The position numbers were made by a program, and so were the translations under genes. This document shows positions 1 through 64,000 of a DNA stretch of 64,000 nt, one piece after another (positions within the stretch are counted from its first letter, which is position 1; every line of letters starts with the position of its first letter). Origin of the DNA: Hydrogenimonas sp. (GTDB lineage: Bacteria > Campylobacterota > Campylobacteria > Campylobacterales > Hydrogenimonadaceae); the NCBI GenBank assembly GCA_003945285.1, contig AP019005.1, forward strand, positions 1,564,001 to 1,628,000, written 5' to 3'. The notes beneath the pieces were generated by a model. That model made no database searches. It was not told the origin of the DNA and was given only the letters and a program-made list of their open reading frames with translations.

Positions 1-99
1 TAAGCTCCTCTTTTTGCAAAGTTTTCGCCCTATTATAGCGTCAATGGAGTATAATTTCGGTAAATTCATACCTGCCGGTCGGCAAAAAAGGTTTTTGCG

Positions 100-747
100 A
101 TGAAGATGGCCACCAAAAAAGAGATAGAAGAGATAAGAAGAAGGTTTCTGGAGCACTACCCTGACTCGACGACGGAGCTGCACTACAAAAACCTCTACGA
201 ACTGCTTGTGGCGGTAATGCTCTCGGCACAGTGTACGGATAAACGTGTAAATATGATAACACCGGGGCTCTTCAAGAAGTTTCCGGACATTCCCTCACTG
301 GCGAATGCCGACCTCGATGAAGTGAGGGAGATCATAAAGAGCTGCTCCTTTTTCAACAACAAAGCCAAAAATCTTATAAAGATGGCGCAGATGGTGATGG
401 AGAGATACGAAGGTGAAATTCCCCTTGACGAGAAGGAGCTGGTAAAGCTGCCCGGCGTAGGTCAAAAGACCGCCAATGTCGTCATGATAGAGTTCACAAA
501 AGCTAATCTGATGGCGGTAGATACCCATGTTTTCAGAGTTGCCCACAGACTGGGACTGAGTGACGCAAAAACCGCAAAAGAGACAGAGAAGGATCTAGAA
601 AGAAAGTTCAAAACCGATCTGCACCGCCTCCACCAGGCGATGGTGCTCTTCGGACGCTACATATGCACGGCGAAAAACCCCAAATGCGATACAGAGTGTT
701 TTCTTACAGACCTATGCAAAAGCAGAGATAGTTTCAAAGCGAGGTAG
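100..747 (+). CDS. nth: Endonuclease III, DNA glycosylase/AP lyase
   Basis: Base-excision repair enzyme that removes oxidised pyrimidines and cuts at the abasic site. The 215 residues match the usual family length. The helix-hairpin-helix carries the catalytic lysine (LPGVGQKTA, about K123), followed by the catalytic aspartate in VDTHVFRV (about D141). Four C-terminal cysteines (about C189, C196, C200, C206) form a 4Fe-4S site. Their spacing is C-x6-C-x3-C-x5-C, one residue longer in the middle than the C-x6-C-x2-C-x5-C I know from E. coli. The ATG at 100 has AAGG at 88-91, and a TATAAT box lies at 50-55. The gene stands alone on the plus strand and faces a minus-strand gene. Confidence 0.95.
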   Translation: MKMATKKEIEEIRRRFLEHYPDSTTELHYKNLYELLVAVMLSAQCTDKRVNMITPGLFKKFPDIPSLANADLDEVREIIKSCSFFNNKAKNLIKMAQMVMERYEGEIPLDEKELVKLPGVGQKTANVVMIEFTKANLMAVDTHVFRVAHRLGLSDAKTAKETEKDLERKFKTDLHRLHQAMVLFGRYICTAKNPKCDTECFLTDLCKSRDSFKAR

Positions 748-748
748 C

Positions 749-768
749 AAAGGGCCACACGGCCCTTT
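749..768. terminator. Hairpin between convergent genes nth and host-attachment protein
   Basis: Perfect 8-bp stem AAAGGGCC/GGCCCTTT with an ACAC loop, just after the nth stop codon. There is no long T tract, so it is either a weak bidirectional terminator or a 3'-end stabiliser. Confidence 0.55.
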
Positions 769-805
769 CAGAAGCGGATGTTGCGACGTTTGCGCAACAG
801 CGGTT

Positions 806-1294
806 TTAAGAGAGTTTTTTCTTGAAAAGATCCACCAGATCTTTTTTGTTCTCTTTCGTCAAATCCTTGCGGAGCCCTACAAAGAGCTTCTCCATCCACG
901 AAGGCGATACCTTCTGAACGACCCTGTCGTAGATCGTCTCCGGAAGTGCGAGGAACCATTTAGGAGGGTTGTTCGCTCCAAGCGCCTCTTCTATATCTTT
1001 AGCGATCACACCGATGACATCCGCCTCCACCCTCTTTTCAAGTTCATGACGCTGCCCGACACTCCCTTGCGTAAACTCGCCTCTGCCCTGGCTGCCTCCC
1101 TTGAACTGTCCCGCTTCATCCGTCACTATATCCTGAATCTTCCAGTGGGAGACTACATAATCTTTCGCATCTATGAGGTCGAGCTTGACATTGTTGGGCT
1201 TGAGACCCGCCTCCGCTTCCAGGTCGCGTGGCTCCGCCCTGTATATCTTCATCTCTCCCAAATTGCTCACTATAACTATATCTCCGACTCTCAT
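806..1294 (-). CDS. Host-attachment-family protein (PF10116-like)
   Basis: 162 residues that resemble the 'host attachment protein' family. The family name comes from early work on plant-associated bacteria and its biochemical role is not settled. The start MRVGDIVIVSNLGEMKIYRAEP with a beta-rich opening, the acidic and glycine-rich middle and the helical C-terminus fit the family. There is no signal peptide or membrane segment, so it is probably cytoplasmic. The start is preceded by TAAGGAGAG. The gene is monocistronic, with its own TATAAT box and a long hairpin in the leader. The family call is from memory of sequence style. Confidence 0.6.
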   Translation of the reverse strand: MRVGDIVIVSNLGEMKIYRAEPRDLEAEAGLKPNNVKLDLIDAKDYVVSHWKIQDIVTDEAGQFKGGSQGRGEFTQGSVGQRHELEKRVEADVIGVIAKDIEEALGANNPPKWFLALPETIYDRVVQKVSPSWMEKLFVGLRKDLTKENKKDLVDLFKKKLS

Positions 1295-1320
1295 CTATCT
1301 CTCCTTACTGTTTTTTACTT

Positions 1321-1385
1321 ACCGATGGTGCGTATAGGGCGGCCGAAGCCCTCTATCGGTTGCTTAATGGGTACCTCCCATTATA
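1321..1385 (-). promoter_or_regulatory. Promoter -10 and hairpin leader of the host-attachment gene
   Basis: On the minus strand TATAAT occupies 1385-1380. The transcribed leader then holds a two-stage hairpin at 1358-1321: the outer stem CCGAT/ATCGG encloses an inner stem AGGGC/GCCCT. It ends about 26 nt before the start codon, where it could affect message stability or translation. Confidence 0.45.
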
Positions 1386-1396
1386 ACAACAGAAGA

Positions 1397-2692
1397 TTAA
1401 ACTGTCGATAAATCTTTTATCAGCATCTCCACTACACGGACAACGGTCTCTACGCTCCCCAGTTCCACTCTTTCACGTTCTGAGTGGGGGTCGAGAATCG
1501 TGGGTCCTACGGAGGCTATCTGCAGCCCTTCGAAGCGCTCGGCGAAAAGGGCACACTCGAGACCGGCATGGATTGCAGCGTATGATGCCTCCGGCTCCGC
1601 CTTTTTGTATATCTCCAATACCTTTTTCGAAAAGTCGTTCACTTCGGGGCTCCATGCCGGATATTTGCCCTCCGTCGTACACTCGAAGCCGAGCGCCTGC
1701 CAGCCGGCACAGCTCTGGGCAACCAGGCGTTCCAGGTCACGGTTCGACATGGCGCGTGCCGAAAGGACGATCTCTACCTCATCTTCGGTGATATCGACTC
1801 CGGCGAGGTTTATGCTGCTTTGCGGAAGCTCAAGATCGCTGTTCCACCCTCTTACACCGTGTGCGAAACCGAAAAGCGCCGCGGCCAGATTGCGGCCTTC
1901 GCGCAGGAGAGGGACACCGAGGGTATCCGCTCCGGAGATCCTTACATTTCGGTTCGACACGAGCGGCACGTGCCCCTCCGGCATCCAGACTTCGGCTTCG
2001 GCATATGCGGGTATCGCGTTTATCCTCTCACCCCCCTTCACGGAAGCCACCTGCATCGCGCTGTTCTCTACGATGACGGAACAGAGCTCCGTTACGGCAT
2101 TAGGTATATTTTCGGCTATATTGACGCCGGAGTGCCCCCCGGGAGCCTCTGCTGCAAGTATATATCTCTTTCCGGCGGTTTCGGGAGTGAAGCGTCCGAT
2201 CCTTTTTCTTACATATATATCTTCACCGCCGGCACAACCTATATAGACTTTTCCGAGCTCCTCGCTGTCCAGGTTGAGAAGGTAGGGTGTCTCTATCTCC
2301 AACTCCAGCTCCGCGGCACCCACAAGGCCGATCTCTTCATCGTTTGTAAACAGAAAATCAGCTTTGGCCCTTTTTTGCATAAGCCATATCATGATCGCCA
2401 CACCTATTCCGTTGTCGGCACCCAGAGAGCTCTCTTTCGCGCTCATCCATCCCTCTTGCACAACGACTTCTATATCCGGAGCGCGTCCTATGCAGACCAT
2501 ATCGTAGTGGGACTGGAGTGTGACCCTGGATCCTGAGCCGTATGCCATCACATTTCCTGCTGCATCACTTTTCACCGAGTATCCGCACTCTTTCGCAACT
2601 TTTTTTATATACTCTTTCAACACGGAGGTCTCACCGCTGCAGTGCGGCAGTTCCGTAATCTTTTTAAAGATTTTCTCTATTTCCGCTATCAA
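1397..2692 (-). CDS. pepD: Aminoacyl-histidine dipeptidase (M20 family, PepD)
   Basis: Zinc dipeptidase that cleaves Xaa-His and related dipeptides in the cytoplasm. At 431 residues it is slightly shorter than the E. coli enzyme (about 485). The M20 metal ligands are visible: the H-x-D pair in LQSHYDMV (about H62, D64), the bridging aspartate in LGADNGIG (about D93), the glutamate pair in TNDEEIGL (about E119/E120), the aspartate in LLNLDSEE, and a C-terminal histidine in ILDPHSERE. The lid and dimerisation domain lies between the last two. The gene is transcribed away from the neighbouring chemoreceptor operon and stands alone. Confidence 0.88.
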   Translation of the reverse strand: MIAEIEKIFKKITELPHCSGETSVLKEYIKKVAKECGYSVKSDAAGNVMAYGSGSRVTLQSHYDMVCIGRAPDIEVVVQEGWMSAKESSLGADNGIGVAIMIWLMQKRAKADFLFTNDEEIGLVGAAELELEIETPYLLNLDSEELGKVYIGCAGGEDIYVRKRIGRFTPETAGKRYILAAEAPGGHSGVNIAENIPNAVTELCSVIVENSAMQVASVKGGERINAIPAYAEAEVWMPEGHVPLVSNRNVRISGADTLGVPLLREGRNLAAALFGFAHGVRGWNSDLELPQSSINLAGVDITEDEVEIVLSARAMSNRDLERLVAQSCAGWQALGFECTTEGKYPAWSPEVNDFSKKVLEIYKKAEPEASYAAIHAGLECALFAERFEGLQIASVGPTILDPHSERERVELGSVETVVRVVEMLIKDLSTV

Positions 2693-2740
2693 ACTCTTCT
2701 CCTTTCTGCCGATATAGAATTGGAAATCGTCGACTATGCT

Positions 2741-2757
2741 TCTCCGAAATGGAGAAA
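2741..2757. promoter_or_regulatory. Small hairpin in the pepD/lipoprotein divergent spacer
   Basis: TTCTCC/GGAGAA stem with a GAAAT loop in the 94-bp gap between divergent genes. It could be an operator or part of the leader of the plus-strand operon. Confidence 0.3.
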
Positions 2758-2769
2758 ATTAAGGTCAAC

Positions 2770-2790
2770 ATGTGTAAAGTAACAGTATGA
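2770..2790 (+). CDS. Putative six-codon leader peptide (MCKVTV) coupled to the lipoprotein
   Basis: ATG TGT AAA GTA ACA GTA TGA, with AAGG at 2761-2764 at good spacing. Its stop overlaps the downstream ATG as ATGA. The downstream gene has no ribosome-binding site of its own, so translation may be handed on. This is an inference from layout only. Confidence 0.35.
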   Translation: MCKVTV

Positions 2791-2984
2791 AATATTTTCT
2801 GATTCTACCGATACTGCTTACAATACAAGGGTGTGTCTACTTCAACGAAGAGGGCATTTCGACAAAACGGTACAGAGATTGTATCGAATATTACGACATC
2901 CAGGGGAAATACCGCTGTGAATGCGATGAAAATCTCATCGATTACGATCAGATGGATGATAAACTGCTGAAAGGAGATAAATGA
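2787..2984 (+). CDS. Small lipoprotein upstream of the chemoreceptor
   Basis: 65 residues. A short hydrophobic signal ends in the lipobox LTIQGC (about C16), so it should be lipidated and anchored on the periplasmic side of a membrane. The mature part is charged and includes a C-E-C motif, which I cannot assign to a family. Its ATG has no obvious Shine-Dalgarno sequence but overlaps the stop of a tiny upstream frame. Its own stop overlaps the chemoreceptor start (ATGA at 2981-2984), implying translational coupling and perhaps a shared role in sensing. Confidence 0.7.
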
Positions 2985-4960
2985 ACCCGCTATCACGTCT
3001 CACCATAAAGGGGAAGATGCTGCTTCTTATCGTTCTTCCTACAATAGCCCTCTTTTACTATACGGGAACCGATCTGAAAGAGCACTTCGAATTCAAAGAG
3101 AAGGTAGAGAAGGTAAAACAGCTGGTCAAACTCAGCGAAAGTCTCAGCCGCCTGGTGCATGAGACCCAGAAAGAGAGAGGTGCCAGTGCAGGTTATGTAG
3201 CAAGTCACGGTACAAAATTTACCGAAAAACTTCCCAAGCAGCGCAAACTCACCGATATGAAACTGAAAGAGTACAGGCAGATACTCTCCAAAATTGACTT
3301 CAGCGAATTTCCTCCGGATCTGAAGCGGGAAACGGATATTTTAAACTCAGAGCTGGACAAGCTCCCTACGGTTAGAGAACAGATAACAGAACTGAAGCTC
3401 CCTTTGAAAGATGTCGTGGCATATTTTACGAATATGAATGCGAAGATGCTAAACATCATCGCAACCTCTTCGAAGCTCTCTCCCGAAGAGCGAATAACGA
3501 AAGATCTGGTCGCCTACACATCTTTCCTGAAGTCTAAAGAGAGGGCGGGTGTAGAGAGAGCGGTTCTGAGCGGAGCATTTGCGGAGGATCACTTCTCACC
3601 GGGTATGTACAGAAAGCTTATAGTGCTGATAGCGGAGCAGAACGCATACCTGGATGACTTCCTCTCTTTCGCTCCCGACAATATGGTGGCTTACTACAAC
3701 AAGGCCATTGAGGACGAGTCGTTCGATCTAGTCAGAAAGATGCGTGAAATAGCCATTTCCCACCAGGAGGGCAGTTTCAACGTAGATGCCGAATACTGGT
3801 TCGACACGATTACACGCAAAATCAATGTCCTCAAAAAGATCGACGACGAAATAGCCTCCCAGATAAACAGAGATCTCGACAGCTTCCACGATACCGCGAT
3901 CATAGAGGCGATTATAGGGGGATTGGTGATCCTGCTGATGTTCATAATAGCCGGTCTTTCGGTAAAAGACCTCCAGATGCGCCTCAATTCGCTCAACGGT
4001 CTCATAACGAATATAGCCTCTTCCAAAGATCTCACCACCGAAGTCAGAATATATGAACACGACGAGTTCGGAAGCATAAGGGAAGCCTTAAGAGAGTTTT
4101 TGAAATCCCTGCACGACTTCGCCTCCCATGCACAGAAGAGTGCGAACGAGAACAGGAGAACGACTACCCTTTTGGACGAGACTTTCAAAGATATCAGGAA
4201 AAATATCGAAGAGGAGTCAGCCATAGTGGAGTCGGGGGCCGACGAAGCTTCACGGCTGAAAGAGAAGCTGGTAGCCAGTACTAGAGAGGCGGCGGCTACG
4301 AAAGAGAATATGAGTCACGCCAACAGGAGTCTTGGCGATGCGATCGGTCTCATCGAAGGGACTATACGTCAGATAGAGAGCAATGCGGTTGTAGAGCATG
4401 AACTTGCGGAGAGGCTCAAACAGCTTAGCCAGGATGCGGAGCAGGTGAAAGAGGTTCTTACAGTCATAAGCGACATAGCAGATCAGACCAACCTTCTCGC
4501 TCTCAACGCCGCCATAGAGGCGGCCCGTGCGGGTGAGCACGGAAGAGGATTCGCGGTGGTGGCCGACGAAGTTAGGAAGCTTGCCGAAAGGACGCAAAAG
4601 AGCCTTGCGGACATAAATGCGACCATAAACATCATCGTCCAGGCGATCATGGACAGCAGCGGTGAGATGAACAGAAACATAGAAAACGTCAACCGTCTAA
4701 CCGAAGAGGCTTCACAGGTGCAGAGCGAGATAGGTGAAGTCTCCTCCAAGATGACGGAAGCTGTAGGGAGCGTCGAAAGGACCGCAAACGCGGTTGAAGA
4801 GGCGGCAACCATAATGGAAGCCTTTATAGAGAAGATGTACGAGATAAAGCGGCTCTCGGAAATCAACAGGACCGGCATAGAGAAGAGTGACGAGAGCGTA
4901 AAACGCATCGGCGACCTGGCCGACGAGGTACTTCGGCAGATCAGCCAGTTCAAGGTATAG
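2981..4960 (+). CDS. Methyl-accepting chemotaxis protein with NIT (nitrate/nitrite) sensor domain
   Basis: 659 residues. TM1 lies at about 11-28. A large periplasmic helical domain at about 40-305 contains the NIT-type motif [16 protein letters not shown]2 is at about 306-328, followed by HAMP and then a cytoplasmic methyl-accepting coiled coil. The conserved hairpin tip starts near residue 501 ([19 protein letters not shown]). The NIT domain (PF08376) is associated with nitrate and nitrite sensing, so taxis to N-oxides is plausible but the ligand is inferred. There is no C-terminal CheR-binding pentapeptide. It is translationally coupled to the upstream lipoprotein, an unusual partner. Confidence 0.88.
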
Positions 4961-4972
4961 GGCAACTCAAAA

Positions 4973-4991
4973 AGCCGGCATACCGCCGGCT
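4973..4991 (-). terminator. Rho-independent terminator of the DUF255 gene
   Basis: AGCCGGC/GCCGGCT stem with a 5-nt loop, followed by TTTTT when read on the minus strand. It sits immediately after the DUF255 stop and can also slow transcription leaving the chemoreceptor gene. Confidence 0.75.
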
Positions 4992-6995
4992 CTATCTCTT
5001 CTCTACAGCCTCTATGACCCTCTCCATATCTTTCGAGTAGGCGAAACAGCTTTTGGAGTCGCACGCCTGCCAGCTATTCGAATCAACCGCCTCTATCAGA
5101 AGGAACGGGTAGTCGATCTTCTCTATTCTATCCCTGTTTCGCAGCAGATTCTCTTTCGAGCTCTTCAACACCGCCACACCCTTTTCGAGCCGAAGGTATG
5201 CGACAAACGCTTCGGGGTAGGCATCCGGAGAGACGTTAAGAAGTGCGCCGAAACTCTCCAGGCTCTTTTCGGCCAATCTCTCATCTTCGAAGGAGCTCTC
5301 CAGCACGGCTAGTGAAATGAGCGAATTTATCATGACCGAAAGGGGCGACCTGTAGTAGCTGTCCCCTATATCGGCGTAGCTTTTGAAATCTTCGCCTCCA
5401 AGCAGCCATCTGCCATCTTTGTAGAACCTCTTTTCAGCCTCTTTTGAATATCTCAGCGCATCTTCGAGATAGCTCTTTTCCAGTGTCGTACCGTATGCAC
5501 TCAAAGCGGCATCCGTCATAAAGGCGTAATCTTCCAAAAGTCCCTCCTGCGAAGGTTTTCTGCCGTATAGCACCTGATGAAAGAGTGTACCGTCTTTTTT
5601 TTCCATCAGCTCTTTGAGGGCTTTATAGGAAGTTTGCGCCTCTTTCAAAAAGGAGTCGTCGATTTTCGAAGCGGCAAAGAGCGCTTTTATCATCATGGCG
5701 TTCCATGCGGTTATTATCTTTCTATCTATGAAGGGGTAGTTTCTGCTACTGCGCATCCTCTTTAAAACCTCTATACCGCGCCCAAACTCCTTCGGTTCCC
5801 TCTCTAAGACCCGTCGGGCGTGGGAGTATTCGGAGTCGAAGTTCCCATCTTCGGTTATATCGAGGTAGTTTAGAAACTCCTTCGCCTCGCTCTCTTTGAA
5901 GCCTGCATCCGTCAGGGCCTTCAGGGCTTCGTCGAACCTGTAGAGAAAGTACTTCCCCTCCTCACCGTCGCTGTCGGCGTCACTTGCGCTGAAGTAGACT
6001 CCTTCCGGTGTCCTGAAACGGCGGTTGATCTCTTTTACCGTCTCCTCTACCACCTCTTTGAAGCGCTCTTTGCCCGTCATACTGTAGGCTTTTACATAAA
6101 GCGGAATCAGCTCGGCATTCGTATAGAGCATCTTCTCGAAGTGGGGCATTCTCCAGCGCCTGTCGACGCAGTAGCGGAAAAAAGCACCCTCTATCTGATC
6201 GTAAAGGCCGCTCTTTTGCATCGCGTCGAGCGTCTGAAGCGCCATCATCTTCGCCCTCTCGTCGCCTGTAACTCTATAGATATCCAGAAGCATCGAAATT
6301 CTGGAACTCTCCGGAAATTTGGGCCGGTCGCCGAATCCGCCGTAGATCTTGTCGTAGTAGCCCCAGACCCTCTCTACTGCCTCCCCGGCAAGCTTTTTCG
6401 CACTCTCCACCTTCGCTTTCGGCAGCCTCTGGCTCTCTTCCGCCAGCCTCTCTATCGCCGCCGCCCTTTTGAAAAGAGTCTCCCTGTCGGTTTTGTAGAG
6501 CTTTCCGAGTGCGGGAACGACACTCTTCATCCCTTTCACTCCGTATGAGTCTTCAGGAGGTATGTATGTGGCCGCGAAAAAGGGCTTGAGATCTTCGGTG
6601 AGAAATATGGTCAAAGGCCACCCTCCCCCTCTTCTGTTGAGAATGGAGTAGATACGCTGAAAGTGCCTGTCAAGATGGGGCATCTGCTCCCTGTCCACCT
6701 TTATCGGTACGAACCAGCGGTTTATAAGCTCCGCTATCTCTTCGTTCTCGAACGACTCCTTCTCCATGACGTGGCACCAGTGGCATGTGCTGTAGCCTAT
6801 GGAGAGAAATATCGGTTTATGCTCTCTTTTCGCCTTTTCGAAAGCCTCCTCGCCCCACGGATACCAGTCGACCGGATTGTGAGCATGCTGCTGAAGATAG
6901 GGGGAGTCTTCGTCTATGAGGTGGTTGGTGTATCTATGATGCTGCCCCGCATATAGAAAAAGGGCCGTAAAGAGTGTTAGGATAAAATAGCGCAT
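4992..6995 (-). CDS. DUF255 / YyaL-family thioredoxin-like protein, exported
   Basis: 667 residues. An N-terminal signal peptide (about 1-16) is followed by the DUF255 thioredoxin-like domain with its hallmark [13 protein letters not shown] and a CHWC redox motif (about C71, C74). A long C-terminal region resembles the six-hairpin glycosidase fold of this family (human relative SPATA20). Family members have no firmly proven reaction. The signal peptide suggests periplasmic redox or sugar-related activity in this lineage. The start has a GAGG upstream. The gene is divergent from the small membrane gene at 7061, with an 8-bp inverted repeat between them. Confidence 0.85.
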
Positions 6996-7013
6996 TAAAA
7001 CCTCACTTTTTTT

Positions 7014-7036
7014 TAACTGATATTACGCATCAGTTA
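7014..7036. promoter_or_regulatory. Inverted repeat between divergent genes
   Basis: TAACTGAT and ATCAGTTA separated by 7 nt, centred between the two divergent start codons. It has the geometry of an operator for a dimeric regulator. Its centre (ATTACGC) also resembles the dispersed intergenic terminus motif described elsewhere in this annotation. Confidence 0.4.
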
Positions 7037-7060
7037 TTATCATATCACAAGGAGAGTATA

Positions 7061-7282
7061 GTGTGTCTGATCTTGACGATCTTGTTTTTAGTTTTATCTA
7101 TCAATTCCGCAATGAACGAAGAGTGGCCGTTTACCCTGCTCTACTCGGCTCTTTCACTCTTTTTCATTTGGCTTTTAGTCAACAATATAAAAGCTGTTCT
7201 CAAGTATAAAGGGAGATGTTCACCTGACGGATGCTCTCTTTTTGACCTTTTCAAAAGAGCCGACAAGCAGAGCGATGATTGA
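7061..7282 (+). CDS. Small two-helix membrane protein, unknown function
   Basis: 73 residues starting at GTG with GGAGAG at 7051-7056. Two hydrophobic helices (about 2-16 and 22-42) are followed by a cytoplasmic-type tail with the pattern CSPDGCSLFDLF. I do not recognise the family. Its last 63 bp overlap the end of the convergent membrane-protein gene. The ribosome-binding site and clean membrane topology support it. Confidence 0.6.
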   Translation: MCLILTILFLVLSINSAMNEEWPFTLLYSALSLFFIWLLVNNIKAVLKYKGRCSPDGCSLFDLFKRADKQSDD

Positions 7283-7804
7283 GAGTTCGGTAACAAGCAG
7301 AAGCCAGTGCAGATAGTAGACCTGTATCTGGTGCTCCGTAACCGCCCAAAAGTATACGAGAGCTTTGTAAAAGATCCAGGAGACTACCATCCCGGCAAGA
7401 TAGCCCGCCTGCTTCGCCATATCAAGCCACGATAGAATCTTTTTCCTTTTCAGAAAGAGTGTCTCGGCCCGAACCAGGTATGAGCCGAACATAAATGTGA
7501 GCTGGTAGCCCAGGTAGACCAAAAGAGCGGTAGTATAACCGTATGGCATAACCAGATACCAAAGAACGAGTACAAGCATTACAAACTCTACGAAAAGAGA
7601 TATTTTGTAGAAGATTCTAAGATTCAGTATCTTTTCGTAGTATTTCGCAACCACAAGCATTCCTACAGCCAGGGCGATACCCCCGAGAGAGAATATGGAA
7701 GGGTCCAGCGCCGCATATATCGTAAATACCGCCCCCACGGTAAGGCCGGTAAAAAAGGAGTTGACACCCTTGTAGCGGATATACCTTCGAGGCAGAATCT
7801 TCAA
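7220..7804 (-). CDS. Polytopic membrane protein, unknown function
   Basis: 194 residues with about six hydrophobic segments, starting inside FFTGLTVGAVFTIYAAL and ending in LLLVTELSIIALLVG, with basic loops between them. The start is TTG, overlapping the cobO stop as TATTGA, with GAGGGG upstream, so it is co-translated with cobO. I cannot name a family. The cobO linkage could hint at cofactor uptake or simply be operon packing. Confidence 0.65.
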   Translation of the reverse strand: MKILPRRYIRYKGVNSFFTGLTVGAVFTIYAALDPSIFSLGGIALAVGMLVVAKYYEKILNLRIFYKISLFVEFVMLVLVLWYLVMPYGYTTALLVYLGYQLTFMFGSYLVRAETLFLKRKKILSWLDMAKQAGYLAGMVVSWIFYKALVYFWAVTEHQIQVYYLHWLLLVTELSIIALLVGSFEKVKKRASVR

Positions 7805-8322
7805 TACTCAATCCCCTCTCTCGCTTCGATACCCCTGTCGTAGTAGTGTTTGATCTTTCTCATCTCCGTTACCAGATCGCACATCTGCACCATCTCTTCC
7901 GTCGCTCCGCGGCCGGTCATTACCGCCTCAACACTCTCGGGTCTGCTTTTCAAAAAATCTAGAAGCCTACTCTGCGGCAAAAGGCCGAGAGTGACGGCAA
8001 CGACCACTTCGTCCAGTACCAGCAAATCGGGCTGAAACTCTTCGAGCTCCCGCTGCATGGAGGCGAAAAGCTCCTCAACCATTCCGATCTGTTCCGGTGT
8101 TGCCCCCTCTAGAACGAAACTGCCGTCCCAGTTGCGAAGAGTCTTCAGGTTCCCGCCGCCGCACCGCTCGAGCATCTCGGTCTCACCGCTTCTTCTACCC
8201 TTCATAAACTGCACGAAAAGGACCTTCCATCCGTTTCCCATAGCTCTGAGTGTCAGGCCGACGGCAGCGGTGGTCTTTCCCTTCCCCTCACCTGTATATA
8301 GCTGCACCATCCTTCTTTTCAT
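7801..8322 (-). CDS. cobO: Cob(I)yrinic acid a,c-diamide adenosyltransferase
   Basis: 173 residues, the standard length of the CobA/CobO/BtuR type. It transfers the adenosyl group of ATP to cob(I)alamin or corrinoid precursors. The N-terminal P-loop GEGKGKTT (about 11-18) and the LVLDEV Walker-B-like segment are visible. It lies one gene upstream (plus-strand sense) of the cobalamin-dependent metH cluster, consistent with B12 metabolism here. It overlaps the next membrane-protein gene by 4 nt. Confidence 0.92.
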   Translation of the reverse strand: MKRRMVQLYTGEGKGKTTAAVGLTLRAMGNGWKVLFVQFMKGRRSGETEMLERCGGGNLKTLRNWDGSFVLEGATPEQIGMVEELFASMQRELEEFQPDLLVLDEVVVAVTLGLLPQSRLLDFLKSRPESVEAVMTGRGATEEMVQMCDLVTEMRKIKHYYDRGIEAREGIEY

Positions 8323-8330
8323 AATCGGGC

Positions 8331-9728
8331 TCAGAAGAAGATGGGCTTCTCTTTGTCGTACGAGACTTCGAAGAGCACCTCCACCGAGGCGCTCGAACGG
8401 GCCGGGATAGTGAGCTCTATCGTAAGCTTTCCGTTCTTGCCCGCCCTGTAACTCACTTTTCTCTCAGAGGTCACCTTCAGAAGCTTTACCTCTACATCGC
8501 TTCTGGTGGCTACCGGAATTCTCTCTATAATGGTAAGCCTCTTTTTCTCGGCGGACTGGTTTACGACACTCACCTCATAGCCGTCTTTTTTGCGGAGAGT
8601 GCCGCCGAAGAAGCTCTCTTTCTCTTTCAGAAAGAGCTTTTTTCTGCTGACGGCCAGATCTTCGTCGACAGAGACGAAGAGTGTGTAGTACCCGTCCAAA
8701 TACTCGCCCTTTACATTCGAAGCGATGATCTTTTTACCCTCTTTGACCTTCCATCTGCTGCTCTCGATGGCATTTTTCGGCCTGAAGCGTATGACTCTGT
8801 ATACCCTCCTGTCCCTGTAGGGATACACCATCTCGGCCGCTTCGGCACCGTTTTCCCATGACTGCAGCCTTATGTCGATGCGCTCCCCGCTCGAGGGGAG
8901 GTCGAGCCTCTCTATTTTATAGCTTCTGACCCCCCTCGACTCCACGTTTTTGTAAGCGGGCGCGGCTTCAAGCTCCAGATCCGCCGCCATAGGAGCGGCA
9001 CTCTTTTGCAGAGTCCTTATCTGCGGCATCGGGCGCCTCTCCCGGATCAGCCAGGGGCGGAAATGTACGGGCTGCAGATATCTGTGCATGGGACGGTAGT
9101 AGAGCATTGCGCTATCGGCTGAAATATCGACACCGCTTCTGTTTGTCACTCCCAGATGTTTTGTGACGATGATCCGGTCCGGGTTGGAGATATCCGCCTC
9201 ATAAAGGAGGTCGAAATTTATGTAGCCGGCGGGGAGTGTCAGCTTCAACTCGCCGGAGCAGGGTTTTGGAAGGTGCATCGGCTCGAGAGAGGGGGCCATT
9301 TTGAAAAAGAGCTCCCTGCGTGATTTAAGCAGCTTCTCACCGGCTATCTTTTCGGCAGAGAGCTCGGCATACCTCGCAGCCGAAGCTTTGGAGATCTGCA
9401 GCAGCTTTTCGGCACTCTCCGGCTTCACCTCCTCTATGAGTCTGTCGATATAATCCATCTCCCGCTTTGTGCGCTCCAAATCGAGCCCCATAGCATCGAT
9501 TTGCTTCTTCAGCTTGCAGAGTCCGTTGTTTTGCGGACACTCGGGAACCGGCACCGGGGAGAAGCTGTTGTCGCCGCACTCGGCCGAGCTGTTCTTGGGG
9601 GCGAAACCCACAAATGTACCGGAGGGCTTGAAACTGTAGAGAGCACCGTCCCTGTAAATCTCCAGAGTAGATGCATACAACGAAGCAGAAGAGCAGATCG
9701 AAACTGCAAACAGGATGAAAACTCTCAT
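8331..9728 (-). CDS. DUF4139-domain exported protein
   Basis: 465 residues. A signal peptide (about 1-19) leads into a cysteine-containing N-terminal region and a coiled coil (about 75-145), then a long beta-rich C-terminal domain typical of DUF4139 (mucoidy-inhibitor-like) proteins, ending in SVEVLFEVSYDKEKP. Family members are thought to act at the cell envelope but have no defined reaction. The ATG is preceded by AAGGAG. It follows the CPXCG mini-gene and metH on the same strand with a gap of only 10 nt. Confidence 0.7.
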   Translation of the reverse strand: MRVFILFAVSICSSASLYASTLEIYRDGALYSFKPSGTFVGFAPKNSSAECGDNSFSPVPVPECPQNNGLCKLKKQIDAMGLDLERTKREMDYIDRLIEEVKPESAEKLLQISKASAARYAELSAEKIAGEKLLKSRRELFFKMAPSLEPMHLPKPCSGELKLTLPAGYINFDLLYEADISNPDRIIVTKHLGVTNRSGVDISADSAMLYYRPMHRYLQPVHFRPWLIRERRPMPQIRTLQKSAAPMAADLELEAAPAYKNVESRGVRSYKIERLDLPSSGERIDIRLQSWENGAEAAEMVYPYRDRRVYRVIRFRPKNAIESSRWKVKEGKKIIASNVKGEYLDGYYTLFVSVDEDLAVSRKKLFLKEKESFFGGTLRKKDGYEVSVVNQSAEKKRLTIIERIPVATRSDVEVKLLKVTSERKVSYRAGKNGKLTIELTIPARSSASVEVLFEVSYDKEKPIFF

Positions 9729-9738
9729 AAAAGACTCC

Positions 9739-9918
9739 TTATTGCGCCTTTTCGGCGCTGAAAGCAGCTACTTCGCCCTCTTCGATTTTTACGAAGAGTT
9801 CTATAGGGTTACAGCATACTTCACAATCTTCAATCCCCTCGAAAAGATCCAGGGCGCCGTCGAGAAGTATCGATATACTCTGCCAGCAGTATGGACATAT
9901 GAACCTGTACTCTATCAT
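9739..9918 (-). CDS. CPXCG-motif cysteine-rich mini-protein
   Basis: 59 residues beginning MIEYRFICPYCWQSISILLD, with a second cysteine set in EDCEVCCNPIEL. The C-x2-C...C-x2-C pattern matches the CPXCG cysteine-rich family, likely a zinc ribbon, whose function is unknown. The final residue of the first knuckle is Trp here rather than Gly. The start lies 4 nt after the metH stop, indicating an operon with metH and the DUF4139 gene. Confidence 0.75.
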   Translation of the reverse strand: MIEYRFICPYCWQSISILLDGALDLFEGIEDCEVCCNPIELFVKIEEGEVAAFSAEKAQ

Positions 9919-9922
9919 GATC

Positions 9923-12900
9923 TCAAACCGAATAGTACATCGCCTCCGGGTGATAGACCACTATCGCAGCCGTAGACTGCTCCGGATGGATCTGCAGAGT
10001 TTCACTGAGCTCTATGCCGAAATCTTCCGGTTTAAGCAGATTGAAAATGGGGCGGTTGAGCTCCAGATCGGGACATGCGGGGTAGCCGGGAGAGTATCTC
10101 GCTCCCGTGTATGCCCGCATCTGCACATCTCTCAATGTATTCCCTTCGTTTTCAGCGATCCCCAGATCGAGCCTGATCTGCTTGTGCGCTATCTCGGCAA
10201 GCGCTTCGGCAAGCTCCACCCCGAGCCCGTGGACGAGATAGTACTCATGAAACTTTCCTTCGTCGTAAAGCGCTCTTTCGTACTCGCTTATTCTGCTTCC
10301 CGCACTCACGGTTGTAAAGGCCACAAGATCGTGCCTGTCGCGGTGGAAGTAGTCAGCGAGGCATCTGTAGGGCTTTCTCCTCTGTCTCGGGAAGGTCATC
10401 TGCTCTCTGGCCCTTCCCATCACATACTCGAGCGGTTCCCGGTCCGCATCCGCATCTTTGTGCCACCCTTCACTCTCGTCGAATATGAGCAGTGTCGTGT
10501 CGTCGCTTCTGCACGGATAGTAGCCGTATATTATCGTCGGTTCGAAGAGCTTTTCGTCCAGAAACTGCGCTTTGAGCCTCTCGTAGGCGGGCTTTACGAC
10601 CTCATCGAGCTGCCTCTCATACTCCTCTTTCGTCATACCTTTGCTTCTGTAGCCCCATCGGGACTTGAAGAGTATCCGGTGGTTGAGCCATTCGAAGGCT
10701 ATCGCCGGATCGAAATCTGCCCCTGTCATGACCCGCCTGCCCCAGAAGGGCGGAACGGGCACCCGGATATCGCGAGAAGGCATCTCTATCTCTTCAAACG
10801 GCGGAATGACGACCTCCTTCTCCTCCCTGGGAAGCTCCGCCTTCTCCTCTACATTATCGCTTCCGAGCCTCGTGTCGAAGTTCCCCTCCTCGATTCTGCT
10901 CATAGCGATAACCCCGTCGAAGGCGTCCCGGCAGTAGAATATAGGGCCGTCGTAACGTGTGCGGCAGTACTCGTCGACAAACCCCTTCGTCAGAGCCGCT
11001 CCACCCATAAGAACCGGAATATCGAGCCCCATCTCTTTCATGCGCTCCAGGTTCTCCATCATCACCTGGGTGGACTTCACGAGCAGACCGCTGAAACCGA
11101 TGGCATCTGCTTTATGCTCTTTCGCCGCATCTATAAACTGTTCCAATTCGGCTTTTATGCCTATATTTACAACTTTGAAGCCGTTGTTCGTAAGAATGAT
11201 ATCGACAAGGTTCTTTCCAACATCGTGAACGTCCCCTTTTACAGTTCCCAGTATGAGAGTGGTATCGCTCGCCTTCTCCTTCTTGGGCAGGTAGGGGTTG
11301 AGGTGATCCACAGCGGCCTTCATGGTTTCGGCACTCTGCAGGACGAACGGAAGCTGCATCTCTCCGCTGCCGAAGAGCTCACCTACGACCTTCATAGCCT
11401 CTATCAGGATCTCGTTGACGATCTTTTCCGGAGGTATGCGATGGCGCACCTCTTCGACCAGCGGTATCATCCTCTCCTTGTCGCCGTCAAGAAGCAGCTT
11501 GTGTATCTTCTCTTCATCACTCATGGCTAGGTAGGCTTCATCTTCCGCCCCCCGGTCCACCGCCTCTTTTTTACTGAAATGCTCTATGAACCTGAAGAGC
11601 GGATCGCCCTCCTCCCTTCTGTCGAAGAGAAGATCTTCGCAGATCCTGCAATCCTCTTCCGATATACGGTTCATCGGGATAATATGCTTCACGTTTATGA
11701 TGACCGAGGTGAGCCCCGCTTCGATGCAGTGGTGCAGGAAGACCGAGTTCAGATAGGGTCGCGCATCTTTGTCGAGACCGAAGGAGATGTTCGAGAGCCC
11801 CAGTGTAGTGCCGACCTCGGGATGGCGGCGCCTCAACTCCCTGATAGCCTCTATGGTCTGAACGGCCGCATCCCTGTACTCCTCGTCACCCGAGCCGACG
11901 GTGAAGGTGAGAACGTCGAATACGAGATCCTCCGCCCTTATACCGTGTTTTTTCGTAGCGAGTTCGTAGATCCGCTCTGCCACCTCCAGTTTGCGTTCGG
12001 TGGTCTTGGCCATCCCCCGTTCGTCTATCGTCAGACAGACCAGCGAAGCTCCGAAACGCCTGGCGAGGTTGCATACGGCATCGAACTTCTCTATCCCGTC
12101 TTCGAGGTTTACCGAGTTTAGAATCGGCTTGCCTCCTATGCACTTCAGGGCCGTCTCCAGCCCCTTGACCTGAGTAGAGTCGGGCATAAGGGGGAGCGGG
12201 ATCTTCTGCGCGTAGAGGCTCATCACCTCCTTCATATCTTTCGTCTCGTCCCTGCCGGCGAAACCTACGGAGACATCCAGAACGTGCGCTCCGGCGCGTA
12301 CCTGCTGCTGGGCTACGGTGAGAGTCCCTTCGTAATCTTCGGCAAGCAGAAGCTCCCTGAAAGCTTTGGAACCTGTCGCATTAGAGCGCTCTCCTATAAG
12401 CAGCGGCGGCGGGTCCTGCATCAGCGGGACGGTATTGAAAAGTGAGGCCAAAGAGGGGGGATGACTTCCGGATGGAGCTTTCGGAGCGATACCTTTGACC
12501 GCATCGGCCAGCGCCTTTATATGCTGCGGGGTAGTTCCGCAGCAGCCGCCGAGGAATGTCACGCCGTCATACTTCGTGAAGCTCTTCTGAAGGGTACTGA
12601 ACTCCTCCGGCCCCATCGGATAGTACGTATATCCGCCGCGGTTTTGCGGCAGTCCGGCGTTCGCGTGTACCGAGATCGGCTTGTGCCAGAGCTCAGAAAG
12701 TGTCTTCAGGTGCTTCTCCACCTGTTCCGGGCCCGTTCCGCAGTTGAAGCCGAGGGAGAGGATATCGAAGGGCTCCATTATCGTGGCTATCGTCGCGGCA
12801 TCGGTTCCTATCAGCATCGATCCGCTCAACTCTATCGTGACCGATACCATTATCGGGATCTTCACCCCTTTGGCTTCGGCCGCATCGGTACAGGCGTGTA

Positions 12901-13414
12901 GGGCAGCCTTTATCTGGAGAGGGTCCTGGCAGGTTTCGAGCAGAAAAATATCCACTCCGCCGTCGATCATGCCGCCGGCCATCTCCAGATACCCCTCATA
13001 CATCTCGTCATACTCTATATGGCCGAGAGAGGGGAGCTTCGTTCCGGGACCGATCGACCCAAGGCAGAAACGCGGCCTCTCCGGAGTGGAGTAGCGTTCG
13101 CATACCTCTTTGACCAGTTCGCACCCTTTTCTGCTCAGCTCGTACGCCCTTTCGCCTATGCCGTACTCATCAAGAACCCAGTCCATCGAGCCGAACGTAT
13201 TGCTCTTTATTAGGTCCGCACCAGCAAGAGCGTAGCGTTCATGAATCTTTCGTATAAGTTCGGGGGCCGTAGCATTCAGAAGTTCGTTACACCCCTCTTT
13301 TCCCTCCCATGCACTCTGCTCTATCTCCATAGACTGAATCTGTGTCCCCATCGCACCGTCTATAACGAGGACCCTCTTTTCAGCCAGCTCTTTTATCAGA
13401 TTGTAACTGCTCAA
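9923..13414 (-). CDS. metH: Cobalamin-dependent methionine synthase
   Basis: 1163 residues carrying all four modules. The homocysteine domain has zinc cysteines in GFNCGTG and LGGCCGTT (about 225 and 290). The methyltetrahydrofolate domain starts near IGERSNATGSKAF. The B12 cap and Rossmann module has the cobalt-ligating histidine in DVHDVGKN. The C-terminal AdoMet reactivation domain contains YSPGYPACPD. It makes methionine from homocysteine and 5-methyl-THF. The start is TTG with AAAGG about 9 nt upstream; no ATG fits the conserved N-terminus better. I see no cobalamin riboswitch upstream. The 5' side abuts a palindromic repeat element. Confidence 0.96.
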   Translation of the reverse strand: MSSYNLIKELAEKRVLVIDGAMGTQIQSMEIEQSAWEGKEGCNELLNATAPELIRKIHERYALAGADLIKSNTFGSMDWVLDEYGIGERAYELSRKGCELVKEVCERYSTPERPRFCLGSIGPGTKLPSLGHIEYDEMYEGYLEMAGGMIDGGVDIFLLETCQDPLQIKAALHACTDAAEAKGVKIPIMVSVTIELSGSMLIGTDAATIATIMEPFDILSLGFNCGTGPEQVEKHLKTLSELWHKPISVHANAGLPQNRGGYTYYPMGPEEFSTLQKSFTKYDGVTFLGGCCGTTPQHIKALADAVKGIAPKAPSGSHPPSLASLFNTVPLMQDPPPLLIGERSNATGSKAFRELLLAEDYEGTLTVAQQQVRAGAHVLDVSVGFAGRDETKDMKEVMSLYAQKIPLPLMPDSTQVKGLETALKCIGGKPILNSVNLEDGIEKFDAVCNLARRFGASLVCLTIDERGMAKTTERKLEVAERIYELATKKHGIRAEDLVFDVLTFTVGSGDEEYRDAAVQTIEAIRELRRRHPEVGTTLGLSNISFGLDKDARPYLNSVFLHHCIEAGLTSVIINVKHIIPMNRISEEDCRICEDLLFDRREEGDPLFRFIEHFSKKEAVDRGAEDEAYLAMSDEEKIHKLLLDGDKERMIPLVEEVRHRIPPEKIVNEILIEAMKVVGELFGSGEMQLPFVLQSAETMKAAVDHLNPYLPKKEKASDTTLILGTVKGDVHDVGKNLVDIILTNNGFKVVNIGIKAELEQFIDAAKEHKADAIGFSGLLVKSTQVMMENLERMKEMGLDIPVLMGGAALTKGFVDEYCRTRYDGPIFYCRDAFDGVIAMSRIEEGNFDTRLGSDNVEEKAELPREEKEVVIPPFEEIEMPSRDIRVPVPPFWGRRVMTGADFDPAIAFEWLNHRILFKSRWGYRSKGMTKEEYERQLDEVVKPAYERLKAQFLDEKLFEPTIIYGYYPCRSDDTTLLIFDESEGWHKDADADREPLEYVMGRAREQMTFPRQRRKPYRCLADYFHRDRHDLVAFTTVSAGSRISEYERALYDEGKFHEYYLVHGLGVELAEALAEIAHKQIRLDLGIAENEGNTLRDVQMRAYTGARYSPGYPACPDLELNRPIFNLLKPEDFGIELSETLQIHPEQSTAAIVVYHPEAMYYSV

Positions 13415-13439
13415 ACAAAACCTTTGGGAAATAGTAACT

Positions 13440-13869
13440 GACCTTACTCAAAATTTGTCAGCCCCGGGATTTGAGCGGAAAAATATCGTTAAAAAACCGT
13501 GCTTGCCCGTCAGGGCGCCGGAGGCGTCAGCGGTTTTCAGGGCACCTCTAAAGGCCCCAGGCATCCATAGCTTTGAGAGCTTTTGCGCATACAAGGCGCT
13601 TCGACGCAGGACTGGCCAAAGCCAATTCAAGGAGAAGCAACGCGGTATGCGTAAAAGCTCTCATAGCCCGAAGGGAAGAGAAATAGAGCATCATCTTCCG
13701 CAAAATATCTTCTTGAGTTACCTTCGGGTAGCCCTTCGTCGATCTTTTGCGAAATCTGACGCTCTCTTTCTCTTCTATGGGTGCCTGGGGCCTTTAGAGG
13801 TGCCCTATAGATATTTTGCAGCGTCCCGCAGGGCAAATCCCGTTCGCCGTGCAGATTTTGAGTAACATC
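13440..13869. repeat. 430-bp nested palindromic element with inverted termini
   Basis: No gene. The termini are related in inverted orientation: GACCTTACTCAAAAT at the left, and ATTTTGAGTAACATC at the right, whose complement reads GATGTTACTCAAAAT. Inside, a 32-bp inverted repeat (13539-13570 with 13775-13806, 31/32 matches) encloses two smaller hairpins. One pairs 13575-13592 with 13645-13662 (17/18). The other pairs roughly 13672-13706 with 13740-13775. Together this looks like a non-autonomous mobile element or a fold-back composite. It carries no coding sequence I trust. Confidence 0.75.
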
Positions 13870-13927
13870 AGAGTTGTAACTTCTATTATTATTGTATCAA
13901 ACGAATGCTTTAAGGGCCCCTCTAAAA

Positions 13928-14028
13928 CCCAAATCTTGAGATAGAGACAGAAGAGCTTGTCACGAACATCGCAGCCATGCACTTCCGGAAAAACCGTCGA
14001 CGCACCTAGCGGGTGCGCCTCAAATTTT
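13928..14028 (-). repeat. Dispersed ~100-bp repeat, copy 1
   Basis: About 80 percent identical by eye to the segment 29767-29868 in the opposite orientation. Shared blocks include CCCAAATCT, ATAGAGA, GTCACGA, GCAGCC, AAAACCGTCGACGCACCT and CGCCTCAA. A hairpin GCACC/GGTGC lies near one end. Just before it (13913-13925) lies a variant of the AGGGC-CCTCTAAA core seen in the neighbouring palindromic element. The rest of 14029-14205 holds the upstream region of the PAS gene. Confidence 0.7.
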
Positions 14029-14205
14029 AACAGAAGCTGCCTGGTGTGTCGACTTTTTTTCCAAATGTCATGGGTTGTCTCTATCTCTCTATTTCGGGCT
14101 TCGGTGAAAAAACAGCCTGGCAGCCTCCACGCTTGTGATATAATTCCATTGCATAAGCATATATAATCAATCAAAAGTAACTATTATTATCAAAGGTGAT
14201 ACAGA

Positions 14206-14658
14206 ATGGCCCACGTCATAAATTCTCTTACCGGAATGAAAATCGCTAAGCCGGAGCCTGTTGACGAAGAGGTACCCTTCGACGGCGGAGTAATGATAAC
14301 AGAGACCGATACCGCGGGTATAATAACCTACGCAAACAGAAAATTCAGAATGATGACCGGTTACACCAAAGAGGAGCTCATCGGTTCTCCGCACAGCATC
14401 AACCGCCATCCCGATATGCCCAAGGCCGCTTTCAAAACGATGTGGGAGACAATCAAACGCGGAGATATGTGGGAAGGGTATGTAAAAAACCTGAGAAAAG
14501 ACGGCAAATTCTACTGGGTTATAGTCTGGATAAAACCGAAGCTGGATGCAGATGGGAAAATCATAGGTTATATAGCAGGACGAAAAGTGCCGAACAGGCA
14601 GGAGATAAAAGCTGCAGCGATCAAATACGCCCAGATGCTGAAGCAGGAGAGGCAGTAG
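14206..14658 (+). CDS. Stand-alone PAS-domain protein, CetB/Aer-PAS-like energy-taxis sensor
   Basis: 150 residues that are essentially one PAS domain: GIITYANRKFRMMTGYTKEELIG, then the Aer/CetB-type signature NRHPDMPKAAF and GKFYWVIVWIKP. In Campylobacter, CetB binds FAD and pairs with the membrane transducer CetA for redox taxis. No CetA-like gene is adjacent here, so a partner must lie elsewhere. AAAGGTGA precedes the ATG. Flavin binding is inferred from family resemblance. Confidence 0.75.
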   Translation: MAHVINSLTGMKIAKPEPVDEEVPFDGGVMITETDTAGIITYANRKFRMMTGYTKEELIGSPHSINRHPDMPKAAFKTMWETIKRGDMWEGYVKNLRKDGKFYWVIVWIKPKLDADGKIIGYIAGRKVPNRQEIKAAAIKYAQMLKQERQ

Positions 14659-14683
14659 CTATAACACAAATCTAGATGCAGAT

Positions 14684-15142
14684 TCACTTTTTCGAAGTGC
14701 CGATCCTGTATGACGAGGGGTATTTAACAGCACTCTTTTTCCCTTTTAAAAGCACATAGTCATACCCGCGTCCGGAGTAGAGAAGTGTAACATTGCCGAT
14801 CTTGACGTTGTCGAAACGGTAGCTTACACTCTCTTCGGCGAAGAGGGCTCTTCCTATCTGCTCTCCGAAATCAGGTATCCAGGGAAGCGCCGATATTATA
14901 AAAGAGAGAAGGTAGAAAAGCGCTTTGGGGCCCTTTCTGTTTTTGACCATAAAAACCGCACCATAGAGCAAAACCCCGGCTATCCAGAGCCACCACTTCT
15001 GGCTATCGGTAAAAAACTCGTTGAAAAAAACAGGTATGTTGTAGGCTTTGATGTAGTTGGTCATGAGACCCGCGTAGAAGATAAAGTCGAAAGCCATCCA
15101 GAACAGAAGGCCGTATAGAAGCATCGTAATTAGCCGTATCAT
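14684..15142 (-). CDS. Membrane protein with C-terminal soluble domain, unknown function
   Basis: 152 residues with about three hydrophobic helices (near 3-25, 50-67 and 72-90) and a C-terminal extracytoplasmic-type tail of about 60 residues. I do not recognise a family. Its start overlaps the stop of the YrdC-like gene as ATGA, so it is translationally coupled to it and belongs to the carB-led operon. Confidence 0.6.
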   Translation of the reverse strand: MIRLITMLLYGLLFWMAFDFIFYAGLMTNYIKAYNIPVFFNEFFTDSQKWWLWIAGVLLYGAVFMVKNRKGPKALFYLLSFIISALPWIPDFGEQIGRALFAEESVSYRFDNVKIGNVTLLYSGRGYDYVLLKGKKSAVKYPSSYRIGTSKK

Positions 15143-15576
15143 CTTATTTTCACCCTCTTTTCTCTGCCGAGGCGCCAGATTTCGGAGGCTTTCGCCTCAT
15201 GGAAACCCTCTTTTGATTCTACCACAACATCGCACGCATCTCTGGCGTACTCTTCGTCGAAAGGCTCACCGTGCCTGTTGGCGGAGGTGGAGTAGCACCA
15301 TCCGAACTTCTTTACGAACTCTCTGTGCTTTCCGCGAATATATCTGAATGAGTTTCCGTTCGGGAGTATGAAGGATCTTTTTCTGCTTCTTCGTACACTC
15401 TTTCTAAAGGCTTTGGGGACTCTGCCGCACTCTTCGAGCATCGAGAGCCTCGAAACCGCTTTCAAAAAAGGTCTATCGAGAGGACGCCCTTTGGCTTCGG
15501 CCAGCCTCTCTTTGGACTGCGAAAGGAAACCGGCCGTTGTGTCGGTCTGTACCAGGTAGACCAGTTCGGTGCGCAT
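15139..15576 (-). CDS. Short Sua5/YciO/YrdC-family protein
   Basis: 145 residues. The N-terminus VYLVQTDTTAGFLSQSKERL matches the opening of the YrdC fold (substrate lysine/arginine region), and STSANRHGEP matches the conserved STSAN loop. The family makes threonylcarbamoyl-AMP for the t6A tRNA modification. This protein is shorter than typical YrdC (about 185 residues), so it may be a divergent paralogue. I place the start at the ATG sharing its A with the carB stop (TGATG). Confidence 0.72.
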   Translation of the reverse strand: MRTELVYLVQTDTTAGFLSQSKERLAEAKGRPLDRPFLKAVSRLSMLEECGRVPKAFRKSVRRSRKRSFILPNGNSFRYIRGKHREFVKKFGWCYSTSANRHGEPFDEEYARDACDVVVESKEGFHEAKASEIWRLGREKRVKIR

Positions 15577-18500
15577 CAATCTCTCAGATAGTCCTGAAGA
15601 GCCCTCGGCTCGAGAGCTCCGTCATCCCTCATCTCCCTGATAGCCGCGGCAGAGACCCTGGCGGCAGAGATTGTCGTGAAATAGGGCACATTGAAGCGCA
15701 GAACAGCCTGCCGTATTCTGCGGGCATCATCTTTGCTGGCTTTGTTATCCGATGTGTTCAAAACCATATCTATCTCCCCGTTTTTGAGGAGATCCTCGAC
15801 ATTGGGTCTTCCTTCCGAAATCTTGAGAACGGCCTGCGATGCCACTCCCGCCTCTTCGAGCGCTTTTTGCGTTCCTGATGTGGCGACGATTTTGAAACCG
15901 AGATCTACGAACATCTTACCTATGGCACCCGCTTCACTCTTGTCATGGTCGGTGAGAGACATAAAGAGTGTCCCGCTCATCGGCAGGTGGTTTTTACTGG
16001 CAAACTGGCTCTTCGCGAAACTCAGACCGAAGGTCCTGCTTATACCCATAACCTCTCCGGTCGACTTCATCTCCGGCCCGAGAATCAGGTCGGAACCGGT
16101 AAGCTTGCTGAAGGGGAAAACGGCCTCTTTGACGGCTATATGGTTTTTCAGTTTCGGCTTCAAGACATTGCCGTCATCCGTAACCACTCCGAAGGTGTCG
16201 TAGAACTTCAGCGCCTCACGCAGATCGCCATTGATCATCACCCTGGTCGCCACTTTTGCCAACGGAACACCGGTCGCCTTAGAGACGAACGGCACGGTAC
16301 GGCTGGCACGCGGGTTTACCTCTATAAGGTAGACCTCATCTTTGAAAATCGCATACTGGATATTCAGAAGCCCCTTTACACCGAGCCCCAGGGCTATCGC
16401 CTTTGTCTGATCTTCGACATCTTTGACAAGCTTCTCGCTTATGGATACCGTAGGCAGGGAGCAGGCACTGTCGCCCGAGTGGATGCCGGCCTCTTCGATA
16501 TGCTGCATGATAGAGCCTATATAGACCTCCTTGCCGTCGCTTATGGCGTCTACGTCCAGCTCTATCGCATGGTCTAGAAACTTGTCTATGAGAACGGGAG
16601 ATTCGTTACTCACACTCACCGCTTCATCCATATACTCTCTCAGCTCATCTTCGTTGTAGACGGTCCTCATAGCCCTGCCTCCCAGGACATAACTGGGGCG
16701 TACCAGAACCGGATAGCCTATTCTAGAGGCTATCGCGAAGGCCTCCTCCTTGGTAAATGCCGTACCGTTTTCAGGCTGTTTGAGTCCAAGGGCGCTGATG
16801 AAAGCCGAGAACTTCTCTCTATCCTCCGCTTCGTCTATCACCTTGGCGCTCGTCCCGACTATCTTCCCGCCGATAGATGTGATCTTTTTCGCCAGCTTGA
16901 GAGGGGTCTGTCCGCCGAAGTGGACTATGATGCCGTCCGGCTTCATTCTCTCTATGACACTCCTTACATGCTCGAAGTCGATAGGGTCGAAATAGAGAAT
17001 ATCGCTCGTATCGTAATCAGTCGAAACCGTTTCGGGATTGCAGTTGTACATTATCGAGGTTATTCCCATATCTTCCAGTGCGAAAGATGCGTGGACACAG
17101 CAGTAGTCGAACTCGATTCCCTGTCCTATCCTGTTCGGCCCTCCCCCGATTATCAGAACCTTCCTCTTCTCATCCGCAACTTCAGGCTCCTGTTTTTCTG
17201 GCAGTTCCATTATGTTCGTAGAGGAGTAGAGGTAGGGTGTCAACGCTTTGAACTCGGCCGCACAGGTATCCACCTCGTGATACTCCAGCTCCACCCCAAG
17301 ATTTTTGCGGGCGGTATAGATATCGTTTTCACCGAGGTCCATATTCTCTTTTTCGTTGATTATCCTCGCTATCATCGCATCACTGAAGCCCGAGCTTTTC
17401 AGCCTTCTGAGCAGCTTGGAGTCCTGCAGCGTCTCTATGTCGATAAGCTTCTCCATCTCCACAATCTGCCCTATCTGGCGAAGGAACCAGGGATCGACCC
17501 TGCTGAGCGTGAAGATATCCTCCACGCTGTAACCCTCCCGGAAAGCCTGCGCAATATAAAGGAGCCTCTTCTCGTTCGGCCTTCTGATCTCCCGCCTAAG
17601 TGTCTCGTCGTCGCAACGGATAGGGTCGAAGCCGACAAGTCCTGTCTCGAGAGAGCAGAGAGCTTTTTGAACCGACTCTTTGAAAGTCCTCCCTATCGCC
17701 ATCACCTCACCGACACTCTTCATCGAAGTGGTCAATGTGGAGTCGGCCTGCGGGAACTTCTCGAAGGTGAAACGGGGAATCTTGGTAACGATGTAGTCTA
17801 TTACAGGTTCGAAGCTGGCAGGGGTTCCTGTTATGTCGTTTTTTATCTCATCCAGCGTAAAGCCTACCGCCAGCATCGTAGCCACTTTGGCTATAGGGTA
17901 CCCGGTGGCTTTGGAGGCCAGTGCGGATGAGCGGCTGACTCGGGGGTTCATCTCGATGACGATCATCCTACCCGTCTCCGGATTCACAGAGAACTGCACG
18001 TTGGAGCCTCCGGTATCTACGCCTATCTCGCGGAGGATTTTGAAGCTGGCGTCGCGCATTCGCTGGTACTCTTTGTCGGTAAGCGTAAGTGCCGGAGCGA
18101 CGGTAATCGAGTCGCCGGTATGTACACCCATGGGGTCGAGGTTCTCTATTGAACAGACGATGATACAGTTGTCGGCACGGTCACGTATCACCTCCATTTC
18201 ATACTCTTTCCACCCCAAAAGGCTCTCTTCTATAAGAATCTCGCTTATAGGGCTCGCATCCAGCCCCGCCATAGCAAGAGATTTGAACTCGTCTATATTG
18301 TAGGCGACACCGCTGCCGCCGCCAGCCAGCGTATATGAGGCCCTTATGATAAGAGGAAAGCCTATCTCCTCGGCGGCCGCCATAGCCTCTTCCATGGAGT
18401 AGGCGTACCGGCTTTTCGGAAGGTCCATCCCTATTCTTATCATCGCCTCCTTGAAAGCCTGCCGGTCTTCTCCCTTTTTGATCGCTTCCGGATCAGCTCC

Positions 18501-18842
18501 GAGAAACTCTACTCCCTCCAGCATACCCTTCTCATGCATACTCATAGCGACATTGAGTGCGGTCTGCCCTCCCATAGTCGGCAGTATGGCGTCGACCCCC
18601 TCTTTCTCTATGATTCGGGCGATTATCTCTTCGTTTATCGGCTCTATATAGGTGCGGTCGGCAAACTCCGGGTCCGTCATGATCGTAGCAGGGTTGGAGT
18701 TAATGAGAACTACCCGGTAACCAAGCTCTTTAAGCGTCTTGGCCGCCTGTGTGCCGGAGTAGTCGAATTCACAGGCCTGACCGATCACGATCGGTCCGGA
18801 CCCGATCAGAAGAATGGTCTCGATATCGTCTCGTTTTGGCAT
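15576..18842 (-). CDS. carB: Carbamoyl-phosphate synthase large subunit
   Basis: 1088 residues, full length. Two tandem ATP-grasp halves are visible: N-terminal [22 protein letters not shown] and internal [21 protein letters not shown] near residue 560. A C-terminal MGS-like allosteric domain lies after about 940. It makes carbamoyl phosphate from bicarbonate, ammonia and two ATP for pyrimidines and arginine. carA is not in the window. It follows mreC on the same strand and its stop is shared with the start of the YrdC-like gene. Confidence 0.97.
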
Positions 18843-18889
18843 AAAGGAGCACTCCTTGGAGAAATTTTAATATTTTACAGAATTAGCTC

Positions 18890-19681
18890 TTACGAATCGC
18901 TTTCGACAGTGTTATTACCCGCCGAAACAACCCAGACCAAGTCGGGGTGGAGCGTATCGCCGTAGAGCTCTATATAGGCATTTTGAAACCCCTGCATCTT
19001 CCTTGTATAGAGAACCCTGCCTACGGGTATTCCGGGGGGAAAAATGTGGTCGAGTCCGCTGGTCGACACCTCGTCGCCCGGCTTGAGGGTTAACCACTGC
19101 GGGATATACTTCACCACCATATGTCTCTCATCCGACCCCATAGCGATACCCGGCGCACGGTCGCTTCCGATATAGACTGCGAATGTACACTCGGGATCGC
19201 CTGCCAGTATCATCAGGGGGCGCAGCTCTTTCTCTACTACTATTCCTACGGCGTAACCATCTCTTATCACCCCGTAGTTTCTCATCGGATCGTAATTTTC
19301 GAAACTCTCCAGCCATAACTGCTGAAAATTGCCGATCATAGCGTACCCTTCCGGCCTGACGGCTCTGAGGTCGGCATCCGTGACGACGGCTCCTATCTCC
19401 AGGGCCTTTTCAATATACCGGTACATGGCGGCGTCACTTCTGCATAGAGTCACTCTCTTTTCAAGCTCATCTATCTCTTTTTGGAGACGCTCTATTCTCT
19501 CTGCCTGAAAAAGATGATGGTCGACCCCTCTCTTCAGACTCTCCGCCGCATCTATATAGGCGGAGCGAAGAGAGGAGGTTAAAGCGGTAAAGAGAGTGCG
19601 GACCGAGTTGCTGTACAAAGATAATAGAACGACGATCAGCAGTAGAATAAGTAGTGTAAACTTCCGATTGAATCTATTCAT
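18890..19681 (-). CDS. mreC: Rod-shape determining protein MreC
   Basis: 263 residues. A short cytoplasmic start is followed by one membrane helix (about 9-27), a coiled coil (about 50-80) and the periplasmic beta-barrel repeats of MreC, with KPGDEVSTSGLDHIFPPGIPVG a typical signature. It is a scaffold linking MreB to the elongation machinery. It overlaps the mreB stop by 8 nt, giving the usual mreB-mreC coupling. Confidence 0.92.
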   Translation of the reverse strand: MNRFNRKFTLLILLLIVVLLSLYSNSVRTLFTALTSSLRSAYIDAAESLKRGVDHHLFQAERIERLQKEIDELEKRVTLCRSDAAMYRYIEKALEIGAVVTDADLRAVRPEGYAMIGNFQQLWLESFENYDPMRNYGVIRDGYAVGIVVEKELRPLMILAGDPECTFAVYIGSDRAPGIAMGSDERHMVVKYIPQWLTLKPGDEVSTSGLDHIFPPGIPVGRVLYTRKMQGFQNAYIELYGDTLHPDLVWVVSAGNNTVESDS

Positions 19682-20708
19682 ACGAAAGCTGCTGGAGAAG
19701 ATCTATCTCTTCCAGTACGCGTCCGGTCCCTTTCGCCACGGCCAGAAGCGGCTCTTCCGCCACATATACGGGCAGTTTTACGATATCGGATAGATACTTG
19801 TCCAGCATTCTTATCAACGCACCGCCCCCGGTAAGGACAATGCCGTTTTCAACGATATCGCCGGCAAGATCAGGCGGAGTCATCTCCAGAATATCCTTCA
19901 GGGCGTCCCCGATCTCACGCAGGGGCTCTTTCATCGCCTCCCTCGCATCTTCGCTCGTGAACTCGATGGAGCTCAGAAGGCCGCTCACCTGGTCACGGCC
20001 GTTAACCATCATGACAAGCTCCTGATCCAGCGGCAGTGCGCTTCCTATCTCAATCTTTATCTCTTCGGCTACCCGGTCGCCTATCAGGAGGTTGTATTTG
20101 CGTTTGACATAGTCGGCAATCGCCTGGTCTATCTTGTCCCCCGCCGTGCGTATCGACTTGCTTATCACAAGCCCTCCGAGCGAGACCACCCCAATTTCGG
20201 TGGTACCCCCTCCTATGTCGACCACAAGGTTGCCGTGGGGCTCTTTTACCGGAAGGCCGGCACCTATCGCGGCAGCCATAGGCTCCTCTATCAGAAAGAC
20301 CTCCCTGGCACCGGCATTCAGAGCCGACTCGCGTACTGCTTTGCGCTCTACCTGCGTAAGTCCGAACGGTACACAGACAATTATTCTGGGGCGGATGAAG
20401 GTTTTGCGGTGGTGAGCCTTCTCGATGAAGTAGCGTATCATCTTCTCTGTTATATCGAAGTCGGCTATGACACCGTCTTTCATCGGGCGGACCGCCCTGA
20501 TATTGCCCGGTGTCTTGCCCACCATCTCTTTCGCTTCCTGGCCTACCGCCAGAACCTTTTCCCGTCCGAACTTGTCCGTCTGAATGGCGACTACCGAAGG
20601 TTCGTTAATGATTATCCCGTTACCCTTGACCAGTACGAGCGTATTGGCCGTACCGAGATCGATCGACAGATCGTTCGAAAAGGCGCCTATCAACTTGTTT
20701 ATAAACAT
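19674..20708 (-). CDS. mreB: Rod-shape determining actin homologue MreB
   Basis: 344 residues. The actin-fold phosphate loops IDLGTANTLV (near 17) and VVDIGGGTTEIGVVSLGG (near 164) and the adenosine motif VLTGGGALI (near 290) are all intact. It forms membrane-associated filaments guiding lateral wall growth. The start codon directly follows the clpX stop with no gap. Confidence 0.97.
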   Translation of the reverse strand: MFINKLIGAFSNDLSIDLGTANTLVLVKGNGIIINEPSVVAIQTDKFGREKVLAVGQEAKEMVGKTPGNIRAVRPMKDGVIADFDITEKMIRYFIEKAHHRKTFIRPRIIVCVPFGLTQVERKAVRESALNAGAREVFLIEEPMAAAIGAGLPVKEPHGNLVVDIGGGTTEIGVVSLGGLVISKSIRTAGDKIDQAIADYVKRKYNLLIGDRVAEEIKIEIGSALPLDQELVMMVNGRDQVSGLLSSIEFTSEDAREAMKEPLREIGDALKDILEMTPPDLAGDIVENGIVLTGGGALIRMLDKYLSDIVKLPVYVAEEPLLAVAKGTGRVLEEIDLLQQLSYE

Positions 20709-21929
20709 CTATGCACTCTTTTTGCTTTTTTTGACATACAGCGGTTTCGCACCGCTCTTCACCACATCTTCGGTTATGACTATCTCGTATCCCGCATACT
20801 CCGGCAGATCGAACATGATGTCTGTCATCATCTCCTCTATGATCGAGCGGAGTCCCCGTGCACCTGTTTTCCGTGCGATTGCCTTTTCGGCTATAGCCTC
20901 CAGTGCGGCCTTCTCGAACGTCAGCTCCACATCGTCTATGGCGAAAAGCTTCCTGTACTGCTTTACCAGGGCATTTTTGGGCTCGGTCAGGATACGCACC
21001 ATATCCTCTTTCGATATCTCGTTGAGCACCGCCATCACATGGAGTCTACCTATAAGCTCGGGAATAAGCCCGTAGGATACGAGGTCGTCCACCTCAACAT
21101 CGCTCAAAATCGCCTCTTCGTCGTTTTTGGACCTCTTCTCCTGGTCGAATCCGAGGACATTGCTTCCTATACGGCGTTTTATGATATCCGCAAGGCCGTC
21201 GAACGCACCTCCGCAGATAAACAGGATGTTGGATGTATCTATCTGGATGAAATCCTGGTTGGGGTGTTTTCTGCCGCCTTTGGGCGGAATGTTGACGACA
21301 CTCCCTTCGATTATCTTCAAGAGAGCCTGCTGTACGCCTTCACCGGAGACATCCCTGGTTATGGAGCGGTTCTCGCTCATCCTGGAGATCTTGTCCACTT
21401 CGTCTATGAATACTATTCCCTGTTCGGCTCTCTTTACATCACCGTCCGCCGCCTGAAGAAGCCTCGTCAGTATATTCTCGACATCTTCGCCGACATATCC
21501 CGCCTCGGTCAGGCTGGTAGCATCGGCAATGGCTATCGGCACATCCAGAAACTTCGCGATAGACTGGGCCATCAGTGTCTTTCCGCTCCCGGTCGGCCCT
21601 ATGAGCAGTACGTTCGATTTGGAGATCTCCGTATCGTCGTCCTCGAGCGTACCCTGTTTGAATATTCTCTTGTAGTGGTTGTAGACCGCTACGGAGAGAA
21701 CCTTTTTGGCACGCTCCTGCCCTATGACATACTGGTCAAGGGCGGCTTTGAGCTCTTTGGGGGCGAGCAGATCCCTGTCGAGCCCCTCCTCTTCCTCTTC
21801 CACCTCTCCGAAGAGAATCTTGTAGGCCGATACTACACAGTTTTTACAGATGTAGACACTGTTTCCGGCCAGCAGCGGGTTTTCAGGGCTCTCTTTTACA
21901 CCGCAAAAACTGCAACTTCTATTTGTCAT
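20709..21929 (-). CDS. clpX: ATP-dependent Clp protease ATP-binding subunit ClpX
   Basis: 406 residues. The N-terminal zinc finger uses C6, C9, C28 and C31. The AAA+ module has Walker A GPTGSGKT, the GYVGEDV pore loop, Walker [11 protein letters not shown], and the sensor-2 region [11 protein letters not shown]. It unfolds tagged substrates for ClpP, which is not in this window. The start overlaps the lpxA end by 11 nt. The fabZ-lpxA-clpX-mreB-mreC order is the one I know from Campylobacter. Confidence 0.97.
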
Positions 21930-22710
21930 CTAAATTCCTCTCAAATGGAATGCCCCGTTTCGTCTCCAGAACGAAACGGCACATCTGTTTTACCTCTTCG
22001 CTTCCACTGCTCTCGAGCAGCTCCTTCGCACTCTCTTTTAGCGGCTTTCCTCTCCCGAAGAGCTCTTTGTAGGCTGCACGCAGCTCGTTTACCGTTTCAC
22101 GCGGCAGATTGCGCCTCAGACCAGTCAGGTTGAGACCTCGCAGTACGGCACGGTTGCCTTCGGCAAGGCAAAAGGGCGGAACATCCTGGCTAAGTGCCGA
22201 CGCTCCCGCGATCATAGCCAGATCACCGATTTTCACGAACTGGTGAATCGGTGTCATGCCGCCTACCACAACGCCGTTTCCTACCTCGACATGACCGGCG
22301 AGAGTTGCGGCATTGGCGAAGATACAGCGGTCGCCTATTATGCAGTCGTGCGCGACATGTACATACCCCATGAAGAGGTTGTCGTCGCCTATCCTCGTCA
22401 CTCCGCCTCCCCCTTCAGTACCGGGGTTTATCAGGGTAAATTCACGAATCGTGTTCCGGTCGCCTATAATCAGCCGCACATCCTCGCCGTGGAACTTCAG
22501 ATCCTGCGGGATGGAGCCTACGACGGCATGGGAAAATATACGGCAATCTTCGCCTATCGTGGTATCTCCCTCTATTCTCGCACACTGACCTATCGTGGTA
22601 CGGTCTCCTATTTTGGCGCCGGCTGAGATGTATGCGAAGGGGCCTACCTCGACCCCCTCTCCCAGGAGGGCACCCTCTTCCACTACCGCGAGCGGTGAAA
22701 TACCGGCCAT
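21919..22710 (-). CDS. lpxA: UDP-N-acetylglucosamine acyltransferase
   Basis: 263 residues. Left-handed beta-helix hexapeptide repeats cover about 1-185, with the catalytic histidine in YVHVAHDC (about H121), followed by the helical C-terminus. It performs the first step of lipid A synthesis. I take the ATG sharing its A with the fabZ stop (TGATG); a GTG one codon earlier is also possible. It sits naturally between fabZ and clpX. Confidence 0.95.
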
Positions 22711-23156
22711 CACTTGTCCACGATCATTGCTTTGAGCTCTGCTTCGGCGACAAGTTTCCCGTCGACGTAAGCCTTTCCGTCCAGAACCCAGATGGACCCC
22801 TTGTGCTTGATGACACCGAGCTTGTAGACCAGACGGTCACCTGGACGTACAGGGTTTCTGAACTTGCATTTGTCTATGCTCATGAAATATACGACCTTGT
22901 CGGAAACATCCTCCTTGCCGTCGTCGCTCATACTCTCGAAAGCCAGAATTCCGCCGGCCTGCGCCATGCCTTCGATTATCATCACTCCGGGGTATATGGG
23001 GTGGCCGGGAAAGTGCCCCTCGAAAACCGGTTCGCTTATGGAGACGTTCTTGTACGCCTCTATAGCCTCCCCGTTGCTGCATGAGACTACACGGTCAACG
23101 AGCAGAAAAGGGTATCTGTGGGGAAGAATCTTCTGAATCTGTACGACATCCATCAT
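22710..23156 (-). CDS. fabZ: 3-hydroxyacyl-ACP dehydratase FabZ
   Basis: 148 residues from the first of two adjacent ATGs. Hot-dog fold with [13 protein letters not shown], the catalytic histidine in [14 protein letters not shown] and the catalytic glutamate in [11 protein letters not shown]. It dehydrates 3-hydroxyacyl-ACP in fatty-acid and lipid A precursor synthesis. AAGGA lies about 10 nt upstream. A longer in-frame opening exists upstream but lacks family similarity, so it is not used. Confidence 0.95.
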
Positions 23157-23194
23157 TGCAAAACTGTCCTTGGTATTGAAATTCAGATATTTTA

Positions 23195-24274
23195 TCACAT
23201 TACTACTAATTTTTCTCTGACATCGGTATGGCTCTCGGAGTCGATAAAGATCTCCACACCGCTCTGCGGCAGAGTCTCGAGTACGATGAGCGGGGAGAGG
23301 TCCCATCTGCTAAGACCGGCAGCTTCACGTACCTTCATATCGGTCTCTTCGGCCGGAGGCGAGTAGATGAGCTCTTTTACACTCCCGTAAGAGCTCTTCG
23401 ACTCCGCGTTGTAGCGCTCGAGAGTCATAAGGCGGATCTCTTCGCGGTTCAAAAGAGCGATGCCGTTTTCTGCATACTGGACCCTCCCTTTGCAGTACCC
23501 TCTTTTCAGAACCGAGTATGGAAGAATATAGCTGGGCAGAGTCTCTCTTCCGGCTTTCACCCACCCCTGTTTGAGACGGTATTTCAAGAATTTGTGTCTC
23601 TCTATCCTGTACTCTACACCCTTCTCTTCGAGCTCCAGCCGCTCCTGATACATCGCGAGGCGCTCTTCGATCGAACCGGGCAGAGCGGAGCCGCAAAGAG
23701 GAGAGAAGAGTTCGTCGGCGACCATCTTCTGCTGCTCCCGCTGCTTTGTGAGGCCGTAGATACAGCCGCAGTAGTTCTGGCGGTAGAGCCTCTCCTCTTT
23801 TGCGATACGCTGCTGAAGCTGGGTACCTCCCCCGCTTCTGTAGTCGACATAGACAAACTCCACCCCGTACTCCTTCGCAAACCTGCTTCCCGTGCGTATC
23901 AGCTGCTCCCTGGACTTTTTGGGGCTGACAAGCAGCGTCGATGTCATTCTTCTCTCACCGATCTCTCTCGCTTTTTCGGCACTCACCTCGAATCGCCTGT
24001 CGAAGCAGATTTCGCATCTGGCACCCTTTTCCGGCTCGTTCTCGAAACCCTTCACCGCATCTAGCCAAGCCTCGTAGTCGTAAGGCCCCTCTATCAGCTC
24101 GACTCCCAGTTTCTCACAGCTCCTCTCAACATCCAGAAGGCGAAGCCTGTACTCGCTGTAGGGGTGGATATTGGGGTCGTAGAAGAAGGCGGTCAGCCTC
24201 TCTTCGGGGAAATCTTCCCTGAGTCTTTGCAAAAAGAAGTGGCTGTCGACGCTGCAGCAGATATGTACAAGCAT
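23195..24274 (-). CDS. queH: Epoxyqueuosine reductase QueH-like
   Basis: 359 residues. The N-terminal [11 protein letters not shown] cysteine pair, [15 protein letters not shown], the CEICFDRRF motif and the [10 protein letters not shown] pair are the QueH (DUF208) hallmarks for its iron-sulfur and iron site. It carries out the last step of queuosine tRNA modification. A C-terminal extension of about 150 residues goes beyond the minimal QueH. It follows the DUF302 gene with a 2-nt gap. Confidence 0.85.
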
Positions 24275-24276
24275 CT

Positions 24277-24747
24277 CTACTCTCTTTTCTCCCTCTTCAG
24301 ATTGCCTGTCGCATATTTAGCGAACATCTTCACGGCGGCATCCATCCTCTTCTGCAGAGCCGGAGCGCAGTCGGGCTCCACCCCGTGACGCCACATCAGG
24401 TATGCTTTTGTATTGAAAAGGGCGTGTACGGTACCCTTTTTATCCCTGTATATAAGTATCTTCTGCGGAAGGTCGAGCCCTAGCGTCGGAGAGCACTGCA
24501 TAAGCGGGGTGCCTATCCTGGGATTTCCGAAGATAACCAGCTTCTGCGGCCCGAGCTCCATACCGACGGAGGCCGCACCTTCGCCGTGGTCGATCACCTT
24601 GAATACCGTCGCACCCTTCTTCCTCAGTATATCGACGAGCCTCTTCGTCGTCTCGTCGACACTGTACCTGCTTATATACTCCCCCATTCCGTTTTCGGCG
24701 GCTGAAAGGGTGAGCGCAAAAACCGCCGACAGAAAAAGCCTCTTCAA
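24277..24747 (-). CDS. DUF302-domain exported protein
   Basis: 156 residues with a signal peptide (about 1-17) and the DUF302 core: a helix with TTKRLVDILRKKGATVFKVIDH, then LVIFGNPRIGTPLMQCSPTLGLDLP. Members are common in sulfur and microaerobic bacteria but lack a known activity. The start overlaps the nadE stop by 4 nt (ATGA). Confidence 0.82.
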   Translation of the reverse strand: MKRLFLSAVFALTLSAAENGMGEYISRYSVDETTKRLVDILRKKGATVFKVIDHGEGAASVGMELGPQKLVIFGNPRIGTPLMQCSPTLGLDLPQKILIYRDKKGTVHALFNTKAYLMWRHGVEPDCAPALQKRMDAAVKMFAKYATGNLKREKRE

Positions 24748-26651
24748 TTATCCTCCTCCAGATCTTTGATCCACTCGGCGACTTCGGCATCGCTGGGCAT
24801 ACGCCAGTCGCCGCGCGGGCTCAACGCGACAGTTCCCACTTTGGGTCCGTCGGGCATACAGCTTCTTTTGTACTGCTGCGAAAAGAAGCGTCGAAGAAAG
24901 AGTTTCAGATAGCTTCTGATCTCCTTCTCGTCATACTTGGAGACAAATGCGTTTTTCGCCATAAATAGGATCTTCGCCGGACGGGCACCGCTCTTTATGA
25001 GATGGTACAGAAAGAAGTCGTGAAGCTCGTAAGGCCCCAGAAGCTCCTCCGTCTTCTGCGAAATCTTTCCTGCCTCCGGCGGAAGCAGTTCAGGGCTCAC
25101 AGGCGTCTCGAGAATATCGGTAAGAGTTTCGCCTATCTGCGGGTAGTGCTCCGCGGCCCACTCCACGAGGTAGCGGATGAGTGTCTTTGGAATTCCGACA
25201 TTCAGGGCATACATTGACATATGGTCGCCGTTGTACGTACTCCATCCGAGCGCCGACTCACTCATATCTCCTGTCCCTATCACCAAACCGCCGACCTTGT
25301 TCGCCAGATCCATCAATATCTGGGTTCTCTCCCTCGCCTGGACATTCTCATAGACGACCGTATGCTCCGACGGATCGTGACCTATCTGCCTGAAGTGCTC
25401 CAGGCAGGCTTCGGTGATATCTATGCGACGGAAAGTGACACCCAGAGCTTCGGAGAGCTTTTCGGCATTTTCCAGTGTACGGCCCGTCGTTCCGAAACCG
25501 GGCATCGTTACACATATGATATCTTTCGGATCACGCCCGGCCTTCTCGTAAGCTCTGTATGTAGCGAGAAGAGCCAGGGTGGAGTCGAGCCCGCCCGATA
25601 CTCCGATGACACACCTCTTTATGCCTGTATGGGAGAGCCTCTTGTTGAGAGCCGCCGCCTGTATCGAGAATATCTCTTCACACCTTTTTGACCGTTCACT
25701 CTTTTTCGAAGGTACAAACGGATGGGGGTCGATATAACGGTTCAGCTGGGTGATTTCGGGGGTTTCATAAAGCTCTACGCGCCTGAAAGGGCGGATCTCA
25801 CCGTCGGCGAAACTCCCCTCCGATACCCTGAAGCTTTTGAGGCGCCCTATATCCAGATCGGCGAAAATTATCTGCGACTCATCGAGGAAGCGCTCCCCTC
25901 TCTCCAAAAGTGTACCGTTTTCGGCTATCATGGAGTCTCCGCCGAAGACCACATCGGTAGTCGACTCCCCGACTCCGCACGATGCGTAGACATATGCGGC
26001 CATACAGCGTGCACTCTGTGTAGCGACAAGCGAACTTCTATATTCGCTCTTCGCTACTATCTCGTCACTCGCCGAGAGATTGAAAAGAACCGTCGCCCCG
26101 GCGAGAGCCTGAAAAGAGCTGGGAGGGACGACGCTCCAGAGATCTTCGCACACTTCGATGCCGAAAACGAAGCCCTCCCGCCCGCAGAAGAGCAGGTCGG
26201 TTCCGAAAGGGACGTCGCTGCCCAGAAGGTTGACGGTTTCACCGGCAATCGAGGCGCCGGAGACGAACCACCGTTTCTCGTAGTACTCTTTGTGCTCCGG
26301 AACGAAACTCTTGGGGACCACTCCCAGAATTTTCCCCTCCTGTATCACCGCACCGCAGTTGTAGAGGCGTCCGTTATGCCATACCGGGACTCCCACTATC
26401 GCCGCCGTCGAAGAGCCGCACGAAGCCTCCACCATCTGCGACAATCCCTTCTCTACCGCTTTGTGAAGGCTGTCCTGATAGAATAGATCGCCGCAGCTGT
26501 AACCGGATAGAGAGAGCTCCGGGAAGAGAACGACAGATGCGTTCTGCTGTGAAGCGATCTTCCACAGATCGAGCATATGCTCCACATTGAAACCTACATT
26601 TGCGACTCTGACTTTAGGTACCGCCGCCGCTACTCTGACAAATCCAAACAT
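24744..26651 (-). CDS. nadE: Glutamine-dependent NAD+ synthetase
   Basis: 635 residues. The N-terminal nitrilase-type glutaminase (about 1-270) has its catalytic triad visible as E in LFPELSLSGYSC, K in VPKSFVPE and C in FGIEVCEDLW. The C-terminal NAD synthetase has the P-loop VSGGLDSTLAL. It amidates nicotinic acid adenine dinucleotide using glutamine. The head of a nadE-DUF302-queH run with overlapping or near-overlapping ends. Confidence 0.95.
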   Translation of the reverse strand: MFGFVRVAAAVPKVRVANVGFNVEHMLDLWKIASQQNASVVLFPELSLSGYSCGDLFYQDSLHKAVEKGLSQMVEASCGSSTAAIVGVPVWHNGRLYNCGAVIQEGKILGVVPKSFVPEHKEYYEKRWFVSGASIAGETVNLLGSDVPFGTDLLFCGREGFVFGIEVCEDLWSVVPPSSFQALAGATVLFNLSASDEIVAKSEYRSSLVATQSARCMAAYVYASCGVGESTTDVVFGGDSMIAENGTLLERGERFLDESQIIFADLDIGRLKSFRVSEGSFADGEIRPFRRVELYETPEITQLNRYIDPHPFVPSKKSERSKRCEEIFSIQAAALNKRLSHTGIKRCVIGVSGGLDSTLALLATYRAYEKAGRDPKDIICVTMPGFGTTGRTLENAEKLSEALGVTFRRIDITEACLEHFRQIGHDPSEHTVVYENVQARERTQILMDLANKVGGLVIGTGDMSESALGWSTYNGDHMSMYALNVGIPKTLIRYLVEWAAEHYPQIGETLTDILETPVSPELLPPEAGKISQKTEELLGPYELHDFFLYHLIKSGARPAKILFMAKNAFVSKYDEKEIRSYLKLFLRRFFSQQYKRSCMPDGPKVGTVALSPRGDWRMPSDAEVAEWIKDLEEDN

Positions 26652-27254
26652 CTCACTCTTTCATTCTTGACGTTACGCAAAGCTTGAGCAGAGCCCGGGC
26701 TTTGGCGGTGACTCCCCGTCACCGGCACCACTGAAGCTTCAAAATCCCTGGTTTCCAGGTAACGTTACACTGTTTTGCGCAACGAAACGGTTAAAAACGC
26801 CATGCAAAGACGGGCAGGACCCGTGCTTTGCCCGCAACCAGGTTACACAGCTTTCAAACCGCCTGCGAAACAGGCCGCAATCAGATTCGATTTTACCATA
26901 TACGGCCTCTGCAAGCCCTGAGCCGTATAGAAACACAAATCTCCGAATAACCTTTTCAATCTTTTTTTAGCGGAAGAGTACTAGAATTGGGGAAAGATAC
27001 CCTATAATATCTATAATGTAAAGTAACTTTTCAATGTATTATGAAATTTCCGTAAGATTTTCGAATCAACCTCCTGTTCCGGCCGCCGCCCGCGGCAAAC
27101 GTGGGCCGGGCTCCGTTCGCCATACCAGAAAGCTCACCGTAGCGGCTTTCAAAAAGTTATACGGTGAAGGTTCGACAGGTATGGGCTGTGACATAGTCCA
27201 TTACATCATTGCGATAGCGTCTTGCAGACGGCTCACCTCTTTAGGGGGGCGTGT
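26652..27254. other. 603-bp structured intergenic region
   Basis: No convincing gene. 26669-26680 carries the dispersed terminus motif GACGTTACGCAA. A hairpin CGGTGAC/GTCACCG lies near 26707-26726 and ATACGGC/GCCGTAT near 26900-26930. Two TATAAT-like boxes (27003-27008 and 27012-27017) could start the downstream operon. The 27030-27190 part folds on paper: GCCCGCG/CGTGGGC (one G-U), GAAAGC/GCTTTC, and TCACCGTA/TACGGTGA interleaved with the previous stem. This makes a structured 5' leader plausible. An open frame at 27034-27258 has no family look and is not called. Confidence 0.45.
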
Positions 27255-27806
27255 ATGATAAAACGTCTGATACTTCTTTTTTTTCTACTTGCGACGGGAT
27301 CTGGCGCACACCTGTACAACGACTCCATGCTCCTTATATATTCCAAAATCGTACCCAGGATGATGATGCTGGACAACACCGAGAGAGTCCAGAAAAAGAG
27401 AAGAAGCCTCTGCATACTCTACGAAAAGGTTGACCGGCCTGTCGCCGGGAAACTCAAAAAGCTAGTCAAAGAGAATCTGCCTCCACAGGTGCGGGGGGAT
27501 TTTGAGGTTGTTACAGAATCCTATGACAGGAAGTGGAGCGAAAGATGCAGGAACTCCACCGCCTTCATGCTGCTGGATACAAAAAGGGATAATATCGCCG
27601 AGGTCTTGAAGCTTGCAAACGAGAAGAGACTTCTTACATTCAGCTACAGCAACTCTCTTCTGAAACAGGGCGTCGCAGTCTCACTCATGACGGGTAAAAA
27701 GATCTATCCGATTATAAACCTGAAAGCTGTGAAGAGCTCGTCGCTGAAGTTCGACCCAATGATCTACCAGACATCCAAAATATATGACGGTGGCTCCATA
27801 AGATGA
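27255..27806 (+). CDS. YfiR-like (DUF4154) periplasmic regulator of the adjacent diguanylate cyclase
   Basis: 183 residues. A signal peptide (about 1-19) precedes a mature domain ending in the DUF4154-type stretch GVAVSLMTGKKIYPIINLKA. YfiR binds and represses the periplasmic sensor of the diguanylate cyclase YfiN in Pseudomonas. The same gene order here, with an ATGA overlap to a membrane diguanylate cyclase, supports that role. The start is the ATG with GGGGGG 5 nt upstream. Two cysteines in the mature part could form a redox-sensitive disulfide (inference). Confidence 0.72.
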   Translation: MIKRLILLFFLLATGSGAHLYNDSMLLIYSKIVPRMMMLDNTERVQKKRRSLCILYEKVDRPVAGKLKKLVKENLPPQVRGDFEVVTESYDRKWSERCRNSTAFMLLDTKRDNIAEVLKLANEKRLLTFSYSNSLLKQGVAVSLMTGKKIYPIINLKAVKSSSLKFDPMIYQTSKIYDGGSIR

Positions 27807-29122
27807 GCCGTTCATTCTCACTCTCCACCAAGATAATAGTGGCTGTTATTCTCTTCTTCCTGGCAGCTCTCGGTACGATTACCTATTTCAACTACACCTC
27901 AATGCAGAGTTTCGCGAAGAATAGTGAAAGAGAGAAGAGCGAGCAGCTTATAAATTCGATCGAACCGGTAATCTCGATAAACATGTTTCTGGGTATGGAT
28001 GACCCCATGCGAGAATACCTGGAGAAGATAACGGAGACCACGCCGATGATTCTGAAGCTGACTGTAAGAGACAGCGGCGGCAAAGCGCACTACTCCTACA
28101 CTTCTCCGAGATACGGGACACAGAGTATCTCTCCGATAGAGATAAGGCACACCATCAGGGACAAGATTCTCAAAAAGCCTATCGGCGAGATCGAAATGGT
28201 CTACTCCAACGCCAAGTACTCCGAGATTCTGAATGAGTACAAACACTTCAGTTTTCAACTTCTGCTTGCTGCTTTGGCACTGGTTCTGCTGCTTGCCATT
28301 ATGCTGAAAAAGGCTCTGACTCCCCTGAGGAAGCTGGCGAAAGAGCTGAAAAGTTATGAGCCGTCAAAATCCAACTTCCCGAAAGAGAGGATCGAAGGCG
28401 ACGGAGAGATAAACATTATACAGAATGCCGTTATAGAGATGATAAAGAAGATAGAGAGCTATACCGACGCTATGTTCAAACTGAACCTTGAACTTGAGAT
28501 GAAGGTCAGAGAGAGGACGAAGACGATAGAGCAGAAGAACGAGCAGCTCAAAAGAGAGATAGAGGAGAGGAGAAGGGCGGAAGAGGCTTTGAAATATGCC
28601 AACAGAATGCTCGAAAAACTCTCCACCACCGACAGCCTTACCGGTCTTTACAACCGCAGGGTATTCGAACAGAGCCTGAAAAAGTACTGGAAAACCGCAC
28701 TCAGGGAAAAACAGCCCATCTCCATGATTCTTTGCGATATAGACCATTTCAAGAAGATCAACGACACCTACGGGCACCAGGCCGGCGACAGATGCCTGAA
28801 GGAGTTTGCGCAGATTCTACGGCAATGTATCAGCCGCCCTATGGATATTGTTGCCAGATACGGCGGCGAAGAGTTCGTTTTTATCCTGCCTGATACTCCG
28901 CTGCAGGGTGCTGTAACCATAGCCAACGAAATTCAGGCCCGGCTGAGAGAGCGAAACGAAGATTACCGTACAAAGATAAAGATGACAACCAGTATAGGTA
29001 TCAGCAGCACCCTGCCTATCGAAATAGATAAGGGCCATATCCTGATGCGTGAAGCGGACAAGGCTCTCTATGAGGCGAAAGAGAGAGGAAGGAACCGAAT
29101 CGTGGTCAACCCTCTTGAGTAG
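27803..29122 (+). CDS. Membrane diguanylate cyclase with periplasmic sensor
   Basis: 439 residues. TM1 is at about 9-28, a periplasmic domain at about 30-150, TM2 at about 151-172, then a HAMP-like and coiled-coil linker and a C-terminal GGDEF domain. The active-site motif is YGGEEF. An inhibitory RxxD site (RPMD) sits five residues before GGEEF, so product inhibition is expected. It makes c-di-GMP from GTP. It is translationally coupled to the YfiR-like gene, suggesting repression by that partner in the periplasm. Confidence 0.88.
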   Translation: MSRSFSLSTKIIVAVILFFLAALGTITYFNYTSMQSFAKNSEREKSEQLINSIEPVISINMFLGMDDPMREYLEKITETTPMILKLTVRDSGGKAHYSYTSPRYGTQSISPIEIRHTIRDKILKKPIGEIEMVYSNAKYSEILNEYKHFSFQLLLAALALVLLLAIMLKKALTPLRKLAKELKSYEPSKSNFPKERIEGDGEINIIQNAVIEMIKKIESYTDAMFKLNLELEMKVRERTKTIEQKNEQLKREIEERRRAEEALKYANRMLEKLSTTDSLTGLYNRRVFEQSLKKYWKTALREKQPISMILCDIDHFKKINDTYGHQAGDRCLKEFAQILRQCISRPMDIVARYGGEEFVFILPDTPLQGAVTIANEIQARLRERNEDYRTKIKMTTSIGISSTLPIEIDKGHILMREADKALYEAKERGRNRIVVNPLE

Positions 29123-29135
29123 AGGGTGACCGCTT

Positions 29136-29666
29136 CTACTTTTCGCGCTCCGGGAATACTTTTATACTCTTTATCGTATCGTTCTGGTCTATCGAATCCA
29201 GAACCAGCATACTGTCGGCATCATCCTCTTCGATTCCGCCGAATACCGTATGGACACCGTCAAGATGCGGACAGGGCACGAAGCAGATGAAAAACTGGCT
29301 TCCGCCCGTATCTTTACCGGCATGGGCCATCGATATCGTCCCCTTTACATGCTTGTGGAGATTCTTGTCGGTTTCACATGCGATTGCCCAGTCCGGTCCG
29401 CCCGTACCGACTCGTGCCGGGTTGCCTCCCGGACCGCTGTGAGGACACCCTCCCTGGGCCATGAAACCCTTGATTACACGGTGGAACTTCAGGTTGTCGT
29501 AAAAGCCCTCCTCCGCCAGTGTAGCGAAGTTGGCGACGGTATTCGGAACCTCGTCAACATAGAGTTTAAGCCATATATCGCCTTTATCGGTCTCTATTTT
29601 GGCATACCTGAACCTCTTCATCGTCTCTGCGTCATAGTCGTATGTTTTGAGTTTTTTACCGAACAT
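29136..29666 (-). CDS. Cyclophilin-type peptidyl-prolyl cis-trans isomerase
   Basis: 176 residues from the ATG with AAGGA upstream. Cyclophilin core: NTVANFATLAEEGFYDNLKFHRVIKGFMAQGG, then GTISMAHAGKDTGGSQFFIC and LDGVHTVFG. The FHRVIKGFMAQGG arginine and phenylalanine are the usual catalytic residues. No signal peptide, so it is cytoplasmic. Converges with the diguanylate cyclase gene at a short spacer. Confidence 0.92.
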   Translation of the reverse strand: MFGKKLKTYDYDAETMKRFRYAKIETDKGDIWLKLYVDEVPNTVANFATLAEEGFYDNLKFHRVIKGFMAQGGCPHSGPGGNPARVGTGGPDWAIACETDKNLHKHVKGTISMAHAGKDTGGSQFFICFVPCPHLDGVHTVFGGIEEDDADSMLVLDSIDQNDTIKSIKVFPEREK

Positions 29667-29766
29667 AATATATCCTTTTCGTAGTTTGTATCGCGCGCCG
29701 ATTACCAAAATCTCGAAATAGAATAGTTTGAAATCGTTGCGATACCTGCGGTCAGGCGGTTTCGGG

Positions 29767-29868
29767 AAAACTTGAGGCGTACCGGTCAGGTGCGTCGACG
29801 GTTTTCCCCAAAGTGCGCGGCTGCAATGATCGTGACGAGTTCTGCTATCTCTATTTCGAGATTTGGGG
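29767..29868 (+). repeat. Dispersed ~100-bp repeat, copy 2
   Basis: Inverted relative to copy 1 at 13928-14028, about 80 percent identical by eye. The hairpin near its start is kept with a U-G pair (GTACC/GGTGC) when read on this strand. It lies in the 234-bp gap between the cyclophilin gene and the small frame at 29901. Nothing else is recognisable in that gap. Confidence 0.7.
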
Positions 29869-29900
29869 ATTATACCATGTTGAAAATATCTTCCGGAGAT

Positions 29901-30050
29901 CTACCGCATACGTATTATCTTTACCCTGAACAGAAGCAGAAGGCGGTTGAGCCTTAGAAGTGCCCTCTTGTACAGAGGCAGGTTGGCCACTTTAAGCTGG
30001 CAGAAGAGTTCGTTGAGGCCGTCACGTTCACTTTGAGTCAGATTGCTCAT
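29901..30050 (-). CDS. 49-residue basic small protein coupled to the XRE regulator
   Basis: Starts MSNLTQSERDGLNELF and ends RLNRLLLLFRVKIIRMR. AAGGG lies 7 nt before the ATG, and the gene overlaps the end of the XRE gene by 23 nt in another frame. Leucine- and arginine-rich, amphipathic, no family recognised. The ribosome-binding site and overlap are the only support. Confidence 0.45.
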   Translation of the reverse strand: MSNLTQSERDGLNELFCQLKVANLPLYKRALLRLNRLLLLFRVKIIRMR

Positions 30051-30282
30051 CCAAAGCCCTTATTTTATGTACTACACGAACAATCTCGTCATCATCCAGT
30101 TCACCAAGCATCTGCATAAGTGCGCGTGCGGCGACAGGCTGCGCCTTCCCCGTACGCCAATCCTGGTAAGTGCGCATCGAAATACCGAGCTCTTCGGCCA
30201 TAGCCTTCTGCGAAATCTTCCGGCCGTGGTTTTTCGCTTCGAGCGCATTGTGGACAATGTTGAAAATATCGCTGACTTTCAT
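30028..30282 (-). CDS. Small XRE-type helix-turn-helix regulator
   Basis: 84 residues with a helix-turn-helix in ISQKAMAEELGISMRTYQDWRTGKAQP, i.e. a CI/Cro-type DNA-binding domain and little else. The start ATG is almost at the expected transcription start: TATAAT on the minus strand ends six bases upstream of the A, with no ribosome-binding site, so the message is probably leaderless. A GTG one codon earlier is an alternative. Target unknown. Confidence 0.72.
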   Translation of the reverse strand: MKVSDIFNIVHNALEAKNHGRKISQKAMAEELGISMRTYQDWRTGKAQPVAARALMQMLGELDDDEIVRVVHKIRALDEQSDSK

Positions 30283-30288
30283 CACAAA

Positions 30289-30294
30289 ATTATA
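30289..30294 (-). promoter_or_regulatory. -10 box of a likely leaderless XRE transcript
   Basis: Perfect TATAAT on the minus strand, six nucleotides before the ATG at 30282. The remaining AT-rich stretch to 30486 also holds TATAAT around 30458 for the plus-strand oxidoreductase gene. Confidence 0.55.
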
Positions 30295-30486
30295 CTTTCA
30301 AAAGCTGTTATGCACATTAAACTTCTTCTTTTTTGAGGTTTATTTCCTGTTTTAAGTATTTATTTACATTTTTGACATACTAATATTCCTTTTAAAGCAA
30401 TTTTTATTCCGTTTTCATACGGTTTTCTGTGCATTAATCTCTCAATTTATCTCTTTGCTATAATTTCCGGCATACAAAGGAGTCGC

Positions 30487-31677
30487 ATGAAGAGAGTGGT
30501 TATAGCAGGTGCGGGATATGGGGGACTGAGAGCCGTAGAGAGACTTGCAGAGCTGCCGGGTATCGAAATTACACTGGTAGACGCCAACAGCTTTCATTTC
30601 ATGCAGACGGAAGTCTACGGCTACATCGCCGGAACGAAAGATATAGACGAGTTAGCCATAGACCTTGGGCTGTGGTGCAGCGGATTCGACCGTCCGGTCA
30701 AATTCGTCAAAGACCGGATTAAAGGGCTGGAGCCCGAAAAGAGGCTGCTCCTGCTGCAAAATTCGACGCTGGAGTACGATTACCTGATAATCGCGACAGG
30801 CGCCAGAACCGGATTTCCCGGTTTTATAGAGGGGCTAAGAGAGTTCAGCTTCGGCATAAAAAGGGTCGACCGTGCCTTCGGCTTTCATCACAGATTCGAA
30901 AGCGTCGTCAAAAAGAAGCTCGATGGAGAGAGAGGAGATGTAAACATCGCAGTCATCGGCGCCGGTCTTTCGGGCGTGGAGGTGGCCGCAGAGATGGGTT
31001 ACATGCTCAAAAGGTACAGGTATATGCTCGGCGAGCGCGCCGACGATATACGCATAACCCTCGTAGACGCATGCGAAACAATACTGCCCGGTATGCACCC
31101 CTATCTAGTTAAGAGCGCTTCGCAAAGACTCGAAAAACTCGGCGTAACAGTGAAAACATCCGCTTTCATCGACAGGGTCTCCAAAGATCTCATCCACTTC
31201 AAAAACGGCGACGAGATGGAGCATACCTTTACGATCTTCACGGGAGGAATAACGGCAAACAGCGACTTCACGCCAGAAAGTTTCAAAAAGGGCGATAACG
31301 GCCAGCTAGAAGTGACCAACTCTCTGAACATCCCCGGATATGAAGAGATCTTCGCCATAGGAGATGTGGCCCTCATAAAAGATGAGAACGCAAAACCGCT
31401 TCCGCCTACCGCACAGATTGCCGAAAAGAGTGCCGAGTATGCTGCTAAATCGATAAAAAACGCCCTTGAAAAGAGGAGAACAGAGCCGTTCAGGGGAAGA
31501 CTCGACGGCATGTTCATAGCGCTGGGGGGCAGATACGCCGCGGCGGAGATTTTCGGCTTCAGGTTCAGCGGGGCGGCTGCCTACTATATGAAACGCCTCA
31601 TCACTTTCATATACTTTCTGGGAATCAACCTCAGGGCCAACGCAGGCTACAGGGTACGAAGGCGCCCTCACCGCTGA
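30487..31677 (+). CDS. NDH-2-like FAD/NAD(P)H-dependent oxidoreductase
   Basis: 396 residues. The N-terminal FAD dinucleotide fold VVIAGAGYGGLRAV, the NAD(P)H fold NIAVIGAGLSGVEVAAEMGY (about 155-175) and the FAD-closing motif EIFAIGDVA are present. The C-terminus is amphipathic and hydrophobic (YYMKRLITFIYFLGI), typical of type II NADH dehydrogenases that sit on the membrane and reduce quinone. Sulfide:quinone-type cysteines are not evident. AAGGAG precedes the ATG and TATAAT lies about 25 nt upstream. Monocistronic. Confidence 0.8.
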   Translation: MKRVVIAGAGYGGLRAVERLAELPGIEITLVDANSFHFMQTEVYGYIAGTKDIDELAIDLGLWCSGFDRPVKFVKDRIKGLEPEKRLLLLQNSTLEYDYLIIATGARTGFPGFIEGLREFSFGIKRVDRAFGFHHRFESVVKKKLDGERGDVNIAVIGAGLSGVEVAAEMGYMLKRYRYMLGERADDIRITLVDACETILPGMHPYLVKSASQRLEKLGVTVKTSAFIDRVSKDLIHFKNGDEMEHTFTIFTGGITANSDFTPESFKKGDNGQLEVTNSLNIPGYEEIFAIGDVALIKDENAKPLPPTAQIAEKSAEYAAKSIKNALEKRRTEPFRGRLDGMFIALGGRYAAAEIFGFRFSGAAAYYMKRLITFIYFLGINLRANAGYRVRRRPHR

Positions 31678-31700
31678 TGTATAAAGAGTCCACAATCTAT

Positions 31701-31972
31701 TAGACTTCTTGCAAAACTATACACAGTATGAGCAAAAAGAGAAACGATTCAATCAAGGCAGATGTTCCCAAGCGTAGCCAAAGCTACGTTTGGGGTTATC
31801 TAACGCAGAGTCAATCGGTTTATCTTTTTGCCCTTCGGGAGGCATAAAAAGGGGCAATCTCGCACAAAAAAATGTTTTCACCGTAGCTTTGGCTACGCTG
31901 AAAAATCTGTTTTTCACGATCTTACCCCTTTTTATGCCTCTCATATCTGCGTATAGTTTTGCAAGAAGTCTA
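31701..31972. mobile_element. MITE-like element with 26-bp terminal inverted repeats
   Basis: 272 bp without a transposase. The ends 31701-31726 and 31947-31972 are inverted copies with 25/26 matches, beginning TAGACTTCTTGCAAAACT. Internally, 31840-31854 (AGGCATAAAAAGGGG) pairs with 31925-31939, and the segment GTAGCCAAAGCTACG near 31776 recurs as GTAGCTTTGGCTACG near 31890. The outermost TA could be a TA target duplication. A short frame inside (31753-31944) only reflects the palindromes. It lies about 100 bp upstream of acsA. The rest of the 392-bp gap holds the acsA ribosome-binding region. Confidence 0.8.
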
Positions 31973-32069
31973 TTATATAAAGCTTTCTCTTTTCCATTAA
32001 TTTAATCTTATTCGCTATACTATGAAAAAAAATCGGCACAATATCCATTATTATAATAAAGGAGAAAAA

Positions 32070-34028
32070 ATGTCTGAATCAAAAGAGCTCTATTTTCCGA
32101 ACAGGGAGTTCGCCAAAGAGGCGCGGATAAAAAATATGTGTGAGTACCGCGAGCTGATGGAGTGGGCCAAAGAGGACTATGAAGGGTACTGGGGCCACTG
32201 GGCCGACGAGAAGATCGACTGGTTCGAACCGTATACGAAGGTTCTCGACGAATCGGATGCACCGTTTTACAAATGGTTCACGGGCGGCAGGCTGAATGTA
32301 AGCTACCAGTGCATCGACCGCCATCTCGATACCAGAAAGAACAAAGCGGCCATAATCTTCGAAGGGGATAGAGGCGACAAGCAGATCATCACCTATCTCG
32401 AACTCTACAGAAACGTGAACCGCTTCGCCAACCTGCTGAAAAACCGCTTCGGAGTCAAAAAGGGTGACCGGGTGGTGCTCTATATGCCTATGATTCCAGA
32501 AGCCGCATACGCGATGCTCGCATGTGCCAGAATCGGGGCCATCCACTCCGTAGTCTTCGGCGGCTTCAGTGCCGAGGCCCTCAGGGACAGGATCATAGAT
32601 GCCGATGCGAAAGTGGTGATTACGGCCGACGGAGCCTTCAGGAAAGATAAACCCTACATGCTCAAACCGGTTGTGGATACGGCGCTCGAAGAGGGTTGCG
32701 AATCTGTCGAGAAGGTGCTTGTCGTACAGAGAAACAACGAAGATGTTGTCTGGATAGAGGGGCGCGACTACAGCTACAACGAGCTGATAGACCAGGAGAG
32801 CGACGTCTGCGATCCCGAGCCGATGGAGAGCGAAGATCCGCTCTTTCTGCTCTACACTTCAGGCTCTACCGGCAAACCCAAAGGGGTTCAGCACTCCCAG
32901 GCAGGCTACATTCTATGGGCACAGATGACTATGGAGTGGGTATTCGACGTAAAAGAGAACGACACCTACTGGTGTACGGCCGACATCGGCTGGATTACCG
33001 GCCACACATACATCGTCTACGGCCCTCTCGCGATGGGAGCAACTACGGTCATGTTCGAAGGGGTCCCGACATATCCCGACGCCGGGCGGGCATGGAAGAT
33101 GGTGGAAGAGTACAGAATAAACCAGTTCTACACCGCTCCCACGGCGATCCGCGTACTGCATAAAATGGGAGAGGATGAACCGCAGAAGTACGACCTCAGC
33201 TCACTGAAGGTACTCGGAACGGTCGGCGAACCGATAGATCCGCCGGCATGGAAGTGGTATTTCGAAAAGATCGGCGGCGGCCGCTGCCCAATCGTCGATA
33301 CATGGTGGCAGACGGAGACCGGCGGCCACATGATAAGCCCTCTGCCGGGAGCCACACCCATAAAACCGGCCTGCGCCACATTCCCGCTTCCGGGCATAAT
33401 GGCCGAGGTGATCGAGAGAGACGGAACCCCGGTCGAGCCCGGTGAGCAGGGGCTGCTCTGCATAACGAAACCGTGGCCGAGCATGATAAGAACCATCTGG
33501 GGAGACCCGGAAAGGTTCAAGAAGAGCTACTTCGGAGATGCCAAAAAAGATGGAAAACCGGTCTACTTCTCAGGTGACGGGGCAATAGTCGACGAGGATG
33601 GCTACATTACCATAACAGGGCGCGTCGACGATGTCATAAACGTATCGGGCCACAGAATGGGAACGGCGGAGGTCGAAGCAGCCATCAAGAAGCATCCGCA
33701 TGTAGCGGAGGTTGCGGTAGTGGGTAAGCCCGACCCCATAAAGGGCGAAAGCATATTCGCTTATATTGTTCTCAAAAATGCCGATGATACTTTCGGCGAA
33801 GAGGCCGAACTTGCAAAAGAGATAAACGAGGTGATCGCCAGGGAGATCGGAAATATCGCCAAGTGCGACACCATAAAAGTGGTTCCTGGCCTTCCGAAGA
33901 CACGATCGGGCAAGGTGATGCGCCGTATTCTGCGCGCAATAGCCAAAGGTGAAGAGATAAAACAGGATATCTCTACACTCGAAGACCCTTCAATCGTGGC
34001 GAAAATTCAAACCTGTGTGATAGGATAG
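32070..34028 (+). CDS. acsA: Acetyl-CoA synthetase
   Basis: 652 residues from the ATG with AAAGGAG upstream. The AMP-binding P-loop [23 protein letters not shown], the hinge region [14 protein letters not shown] and the acetylation-regulated lysine in [14 protein letters not shown] are all present. It converts acetate, ATP and CoA to acetyl-CoA. The lysine is the usual target of sirtuin-type deacetylases, and a sirtuin gene is present at 45141-45866. Followed 4 nt later by a lipoprotein gene. Confidence 0.96.
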
Positions 34029-34032
34029 AGAT

Positions 34033-34722
34033 GTGAAACTATGGATAGCTCTGCTTCTGCCGATACTGCTGTTTACAGGATGCAATGAGAAAACCGAAAA
34101 GGGTAAAGAGTTCGCTTTTTCGGTTCTGATTCCGCAGCCTGCGGCTGGACAGAGCGTCCACTATATACACGGAAAACAGGTGTTTACCTCTCTTTCCGGA
34201 GACTCAGCAGTCTCAGCCATGGTTATAAACAACCCTATAATGGCGGGGAGAGAGGCCATACTCGCTATAGCCATAGAAAACCGTACGGACGGTACCATTG
34301 AGCTGAAGTGGGACGACATAACCTTTTTCAACCCCAAAAACTACATAAAACTGCTTCCCGTATCGGAGATAGAGGAGTATTTCAAAAAGCCGAACAGGTG
34401 CAAACCCATGCTCAATGCGAAAGCTTTCAGAAGAGAGCTTGAGAAGTACGGCGTTTTTCACGATCCCGCACTGGATACGCAAAAAAGAGAGCTCTTCCCG
34501 TCCGAAGCTGCGCTCTTGGATATTTTCAAAGAGATAAAAGAGGACCTCTGCTACACGAGACTGCCGAACAATACCACACTCGAACAGCACAAAGTCACCG
34601 TAGGATATATGGTCATTCTGCTGCCGGCCGAAAACTTCGAACGGCGAATGCTTTTCATGCTGAAAATCCCGGCCGCCGGCACTCTGCACAAACTCCGCTA
34701 CGCTCTACAGCCGCTCCAATAA
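34033..34722 (+). CDS. Lipoprotein, unknown function
   Basis: 229 residues from a GTG 4 nt after the acsA stop. The signal ends in the lipobox LLFTGC (about C17). The mature part looks like a globular periplasmic domain rich in beta strands (AILAIAIENRTDGTIELKWDD), with no family I can name. Placement suggests co-transcription with acsA. Confidence 0.65.
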   Translation: MKLWIALLLPILLFTGCNEKTEKGKEFAFSVLIPQPAAGQSVHYIHGKQVFTSLSGDSAVSAMVINNPIMAGREAILAIAIENRTDGTIELKWDDITFFNPKNYIKLLPVSEIEEYFKKPNRCKPMLNAKAFRRELEKYGVFHDPALDTQKRELFPSEAALLDIFKEIKEDLCYTRLPNNTTLEQHKVTVGYMVILLPAENFERRMLFMLKIPAAGTLHKLRYALQPLQ

Positions 34723-34763
34723 TAATGATATAATTTCGAAAAAATCATAACAGGAACGGCACC

Positions 34764-35447
34764 ATGCAGCTTTGCGTCGCACTAGATCTGCCTTCGTTGA
34801 AAGAGAATCTCAAACTGGCCGAAGAGCTCAAAGAGTTCGATATCTGGCTCAAAGTGGGCTTTAGAAGCTTTATAAGGGACGGCAGAGAGTCACTCGATGC
34901 GCTGAAACAGATCAATCCTTCGTTCAAAATCTTTCTGGACCTCAAACTCTACGACATCCCGAACACGATGGCAGACGCCGCCGAAGAGATAGCGAAGATG
35001 GATGTAGATATGTTCAACATACACGCAAGTGCCGGAAAGAAGGCGATGCAGGAGGTGATGAGACGGCTTGAACCTCTAAAAAAACGCCCCCTCGTCCTGG
35101 CTGTAACGGCCCTGACCTCCTTCGACTACAGAAGTTTCAAAGAGATATACGGCGAAGATATAGAGGAGAAGGCGAAACAGTTCGCGATGCAGAGCTATCA
35201 GGCCGGGCTGGACGGTGTGGTATGCAGTGTCTACGAATCAGATCTCATAAAACACGAAACCGACCCCGAGTTCATCACCCTCACACCGGGCATAAGACCC
35301 TTCGGAGAGTCAGGCGACGACCAGAAGAGAGTCGCCGACCTGAAGACCGCGATAGAGCACAAAGTCGACATCATAGTGGTCGGTCGCCCTATCTACAAGG
35401 CAGAAGATCCGGCGGAGGTCGTAAAAAGAGTACTGGAAAATACCTAG
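34764..35447 (+). CDS. pyrF: Orotidine 5'-phosphate decarboxylase
   Basis: 227 residues. TIM barrel with LCVALDLP at the start, the catalytic DLKLYDIPNTM charge network and a C-terminal phosphate-binding VGRPIYKAEDP. Last step of UMP synthesis. Own promoter probable: TATAAT at 34728-34733. Confidence 0.96.
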   Translation: MQLCVALDLPSLKENLKLAEELKEFDIWLKVGFRSFIRDGRESLDALKQINPSFKIFLDLKLYDIPNTMADAAEEIAKMDVDMFNIHASAGKKAMQEVMRRLEPLKKRPLVLAVTALTSFDYRSFKEIYGEDIEEKAKQFAMQSYQAGLDGVVCSVYESDLIKHETDPEFITLTPGIRPFGESGDDQKRVADLKTAIEHKVDIIVVGRPIYKAEDPAEVVKRVLENT

Positions 35448-35452
35448 AGGGC

Positions 35453-35557
35453 TTACCAGTTGCCATTCGGTACCGCCGTCTCCATTCCCCATATCATCCA
35501 TCCCACAAAAAGCATAAAGAGTATTACGAACACAAGCGGAGCGTACTTTTGAAACAT
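35453..35557 (-). CDS. 34-residue single-span membrane peptide
   Basis: Starts MFQKYAPLVFVILFMLFVGW and ends METAVPNGNW. One transmembrane helix (about 7-25). AGGAG lies 6 nt before this ATG; an overlapping ATG in another frame would have a spacing of only 2. Converges with pyrF. It could be a small subunit of a membrane complex, but no partner is adjacent. Confidence 0.55.
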   Translation of the reverse strand: MFQKYAPLVFVILFMLFVGWMIWGMETAVPNGNW

Positions 35558-35694
35558 CCATGACTCCTGAAAATTGATGGTGCCATTGTATCCAAATATC
35601 TATGAAAAAAGGTGAAGAGATAAGGTGGAACACAACTTGCTTAATCTCCGTTACAGGTTGCCTCGGCGCAGCCGCAATCTTCAAAGGAGGCAGT

Positions 35695-35838
35695 ATGAAA
35701 ATTCTCGACAAAGTGGAGCTTATCGTAAAACTCAAAGAGAAGATAGAAGAGGCGAAAAAGGAGAACGCAAAGGCCGCAGAGCGGCTGCAGGGTCTGCTGG
35801 AAAGCATCATGAAATCGGGAGAGCTCAAAGCTGTATAG
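35695..35838 (+). CDS. 47-residue helical small protein
   Basis: Starts MKILDKVELIVKLKEKIEEA and is predicted entirely helical and charged, resembling a short coiled coil. AAAGGAGG sits 5 nt before the ATG, a strong ribosome-binding site. No family recognised. It lies directly upstream of tRNA-Ser. Confidence 0.6.
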   Translation: MKILDKVELIVKLKEKIEEAKKENAKAAERLQGLLESIMKSGELKAV

Positions 35839-35892
35839 ACCAAATTTAAGCCGTATATTAAGAACCAGCCGCTATAATTTCATCCACTTCAT

Positions 35893-35983
35893 GGACAGGT
35901 GGGTGAGCTGGCTGAAACCACACCCCTGCTAAGGGTGCGTACCTTTACGGGTACCGAGGGTTCGAATCCCTCCCTGTCCGCCA
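35893..35983 (+). tRNA. serX: tRNA-Ser (anticodon GCU)
   Basis: 91 nt including encoded CCA. The acceptor GGACAGG pairs with CCTGTCC; the anticodon loop is CTGCTAA with GCT; there is a long class II variable arm and the T-loop GGTTCGAATCC. Discriminator G is as expected for serine. Immediately downstream begin the IS remnant and the CRISPR island. Confidence 0.95.
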
Positions 35984-36097
35984 TAACCTTCAAAAGCCCC
36001 ATTTTATGGGTATTTACTACTTAAAATAAAATAAATATCAGTCGTTTTCGAGGGTTTTCAGCTGACAGCGTCAGTAGCTTTTTCTTACCAGCTGACG

Positions 36098-36650
36098 TTA
36101 CGCAAGCCTCAACCGCTTCAACTCGGTCATAGCGGCGAGATTGGCTTTGACAAGCACCTTGGTTTTAAGGGCGAAATGGTTAAGGTAGTGCTTGATTTCC
36201 AGGCATTCAAGCTTGAAAACCGCAATCATGGACATGAGCGGAAGTGCTATCTGTGTCGTTGCTCTTTTCGTTGGTGATTTGGCCGATGCAGCATTGTATT
36301 TAAGTGGTTTGTGATACTCCTTGACTCTCCATCTTTTTAGATAGATTTTCGCTACTATATCGCCTGAAAGCGATATATCAGAGTAGACGAGATTGACTCG
36401 GACCTGTTTTCCATCTCTGTTTGTAAACCCAAATCTCTACGTACAGGAAGCACCTCTTTGTTGTAACCTTTGAGATAGCCTTGCAAAGTCTCGTTGTCTT
36501 GCAGCTCCAATGTACCTACTTTTAAATTCTGCCTGCTGTCTATCTTCAAGCTTGGGAATAGAGATACCGTTACTGTGGTAGATCATATATTTCTCTCTAT
36601 CTCCTATTACGAGCGTATTGCACTTTTTTGTGTCATATCGGTTATTTGTT
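36098..36650 (-). pseudogene. Decayed IS4-like transposase, C-terminal half
   Basis: Read on the minus strand it gives YDTKKCNTLVIGDREKYM, then after one in-frame TAG (36438-36436) continues DGKQVRVNLVYSDISLSGD and the YREK-like block LKRWRVKEYHKPLKYNAA-KSPTKR, ending RLRLA. The N-terminal half with the first catalytic residues is missing at the cas9 side. So this is a truncated, stop-containing remnant. Its stop codon lies inside the dispersed motif GACGTTACGCAA (36094-36105). A hairpin CTGAC/GTCAG lies at 36062-36074. The remainder of 35984-36097 shows nothing else. Confidence 0.75.
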
Positions 36651-36677
36651 GATTATATTCAGACTATGTTGTAAACT
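36649..36677 (+). promoter_or_regulatory. Candidate cas9 promoter
   Basis: TTGATT, 17-nt spacer, TAAACT, ending 35 nt before the cas9 ATG. It lies exactly at the broken edge of the transposase remnant. Confidence 0.4.
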
Positions 36678-36712
36678 AAAACTTATAAATTTCAAGACCA
36701 AAAGGCGTGAAG

Positions 36713-39700
36713 ATGGGGAGAAAGATTTTTGCACTCGATTTGGGAATCACATCGTTGGGCTACTCTATACTGGAAGAGGTTGAGCAAAACAGCTACCATT
36801 GTATAGACAACAGTGTCATATTACGTGACAGCCCTTTTGATGATAAGGGGAACTCCAAACAGATGATTCGCCGCGCTCATGTAGGTGCGCGCAATCTAAA
36901 TAAAAAGAGAAAATATCGCATCATCAAAGTTGCAAAAACATTGGAAAATTTCGGAGTGCTTGATTTCGGGGAAGCTATGAAAGTTCAAAAAGAGAATCGA
37001 ATCATAAACAAATGGAAGCTCCGTGCCGAAGATGCTTTTTCACGTCCCTTATCCCACGAAGAACTTTTTGCTCTCTTTTCTCATATGGCAAAACACCGCG
37101 GATATAAGTCGATAGCAACCAAAGACCTGATATATGAGCTGGAAGCTGAGCTTGATCTCACCGGTGAACAGAGCAGTTCCGCAAATTTGGATGATGAAAG
37201 CCGTAAAATCTATGGCGCTTTGAATAAATTGGAAAAACTGAAAAAAAGATATCCGTCTGAAACTATAGCCCAAGTCATTCATAGAGCGGTACAAAGCGGT
37301 GAACTGCACTCCTATCGCAATCACGATGACTATGAAAAAATGATTCGCAGAGAAGATATAGAGCGTGAAATCGAGTCTGTTGTACTGCATCAATATAAAC
37401 TCGGAGCCATCGATATACCGGAAGAGAAGATCTCCGAACTCATCGGCGAACTCAATTCGTGTATCACCAAACAGGAGATGCCTACTATAGACGAGTCGCT
37501 TTTCGGAAAGTGCACCTTTTACAAAGATGAGACAGCGGCTCCCAGATATAGCTATCTCTATGACCTATACCGCCTCTACAAAAAGCTGGCAGACCTTCGT
37601 ATCGACGATTACGAAGTGACTAGGAACGACAGGGAACGGATCATAGAATGGGTGGAAGAGAAGATCTCTTCCGGAAAAAGCATCAAAAAGATCACCTACA
37701 GGGATTTGCGTAAAATTCTAGGTCTCTCTCCGGAGCAAAAGATATTTGGGCAGGATGATGAACAGATCATTAAGGGCAAAAAAGAGCCACGCACCTTCCT
37801 GCCCTTTTTCTTTCTCGCAGATATTAAAAAATTTAAAGATCTCTTCTCCAGTATCCAGCGGCATCCAGACTCCCGGCAGATCTTTCGCCGGATAGCGGAT
37901 ATCCTTCAGCGTTCCAAGACTCCCCGGGAGGCTCTGGATCGACTTCGGATTTTGATGGCGGATGAAGGAATCGAAGCACCAGACCGAGAGCTTCTCGAGC
38001 TCTTCAAAAACAAAAAGGCAGGCACTCAGGAACTCTCTCACCGTTTTATATGTGAAGCACTGCCTCTTTTCCTGGAGGGGTATGACGAAAAAGAGATTCA
38101 GAAGCTTCTCGGCTTCACTGATACCGAGGATTACAGCCGCTACCCCAAATCTCTTCGTCATCTGCATCTTGGCGAAGGCAACCTTTTCGAAAAAGAGGAG
38201 GGTGTCATTAACAACCATGCCGTCAAATCACTTGCTTCCTGGGCACTTGGTATCACCGCCGATCTAAGCTGGCGTTACGGACCATTCGATGAGATCATTC
38301 TGGAGACCACCAGGGACGCTCTTCCCGAAAAGATTCGCAAACAGATCGAAAAGGCAATGGGTGAACGAGAGAAAATACTGGAAAAGATAATAGAGAAGTA
38401 CAAGAAAGAGTTTCCCTTCATCGATAAACGCCTCGCAAGAAAGATCCGGCTATGGGAGCATCAAAAAGGGCTAGATCTCTACTCCGGCGATATGATCAAC
38501 CTCACTCAGCTCCTCGACGGCAGTGCCGATATCGAACACATAGTCCCCAAGAGCCTTGGAGGTCTAAGCGCCGACTACAACACTGTCGTCGCACTCAAAA
38601 ACACCAACGCGGCGAAAGGCAACCGACTCCCCGGTGACTGGCTCGCCGGCAATTCCGACTATCGCAAACGGGTCGAGATGCTCTTTGAAAAAGGTCTTAT
38701 AGACTGGAAAAAGTGCAAAAACCTTCTCGCCGTATCCCTCGATGAAATCTACACTGAAAATATCCACAGTAAAGGCATCCGCGCCACCAGCTATCTCGAA
38801 GCGCTGGTGGCCCGGCTCCTCAAGCGCTACTACCCCTTCCCCGATCCGGAACTGAGAAAGAACGGCTCAGGAGTCAGGATGATTCCCGGCAAGGTCACCA
38901 GCAAAACCAGATCTCTTCTTGGAATCAAATCCAAAAGCCGCGAAACCAGCTTCCACCATGCCGAAGACGCCCTGATTCTATCCACCCTTACCAGAGGCTG
39001 GCAAAACCGCCTTCATCGGATGCTGCGGGAGAATTACGGCAAAAGCGAAGCGGAACTCAAAGAGATTTGGAAAAAATATACTCCCCATATCGATGGACTC
39101 ACGCTGGCTGATTATATCGACGAGGCTTTCAACCGCTTTATGTCCAAAGGGGAAGATAGTCTCTTCTACCGTGATATGTTCGGCGGTATCCGCAGCGTCT
39201 CCTACTGGGTAAACAAAAAGCCGCTCTCAGCCTCTTCCCACAAGGAGAGTGTCTACTCCTCCAGACACGACGTCCCCACCCTTCGCAAAAATATCCTCAA
39301 AGCCTTCGACGAGCTCAATGTCCAAAAAAACCGCCATAAACTTACGGCTGAAGAGTTCATGAAGCTATACGACAAAAAGATTCGTCAGAAGCTTTGGCTC
39401 CACCACATCGGCAACACCAACGACGAGAGCTACCGTGCCGTGGAGTCCCGCGCGGCCCGAATCGCCCAAACCCTCACCCGTTATCAACTCATGGATGCAA
39501 AAGGCGACAAGGAGATCGACGAGGAGTTTAAGCAAACACTCAAAGAACTGGTCGAATCTCCCATCGAGGTCAATGGCAAGCAGCTGAGGAAAATGCGTTT
39601 CTATACAAATGAAAGAGTATTTCAAATTAATCGGGGCGCTGTTGTATCAGACAAAAATATGATAGGTGTTCAAATCACCAAAGGCCGCAAAAAAAAGATC

Positions 39701-40102
39701 ATCATCCGCCGCATGGATGTCAATAACGCTATAGAGCTTCAAAAAGAGAAATCAAGTATGCTCTGCTACCTCAACGAAACGCTTTTTATTTTCAATAAAA
39801 GCGGATTAGTACATTACGGCTGTTTACGAAGTTATCTGGAAAACAAGCAAGGCGCAAAACTCATCGCCTTATTCAATCCCCGTTTTCCGGCCAATCCAAA
39901 AGCACAACCCCTGAAATTTTCTGACAATAATCAAATCAAACAGGTGAGCATCGGCAGCGCTACCGGTGTCATCAAAGCACACCTTGATCTAGACGGCCGT
40001 GTGAAGAGCTTCGAAGTCTTCGGTATGCTTCCCGAAGGTGCCGTGGGGTGGTTCAAAAAGGAGTCTGGCTATGGCAGCCTGGAAGACGATCCGCATCACT
40101 AA
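36713..40102 (+). CDS. cas9: Compact type II-C Cas9 endonuclease
   Basis: 1129 residues from ATG (AAAAGG about 8 nt upstream; a GTG two codons earlier is possible). RuvC-I FALDLGITSLGYS with D9, bridge-helix region HVGARNLNKKRKYRI, RuvC-II EIILETTRD with E531, HNH ADIEHIVPKSLGG with H609, and RuvC-III FHHAEDALIL with H749 and D752 are all intact, so an active nuclease is expected. From memory the sequence strongly resembles the 1132-residue Nitratifractor salsuginis Cas9, with near-identical stretches around HNH and RuvC-III. It cuts DNA guided by crRNA and tracrRNA. The first half looks more A+T-rich than the surrounding chromosome. The stop overlaps cas1 by 32 nt. Confidence 0.97.
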   Translation: MGRKIFALDLGITSLGYSILEEVEQNSYHCIDNSVILRDSPFDDKGNSKQMIRRAHVGARNLNKKRKYRIIKVAKTLENFGVLDFGEAMKVQKENRIINKWKLRAEDAFSRPLSHEELFALFSHMAKHRGYKSIATKDLIYELEAELDLTGEQSSSANLDDESRKIYGALNKLEKLKKRYPSETIAQVIHRAVQSGELHSYRNHDDYEKMIRREDIEREIESVVLHQYKLGAIDIPEEKISELIGELNSCITKQEMPTIDESLFGKCTFYKDETAAPRYSYLYDLYRLYKKLADLRIDDYEVTRNDRERIIEWVEEKISSGKSIKKITYRDLRKILGLSPEQKIFGQDDEQIIKGKKEPRTFLPFFFLADIKKFKDLFSSIQRHPDSRQIFRRIADILQRSKTPREALDRLRILMADEGIEAPDRELLELFKNKKAGTQELSHRFICEALPLFLEGYDEKEIQKLLGFTDTEDYSRYPKSLRHLHLGEGNLFEKEEGVINNHAVKSLASWALGITADLSWRYGPFDEIILETTRDALPEKIRKQIEKAMGEREKILEKIIEKYKKEFPFIDKRLARKIRLWEHQKGLDLYSGDMINLTQLLDGSADIEHIVPKSLGGLSADYNTVVALKNTNAAKGNRLPGDWLAGNSDYRKRVEMLFEKGLIDWKKCKNLLAVSLDEIYTENIHSKGIRATSYLEALVARLLKRYYPFPDPELRKNGSGVRMIPGKVTSKTRSLLGIKSKSRETSFHHAEDALILSTLTRGWQNRLHRMLRENYGKSEAELKEIWKKYTPHIDGLTLADYIDEAFNRFMSKGEDSLFYRDMFGGIRSVSYWVNKKPLSASSHKESVYSSRHDVPTLRKNILKAFDELNVQKNRHKLTAEEFMKLYDKKIRQKLWLHHIGNTNDESYRAVESRAARIAQTLTRYQLMDAKGDKEIDEEFKQTLKELVESPIEVNGKQLRKMRFYTNERVFQINRGAVVSDKNMIGVQITKGRKKKIIIRRMDVNNAIELQKEKSSMLCYLNETLFIFNKSGLVHYGCLRSYLENKQGAKLIALFNPRFPANPKAQPLKFSDNNQIKQVSIGSATGVIKAHLDLDGRVKSFEVFGMLPEGAVGWFKKESGYGSLEDDPHH

Positions 40103-40985
40103 GCCCTGCCGGCTCAGTATAGAGAACGGAAATCTCGTCGTCGAAGATGAGACCATGAGGGTCAAGCTCTCACTCCCCGATACCGACAGTATCATCTTCG
40201 AGGGTGACCGCTTCACCATCAGCGCCAAAGTCCTGGCCGCCCTGAGCAGGCACAAAGTCGCCACTCTATTCTGCGACGAATACTACATGCCCACTGCCAT
40301 TCTCCACCCCTATCACCAGAGCTCTCTGGCCACCAAAACTCTCAAGGCACAGCTCTCGATGCCAGATGAACTCCGCGACCGGATCTGGCAAGAGATAGTC
40401 CGCGTCAAGATTCTCAACCAGTCTTCCGTACTCCGCAACTTCTCCAAGATGTACACCAAACTCGAAACCTATGCCGACCATATCCGCCCCGGCGACCCCT
40501 ACCGTGCCGAGGCCAAAAGCGCGCGACTCTACTGGAAGGAGCTGTTTACGGATCTCAAGAGGGAAGCCGACTCGCTCGATGTGCGCAACCAGGCCCTCAA
40601 CTACGCCTATGCCATTCTGCGCAGCCTCGTCACCCGCGACCTCAGCGCTGCAGGTTTCCTTCCGGCACTAGGTCTCTGTCACGACAATCGCTACAACGCT
40701 TTCAACCTCAGCGACGATCTCATGGAGCCTTTTAGGCCCATTGTCGACGCGGCGCTCTATTTTCTCCTGCAACGTTACGAAGAGGAGCAGCTGAACCCGG
40801 AGTTTAAAAAAGCCATCATCTCCATCTTCGACAGCGAATACGTGGTCTATGAAGCGGGGCTTTCGGCCATTCGTACCGTCTCAACCAGATATATTCATGG
40901 CTTCAAAGCCACGGTAAAAAGCGCAAATATAGAGAGTCTACACTTTCCCACTATCGACTTCAAGGCACTTCGTGAGTGCTTTTAG
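40071..40985 (+). CDS. cas1: Type II-C Cas1 integrase
   Basis: 304 residues. The start is fixed by AAGGAG 7 nt before ATG 40071, inside the end of cas9. Integrase residues are recognisable: a glutamate in SARLYWKELF, histidine and aspartate in GLCHDNRYNAFNLSDDLMEP. Together with Cas2 it inserts new spacers. The overlap with cas9 and cas2 indicates one polycistronic message. Confidence 0.95.
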   Translation: MAAWKTIRITKPCRLSIENGNLVVEDETMRVKLSLPDTDSIIFEGDRFTISAKVLAALSRHKVATLFCDEYYMPTAILHPYHQSSLATKTLKAQLSMPDELRDRIWQEIVRVKILNQSSVLRNFSKMYTKLETYADHIRPGDPYRAEAKSARLYWKELFTDLKREADSLDVRNQALNYAYAILRSLVTRDLSAAGFLPALGLCHDNRYNAFNLSDDLMEPFRPIVDAALYFLLQRYEEEQLNPEFKKAIISIFDSEYVVYEAGLSAIRTVSTRYIHGFKATVKSANIESLHFPTIDFKALRECF

Positions 40986-41304
40986 AATCATGTGGCTTGT
41001 AGTAATGTTCGATCTACCCACCCAAACAAAAAAGGAGCGCAAGCGATATAGGTGGTTTGTCAATTTTCTGGACAAAGAAGCTTATATTCGCCTGCAGTAT
41101 TCCGTATACGCCAAAGTTTTCAACTCGCTTGAATCGGCCAATTACGGTAAGAAAAGGCTCAAAGAGTTTCTCGACATCAATGTCAAGAAAGGCAATGTAC
41201 GAATCATTCTATTCACTGACAGCCAATTTGGGAAAATGGAGATAATCGTCGGAGAATCCACCCCTCAGCAAGAGCAGGCAGAGCGCTCACTCTTCGATTT
41301 TTAA
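40972..41304 (+). CDS. cas2: Cas2 spacer-acquisition subunit
   Basis: 110 residues from GTG 40972 with AAGG 6 nt upstream, overlapping the cas1 end by 14 nt. An ATG at 40990 is an alternative. Ferredoxin-like fold with the conserved aspartate in VVMFDLPT and RWFVNFLDKEAYIRLQYSVY. It forms the structural core of the Cas1-Cas2 complex. No csn2 or cas4 is present, confirming subtype II-C. Confidence 0.95.
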   Translation: MSAFRIMWLVVMFDLPTQTKKERKRYRWFVNFLDKEAYIRLQYSVYAKVFNSLESANYGKKRLKEFLDINVKKGNVRIILFTDSQFGKMEIIVGESTPQQEQAERSLFDF

Positions 41305-41315
41305 TGTTGAGCAGC

Positions 41316-41340
41316 AAAAAAGCCTGTCCGAAAACAGGCT
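41316..41340 (-). terminator. tracrRNA terminator
   Basis: Stem AGCCTGT/ACAGGCT closed by TTTTCGG-type loop bases and followed by six Ts on the minus strand. In the other direction it also follows the cas2 stop by 11 nt. Confidence 0.85.
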
Positions 41341-41409
41341 CTAAAATGGAACTGTCGTAACAGTTCTTGATTTTAAGACCCCTCAAAAAATCCCTGACCT
41401 GTTACAACA
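41316..41409 (-). ncRNA. tracrRNA
   Basis: On the minus strand, the anti-repeat (41408-41370) is complementary to the CRISPR repeat with a small internal bulge (TTTTTT versus the repeat's AAAA region). A perfect 7-bp hairpin GAACTGT/ACAGTTC with a TACG loop follows. The RNA ends in a terminator hairpin AGCCTGT/ACAGGCT and a T6 run at 41340-41316. The promoter at 41444-41416 places the 5' end at about 41409, right at the anti-repeat. The RNA should pair with crRNA and be bound by Cas9. About 94 nt. Confidence 0.92.
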
Positions 41410-41415
41410 AAATCT

Positions 41416-41444
41416 ATTTTACAACAAATCAGATCTGTTTTCAA
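41416..41444 (-). promoter_or_regulatory. tracrRNA promoter
   Basis: Minus strand TTGAAA (41444-41439), exactly 17 nt, TAAAAT (41421-41416). This predicts transcription from about 41409. Confidence 0.8.
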
Positions 41445-41480
41445 GTTTTTGTTTTTATAAAACTGAGAAATTTTTTAGCG

Positions 41481-42242
41481 GTTTTAAGACCCCTCAAAAC
41501 CCTGACCTGTTACAATACATTCTTGCTATAATACCCCTATGCCACGGTTTTAAGACCCCTCAAAACCCTGACCTGTTACAATGGTACAATTGTACGGGTT
41601 GAGCTCCAATTTGTTTTAAGACCCCTCAAAACCCTGACCTGTTACAATAGCTTATTTCGATACGTAAGACGTTCATATGTTTTAAGACCCCTCAAAACCC
41701 TGACCTGTTACAATAGCACATATCGTAAGGTATACTGAGCCCCCGTTTTAAGACCCCTCAAAACCCTGACCTGTTACAATCTGATCTTCGGAAAAGCGGA
41801 AGTGTTCGGTGTTTTAAGACCCCTCAAAACCCTGACCTGTTACAATCTGATCTTCGGAAAAGCGGAAGTGTTCGGTGTTTTAAGACCCCTCAAAACCCTG
41901 ACCTGTTACAATGAAACCGGGACTGGAAGAGCTAGGCTGGTTGTTTTAAGACCCCTCAAAACCCTGACCTGTTACAATGAAGGGTAAAAAGAAAGCTGGG
42001 AAGCCTATGTTTTAAGACCCCTCAAAACCCTGACCTGTTACAATGACTCATTGTTTAACCTTCCCGGCTGCAATGTTTTAAGACCCCTCAAAACCCTGAC
42101 CTGTTACAATTGCCGCCACTGAGAAAACACCGTGAAATATGTTTTAAGACCCCTCAAAACCCTGACCTGTTACAATAGGGCTAAAGGCGGCTAAAAACTT
42201 CCTCTTGTTTTAAGACCCCTCAAAACCCTGACCTGTTACAAT
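41481..42242 (+). CRISPR. Type II-C CRISPR array, 12 repeats and 11 spacers
   Basis: Twelve identical 36-bp repeats (first GTTTTAAGACCCC, last CCTGACCTGTTACAAT) start at 41481, 41547, 41613, 41679, 41745, 41811, 41877, 41943, 42009, 42075, 42141 and 42207. All spacers are 30 nt. Spacers 5 (41781-41810) and 6 (41847-41876) are identical. The repeat 3' end TGTTACAAT is an extended -10 box, so each repeat should drive the following spacer on the plus strand. The tracrRNA anti-repeat orientation independently says the plus strand is the crRNA strand. Confidence 0.98.
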
Positions 42243-42305
42243 TTCATTAATGTCTACGAGTATTTTCAGGCTTCTGTTCCAACCTAAGCCCGTGGCCGCC
42301 GCTTC

Positions 42306-44192
42306 TCAAAGCACCTCTACATCGCATCCGAGTCTCTCTATTTTAGCTCTTAGCTCTTCACTCTCTACGTTTTCTATATAGAGAAGGCTTTCAACGCTTT
42401 TTACAAGCAGCATGAGCGACTCTCTGAAGGAGTCGCTCATATCGAGAAAACGGGTAGCCCCCATTTTCAGGTAGAGAGGTTGTACGGTTTTGAGTAGTTC
42501 GAGCATCTTTTCGTCGGCATCGAAGCCTGAGATTCCTACATCAACCCCGCCTCTTTTGAGTTTTTGAACGAGCCTCTCCACGGTCCGGGTCTCATACTTC
42601 AGTATGTCGTTTTGCGCCAGCTCCGCTACAAGCCCCCTGCCGCAGGAGTCCAGCCTCTTTGCCGACTCAAGAAGGCGGTCCATCTCGTGGGTGGTATCGA
42701 GAAAAGAGAGGGTAATTGGAAGAGCCGCTTTTTTGTTGACGAAAGTCCCATCTTCAACCACCCTCTCCAAGGCGTAATGGAGATACCGCTCAAGCAGCCC
42801 CACCGCTCCGAGCATGGGTGCGTATATTTCGTAAGGGACGGTATCACCGTTTTGAAGGGGGAGGTCAAATGTAACCAGGCAGTCGGGCCTGCCCGCTTTT
42901 TCGCCTCCCATCTCTTTGCATACCGGAATGAGCCGCCTTCGATCAAACGCTTCCGACAGCAGTGAACGCCACAGACTCTTTCTGGTCGGGGTTCTCTTTT
43001 CGTACTCAACCGTCTTCACACAATCCCTGTTTTGGCTCCGGGCATCCTCCAGGGCCAGATCTACGGAGGCCAGAAGCTCTTCGAGACTCTTCTCTTTTCC
43101 GTAGTGCACGACCGCGACACAGACGTAGAGTATCTCTTTTACTTCATCGTAACCGTCAACTATCTCCCTGGCCTCCGCCAAAGCTCTGTCTGCCGCCTCT
43201 TTCGCTTTGTCGGAGGCGACTCCGGGCAGTAGATAGAGGGCTTCAATCCCGCTCAGTCTGACAGCTACGCTCTCTTCCCGGCCGTTTACGGTTTCCGCCC
43301 CTTTGAGGGCGATCTCCCTGAATATTCCGTCTACCACATCGTAGCCCACGATACTGTTCGCACTCTTGGTACCGCAGAGTCTCATTACGACTACGGCACC
43401 GTTGTCTAGATTGTGCCCCCCATTTATATACTCTTCATACTTTATGATGAAGTATCGCCTGTTGAAGAGAGAGGTGAGCCTGTCTCTATACTCCAGCTCC
43501 GCGTTTTTTCGTGTGAGCTGAAGGAGACGGTCGTGCATCTGCTCCATACTTCCGACCAGTCTGTTCATCACTTCCGTTACACTATCTATCTCCGCGATGG
43601 AAGATCTCTCTTCATTGACGCTGAAACGGTTCCGCAAAACTCCTTCCGCCTGTATACGCAGCTTTTTGATCGGCTCAAGAAGAGAGCGTACCAGCAGGGC
43701 TATGAGCGCTATTCCGGCTATACCCAGCACCAAAAAGAGTCCGATCAGCTTCAAAAAGAGGCTGTAGAGATACTCTTCGGCCAAAGAGGTGTCGGAGGTG
43801 ACCTCAAGTATACCGAGAGGTTTCCAGCCGGCAGAGACCTGGGCGGCGGCTTTCGGAGCTTTCAGGGCCGCGACGGTGAGGAACCACTTCGGAACCGCGC
43901 TGCTGCGCTCCTTCGTTTTCACGAAGAGAGATCTGCCTCTCATATCTTTCAACTCTATCTTCCTGAAATATCCCGTATCGAACACCGCATCGGCTATGGT
44001 GGAGAGCTTTACCACATCTCCCCCGCTTTGGGACATGGAGACGGCCAGGGTTGCCGATCCGTTTACTGCTTTTGCGTAGAGCTCATCCTGCACATACTCT
44101 TTCGACTCTGAAAAGTTTATAGCAAGCACCAGCGCAAGGATTGTAAGAAAAAAGAGTGAAAACATCAGTGTCATCTTTTTGAAAAGTGTCAT
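42306..44192 (-). CDS. lapD: LapD-like c-di-GMP receptor with degenerate GGDEF and EAL domains
   Basis: 628 residues from ATG with AGGAG upstream. TM1 (about 8-26), the LapD/MoxY periplasmic domain (about 27-150), TM2 (about 150-172), HAMP, a GGDEF-like domain whose active motif is replaced (RLSGIEALYLLP), and an EAL-like domain without the EAL signature. Such proteins bind c-di-GMP inside and sequester the periplasmic protease LapG outside. It overlaps the LapG gene upstream by 4 nt. It ends 63 nt from the CRISPR array and is convergent with it. Confidence 0.85.
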   Translation of the reverse strand: MTLFKKMTLMFSLFFLTILALVLAINFSESKEYVQDELYAKAVNGSATLAVSMSQSGGDVVKLSTIADAVFDTGYFRKIELKDMRGRSLFVKTKERSSAVPKWFLTVAALKAPKAAAQVSAGWKPLGILEVTSDTSLAEEYLYSLFLKLIGLFLVLGIAGIALIALLVRSLLEPIKKLRIQAEGVLRNRFSVNEERSSIAEIDSVTEVMNRLVGSMEQMHDRLLQLTRKNAELEYRDRLTSLFNRRYFIIKYEEYINGGHNLDNGAVVVMRLCGTKSANSIVGYDVVDGIFREIALKGAETVNGREESVAVRLSGIEALYLLPGVASDKAKEAADRALAEAREIVDGYDEVKEILYVCVAVVHYGKEKSLEELLASVDLALEDARSQNRDCVKTVEYEKRTPTRKSLWRSLLSEAFDRRRLIPVCKEMGGEKAGRPDCLVTFDLPLQNGDTVPYEIYAPMLGAVGLLERYLHYALERVVEDGTFVNKKAALPITLSFLDTTHEMDRLLESAKRLDSCGRGLVAELAQNDILKYETRTVERLVQKLKRGGVDVGISGFDADEKMLELLKTVQPLYLKMGATRFLDMSDSFRESLMLLVKSVESLLYIENVESEELRAKIERLGCDVEVL

Positions 44193-44818
44193 AGCGGCTC
44201 CTTCTTTATTCGTTCGATCAGGTCGTCCCATTTAAGCTTTACCATGCTGTTTTTATCCCCCAGTCCCTCTACCGATCGGTCCTTGAATCTCTGCAGAAGC
44301 TCACCGTTGAACGTATATACCGGTATTATATCTTTGCGTTCGGATGCGCGGAATATTTTTAGGTTCAGACTGTCCAGTACCAGAGGGTCCGACTCCGGTG
44401 TTTCAAAATATGCCAGGACCATATGGGGCAGTTTGTACCCTTTGACCCTGACATACACGAAGTAGAGCCTCTTCGTATCTATGCCGAGTTTTTTGAGTGT
44501 GAAGTATTTGGCTATTACATAATCTTCACAATCCCCCCTGCCTCTCAAAAGAAACTCATACGGGGTTGCCCAGTAATCCTTTTTTCCCCATACGGTTATG
44601 TCACCGGCGTATCTTACCCCGTTCCAGAAGTCATTTACTTCGATAAGGAGTTTTCGTTCGGGAAGATCTTTTGCGGAGTCTAGAAACTTGTAGTAGTATC
44701 TGAATCTGTCGGCGGTGGAATGGCCGTATTCGCGCTCTATCTTTTTCAACCTCTTCTCTACGGCCGACGAGGCCGCGGCGATAGCGGTTATATACAAAAC
44801 GGAGAGAAGCGCCGTCAT
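44189..44818 (-). CDS. lapG: LapG-like periplasmic cysteine protease (BTLCP family)
   Basis: 209 residues as called. A hydrophobic export signal is followed by the protease core with catalytic C in RGRGDCEDYVIAKY, H in LPHMVLAYF and D in LVLDSLNLK. In Pseudomonas, LapG cleaves large surface adhesins when LapD is not bound to c-di-GMP. The operon partner here is LapD. The start is unsettled: the ATG (or the GTG one codon earlier) lacks a ribosome-binding site and sits in a 12-bp hairpin. The frame stays open upstream to an ATA at 44863 with GAGG ahead of it, which would give a signal peptide with a normal basic start. Confidence 0.85.
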   Translation of the reverse strand: MTALLSVLYITAIAAASSAVEKRLKKIEREYGHSTADRFRYYYKFLDSAKDLPERKLLIEVNDFWNGVRYAGDITVWGKKDYWATPYEFLLRGRGDCEDYVIAKYFTLKKLGIDTKRLYFVYVRVKGYKLPHMVLAYFETPESDPLVLDSLNLKIFRASERKDIIPVYTFNGELLQRFKDRSVEGLGDKNSMVKLKWDDLIERIKKEPL

Positions 44819-44839
44819 CACAGTGAAGACGGCGCTTCT
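44805..44839 (-). promoter_or_regulatory. 12-bp hairpin enclosing the lapG start codon
   Basis: Perfect stem AGAAGCGCCGTC/GACGGCGCTTCT with an 11-nt loop. The A and T of the lapG ATG are the last loop bases and the G opens the stem. A second short hairpin AAGAGAG/CTCTCTT lies at 44843-44857. Confidence 0.65.
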
Positions 44840-45140
44840 TTCAAGAGAGCCTCTCTTAAGTATGGCTTATATCCTCTCTATTTTTCAGAACCGTCGGAAT
44901 CGGTCATATCTATACACCCTGCAAAGCCGACTTGAAACAGTCGGCGGCACAACCCTTTTCCGGACCGACCCATATCTTTACTTGTCTCTACATTTTCGGC
45001 TAATGCCGCACCGCAACCTTAAAATAACGATATTATACCGCTATACATATGCCGAAAACAAACTCTCCCGGAACTTTTTCGCCAGCCATATTTCGGTAGA
45101 CTCTTTTCTTTTTTGCAGATACGGCAGCCGATAAGATAAA
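44840..45140. other. Leader and promoter region of lapG-lapD
   Basis: No gene seen. A minus-strand TATAAT at 45037-45032 would give a leader of more than 150 nt. The leader contains a hairpin GCCGAC/GTCGGC with an 8-nt loop (44926-44945) plus the two hairpins near the lapG start. No known c-di-GMP aptamer motif is recognisable. Confidence 0.4.
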
Positions 45141-45866
45141 TCATACAGAGAGAAAATCGGAGACTATCTTCTCGAACTCCGAAGCGGCTTCTCCAGCTTT
45201 TTTCTGTATGAATGTTTCGAAATATTCATCGATATAACGCTCATGCGAACCGAAAGAGGTGACATACATTTCACGCTTCGGATTTACCAGTATGGAGTGG
45301 GAAAATTCGGTCGCCATAGGAACGATGTCAATGACCTGCCCGCTCGTACCTATGGCGACGAAGAGGCCGCTCTCGTCTACCGCTCTTTGGATGAACCTGT
45401 ATGCCGGAGCCGGCTCTCCGAACATCACGACGTTGTGGCGTACATGCCGGCTGCCGCACCCCGGGCACTCCTCATCCTCTCTCTGCTCACGGTAGCCTAT
45501 ATCCCATATATGGCCGCACGACTCGCAACGCAGATCGCGAAGTGTACCGTGAAGATGTATGACATTTCTGCATCCGGCCCTCTCCAAAAGGTCGTCCACA
45601 TTTTGGGTAAGGTTCCATATCTGCCCGCCGAACCGCTTTTCGAGCCCGGCTATCGCATAGTGCGCGGGGTTTGGACTTCTGCTCTCCAGATCTTTGCGCC
45701 TGTCGTTGTAGAAGCGTGTCACCAGGGCACGGTCCTCCTCCCAGCCCTGCGTGGAGCAGACCTGCATCACGTCGTACTCCTCCCAGAGTCCGTCGCTGTC
45801 ACGGAATGTCCTTATGCCGCTCTCGGCACTCAGTCCCGCACCGCTGAAGATAAGAACCTTCTTCAT
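45141..45866 (-). CDS. cobB: Sirtuin, NAD+-dependent protein deacylase
   Basis: 241 residues. NAD-binding GAGLSAESGIRTFR, the TQNVDDLLERAG motif, catalytic histidine in VIHLHGTLRD, and a zinc site CESC...CPGC. It removes acyl groups from lysines. The acsA product in this window is a plausible substrate by analogy with other bacteria. Class details (Tyr/Arg of desuccinylases) are not evident from the motifs I can see. Confidence 0.93.
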   Translation of the reverse strand: MKKVLIFSGAGLSAESGIRTFRDSDGLWEEYDVMQVCSTQGWEEDRALVTRFYNDRRKDLESRSPNPAHYAIAGLEKRFGGQIWNLTQNVDDLLERAGCRNVIHLHGTLRDLRCESCGHIWDIGYREQREDEECPGCGSRHVRHNVVMFGEPAPAYRFIQRAVDESGLFVAIGTSGQVIDIVPMATEFSHSILVNPKREMYVTSFGSHERYIDEYFETFIQKKAGEAASEFEKIVSDFLSV

Positions 45867-45888
45867 GAAACCCCCTTTGCAAACGCCC

Positions 45889-46308
45889 CTAGACGACCCA
45901 CATAATCTGTGAGAGTATTATTATTATGACGACAAGTGTGAAGGGGAAGTAGTGGCTTTTGAACAACCAGGGGTTTATCTTGAATACCTTCTGCATGAAA
46001 CCTCTCAACCCGAGCCAGAGCCCGAGAAAGGCTTTGAATAGCAGAACCATCTGCATATTTGTCATTCCATCTTCACCGACCGTACCGAAAACATAGGGAA
46101 ACATGATGATACCCGTACCCACGACCGTAAAGAGAGCGTAGGGAACCACTTTGCGAACGTGTATCATTATAGCCTCGCGGCACTCCGCACCCTTTTCGCC
46201 CCCGAGCGTCTTCTGCATTTTTGTCAGAAAGAGGATGTCCACAAAGAGAAATCCGCCGTAGGTAAATGCGGCCAGAAGGTGGATTGTGTGGATAGTGGTG
46301 TAGAACAA
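45889..46308 (-). CDS. Four-helix membrane protein, CopD/DUF2269-like
   Basis: 139 residues with four hydrophobic segments (about 6-28, 50-75, 82-105, 117-138) and histidines in the first helix (TTIHTIHLLAAF) and the last (SHYFPFTLV). The pattern recalls CopD-like or heme-binding membrane domains. Metal or heme binding is inferred only. Short spacer to the sirtuin gene downstream. Confidence 0.55.
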   Translation of the reverse strand: MFYTTIHTIHLLAAFTYGGFLFVDILFLTKMQKTLGGEKGAECREAIMIHVRKVVPYALFTVVGTGIIMFPYVFGTVGEDGMTNMQMVLLFKAFLGLWLGLRGFMQKVFKINPWLFKSHYFPFTLVVIIIILSQIMWVV

Positions 46309-46403
46309 CTTCGTCTCCTTTTTGAATGGTAAATATGCCGATGTCTAACATAAAACCGGTCAAAGCCGATTTTGCCGCTGTACACTGCCGCGGCTCAACA
46401 TCT

Positions 46404-46451
46404 TTTTAAAATATGGACACCTTTGAAATTACTGGTGTCCATATTTTAAAA
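46404..46451. repeat. 18-bp perfect hairpin, REP-like copy 1
   Basis: 18-bp arms 46404-46421 and 46434-46451 (TTTTAAAATATGGACACC and its complement) with a 12-nt loop TTTGAAATTACT. A shorter relative with a similar loop is at 50748-50771. Confidence 0.7.
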
Positions 46452-46531
46452 CTGGTACATACTACGTAACATCAGTTTATAAGTCGCATATTGTAGCAGT
46501 TACACTATAATTTCGCAAAAAAGGAGGCTTC

Positions 46532-46693
46532 ATGCCGAAAAAACAGCCGGAAGATATCGGGTGTGAAAACCCGGAGTGTATCAAAAAAGATGAGTGCAAA
46601 CGCCAGGTAATCGCCAAAAACGGGACCGCCAGAGAGGTTAGAAAGTTCGGCGGCACAGCCGAAAAGGGTTGCGGTCAGTTCATACAGAAATAG
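46532..46693 (+). CDS. 53-residue cysteine-rich small protein
   Basis: Starts MPKKQPEDIGCENPECIKKD, has C-x4-C-x5-C in the first half and one cysteine near the end (KGCGQFIQK). Likely metal-binding, unknown family. AAGGAGG precedes the ATG at good spacing, and TATAAT lies at 46506-46511. Confidence 0.65.
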   Translation: MPKKQPEDIGCENPECIKKDECKRQVIAKNGTAREVRKFGGTAEKGCGQFIQK

Positions 46694-46737
46694 AGAGGCC
46701 GCACCTGCCTCCGTTCGCACATAAAGCAGGTAAAATC

Positions 46738-46757
46738 GTGGGGGGAAACGCCCCCAC
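46738..46757. terminator. GC-rich hairpin downstream of the cysteine-rich gene
   Basis: GTGGGGG/CCCCCAC stem with a GAAACG loop. No T tract follows. Confidence 0.45.
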
Positions 46758-47124
46758 ATTATGAAAACATAACTTCTTCCCTCCATCAGTTTCGATTTCA
46801 GTACCGAATTATTGTTACAACGGGAGTGTACGAACCATACATTATGCCTCAATCTCCCAAAGAGTATCTATACAACTTCTGTATAGGTGCCTATCTCCTA
46901 AAAATCAAAAAGAACGGAGAAGTTTATATAAAAAAACCGTCTATTATCGAAACCGATCTCCAAAAGAGTTGTCCTTTTTGGATATTCTCTACTCTTCCGA
47001 CAATACAGATGAAAATCTGCATTTTTTAATTTCAGCTTTAACAAAAAATTAACATATACTTAACAGGTACCTGTCATAATTGCTACAAATTTTCCGGCCG
47101 TCTAACGGCCTGCAAGGAGTTGCC
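46758..47124. promoter_or_regulatory. Upstream region of the TonB-dependent receptor gene
   Basis: No secure gene. A frame at 46826-47029 lacks a ribosome-binding site and family resemblance. A perfect 12-bp palindrome ACAGGTACCTGT at 47063-47074 lies directly before CATAAT (47075-47080), a candidate -10, and so could be an operator. No canonical Fur box is recognised. Confidence 0.35.
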
Positions 47125-49197
47125 ATGTTGAAAAAAGGTCTGTTGCCGCTATCTATCTTTGCCGCTTCGGTTCTGGCCCAGGGACCTGTCGAAGATCTCG
47201 CACCTGTGAGTGTAATCGCTACCGGTGAAGAGGAGCCGGTGGTCGAGCAGCCTGTCAGCATATCTGTAAAGGAGAGTGCCGAGATAGAGCTGGATCAGGT
47301 GATCTTCCAGAAGGATCTTCTCAACTCTCTCGCCGGGGTGCGCATAGAGCAGACCGGCTCCGTTTTCGGGCACATGACATCTATAAGAATGCCCATAAAC
47401 ACCGGGCCGTACTACCTTTTCATGCAGGACGGAATTCCCGTGCAATCCTCCGGTTTTTTCAACCATAACGGACTGGCATATACCACTTTCGGCTCATCTA
47501 CATCCGTAGAGGTGCTGAAGGGTGCGGGGACCGCCCTTTACGGTTCTGATGCGGTAGCGGCGGTCGTGGACGTCAAGTCTCTAGCCGCACCATCCGAAAA
47601 GCGGGAGTCAAACATCAAAGCCATGGGCGGCAGTTACGGTTACGGCTCTCTATCCGCCGAAACGAGCGGGCCGGCAGGTGAAAACGGAGGCTACAGGACC
47701 AACGCCAAGTTTCTGCACAGCGACGGATGGAGAGACCATACCACGAGCGAAAGAGGTGAGCTGAACTTCCGTTACGACACTCCCCTGAACGACGACAACC
47801 TGCTAAAAGTCATATTTAACGCCAGCAAAACCGACGCCGAGCAGGCCGACAGCTTCAACGACTACGCCAACATCGAAAACGGCTCTACAGCCGCCAGCGA
47901 CGACCCTAACTACTTCAAGGCGCTGGAGCTGACCGATGTGCGAAGAAAGTTCGACTACGCAAGACTGAGCGCCGAGTGGAGCAACTACAGTTACGAAAAC
48001 CTGGAGCTAAGTCTCACCCCGTATCTGCGATACAACAGGAACAGATATGTAGCCACCTGGAATGCCAACCTTCCGAGAAACGACAACAAGCTGGCAACAG
48101 TAGGACTTATGCAGAAGGGCCGTTACGACACTTCATGGGGAAGAGTCATCGGCGGCATAGATGCGGAGTATACAAAGTCGGACCTCAAATATACCCAGGA
48201 TTTCGATATCAACGTAACAAGCTGGTCCGGCACCACTACATACCTTGCCGGAGACCTCTACGACTACAATGTAGACTATATAGCCGTAGCACCATACATC
48301 CATGCAGATGTCAACCTGGGCGAAGAGATGGTCGCAACCTTCGGCCTCAGGTACGACTACAACCGTTACGACTACAAAAACAACCTCGCTCCCGACAGTT
48401 ACGACGCATCAGGAAAATATTTCAGACCTGCCGACAGAACCGACAACTTTTCACACCTAAGCCCGAAGTTTTCACTCAGCTACCGACCGGACAGGAGCAC
48501 CAACGTTTACCTTCGTTATGCGAACGGATTCCGTATTCCACAGGCTTCCCGCCTCTACTCCATGCAGAAGGGGTACGAAGAGGTCGTACTAGACCCGGAA
48601 ACATCCAATACCTTCGAGATCGGCTACAAAAAGCTGTTTGAAAACAGAAGCTATGTAGAGATATCGGCCTACTACATGACCATAGACGATACTATAACGA
48701 GATACAAAAACGATGTAACCGGCGACTACTACTATGCCAACGGCGGAAGTACCCTGCACAGGGGCATAGAGTTTACACTTACGGCGAAGATGAGTGAGGA
48801 GTGGAGCAGCAAAATAGCCTACTCCTACTCCAGGCACAACTACAGAGACGACCCTGTATACGGAAGCAACGAGATGCAGCAGGCTCCCAACCACCTTGGA
48901 AACCTTAGGCTAATCTATTCCCCCCTTGCGCTCAAAGGGCTTAAGATCATGGGTGAATACGTCTATGTGGGACCGTGGTGGCTGGATGACGAGCATACAG
49001 CAGGAAAATATGAAGGTTACAGTACTGGAAACCTGAAGGCTGAATACAGGTATGACTACAACTGGAAATTTTTCACAAAAATAACCAATATAACCGACGA
49101 AAGATACGCAAGCCGCGCAAGGTATGCCTGGGGTAAAACGGACTACACCCCCGGAGACCCGAGAGAGTTCTACGCAGGGCTCGAATATAGATGGTAA
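47125..49197 (+). CDS. TonB-dependent outer-membrane receptor
   Basis: 690 residues from ATG with AAGGAG upstream. Signal peptide (about 1-18), plug domain with LLNSLAGVRIEQTGS and SVEVLKGAGTALYGSDAVAAVVDV (about 60-160), then a 22-strand-type barrel ending FYAGLEYRW with the terminal aromatic typical of these proteins. The N-terminal TonB box is probably in APVSVIA. Substrate unknown; siderophore or heme-type metals are likely from the membrane partner downstream. It overlaps the next gene by 7 nt. Confidence 0.92.
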   Translation: MLKKGLLPLSIFAASVLAQGPVEDLAPVSVIATGEEEPVVEQPVSISVKESAEIELDQVIFQKDLLNSLAGVRIEQTGSVFGHMTSIRMPINTGPYYLFMQDGIPVQSSGFFNHNGLAYTTFGSSTSVEVLKGAGTALYGSDAVAAVVDVKSLAAPSEKRESNIKAMGGSYGYGSLSAETSGPAGENGGYRTNAKFLHSDGWRDHTTSERGELNFRYDTPLNDDNLLKVIFNASKTDAEQADSFNDYANIENGSTAASDDPNYFKALELTDVRRKFDYARLSAEWSNYSYENLELSLTPYLRYNRNRYVATWNANLPRNDNKLATVGLMQKGRYDTSWGRVIGGIDAEYTKSDLKYTQDFDINVTSWSGTTTYLAGDLYDYNVDYIAVAPYIHADVNLGEEMVATFGLRYDYNRYDYKNNLAPDSYDASGKYFRPADRTDNFSHLSPKFSLSYRPDRSTNVYLRYANGFRIPQASRLYSMQKGYEEVVLDPETSNTFEIGYKKLFENRSYVEISAYYMTIDDTITRYKNDVTGDYYYANGGSTLHRGIEFTLTAKMSEEWSSKIAYSYSRHNYRDDPVYGSNEMQQAPNHLGNLRLIYSPLALKGLKIMGEYVYVGPWWLDDEHTAGKYEGYSTGNLKAEYRYDYNWKFFTKITNITDERYASRARYAWGKTDYTPGDPREFYAGLEYRW

Positions 49198-50525
49198 AAC
49201 TCTTCAAAATACACAAACTCTCCGGCCTTGCGGCCGGGGCACTTCTACTGCTACTTGCGGTGACCGGACTCTTTCTCGATCACGACAAGTGGCAGTTTCT
49301 ATACTCCACTACGTTTACTTACACTCCCGAACCCCTCGAAGAGTGGAACAACCGCCTCTTCGAGGGCTACCATTATGACCCCGAAAACAGCGGCCGCATA
49401 ATAGCCTGCTCGAAGCGGGGAATATTCGAAAGCCCGGACAACGGCTTGAGCTTCGAGCGGAGATTCGACGGTATCTGCCTGGGACTTAGAAGTGACAAAG
49501 AGAGGCTCGTAGCGGCGACAAACGACGGAATATACTCCCTCGAAAACGGTGAGTTCAGACCGTTTGCACTGAGAGGTGCCTACGTAAACGCCCTGAGCAT
49601 ATATAACGATCGTATATTCGCCGCGGTCGACAAACATACTCTGTACCTGATAGATGCTGATGACGGGAAAGTATTGAAAGTCTCTACGTCGGAGCTGGAC
49701 AAAAACGATCTGAAAGCCCCTGTAACACTCTCCAGATTCGTCCGGGACCTCCACTACGGCAGAGGATATTTCGACGGCGATATATCGCTCTATATAAATG
49801 ACTACGCCGCCGTAATCCTTGCATGGCTGGGACTCGGCGGCTATATAATCTGGTGGAAAATCGGACAGAAAAGAGGGGCTAAAACGATAAGGGCTCTTAT
49901 AAAGAGTCACGCAAACATATTTACGGTCGCCGCGGCCGCACCCCTTTTGGTCCTGCTCGTTACAGGTATTTTTCTGGACCACTCATCTTCTCTTGCCGGT
50001 TTCATGAGATCCGTCAAGGTACCGTCAGTCCTGCTCCCGCCCGTATACGGAAGCCTCAGGCACGACATATGGTCGGTAGATTTCGACGGAAACATGTTCA
50101 GGATAGGAAACCGCTACGGTGTATTCAAAAGCGACGATCTAAAAGAGTGGAAGCTTGAAAACAGGGGCTTTGCATACAGGATGATCAGGAAAGGTCAGAA
50201 GCTCTTCGTCAGTGGAATGGGCGCGCCGAACAGGCTCTTTGAAAATGGGGAGTGGAAGATACTCCCTAAGAGTCCGCATATGTTCAAAGATCTCTATTTC
50301 AAAGATGGAAAGGTTCACTACTTCAGCACACGCAACACGAAAGAGCCGCTTCCGAAATTTGAAGACATCACGCTCTATTCGCTGCTCCTGGCCCTGCATG
50401 ACGGCACATTTTTCGCCTCATGGTGGGTCTGGCTGAACGATGCGGCCGCAATAGCCCTGCTGCTTCTGCTCTTTACCGGTATCTTGAGGTGGCGGGCAAG
50501 AAAGAGGCCGAAGAGGCCTATATAA
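49191..50525 (+). CDS. PepSY-like membrane protein paired with the TonB receptor
   Basis: 444 residues. Helix about 10-28 (LSGLAAGALLLLLAVTGLFLDH), a first periplasmic domain (about 30-205), TM near 208-226, a second LLVLLVTGIFLDH helix near 245-260 (a repeat of the first unit), a second periplasmic domain, and a C-terminal helix. The repeated helix motif with FLDH resembles PepSY-associated membrane proteins found beside siderophore receptors, where they may reduce or release iron. Function is inferred from this pairing. Coupled to the receptor gene. Confidence 0.7.
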   Translation: MVKLFKIHKLSGLAAGALLLLLAVTGLFLDHDKWQFLYSTTFTYTPEPLEEWNNRLFEGYHYDPENSGRIIACSKRGIFESPDNGLSFERRFDGICLGLRSDKERLVAATNDGIYSLENGEFRPFALRGAYVNALSIYNDRIFAAVDKHTLYLIDADDGKVLKVSTSELDKNDLKAPVTLSRFVRDLHYGRGYFDGDISLYINDYAAVILAWLGLGGYIIWWKIGQKRGAKTIRALIKSHANIFTVAAAAPLLVLLVTGIFLDHSSSLAGFMRSVKVPSVLLPPVYGSLRHDIWSVDFDGNMFRIGNRYGVFKSDDLKEWKLENRGFAYRMIRKGQKLFVSGMGAPNRLFENGEWKILPKSPHMFKDLYFKDGKVHYFSTRNTKEPLPKFEDITLYSLLLALHDGTFFASWWVWLNDAAAIALLLLLFTGILRWRARKRPKRPI

Positions 50526-50727
50526 GCCCCAGCTCCGCGAAGATCGGCTCAAGCTCCGAAAACTTCTCTATAAGCGCTTCTATCAGAGCACCGAAGGCTT
50601 TATCCTCTTCATACCACTCCTCTATGTGCGCAAGAGCATTGCTCTTCTGCTCCTCACTCAGCTCTTTGGAATTCTTGATAGCCTCTTTCACTCTTTCCAG
50701 TTTTTCATGATGTTTATGGTGCGGCAT
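50518..50727 (-). CDS. 69-residue histidine-rich-start helical protein
   Basis: Starts MPHHKHHEKLERVKEAIKNS, otherwise helical and acidic, ending FSELEPIFAELGLI. AAAGGAGGG precedes the ATG. The histidine cluster suggests metal binding. Family not recognised. Converges with the PepSY-like gene, overlapping by 8 nt. Confidence 0.6.
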   Translation of the reverse strand: MPHHKHHEKLERVKEAIKNSKELSEEQKSNALAHIEEWYEEDKAFGALIEALIEKFSELEPIFAELGLI

Positions 50728-50747
50728 AAGCCCTCCTTTTTTCGTAA

Positions 50748-50771
50748 GGCACCTTTGAAAACTCCGGTGCC
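50748..50771. repeat. Hairpin, REP-like copy 2
   Basis: GGCACC/GGTGCC with the 12-nt loop TTTGAAAACTCC, followed by CAT as in copy 1 at 46404-46451. The loops share TTTGAAA and the same length. Downstream, 50805-50816 carries the dispersed motif GACGTTACGCAA, and nothing else is seen up to 50971. Confidence 0.6.
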
Positions 50772-50971
50772 CATGATTTGACACAATCATACAACTTATT
50801 TGCTGACGTTACGCAAAAAGCGAACGCCCTTAAAATCTACATTCAGCGCTTCGCTCATTTTCGCAGCTTTAGGGGTGGGAGACGGTCAATCCCCGCCAAA
50901 TCCGGCTTCGCTTTGGCTTTGTGTAACACAGGCGATTTGGTTAAGACCGGTAGCGGCACCATCATTGATTA

Positions 50972-52225
50972 TCAAATCAGTCCAAGTAGTGCTATAAGCA
51001 GTACCGGCGGTGTGACGATCAAGCCCACTTTCATATACTCTCCCCATCCTATTTTGACACCCTTTTTCGCGAGTACGTGGAGCCACAGGAGTGTCGCCAG
51101 CGATCCTATAGGGGTCATTTTCGGGCCGAGGTTGCACCCTATGATATTGGCATAGGCCAAAAAGGTGTCTCCGGTCTTGTCGATAGCAAGATCCATCACC
51201 ATGATTGTCGGCATATTGTTCATGACGGAACTCAGAGCCGCCGAAAGAAAACCCGTTCCTATAATGTAGGTCTCGCGGCCGTGACTTTTAAGATAGGTCA
51301 GCCACTGGGCTATCTCATCGGTCAGCCCCGCGTTTTTCAGGCCGAAAACGACTACATAGAGCCCTATGGAGAACCATACCACCTGCCACGGGGCGGTCTT
51401 TATCGTCATTATGGGTTTGGCCGCTTTATACTTTGCGGCGATGTAGAGAAAGATCAGCGCTCCGCCGAGTGCGAAGAGGGAGATCGGCAGTTTGTAGATG
51501 TCGCCGATGAAGTAACCTGCCAGCAGAAGCGCCAGGAACCACCAGCTTATCCTGAACATCTCGGGGCTCTTTATGACACTTGAAGCCTCCGGCAGCGTCT
51601 CTATGGAGATTCTCGCCGGAATCGACTTTCTGAAAAAGAGCCACAATACGGCTATGGAGGCTGCTATCGAGAGGATGTTGGGGAAGAACATGACCTTCAT
51701 ATACTCGACGAAGCCTATGTTGAAATAGTCCGCCGTCACTATGTTTGTCAGGTTCGATATGACAAGAGGGTTCGAGGCGCTGTCGCCTATGAAACCCCCG
51801 GCCATCAGGAAGGCGAAGATAGCTTTCGGATCCATCTTCAGATATCTCATCTTCGCAAGAAGTATGGGGGTGAGAATCAGTGCCGCGCCGTCATTGGCGA
51901 AAAATGCGGCCACCAGCGCACCGAGCAGAAGGATGTTGACGAACATCAGGTGCCCGCTGCCGCGGCTCAGTCTCGCCATCTTTATCGCGGCCCATTCGAA
52001 AAAACCTATCTCGTCCAGTACCATCGAGAGCAGGATGATTCCTATGAAAGCTAGAGTCGCATCCCAGACGATCGATGTCACCTCTATGACATCGGTGAAC
52101 GAGACGACTCCCAGCGCCAAAGCGGCAACCGCTCCGCCGACCGCGGTAGTGCCTATCTGCAGCCCCTTCGGCTGCAATATGACCAGAACAAGGGTTATTA
52201 CAAATATCGTTACGGCAGGAATCAT
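50972..52225 (-). CDS. arsB: Arsenite efflux permease ArsB
   Basis: 417 residues with about 11-12 membrane helices. ArsB/NhaD superfamily signatures include FFANDGAALILTPILLAKM, GDSASNPLVISNLTNIV and LGPKMTPIGSLATLLWLH. It exports As(III) or Sb(III), energised by membrane potential or by an ArsA ATPase; no arsA is present. Last gene of the ars operon; start overlaps the ArsP-like gene by 4 nt. Confidence 0.92.
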   Translation of the reverse strand: MIPAVTIFVITLVLVILQPKGLQIGTTAVGGAVAALALGVVSFTDVIEVTSIVWDATLAFIGIILLSMVLDEIGFFEWAAIKMARLSRGSGHLMFVNILLLGALVAAFFANDGAALILTPILLAKMRYLKMDPKAIFAFLMAGGFIGDSASNPLVISNLTNIVTADYFNIGFVEYMKVMFFPNILSIAASIAVLWLFFRKSIPARISIETLPEASSVIKSPEMFRISWWFLALLLAGYFIGDIYKLPISLFALGGALIFLYIAAKYKAAKPIMTIKTAPWQVVWFSIGLYVVVFGLKNAGLTDEIAQWLTYLKSHGRETYIIGTGFLSAALSSVMNNMPTIMVMDLAIDKTGDTFLAYANIIGCNLGPKMTPIGSLATLLWLHVLAKKGVKIGWGEYMKVGLIVTPPVLLIALLGLI

Positions 52226-53169
52226 CCCAGTACTCCGTTGAAAATATAGCCTATAAGCATAATACCCAGAGCCACCGTCGAGAAGAAGATGACAATCAGT
52301 TTGGTCGAGAGAATCTTTTTGAGTATCATCGCTTCAGGCAGGCTCAATGCAGTAACCGCCATCATGAAACTGAGCGCCGTGCCCATCAGCATCCCTTTTT
52401 GTGTCAGAACCTCTATGAGCGGCATCACCCCGGCGGCGTTGGAGTACATGGGTACACCCAGAAGCGTAGCTACAGGTACGGCGTACCATGCGTCGTTTCC
52501 GGCCGCTTTTACTATCAGATCCGTCGGAACGTAGCCGTGTATGAAGGCTCCAACGGAGATACCGGCAACGACGTAGAGCCACACCTTGCGCAGAATGTCG
52601 GCAGTAAACTCCCACGCCTCGGTCAGTCGTGCCTTCATCGTCACACTGACATCGCATGTAGGCAGTTCACCCTCTACAGGCTCAACCTTTATCAGAACCT
52701 CATCTTCGAGATTCAGCCTCCCTATGACAAACCCAGCAACAACGGCTACGAGCAGGCCGAACGAGATGTAGAGCAAGGTTATCTTCCAGCCGAAAAGGGC
52801 GAAGAGCATCGCTATGGCTATCTCGTTGTTCATAGGGGCCGAGATCAGATAGCTGAAGGTTACCCCAAGCGGTATGCGCGCCTGCAAAAATCCCAGAAAA
52901 AGGGGAATGGCACTGCAGCTGCAAAACGGGGTTACAATGCCGAATAGCGCGGCGAAAACGTGTCCGACGAGCGGGTGCTTTCTGCTAAGGTAGTCCCTTA
53001 CCTTCTCTGTAGGGAAAAAACTGCGCAGAAAGGTCACGATAAAGATGATTACCGTCAGCAGTACAAAAATCTTTACCGTATCGTATATGAAAAAGTCCAG
53101 CGCCTCGGCGGCCTTTCCGCTCAATCCCAGCGTATGATAGACGAAACCGTCTACAGCCTCTTTCCACAT
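52222..53169 (-). CDS. ArsP/YraQ-type permease (DUF318)
   Basis: 315 residues, about eight helices in two halves, with the family's TPFCSCSAIPLFLGFLQARIPLG cysteine motif and MYSNAAGVMPLIEVL in the second half. ArsP members export methylated or organic arsenicals. The loop between halves (about 165-190) is hydrophilic. It is paired with the TM0996-type thioredoxin-like gene upstream, 1 nt apart, an association I know from other genomes. Confidence 0.85.
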   Translation of the reverse strand: MWKEAVDGFVYHTLGLSGKAAEALDFFIYDTVKIFVLLTVIIFIVTFLRSFFPTEKVRDYLSRKHPLVGHVFAALFGIVTPFCSCSAIPLFLGFLQARIPLGVTFSYLISAPMNNEIAIAMLFALFGWKITLLYISFGLLVAVVAGFVIGRLNLEDEVLIKVEPVEGELPTCDVSVTMKARLTEAWEFTADILRKVWLYVVAGISVGAFIHGYVPTDLIVKAAGNDAWYAVPVATLLGVPMYSNAAGVMPLIEVLTQKGMLMGTALSFMMAVTALSLPEAMILKKILSTKLIVIFFSTVALGIMLIGYIFNGVLG

Positions 53170-53170
53170 A

Positions 53171-53401
53171 CTAGGATATCAGCTTCACTATCTCATCTAC
53201 CGAAGGCACCTTGCCGACACTTACCACTGTGGAGTCCACAACGAGTCCGGGCGTACTCATGACGCCGTATCTCATTATCTCAGTTACATCCTCGACTTTT
53301 TTTATCTGCGCAAATTTTCCGCTCTTGGCCACAGCCTGCTTGACATTCTCCTCGAGCGCCCTGCACTTCGCACATCCGGTACCCAGTATCTCTATGGTCA
53401 T
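53171..53401 (-). CDS. TM0996-type small thioredoxin-like protein
   Basis: 76 residues. Redox motif GTGCAKCRALEENV (C-x2-C near 10-13) and cis-proline region GVMSTPGLVVD. These mini-thioredoxins often accompany ArsP/DUF318 permeases; they may deliver or reduce arsenicals. Start overlaps the arsC stop by 4 nt. Confidence 0.85.
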   Translation of the reverse strand: MTIEILGTGCAKCRALEENVKQAVAKSGKFAQIKKVEDVTEIMRYGVMSTPGLVVDSTVVSVGKVPSVDEIVKLIS

Positions 53402-53808
53402 TTCAAAAGCTCCTTCTCAATAGTTGGCAAAAGCCTCTTTTTTATAAGCTCTTTCGTCTCTACAAACGCCTCGTACGGCTTGCCGTCGGGGTCTTCGAAA
53501 CCTACATGAATCCTCTTTACACCCCCGGGAAAAACCGGGCAGGACTCCTTCGCATTGTCGCATACGGTCACGACAAGATCGAAAGGGCCCTTTTTCATAA
53601 CTTCATCGATCGTTTTGGAGCGGTACTTCCCGCTCCACGCCACCTCCTCCTCCAGCACCTTGACGGCATTGGGGTTGACGCGCCCGGAAGGGTTGGAACC
53701 GGCACTGAAAGCCTCCACCCCTTTAGAGCCCAGATATCTGTTTACAAGGGCCTCCGCGATAATGGACCGGCAGCTGTTGCCGGTACAGAGAATTAGAACT
53801 TTTTTCAT
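53398..53808 (-). CDS. arsC: Arsenate reductase, low-molecular-weight phosphatase type
   Basis: 136 residues. P-loop LCTGNSCRSIIAEA with the nucleophilic cysteine (about C8) and the relay cysteines in VVTVCDNAKESCPVFPG (about C80 and C87), so it is the thioredoxin-coupled class. Reduces As(V) to As(III). Overlaps arsR and the thioredoxin-like gene by 4 nt each. Confidence 0.95.
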   Translation of the reverse strand: MKKVLILCTGNSCRSIIAEALVNRYLGSKGVEAFSAGSNPSGRVNPNAVKVLEEEVAWSGKYRSKTIDEVMKKGPFDLVVTVCDNAKESCPVFPGGVKRIHVGFEDPDGKPYEAFVETKELIKKRLLPTIEKELLK

Positions 53809-54131
53809 AATTTACACTCTTTGGAAAGTTTTTTCAGATCCGGAAGCTCTACCGGAAGGGTACGGATCTCCTCCAGCGCCTCCTGCCTGAACCGATCGAG
53901 CGGAGAGCGTATGGAGTAGTAGGTCCAGCGGCCGCTTTTTCGCGCACTCAAAAACCCGGCATCTTTCAAAATCTTCAGATGCCTGGAGAGACGGGACTGG
54001 ATCATTCCGAAAGATGCCTCCAGATCACAGACGCACAGAGGGCCGTGCAGGTCTATGAACTTGAGCAGCGTTACGCGCGTCTCGTCGTAGAGCGCACCGA
54101 TGCTTTTTAGAAAATCTTCCATCGCTTCCAT
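53805..54131 (-). CDS. arsR: ArsR-family metalloregulator
   Basis: 108 residues. Winged helix with SRLSRHLKILKDAGFLSARKSGRWTYYSI. The As(III)-binding C-x-C is in GPLCVCDLEASF, matching the ELCVCDL-type site. It represses the operon until arsenite binds. First gene of arsR-arsC-trx-arsP-arsB. Confidence 0.95.
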   Translation of the reverse strand: MEAMEDFLKSIGALYDETRVTLLKFIDLHGPLCVCDLEASFGMIQSRLSRHLKILKDAGFLSARKSGRWTYYSIRSPLDRFRQEALEEIRTLPVELPDLKKLSKECKL

Positions 54132-54168
54132 AGCCGGATCTCCTTTCGGTCGTTCGAATCATAGCGTA

Positions 54169-54200
54169 ATTATATATGACATATCAAGATATATTGATAT
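54169..54200 (-). promoter_or_regulatory. ars promoter and ArsR operator
   Basis: A perfect inverted repeat ATATCAA/TTGATAT with 6-nt spacing (54181-54200) overlaps the -35 zone of a minus-strand promoter whose TATAAT lies at 54174-54169. Steric repression by ArsR fits. Confidence 0.75.
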
Positions 54201-54487
54201 ATGATAACTGCAATTCAAAACCAAGGATCCGACCTTACGCAAAATCAGCACATCTATCGGGATTTGAGCGCTATCTGGACGTCAGGAAAACCGCTCGTAC
54301 CATAAAGGGTCCTCATGAGTTTTCGGTTTTTGGCCCGCTTGCCGCATTCAGAAGAGAAGAGTAGATCACATCTGGGGGAGGTTCTACCGACCCGTCTCGG
54401 CACTTCTCAACGATAGATCTTGACTGTATGGCAAATCCTCAGCAGGTCGAACCAACTCTTTGAGGGAAAGCGGATATCGCTCAAATA
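54201..54487. repeat. Partial copy of the palindromic-element family
   Basis: 54231-54256 reads GACCTTACGCAAAATCAG... and then CGGGATTTGAGCG, matching the left arm of the element at 13440 (GACCTTACTCAAAAT... CGGGATTTGAGCG). Downstream to 54487 an unmatched stretch shows only short open frames without starts. No gene called. Confidence 0.55.
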
Positions 54488-56383
54488 TCAGTGGCGTATT
54501 ATGAAGTAATCGGCTCCCTGCCTGCTCAAAACATGAATATCGTGCTCTTCGTCGATTCCGTGCAGAAGAAGTTTCACGCCGAAAGTCTTCAATATAGGTA
54601 TGAGAGAGTCCCTGAAAGAGTCGCTCATATCGGTAAACTGCCCGACATACATCTTTACATACTCCGGCCGTGCCGTTTTGAGCAGCTCCACGGTATCGCT
54701 GTCGGCATCGAACCGGCTTATCGCGAAAGAGAGGTTCTCCCTGTGCAGTTCATCCGTTATCTGCCTCAATGTGGTTACGTCGATCTTGGAGAGGTCACTT
54801 TCCGGTATCTCTATGATCAACTCCACTCCGCGCTTCTGCAGAAGCCTGATATACTCCTTCACCTTCTCGAAGAGTCTTGGCGTTGCAAGGCAGTTCAGGG
54901 GATATTCGACAGCGATACGGTTGTTCTGCAGGATGGGAACGGAGTCGAGATACCCCATAGTATACTCTATATATTTGGGAAAGAGCTTGAGCAGACGAAG
55001 CATAGAGAGATATGTACTATATGGAATTCTCTCACCTTCCGTCGTAATTATATCGAAGGTGATCGATGCAAAAAGTTTGTGCCTGTTGATAGCGTGAACA
55101 TCCTCCCATACCGGTTCCATACGGTGCTCCTTCATAGACTCCTCAAGAAGTGTACGCCATGCCACCTTGTTCATAGGCAGAGAGCTCTCCCTCTTGGCCA
55201 CAACTACGGCATCTCCACTCTTGAAGAGAGCTTCGTTGAGAGCCAGGTCGACGGATGAGAGAACCTGGCTGATCGGCTCCCTGTGCTCATATGCCGAAAT
55301 TGCAGCATCCGCAAACAGCGTTCCGGAGACCTCTTTGAATTGAGTGTCGATCAGCTCTCTTATCTCGGAGACAATAAGCTCCGCCAGAGTTTTGGCATGT
55401 TCCGTATCCAGCGAAGGGAGCAGCAGCACAAACTCGGTACCAGATACCCTGAAGCAGGCAGCATCGTCTATGTCAACGATATTTTGCAAAACTATTTTGG
55501 AGATCTTCACATAAATACGGTCGACCATATCGAAACCTATGATCTTGTTGGCCTCTTGAACGTCCGCAAGCCTCACCGCCAGGACTACACCCCACCCCCT
55601 GTTGTCCTCTGCATTGGAGTATTCGTCATATTTGATCATGAAAAACCTGCGGTTTCCGACTTTAGTCAACGGATCGATATACTCAAGCTCCCTGTTTTTG
55701 GCCATAACAGATGAAAGAGTTTCGTGGCCCTTCTTCATCCGCCTGACCATCTGGTTCATAGCCATAGAGACATGCTTGAGCTCGACCGTGGAGGGAGTTT
55801 CATCCTGAATGATGAAGCGGTTGTGCAAAACCCCCTCGGCTTGCCTGATAACCGTCTTCAGCGGCTCGAGAATGATACTTAGAAGGATGTAGATAAAAAG
55901 AGCACCCAAAGCTCCGCCAACAATGAAAATAATAAGTATCTTTTTGAAAAAGGCGTAGAGGTAGTCGAGAGCCTCCGAAGTCTCCACCTGTACTGTGAGC
56001 GGGCCTATAACGCGCCATTTGTCGAACACCTCCGCCACAGCCGTATCGGATGAGAGGTCGGCCAGCTTCAAGAACCAGGAAGGTACCTCGGCCGCGACGT
56101 CACTCTTCTTTTCGAAGATGATGTTTCCGTACCGATCCTGCAGTAAAATCCTCTTTATCCGTCCGCTTTTGAAAACGGCATCTGCCATTTTGGACATAGC
56201 CGCTATGTCGCCGCCGGCCTGCGACATCATGAGGCTCAGTGAAGTTGCGGTATCCTGCGCTTTGGTGAAAAGTTCGTTTTGAACATAGTGTCTGCTGTCG
56301 ATAAAGCCTATTCCCAGTACCGTCCCCAATACAAGTAGAAGAATTATGGAAAAAACGGCGTTTATCTGCCTGAAGAGTGTCAC
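54488..56383 (-). CDS. Second LapD-like protein, degenerate GGDEF/EAL
   Basis: 631 residues with the same architecture as the product at 42306-44192: TM1 (about 8-26), LapD/MoxY periplasmic domain (about 27-150), TM2, HAMP, GGDEF-like domain (FRVSGTEFVLLLP in place of GGDEF) and EAL-like domain lacking EAL. Shared segments such as RFIIQDE-like HAMP exits and DMSDSFRDSL near the end show that the two are paralogues. No LapG gene is beside it, so it may compete for the same protease or serve another output. Confidence 0.82.
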   Translation of the reverse strand: MTLFRQINAVFSIILLLVLGTVLGIGFIDSRHYVQNELFTKAQDTATSLSLMMSQAGGDIAAMSKMADAVFKSGRIKRILLQDRYGNIIFEKKSDVAAEVPSWFLKLADLSSDTAVAEVFDKWRVIGPLTVQVETSEALDYLYAFFKKILIIFIVGGALGALFIYILLSIILEPLKTVIRQAEGVLHNRFIIQDETPSTVELKHVSMAMNQMVRRMKKGHETLSSVMAKNRELEYIDPLTKVGNRRFFMIKYDEYSNAEDNRGWGVVLAVRLADVQEANKIIGFDMVDRIYVKISKIVLQNIVDIDDAACFRVSGTEFVLLLPSLDTEHAKTLAELIVSEIRELIDTQFKEVSGTLFADAAISAYEHREPISQVLSSVDLALNEALFKSGDAVVVAKRESSLPMNKVAWRTLLEESMKEHRMEPVWEDVHAINRHKLFASITFDIITTEGERIPYSTYLSMLRLLKLFPKYIEYTMGYLDSVPILQNNRIAVEYPLNCLATPRLFEKVKEYIRLLQKRGVELIIEIPESDLSKIDVTTLRQITDELHRENLSFAISRFDADSDTVELLKTARPEYVKMYVGQFTDMSDSFRDSLIPILKTFGVKLLLHGIDEEHDIHVLSRQGADYFIIRH

Positions 56384-56618
56384 CCTCTATTCCTTTCACC
56401 CCTTACGCTTCAATTCCCCTTTATAGGGCCCTTCGGCACCGATTTGCAAGATTATACCGAAACTTTATAAATCGGATGTAAAAAAATATCCGCTATACAT
56501 AAATCAAACTTATGAACTCTCCATATATTCCTGAAGTGATCCAAACATCCCCCCTTCTTCACAATCATATTTGTGGTATACTCCAACCCTACGTAACTGC
56601 AAAACAAGGAGAAAAAAA

Positions 56619-57089
56619 ATGTTCAAAACAGATCTAAAAAGAGTTTTGGCCGCACTGGTTGTAACTGCGGCACTCATCTTTCCCGCGGCGGCCGCGGCCA
56701 AAGGAAATAAAAACGGTATGAAAAACTCACCGTTTCTCATAACCAAAGGGCTTCCGCACTATACGATGATTCTGAAGAAGCGCTGGGACGATCCCAAACT
56801 GGCTCTTACCCCTGAGCAGAAAACCGAACTGCTGAAGGTGAGAAAGACGACATTGGGTAGTGTAATGGCACTGAAACCGGAGATAATGAAACTTCAGAAA
56901 AAGATTGTAAAAGCGGCTATGAGCGGTGCCGCACCTAAGAGTCTGGGTGCGGACGTGGAGAGGCTGGCGAAGCTGAAAGCGGACGCCACCCGCACCCACC
57001 TCAAGTGCATCTACGACACAAGGCGGATTTTGACACCGGCGCAGCTCGACTATATCAACTCTATACTGCACAGAAAACATAAACATTGA
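56619..57089 (+). CDS. Spy/CpxP-like periplasmic protein
   Basis: 156 residues from ATG with AAGGAG upstream. Signal peptide (about 1-28, AAAAAK cleavage zone), then a helical mature part with two LTxxQ-type motifs (ALTPEQKTELLKVR near 66 and ILTPAQLDYINSI near 140), as in Spy/CpxP envelope-stress chaperones or metal-binding relatives. Followed by nosL-like and TauE-like genes on the same strand. Confidence 0.72.
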   Translation: MFKTDLKRVLAALVVTAALIFPAAAAAKGNKNGMKNSPFLITKGLPHYTMILKKRWDDPKLALTPEQKTELLKVRKTTLGSVMALKPEIMKLQKKIVKAAMSGAAPKSLGADVERLAKLKADATRTHLKCIYDTRRILTPAQLDYINSILHRKHKH

Positions 57090-57096
57090 CCGCACA

Positions 57097-57114
57097 GCCG
57101 GCGCAGCCGCCGGC
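57097..57114 (+). terminator. Hairpin after the Spy-like gene
   Basis: GCCGGC/GCCGGC stem with a 6-nt loop right after the stop, no T tract. It may partly separate this gene from nosL. Confidence 0.4.
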
Positions 57115-57156
57115 CGGTTAATCTTCTCTTAACACCCGTCGGGTAACATTGCCGTT

Positions 57157-57666
57157 ATGAAAAAGTTTCTAAAACCGTTTGTAACAGTTCTTCTCTTCAT
57201 AGGTGTAATCTCCGCTATCGTACTCTCCATGGCCGAAAAACCGCACCCAAAGGTGGTGCTGACAGGGAATGTGGAGAAGAAGCCGGTAGAAATCTTCCCC
57301 CATGCATACCTCTGCAGCAGATGCAAAATGGAGATAGATCGGAAAGAGTACTCTGCACAGGTGGTAGATAGTGAGGGCAAGACATGGTTTTTCGACGACA
57401 TAGGGTGCCTAGCCTTGTGGCTCGAGAGTCAGCCGTTCAAGGAGAGCGCCGCCGTATGGGTATATACGCTAGATACAAAAAGATGGATAGCGGCGAAAGA
57501 TGCTTACTACTCCACGAACGAGAAGAGCCCGATGCACTACGGCTTCGGTGCATATGAAAAGAGTAGAAGCGGCAGTGTAAACTTCGAAGAGGTAATCAGC
57601 CGCATGAAAAAGGGGATGCACATGGCAAATCCTCAGTACCTGAAATCGATGGGGGACGAAAGGTAG
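57157..57666 (+). CDS. NosL-like copper-binding protein
   Basis: 169 residues. N-terminal membrane anchor (about 7-24), then the NosL signature YLCSRCKMEIDRKEYSAQV with the C-x2-C-x-M copper-type site, and WFFDDIGCLALWLE. NosL is a copper chaperone for nitrous oxide reductase; relatives occur outside nos clusters. No nosZ in the window. Followed immediately by the TauE/SafE-like gene. Confidence 0.8.
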   Translation: MKKFLKPFVTVLLFIGVISAIVLSMAEKPHPKVVLTGNVEKKPVEIFPHAYLCSRCKMEIDRKEYSAQVVDSEGKTWFFDDIGCLALWLESQPFKESAAVWVYTLDTKRWIAAKDAYYSTNEKSPMHYGFGAYEKSRSGSVNFEEVISRMKKGMHMANPQYLKSMGDER

Positions 57667-58377
57667 ATGGAGGCTGTAAACCTGCTCTCGATAGCCACCA
57701 TCGCCTTTCTTGGATCGTTCGGCCACTGCATCGGGATGTGCGGGGGGATAGTTCTTGCCTATACCGGAGCGAAGGTTAAACCGGAGTGGAACGGGGCACA
57801 CCAAAGCGCCGCGCACCTGGCCTACTCTTTCGGGCGCATTACTACCTATACGGTTCTGGGAGCGCTCTTCGGCTACCTCGGAAGTGTAGCCACCTTCAGC
57901 GGGTACACAGTGGGGGCGCTTTTCCTGTTTGCCGGAGCGGTGATGATTCTAACCGGCCTCTCCATCATGGGGAAGGTGAAGTTCATCACAATGATAGAGC
58001 ACTCGATCATGAAGAGCTCATGGTATCAGAAAAGTTTCAAAGCACTTATGAGCGACAGCTCCATCTTCAGTTTCTATCTGCTCGGAATGATCAACGGCCT
58101 TCTGCCGTGCGGTTTCGTCTACTTCTTCGCCGTCACGGCGGCAAGCACTATGAGCCCTCTTTGGGGTGCGGTTGTCATGCTCATATTCGGTCTGAGCACC
58201 GTACCGGCACTCTTCAGCCTCGGATTCTTTACCGGCCTCATGCAGAGAGGAAAGCTCAGGAAGACGATGATCACCGTCGCTTCTATTGCCGTCATCGTCT
58301 ACGGTCTCTTCATGGTTTACGACTCGGTAAAGTTTTTCATAGACCCCCAAAAGAGTCTTCTTCACTGCTGTGACTGA
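57667..58377 (+). CDS. Sulfite exporter TauE/SafE-like (UreH-domain) membrane protein
   Basis: 236 residues with six to seven helices. The N-terminal FLGSFGHCIGMCGGIVLAY and mid-protein GMINGLLPCGFVYFFAV motifs are the paired cysteine-containing signatures of the DsbD_2/UreH group often seen near cytochrome oxidase assembly and copper genes. The start directly abuts the nosL-like stop. A role in metal or thiol transport is inferred. Confidence 0.75.
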   Translation: MEAVNLLSIATIAFLGSFGHCIGMCGGIVLAYTGAKVKPEWNGAHQSAAHLAYSFGRITTYTVLGALFGYLGSVATFSGYTVGALFLFAGAVMILTGLSIMGKVKFITMIEHSIMKSSWYQKSFKALMSDSSIFSFYLLGMINGLLPCGFVYFFAVTAASTMSPLWGAVVMLIFGLSTVPALFSLGFFTGLMQRGKLRKTMITVASIAVIVYGLFMVYDSVKFFIDPQKSLLHCCD

Positions 58378-58397
58378 AAGAACAGACTATCTCTTTT

Positions 58398-58460
58398 TGA
58401 CACTGATATTACGAAAAGCGTGAGCGAAGCGTAGTTTTCGAAATGACGTTACGCTTTTTA
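58398..58460. repeat. Short inverted-repeat element with the dispersed terminus motif
   Basis: CTGATATTACGAAAAGCGT at the left and GACGTTACGCTTTTTACG at the right, with AAAAGCGT pairing to ACGCTTTT. No gene in 58378-58672. Confidence 0.4.
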
Positions 58461-58604
58461 CGTACTGTCAGTGCACTAAGATGTGTTACGGAAAAATCGA
58501 AAAGCATGACTTTTCAAAGAAGAGATTTGAGTAGGAATATGACTAGAATAAAGCTTTCCAAAGTCGATAGAGCATATTAAAGTAAAGGGAGTTCAAAGCT
58601 TTTG

Positions 58605-58632
58605 GAAGAGGGGCCGAATTCGGACCCTCTTC
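58605..58632. repeat. 28-bp palindrome without loop
   Basis: Arms of 14 bp meet at GAATTC with 13/14 matches, starting GAAGAGGGGCCG. A second hairpin CTCCCC/GGGGAG lies at about 58651-58666. Both follow the minus-strand peroxidase gene and may end its transcription or be bound by a protein. Confidence 0.5.
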
Positions 58633-58672
58633 AAGGAGTAGTTTTTTCATCTCCCCGATGGGGGAGGGTAGC

Positions 58673-59704
58673 TTACTTCAGGTTCGGTTTCGGAGTCTTG
58701 TCGGTACTTGCCGGAAGCATCGGGTAGCGAACATACGGTTTTTTACCGGTGAGCGCTCCGAAGAATGTCTTGATCTTCTTCGCCTCTGCATCGCTTATTT
58801 TCACTCCGAGCTGGGTTTCACCCATGATCTTGATAGCCTCTTCTATGGTCCATACGGCCCCATTGTGGAAGTATGGTCTCGTCTCGAGTATGTTCCTGAG
58901 CGTAGGAACTTTGACCATTCCGTTCTTGTCGCCTTTGAAGTCGCCTACATTCGCGTATTTGTATTTTCCTACAGCGGGGAAAGGCTGCATAGATCCGCCC
59001 AGTGCGACTCCGTTGTGGCAGCTTACACACCCTTTGTCTATGAAAATCTTCAGACCCTCTTTCTCCTCTTTGCTCAGAGCCTTGTCGCATCCGGCAAGAT
59101 ATTTGTCAAACCTGGAGGGGGTGACGAGCGTTCTTTCGAATATGCCTATGACATCGGCTACATCTTTGAAAGTCGGCTTCATATTCGGGTTGTCGTATGC
59201 CTTCCTGAACTCTTTCACATAAGCCGGAATTGAGTTTACGACCTTCTCCACATGCTCTTTCGTAGCTGCCATCTCCGGCGGTGCCTGCATGGGTCCCTGC
59301 GCCTGATCTTCAAGATCGGGGCTTCTTCCGTCCCAGAACTGCTTCTGTGCGAAAACAGCGTTGTAGACTGTCGGTGAGTTCAGGTGGTGGGGATTGTGTC
59401 TCCACATATGGCCCGTGGCCGCATCGACTCCGTCTACACCGCCTGTAGCCAGGTTGTGACAGAAGTTACAGCTGACAAGCCCGCTCTTGCTGAGTCTCGG
59501 GTCGAAATAGAGCTTCTTGCCAAGCTCAACTTTTGCATCCGTAATGGGGTTTTTCGGATTGTCTATGAGCTTGTAGAGCTCACTCTTGCTCTCCGGTATC
59601 GGTTTGAGGCCGGAGTTCTTGGCCTTCTCTATCAACGCATCGGCCGCAACGGCGCTGATACCTATCAACGCTACAGCGCCGAAGGCTACAACCATCTTTT
59701 TCAT
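58673..59704 (-). CDS. Di-heme cytochrome c peroxidase
   Basis: 343 residues. Signal peptide (about 1-21) and two c-type heme sites, CNFCH and CVSCH. MauG/CcpA fold with GKKLYFDPRLSKSGLVSC and KVPTLRNILETRPYFHNGAV. It reduces hydrogen peroxide in the periplasm with electrons from cytochrome c. GAAGGAGAG precedes the start. It neighbours other peroxide-defence genes. Confidence 0.93.
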   Translation of the reverse strand: MKKMVVAFGAVALIGISAVAADALIEKAKNSGLKPIPESKSELYKLIDNPKNPITDAKVELGKKLYFDPRLSKSGLVSCNFCHNLATGGVDGVDAATGHMWRHNPHHLNSPTVYNAVFAQKQFWDGRSPDLEDQAQGPMQAPPEMAATKEHVEKVVNSIPAYVKEFRKAYDNPNMKPTFKDVADVIGIFERTLVTPSRFDKYLAGCDKALSKEEKEGLKIFIDKGCVSCHNGVALGGSMQPFPAVGKYKYANVGDFKGDKNGMVKVPTLRNILETRPYFHNGAVWTIEEAIKIMGETQLGVKISDAEAKKIKTFFGALTGKKPYVRYPMLPASTDKTPKPNLK

Positions 59705-59882
59705 CGTTCTCTCCTTCTTCGTTATTTTTGTAATCGGAATTATATCATTAGATGATAAAGTTTTTCCTTAAGTGACCGGATTGTCATTCACCTATAAAAA
59801 TCCTGAGGTATTGCCCTACTGCTTATCTGTTTGCCGATCAAATATGCTAACAGCTCACCGCAACTCCACGGGCCGCACCTCC

Positions 59883-59930
59883 TCTCAGAGCATGGCGCGG
59901 AGTCATGCGGGATACTCAGCAGAGGTGTTC
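59883..59930 (-). terminator. Long hairpin at the end of the desulforubrerythrin gene
   Basis: Outer stem CACCTC/GAGGTG enclosing GCATG/CATGC, overlapping the stop codon region. No T tract. Confidence 0.35.
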
Positions 59931-60563
59931 GCGCTTGAAATACTCCTGCGGAGCCTTGCACAGAGGGCAGGCTTTGGGTGCTTTTTTACCGCGGTGTACA
60001 TGTCCGCAGACTTCACATACCCAGAACTCATCTTCATCGCTGTTGAAAAATCCCTCCTCTTCGAGGCACTTCTTGAGCTCATTGTATTCACGCTCATGCT
60101 CCACCTCTACCTTGGCGATCGCTTTCAGAAGCCTGGCGATATCTTTGTGTCCCTCCTCTTCCGCGATTTTGGCGAAGTTGGGATACATCTCGGTGTGTTC
60201 GTAGTTTTCACCCGCCATCGCCGTGTCGAGATTTTTCAGTGTCTCATGAAGCTCTATACCGTACATCAACTTGTTGTAGGTCTTGAACTCTGCAAGAGCG
60301 TGGTACTTCTCGTTCATGGCCGCTTCGTTGAAGTGCTCGGCTATTCGATGCCACCCCTCTTCTCTCGCCATCTCCGCGAAGAACTCATATTTGTTGCGAG
60401 CCATAGACTCGCCGGCAAACGCCTTCATCAGGTTTACCGCGGTGAGATTCTCGGTTATGCACTCCATCTCTTCGCCGCAGCATACCAGCGTACCGCCGCC
60501 CACCTTCTGAACCTCCACCTCGTTCCCGCACTTGTTGCACCTGTAGGTTTCGTACTGTCTCAT
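59916..60563 (-). CDS. Desulforubrerythrin
   Basis: 215 residues with three iron modules in order: an N-terminal desulforedoxin-like site (CNKCG...CCGEEM), a four-helix rubrerythrin di-iron domain (glutamates in [46 protein letters not shown]), and a C-terminal rubredoxin (CEVCGHVH...CPLC). The same order and length is known from Campylobacter jejuni. It reduces hydrogen peroxide. Start overlaps the end of the upstream thioferritin-like gene by 4 nt. Confidence 0.93.
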
Positions 60564-61075
60564 GAAATCGATCCTTTGATCTGCTCTATAAATTCTGTAA
60601 TATCCTCGTGAAGTGCCACGAGATCCTCTTCATGCTCCACTTCGTCTGCCAGTATCTGGCTAACTATGTCGTATGTGACTATATCCTTGCCTTGTGTCAT
60701 TTCAGCCAGCCTGCTATAGACATCGATAGCGCACTGCTCCCCTTTTATCGCATCTTCAAGAATCCTGAGTACGTCGAAATCGTTTGGCTCCTCGTAGCCG
60801 CAGTTGGTCTTTTCGAACCACTCTTTGGGGTTGAGTATCGGTGTGCCGCCAAGCTGGATTATCCTGTCGGCAACCATGCCGGCGTGACGCAGCTCATCAG
60901 CCGCATGCTGATCCAGCTCGGCGATGGCCGCATCTTTCATGATCCCTTTCACAACCTTACTCTCTATATAGTACTGGTAATAGGCCAGCCACTCATCCGC
61001 ATAAGCTCTGTTGAGCAGATCTATGACCTCCTGAATCTCTACACCTTTAATAATGGAATTGCCTCTCGATGCCAT
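60560..61075 (-). CDS. Thioferritin/DPSL-type ferritin-like protein
   Basis: 171 residues. Four-helix bundle with di-iron ligands ([47 protein letters not shown]) and a conserved cysteine pair (TNCGYEEP and GEQC) near the metal site, as in Dps-like DPSL/thioferritin proteins. It would store iron while consuming peroxide. Translationally coupled to desulforubrerythrin, and divergent from the PerR-like gene with palindromic sites between them. Confidence 0.75.
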
Positions 61076-61090
61076 TTTGCCTCCTTTTAT

Positions 61091-61154
61091 TGGAAAATTT
61101 TTTTCCTTTGAGAATTATTCAATAAAAAGCCTTAAAAGAAAATAATTTTCTTTT
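61091..61154. promoter_or_regulatory. Palindromic PerR/Fur-like operator sites
   Basis: Three sites between the divergent thioferritin-like and PerR-like genes. GGAAAA/TTTTCC lies at 61092-61106. TTGAGAATTATTCAA at 61108-61122 has 7-1-7 geometry. At 61134-61154 the arms AAAAGAAAA and TTTTCTTTT flank TAA. AT-rich palindromes of this kind are typical of Fur-family regulators. Confidence 0.6.
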
Positions 61155-61272
61155 GTGCCCACCTCACTTAATTATACTGTTAAAAATATTAATGTATAAA
61201 TCGTTTATATAAATCAGGTTTTCGGTATAATTCCGTCAGCCTTACCTACAGAGGAAACGAGGGTACACAGAT

Positions 61273-61674
61273 ATGCATGAAACAGCGGAACTGCTAAAAG
61301 AACACCGCCTGAAAGCTACGCCTCAGCGCATCAAAATAGTTACTATGCTGGAGGAGCACGGGCATATAAACATAGAAGATCTATACAATGAAATGCTCAA
61401 ACAGTTTCCGAGTGTTTCACTTGCGACTATATACAAAAACATCAACCAGATGATAGAGAGCGGCCTTATCCAGGAGGTGAAGATCCCGAAAACGAAATCG
61501 GTCTTCGAGCTTATCAAGGAGCCGCACCTTCATATGGTCTGCGACAGCTGCGGAAAGATCGAAGATATCTGTGTCGGGACCGACAAGGTGATAGACGAGG
61601 CCGAAAAGCTGAGCGGTTACAAGATAAAAGAGAGCTTCATCACGCTTCGCGGAACCTGCCCCGACTGCCTCTGA
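61273..61674 (+). CDS. perR: Fur-family regulator, probably PerR
   Basis: 133 residues. Winged helix with RLKATPQRIKIVTMLEEHG and SVSLATIYKNINQMIESG, then the metal domain HLHMVCDSCGKIEDI and structural zinc pairs CDSC and CPDC. Neighbourhood (peroxidases and thioferritin, divergent) favours PerR over Fur. Start ATG 61273 with GAGGG upstream. Confidence 0.8.
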   Translation: MHETAELLKEHRLKATPQRIKIVTMLEEHGHINIEDLYNEMLKQFPSVSLATIYKNINQMIESGLIQEVKIPKTKSVFELIKEPHLHMVCDSCGKIEDICVGTDKVIDEAEKLSGYKIKESFITLRGTCPDCL

Positions 61675-61677
61675 GAA

Positions 61678-61696
61678 GGAAGAGGGTCTCTCTTCC
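61678..61696. terminator. Bidirectional hairpin between perR and the ATPase gene
   Basis: GGAAGAG/CTCTTCC stem with a GGTCT loop in the 25-bp gap between convergent genes. Confidence 0.55.
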
Positions 61697-61699
61697 TCT

Positions 61700-64000
61700 C
61701 TAAAGCACCTCTACCCCTCTTCTTTTTCTGTAATAACGTATCACAGCCACTTTTACCGCATCGTTGAAGATAAACCACACCAGTGCGTATATCCAGATGA
61801 GAATCGCCATGAACCATCCCAGCGGCTCCATCAGACCGAATCCGTAAACTCCTATGACCGTTCCCGCAACGGCCGTCAGCTGTGAAGCCCAGAAGAGTTT
61901 GCCGGAGGGGAAGGGCTTCTTGAAGAACCAGTCGTCGGTCCTGGTGTTGAAGATGGTATTATGGCCGGCTACGACCATTTTTACAAAAAACATCGTCTGG
62001 ACATATATCTCGGGCAGCTGCATAATCTCCATAGCGGCCCAGAAGAGCAGGAACGAAGACATAACACCGGCCGCTCCGAGCCAGCTGGAGAGTACCAGCA
62101 TCTCACGCATATCCCAACGCACCGGTTTAGCACGCATCTTCGTCCTGTCGGTCGCAATCATAAGGATAGGCAGGTCGTTCAGAAGAGCCAGCAGAATGAT
62201 CATGACAGATGTGATCGGATAGAATTCGAAGAGTACTATGGCCAGTGTCATGAAGAGTATGATTCTTATGGTCTCGGCTATCCTGTATACGGTGTAGCTC
62301 TTCATCCGCTCGAACGTGATGCGGGAGAGCTCTATCGCATCCACTATCACCCGAAGACCCGGTGCGGTCAGAACTATATCGGCCGCCGCACGCGCGGCAT
62401 CCGTCGCGCCGCTGACGGCGATTCCGCAGTCCGCCTTTTTGAGAGCCGGGGCGTCGTTTACCCCGTCACCCGTCATACCTACGATATGGTCGGCCTTCTG
62501 CAGCTCATCCACGATGAAGTATTTATCTTCCGGGAATACCTGCGCAAAGCCGTCCGCCTTCTCTATCAGCTCTATAATCTCGGACTCATGCTTCTTTACG
62601 GTCCCCTGGGGCAGCTCTATATGCAGAAGCTCATCTTTCACCTCTTCCACGATCTCTTTTACATACCGCTCTATCTCCTCTTTGGCAAGCTTGGGATAGA
62701 GCACTTTCGTGAAAGCGCGCGCAAGAAGTTCCGAGAGGAGTATATACTCCCCGACCCCCTGACCGCGAAGTTCCCGTACATCCAGAATATTGCCGCCTAT
62801 TCCAAGAACCTCGGCGATATACTTCGCGACCGCTATATTGTCACCGGTTACCATCTTGACGGTGACCCCGTACCTTTTAGCCTCCGCAATCGCATCCTTT
62901 GAGTCCTCCCTGGGAGGATCGTAGAGAGGAATGAGGCCGACGAAGGTATACTCCTCATCTTCATACCTTCTAAAGGCGACACCTATGGTTCTGAACCCCT
63001 TCTGTGCGAACGCTTCGATTCTCTCCTCTAACTTCCGCCTCTCTCCGCTCTCTATCCGGCTCAAAGAGAGGACAACCTGCGGCGCCCCCTTCGTCACGAC
63101 CGCTTCACACCCCTCTCCCTCTACGACCGCTTCGGTCCTCTTTCTGACCGGATCGAACGGGATGAAGCGCTTCTGTTCACAACGTAAGAGCCTCTCTCTG
63201 AGCCCATGGTGGTCTAGATGTTCGAAAATCGGTATCTCTATCGGGTCGTGGTTCTCCTCCCTGCTGGCCAGAGCGGCATAGAAGAAGAGGTCGTCGACAC
63301 TGAAGCCGCCGACCGTAAAGGGTTCGGCAAGTGTCATACGGTTCTTCGTCAGCGTCCCCGTCTTGTCGGAGCAGAGAATATCCATTCCCGCAAGCTCTTC
63401 TATGGCGGCTAGCCTGCTGACAATCGCATCTTTAGCCGCCAAAACCCTTGCACCGGCAGCCATAGTGACCGTAAGTACAGCAGGCATCGCAACCGGAATC
63501 GCCGAGATGGTGAGAACGAGAGAGAATACCAGCAGCTCTACAGTCGGCTCACTTCTCGAGATGCCGACATAGAGAATCAGGGCGATCATAACCAGCGTCA
63601 CCGCTATAAGGAAGTTCCCGACGGAGATGACCATCTTCTGGAAGTGGCTTCTCTCCTCCCGTTCCGCTTTCGCGACCAGGCCGACGGTCTTTCCGAAGTA
63701 GGTATTTTTGCCGGTTCTGGTCACCACGGCTACCATCTCCCCCTGTTTTACCACGGCGTTGGAGTAGATCTCTTCACCGGCTCTTTTCGTAACGGGCAGC
63801 GACTCCCCGGTAAGTGCGGACTGGTCGACCAGGAGGAACTCCCCTCCTCCAGCCAGTTTAGCATCGGCCGGAACAATGTCGCCTATCTTCACCTTTATCA
63901 CATCACCGGGAACAACCTCGGCCGCAGGGATCTCCCGCCATACTCCGTCACGAAGAACGAGGGCTCTTGCCGCAAGCTTCCGCTTGAGAACCCTTATGGC
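61700..64000 (-). CDS. P-type plasma-membrane H+-ATPase (type IIIA-like), partial
   Basis: At least 766 residues; the 5' end is beyond the window. Actuator domain with LVDQSALTGESLPV, phosphorylation motif CSDKTGTLTKNRM, hinge MTGDGVNDAPALKKADCGIAV, and about six C-terminal helices. The absence of a metal-binding CPC motif and the ISAIPVAMPAVLTVTMA helix fit proton-pumping IIIA ATPases rather than metal or K+ pumps. Substrate is inferred from this. Its stop lies 25 nt from perR. Confidence 0.88.
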   Translation of the reverse strand, partial: AIRVLKRKLAARALVLRDGVWREIPAAEVVPGDVIKVKIGDIVPADAKLAGGGEFLLVDQSALTGESLPVTKRAGEEIYSNAVVKQGEMVAVVTRTGKNTYFGKTVGLVAKAEREERSHFQKMVISVGNFLIAVTLVMIALILYVGISRSEPTVELLVFSLVLTISAIPVAMPAVLTVTMAAGARVLAAKDAIVSRLAAIEELAGMDILCSDKTGTLTKNRMTLAEPFTVGGFSVDDLFFYAALASREENHDPIEIPIFEHLDHHGLRERLLRCEQKRFIPFDPVRKRTEAVVEGEGCEAVVTKGAPQVVLSLSRIESGERRKLEERIEAFAQKGFRTIGVAFRRYEDEEYTFVGLIPLYDPPREDSKDAIAEAKRYGVTVKMVTGDNIAVAKYIAEVLGIGGNILDVRELRGQGVGEYILLSELLARAFTKVLYPKLAKEEIERYVKEIVEEVKDELLHIELPQGTVKKHESEIIELIEKADGFAQVFPEDKYFIVDELQKADHIVGMTGDGVNDAPALKKADCGIAVSGATDAARAAADIVLTAPGLRVIVDAIELSRITFERMKSYTVYRIAETIRIILFMTLAIVLFEFYPITSVMIILLALLNDLPILMIATDRTKMRAKPVRWDMREMLVLSSWLGAAGVMSSFLLFWAAMEIMQLPEIYVQTMFFVKMVVAGHNTIFNTRTDDWFFKKPFPSGKLFWASQLTAVAGTVIGVYGFGLMEPLGWFMAILIWIYALVWFIFNDAVKVAVIRYYRKRRGVEVL

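Follow-up and report, generated by a model that had tools for sequence, protein, structure and literature searches.

A complete type II-C CRISPR-Cas9 locus of the Nitratifractor salsuginis family with a probably mosaic Cas9

The window, by which we mean the whole stretch of 64,000 nucleotides analysed here, covers bases 1,564,001-1,628,000 of a Campylobacterales chromosome that consists of a single contig of 2,193,435 bp. At a tRNA-Ser site it carries what we read, with high confidence, as a type II-C adaptive immune locus of the Nitratifractor salsuginis family, in which the cas9 gene is probably a mosaic. The pattern of genes, repeats and tracrRNA at the locus (Table 1) is not a product of chance. 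Judged by its sequence, the locus appears complete and intact, and it belongs to a kind known before. It is an ordinary CRISPR-Cas system with one unexpected feature, the front fifth of its Cas9, which apparently derives from another branch of the family to which the rest belongs.

Table 1. Features of the CRISPR-Cas9 locus and its borders (positions in the window).
Feature	Position	Strand	Remarks
tRNA-Ser(GCT)	35893..35983	+	homology with related species lacking the locus ends about 85 nt downstream, at the edge of the variable site
decayed insertion-sequence transposase remnant	36101..36549	-	two frames; single copy in the genome; 48.6% to annotated transposases
cas9	36713..40102	+	1129 aa; D9, E531, D606/H609/N632, H749/D752 intact
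cas9 codons 1-240 (RuvC-I, bridge helix, start of REC)	36713..37432	+	AT-rich; about 60% to all relatives
cas9 codons 961-1000 (start of C-terminal domain)	39593..39712	+	divergent, AT-rich; 52% to N. salsuginis versus about 80% around
cas1	40071..40985	+	304 aa; 32 nt overlap with cas9
cas2	40972..41304	+	110 aa; GTG start; 14 nt overlap with cas1
tracrRNA	41314..41412	-	anti-repeat 41412-41372, hairpin 41366-41349, terminator-like hairpin 41340-41321 followed by a U-run
A+T-rich leader side of array	41413..41480	+	
sigma-70-like promoter of tracrRNA	41416..41444	-	TTGAAA-17-TAAAAT, 10/12 match
CRISPR array	41481..42242	+	12 identical 36-nt repeats, 11 spacers of exactly 30 nt

Results

Gene content and subtype

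The initial annotation had described a complete, compact type II-C locus with tightly overlapping cas1 and cas2, 12 identical repeats, a tracrRNA and a Cas9 of 1129 residues with four intact nuclease motifs, and all of this held. The residues D9, E531, D606, H609, N632, H749 and D752 are present in Cas9 and conserved in nearly all of its relatives. The cas9 reading frame spans 36707/36713-40102; the ATG at 36713, with AAGG 8 nt upstream, gives the 1129 residues, and a GTG two codons before it is also open as an alternative start. Family profiles recognized Cas9 (TIGR01865, 361.8 bits for a cut-off of 100, E 9.6e-108), Cas1 (TIGR03639, 259.9 bits, E 2.6e-77; PADLOC Cas1_II, 301 bits) and Cas2 (TIGR01573, E 1.3e-17; PADLOC Cas2_II, 120.5 bits). 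The hallmarks of type II were found together: RuvC (D, E, H, D) and HNH (D, H, N) residues in Cas9, type II Cas1 and Cas2 adjoining cas9, and a tracrRNA with an anti-repeat complementary to the repeat. The predicted structure of Cas9 was a poor model (mean pLDDT 49) and was left aside.

From the transposase remnant to the LapD-like gene, the only ORFs are cas9, cas1 and cas2. With neither csn2 (II-A) nor cas4 (II-B) among them, the gene content is that of type II-C. It is very improbable that the locus is of a different subtype (II-A, II-B or Cas9d/II-D). A weak match to the Cas9d model NF049971 points that way, but at 135.8 bits it lies far under the cut-off of 375, which does not make this protein a Cas9d; a family profile search gave no match to the II-B Cas9 model, and csn2 and cas4 are lacking. 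Among solved structures, the best phmmer matches reached 117 bits, presumably Neisseria-type II-C Cas9s, and stand above a 79-bit match which we take to be SaCas9. The assignment to II-C is thus a likely one, drawn from gene content and the closest solved structures.

The tracrRNA

The tracrRNA is encoded on the minus strand, in the interval separating cas2 from the array, where 41372-41412 form a degenerate copy of the repeat that on this strand reads as an anti-repeat. Folding of the region gave a z-score of -3.8, and co-folding of repeat and anti-repeat gave a 36-bp duplex that takes in every position of the repeat and is interrupted by a single 3-nt bulge, at -78 kcal/mol. An element at the equivalent place and strand was found in eight related loci. 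Across these nine loci, the window included, both tail hairpins stay paired despite base changes, in a compensatory manner: as judged by eye from the sequences, paired arms read GAACTGT/ACAGTTC in the window, GACCGT/ACGGTC in the congeneric genome G007, GGCTGTC/GACAGCC in L013 and GTACTGT/ACAGTAC in L014 and L015. The middle of the repeat and the middle of the anti-repeat also co-vary between loci. A search of Rfam gave no match for the element. The tracrRNA is real, and we infer that it is transcribed, from the sigma-70-like promoter given in Table 1; it would pair with each repeat.

Array, spacers and the question of function

As spacers 5 and 6 are identical, the 11 spacers of the array amount to 10 distinct ones. 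An extended -10-like 9-mer, TGTTACAAT, closes each of the 12 repeats, and the repeats of L014, L015 and G147 carry TGTTATAAT as their form of it. In N. meningitidis, work cited by PMC7038990 showed transcription from an extended -10 element inside each repeat. By analogy, crRNAs would here probably be transcribed, on the plus strand, from the extended -10 at the end of every repeat. Cas1 and Cas2 would insert the 30-bp spacers at the leader end, the crRNA:tracrRNA duplex would load Cas9, and its HNH and RuvC domains would cut matching DNA; the "apparently active" Cas9 of the initial annotation is a prediction of the same kind, read from sequence.

Identical repeats and one duplicated spacer are compatible with an active array, and equally with a recently copied one. 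A search of 150 related genomes with the 10 distinct spacers found no protospacer; only the array itself was matched beyond chance level, and no self-targeting spacer came to light. Nor were protospacers found in phages or plasmids, or, for seven spacers, by exact scans of viral contigs. The locus could in principle be a non-functional relic, intact in sequence and conferring no effective immunity. The spacers without protospacers in all these searches, their number of just 10 distinct ones and the decayed transposase that adjoins the locus would fit such a relic. However, cas9, cas1 and cas2 are all open, the catalytic residues, the tracrRNA, the promoter-like element and the repeats are intact, and repeat and anti-repeat have changed together relative to the relatives, whose arrays hold 3-40 repeats in the same arrangement. 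We consider a relic unlikely.

Spacers are also repeated in the array of G147 (L068), where one is present twice and two others, AAAGAAAATTATCGACAACATGACATCTGA and AAAGAAAATAATCGACAACATGACATCAGA, are near-identical, as if taken from two variants of one target.

Relatives of the Cas9

The Cas9 and its N. salsuginis (G040) counterpart share 76.4% identity over the full length, which bears out the close relationship proposed in the initial annotation; identity is well over half along the protein, as expected of a member of this family. Two other Cas9s, from G007 and from G065, a member of another family of bacteria, are equally close (76% each). Further full-length relatives at 56-68% were found in Campylobacterota (L018, L013, L014, L015, G147, G259), as well as partial ones (L016, G006/L017, L019) and a sister group at 33-37% in other Campylobacterales. 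No viral contig encodes a relative. The view that the protein offers a second reference point for a small, little-sampled branch was therefore overstated, given these relatives and the fact that the N. salsuginis enzyme (Nsa Cas9) has already been characterised (PMC7606464).

Among the 18 genomes of the genus, this Cas9 occurs only in the window genome, G007 and G006. As it is carried by three of 18 and an equally close one is found in another family (N. salsuginis), horizontal spread is likely.

In three Cas9s at about 33% identity (L073, L074 and L075, from G263, G238 and G295, respectively), D is replaced by E or Q at the position of the first acidic residue of HNH, and in G263 and G295 the repeats have the opposite orientation relative to cas9. 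A congeneric genome has a different Cas9 (L012, in G004:C136), an open frame of about 1187 aa with 31% identity, one matched piece of which runs through a TGA.

Genomic site

The segment 35984-42300 is a variable chromosomal site downstream of the tRNA-Ser(GCT) gene. Homology with the congeneric genomes G005 and G001 ends at 36067-36068. In G005, the interval from the tRNA to the LapD-like gene is occupied by a gene resembling a chemotaxis receptor and by a short piece of IS-like sequence, both named by eye from sequence. A second LapD-like GGDEF/EAL gene lies in the window at about 54506-56398 on the minus strand (G000:C1:1618506-1620398); as its match contains two in-frame stops, it is probably a pseudogene or a match across two frames. 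Outside the window, the same chromosome carries a type III-A (Csm) system (L094, G000:C1:2074000-2092000). It comprises cas6, cas10, csm2-csm5, cas1 and cas2, encodes a Csm6/Csx1 protein of the CARF-HEPN type and has an array with about 30 repeats.

Different segments of Cas9 have incongruent relationships

Identity to N. salsuginis Cas9, taken in blocks of 40 residues, is uneven: 48-62% over residues 1-200, 72% over 201-240, 75-98% over 241-960, 52% over 961-1000 and 72-82% thereafter. The N. salsuginis, G007 and G065 proteins are 65-100% identical to one another throughout, and residues 961-1000 of the window Cas9 are unlike those of every relative. When the four close Cas9s are compared, the substitutions found only in the window protein cluster in the direction of the N-terminus (p 0.0006 by permutation) and again in residues 965-989 (p 0.005). 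G+C content is 38-44% in codons 1-240 and 40% in codons 961-1000, versus mostly 47-59% elsewhere in cas9 and in cas1.

The trees disagree likewise. A clade of the window Cas9 with those of N. salsuginis, G007 and G065 is supported at 100/100 for residues 241-690 and at 100/99 for residues 691-1129. On the N-terminus this clade, which had been defined from the other parts of Cas9, was rejected by the AU test, with p 0.00017 for residues 1-200 and about 0.002 for residues 1-240. For the N-terminus, the test rejected neither a grouping with the six nearest members (p 0.36) nor a pairing with L014 (p 0.41). Common ancestry with the N. salsuginis, G007 and G065 clade thus appears not to extend along the whole protein.

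We conclude that the Cas9 is probably a mosaic, the first 240 or so codons and the stretch near 961-1000 having an ancestry different from that of the remainder. The incongruent trees would be explained most simply by recombination with a different branch of the family. A chimera created during assembly is an unlikely source, because the whole genome is one contig and the cas9 frame is unbroken.

It could also be that the locus is as described and that Cas9 is no mosaic, residues 1-240 and 961-1000 having simply evolved faster, for instance under anti-CRISPR pressure. No donor of residues 1-240 was found in 397 genomes of the phylum, the best match being about 60%, so accelerated change at the N-terminus keeps some weight; moreover, the N-terminal tree places the window Cas9 on a long branch (0.55) whose exact place is not fixed. 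Faster evolution, however, accords poorly with the rejection of the clade by the AU test, with residues 1-44 being closer to L014 (79-82%) than to N. salsuginis (50%), with a segment that does not have the two-residue insertion common to N. salsuginis, G007, G065 and G006, and with shifts of third-position G+C at matching places. We regard it as the less probable explanation, with a minor share of our belief.

Discussion

Our analysis points to an N. salsuginis-family type II-C locus with a mosaic cas9. A limited literature search found no report of intragenic recombination in Cas9 orthologs. A more specific proposal is that, on an N. salsuginis-like body, the part from RuvC-I through the bridge helix into the beginning of REC and, in a separate event, a short stretch opening the C-terminal domain were replaced by their counterparts from another branch, and that guide handling or the PAM was altered as a result. 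We put this forward tentatively, as a doubtful extension of the mosaic reading.

Among known systems, the II-C locus of N. meningitidis shares the HNH/RuvC layout of Cas9 and repeats that end in an extended -10-like 9-mer. Its Cas9 is distant, at 117 bits only by phmmer, and its tracrRNA tail is presumably different from that of the window. The loci of G007 and G065 are much closer and have a common layout with that of the window; they differ in that their whole Cas9 groups with N. salsuginis, whereas the N-terminus of the window protein stands apart.

The II-C system of N. salsuginis DSM 16511 resembles the window locus in its proteins (76% identity for Cas9, 84% for Cas1 and 76% for Cas2), in gene order and in a tracrRNA that lies between cas2 and the array and is encoded on the opposite strand. 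Its 36-nt repeat shares a core with the window repeat and differs only in the middle, as does the anti-repeat; the other difference lies in the two divergent stretches of Cas9. Nsa Cas9 was purified and assayed: it is active above 60 °C, requires a guide of more than 20 nt, recognizes a degenerate PAM and makes 5'-staggered cuts (PMC7606464). PAM, temperature range and guide length are measured features of that enzyme. To the family of this one heat-tolerant, biochemically characterised compact Cas9, the locus adds an intact member with a defined tracrRNA of its own. If the mosaic is true, the window and N. salsuginis Cas9s would make a natural chimera pair for mapping guide recognition, PAM and temperature range.

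Follow-up and report, generated by a model that had tools for sequence, protein, structure and literature searches.

A predicted tracrRNA gene and a CRISPR array of probable reversed polarity at a type II-C-like locus of Hydrogenimonas sp.

Genes and features of the locus

The window analyzed here, a 64,000-nt stretch of the Hydrogenimonas sp. genome (contig AP019005.1), contains a complete type II-C-like CRISPR-Cas9 system. The cas9 gene (36707–40102, plus strand) encodes a product of 1131 amino acids which matches TIGR01865 (E value 9.6e-108) and includes the RuvC/HNH motifs DLGITS, DIEHIVPKS, and HHAEDA. It is followed on the same strand by a cas1 gene of the type II family (cas1_NMENI; 40038–40985; E value 2.8e-77) and by cas2 (40972–41304; E value 1.3e-17). 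These three are the only cas genes, neither csn2 nor cas4 being present at the locus, and C. jejuni type II-C (PMC4607530, PMC8224270) likewise has cas9, cas1 and cas2 only. The best PDB matches of the Cas9 are mostly compact enzymes of about 1050–1150 amino acids, a feature which, together with the lack of csn2 among the adjacent genes and the promoter-like ends of the repeats described below, distinguishes the system from type II-A. The neighbours of the locus are pyrF, a tRNA, a LapD-like GGDEF/EAL protein, a C93 peptidase, and a sirtuin. The CRISPR locus comes directly after tRNA-Ser, a common insertion point for islands. Between tRNA-Ser(GCT) and cas9, the minus strand at 36080–36640 lacks an intact ORF and may represent a decayed gene, perhaps a transposase.

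Positioned 12 nt after cas2 is the proposed tracrRNA gene, an element of about 93 nt on the minus strand (41316–41408) identified from its sequence elements, its fold, its relatives, and covariation. The array lies beyond it (41481–42242) and consists of 12 identical 36-nt repeats with a period of 66 nt, the crRNA sense being that of the plus, or cas, strand. The leader end (41451–41480, plus strand) carries a conserved A/T-rich motif shared with relatives, here GAGAAATTTTTTAGCG, immediately before the first repeat. An extended -10 element, TGTTACAAT, closes each repeat and is a putative promoter of the repeat-borne II-C kind (gnTAnaaT); the C. jejuni repeats also carry their own promoter of this form. 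Two adjacent spacers (41781–41810 and 41847–41876) are identical (CTGATCTTCGGAAAAGCGGAAGTGTTCGGT), reflecting duplication of a repeat-spacer unit. Searches for spacer targets returned no phage match and no convincing self-target, the best self-match being 16 bp, and therefore no PAM can be inferred.

The tracrRNA gene and its conservation

A minus-strand tracrRNA gene between cas2 and the array was proposed in a first-pass annotation of the sequence, and its individual parts were all recovered at their expected positions. The promoter, TTGAAA-17-TAAAAT, is present at 41444–41416 on the minus strand and has 10 of 12 consensus matches; it is the sole such site within 41250–41600, where 0.6 would be expected by chance, so that it is weak evidence by itself. 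The degenerate repeat at 41370–41408, read on the minus strand, is confirmed as the anti-repeat, being complementary to the whole 36-nt repeat except for a 3-nt bulge. Folding of the two strands, which had been suggested as a check, gave a duplex of -57.4 kcal/mol that spans all 36 repeat positions with that single bulge. Downstream are the nexus hairpin GAACTGT-TACG-ACAGTTC (41349–41366, seven pairs) and an intrinsic terminator (41316–41342) with a ten-pair stem, 41342–41319, and a U6 tract ending at 41316. The fold of the tracrRNA has a z-score of -4.66. No Rfam tracrRNA model matched within 35400–42500 at E values up to 1. The earlier prediction of a single RNA of about 94 nt holds at 93–94 nt, although transcription most likely begins at G41408 or one base earlier, where a position near 41409 had been given.

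The results from comparative analysis extend these observations. Relatives of the Cas9 were sought in the order and four families, and share 34–77% identity with it. In every relative with an array and assembled flanks, the minus strand carries an anti-repeat in the interval from cas2 to the array, and a TTGxxx-17-TATAAT-like promoter is found just upstream of it. Thirteen related loci have promoter, anti-repeat, nexus, and terminator in the same place and on the same strand. When 11 of these RNAs were aligned, 90.6% of the cells in the two hairpins were paired and 31 cells were compensatory; none of 500 shuffles attained this number, and the slid controls all fell far below it. For the nexus alone, 95% of cells are paired, with both-sided changes in three pairs; in the terminator, both-sided changes affect eight of the ten pairs. 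A pattern search for further members of the clade in 397 genomes of the class recovered only the known loci and chance matches.

At the level of the genome, the 18-nt core of the repeat has 13 exact copies in 2.19 Mb, i.e., the 12 array repeats and the anti-repeat, and matches with three mismatches are few, about as many as for a reversed-pattern control. This genome-wide search revealed no second tracrRNA, nor an anti-repeat upstream of cas9, the alternative that had been named as contrary to the assignment. It might be argued that 41370–41408 is merely a decayed CRISPR repeat at the end of the array, with no transcribed anti-repeat, given that it shares the orientation of the array repeats and lies 110 nt upstream of the first of them. 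We consider this very improbable: the segment is at the young end of the array (see below), where decayed repeats are unexpected, discounting it would leave the genome without any anti-repeat, and the recurrence of promoter, nexus and terminator in relatives, with covarying stems, contradicts decay. The comparative data point instead to a structured RNA under selection, whose anti-repeat tracks the changing repeat; the element is almost certainly the Cas9 tracrRNA of this II-C-like locus. In the proposed scheme, an RNA of approximately 93 nt would be transcribed from the minus strand, from 41408 to 41316, its 5' 39 nt would pair with the repeat of each crRNA, and the nexus and terminator hairpins would, by homology, seat the dual RNA in Cas9.

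The presence of a tracrRNA at such a locus is expected and is not new in itself. Its position, which had been described as hidden, is not unusual either, since C. jejuni-type systems also have the tracrRNA beside the array (PMC4607530); in C. jejuni, too, it occupies the interval from cas2 to the array and is encoded opposite to cas, with a sigma-70 -10 element upstream and with a nexus and a second hairpin. The first-pass annotation overlooked two points: the array has the reverse of the normal II-C orientation, and the free RNA is predicted to close up on itself.

Two minor features of the plus strand were also noted. In the segment 41348–41375 the nexus palindrome precedes TTGATTTT; this combination is scored as a weak terminator and could reduce read-through from the cas genes into the tracrRNA and array. 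The plus-strand copy of the repeat -10 within the anti-repeat (41400–41408) reads TACAAC in place of TACAAT, the final T being replaced by C in 13 of 16 loci. We do not claim this as a mutation that silences a promoter antisense to the tracrRNA, since this position could instead serve as the preferred initiating G of the tracrRNA.

Orientation and growing end of the array

The crRNA sense of each array was assigned by asking on which side of the anti-repeat the nexus lies, so that a crRNA reads spacer, then GTTTTAAG. By this means the array of the window runs in the cas direction, and not antisense to and convergent with cas as is typical of II-C. The same sense was found in all 14 loci of the clade (the window, L018, L043–L050, L052, L053, L055, and L059), including two, L018 and L047, in which a single repeat is visible before the contig ends. 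The opposite orientation, which is the published one for II-C (PMC4607530, PMC3936727), is present in each of the 12 other loci examined (L056, L058, L075–L078, and L080–L085), the last ten being more distant members of the same order. The leader appears on the cas side in both groups, and thus it is the array which has been turned relative to the leader. Transcription of the array would then proceed divergently from the tracrRNA, in the direction of cas, whereas C. jejuni has its array antisense to cas, with the tracrRNA downstream of the array. With its array in the cas direction, a leader that precedes the first repeat when read in crRNA sense, and probable acquisition at that end, the locus resembles type II-A.

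In published II-C systems, new spacers are acquired at the crRNA 3' end (PMC12638026, PMC12080349, PMC8092290), and the array of the window might accordingly have normal II-C polarity and grow at its distal end. Three features of the clade are contrary to distal growth, and make this reading improbable despite the published data that favour it (PMC12638026, PMC12080349). The last, distal repeats are degenerate in five arrays (L044, L045, L050, L052, and L055), while the first repeats never are, with the exception of a variant common to repeats 1–4 of L055. The clade leader motif (TTAGAAATTTTTTAATG or similar) is conserved next to cas, and the trailers at the distal end have nothing in common. 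Finally, the variant in L055 is a new A-to-G change which repeats 1–4 have in common and which is absent from the repeats that follow, the pattern that would arise if each new repeat were a copy of the first; the first repeat is thus taken as the growing end. As judged from the degenerate distal repeats, the leader, and L055, the II-C trait of spacer addition at the crRNA 3' end probably does not apply to this clade. We propose that the array probably has a flipped polarity, running in the cas direction and growing at the first repeat, beside the tracrRNA, and consider this to be well supported at the level of sequence. A reversed II-C array with growth at the first repeat is a variant that we did not find described in the literature. 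A study of the suppression of extraneous crRNAs in II-C (PMC12080349) deals with this stretch upstream of the first repeat as well, but takes that repeat as the oldest and free to mutate, whereas here it is intact and probably the one at which the array grows.

There is no agreement among orientation tools on II-C arrays; subgroups that differ in their acquisition end were proposed in a 2025 study, which named none of them (PMC12638026). The present clade is a concrete candidate for that open question, and comes with a Cas9 tree and loci on which it can be tested.

Among the other II-C loci of the order, six (L075–L078, L083, and L085) carry the anti-repeat immediately ahead of cas9 and have canonically oriented arrays, and a G-rich or C-rich inverted repeat often adjoins the array.

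Predicted self-pairing of the free tracrRNA

The free tracrRNA is not predicted to fold as nexus plus terminator. Both folding and the alignment suggest that its 5' end, GUUGUAACAG (41399–41408, minus strand), pairs with CUGUUACGAC (41354–41363, minus strand), which comprises the 5' arm and loop of the nexus. This part of the nexus nearly duplicates the repeat 3' end, CUGUUACAAU, and the nexus would thus compete in cis with the crRNA. Before crRNA binding, the first ten bases of the tracrRNA would be paired with the nexus arm, blocking the nexus hairpin; the crRNA repeat would then displace this lock and release the nexus. Consistent with such an exchange, a co-fold of tracrRNA with the repeat (-77.9) restored the nexus hairpin. 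For the tracrRNA of the window, opening the lock is predicted to cost 7.6 kcal/mol at 37 °C and 5.4 kcal/mol at 55 °C; among the nine lock-bearing members the cost is 3–12 kcal/mol, although in L044 it falls to 0 at 55 °C.

The pairing is predicted in nine of 11 clade members, with a probability of at least 0.8 in eight and of 0.35 in L018, and in none of five outgroups; L045 and L047 are the clade members without it. On the Cas9 tree, three changes suffice for this distribution, which fits one gain and two losses. In the lock alignment 91.6% of cells are paired, with one G-C to A-U double change, and the covariation score is barely above that of shuffled alignments, 19 of 500 being as high.

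Is the pairing then functional? The tracrRNA could be real and the resemblance between its 5' end and nexus be due to chance or inheritance, with the nexus kept because Cas9 reads it and the 5' end removed by RNase III trimming. We regard this account as reasonably probable. A trimmed tracrRNA cannot form the lock, L047 and the five outgroups manage without one, L045 retains the nexus sequence even though its 5' end has drifted, as recognition by Cas9 could explain, and the record of the lock amounts to a single compensatory event and two losses. This account is less easily reconciled with three other observations. The repeat-like bases of the nexus persist where its loop has grown (L046 and L048) or the register has moved (L049). 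TTAC has changed to TTAT jointly in repeat, anti-repeat, and nexus in L018, L048, L049, L050, and L059, the lock being preserved by the G-C to A-U change, and non-cognate pairs of this kind are 4 kcal/mol weaker. Shuffled arms, moreover, rarely pair as well as the lock arms (P at most 0.003 in nine members). That the lock is functional seems to us possible but doubtful.

If it does operate, the lock could plausibly serve two ends: the nexus would stay closed until the arrival of a full repeat, and cellular RNAs would be prevented from reaching the anti-repeat. Such RNAs are taken up by C. jejuni Cas9 as noncanonical crRNAs (PMC8224270), and the switch would shield the anti-repeat from RNAs of that kind while keeping the nexus, and hence Cas9 loading, shut until the genuine crRNA is present. 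Taken as a whole, we tentatively speculate, though we think it rather unlikely that every part will hold, that a Campylobacterota II-C lineage reversed its array relative to leader and tracrRNA, and that its tracrRNA is a conformational switch, in which the nexus mimics the crRNA repeat and holds on to the anti-repeat until displaced by a true full-length repeat. A real lock would amount to a built-in check on guide assembly, transferable to engineered tracrRNAs to lower loading with wrong guides. The tracrRNA also supplies a ready dual RNA for an untested Cas9 family. We found no self-locking tracrRNA in the open-licence literature searched, and none is described for C. jejuni.

The repeat:anti-repeat duplex of C. 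jejuni is also perfect, in contrast to the conserved bulge in the tracrRNA strand of the present clade. This small bulge, at about 41385–41391 in the window, follows roughly 15–20 paired bases and is kept in nearly all members despite sequence divergence. It is likely to be a landmark for RNase III or Cas9.
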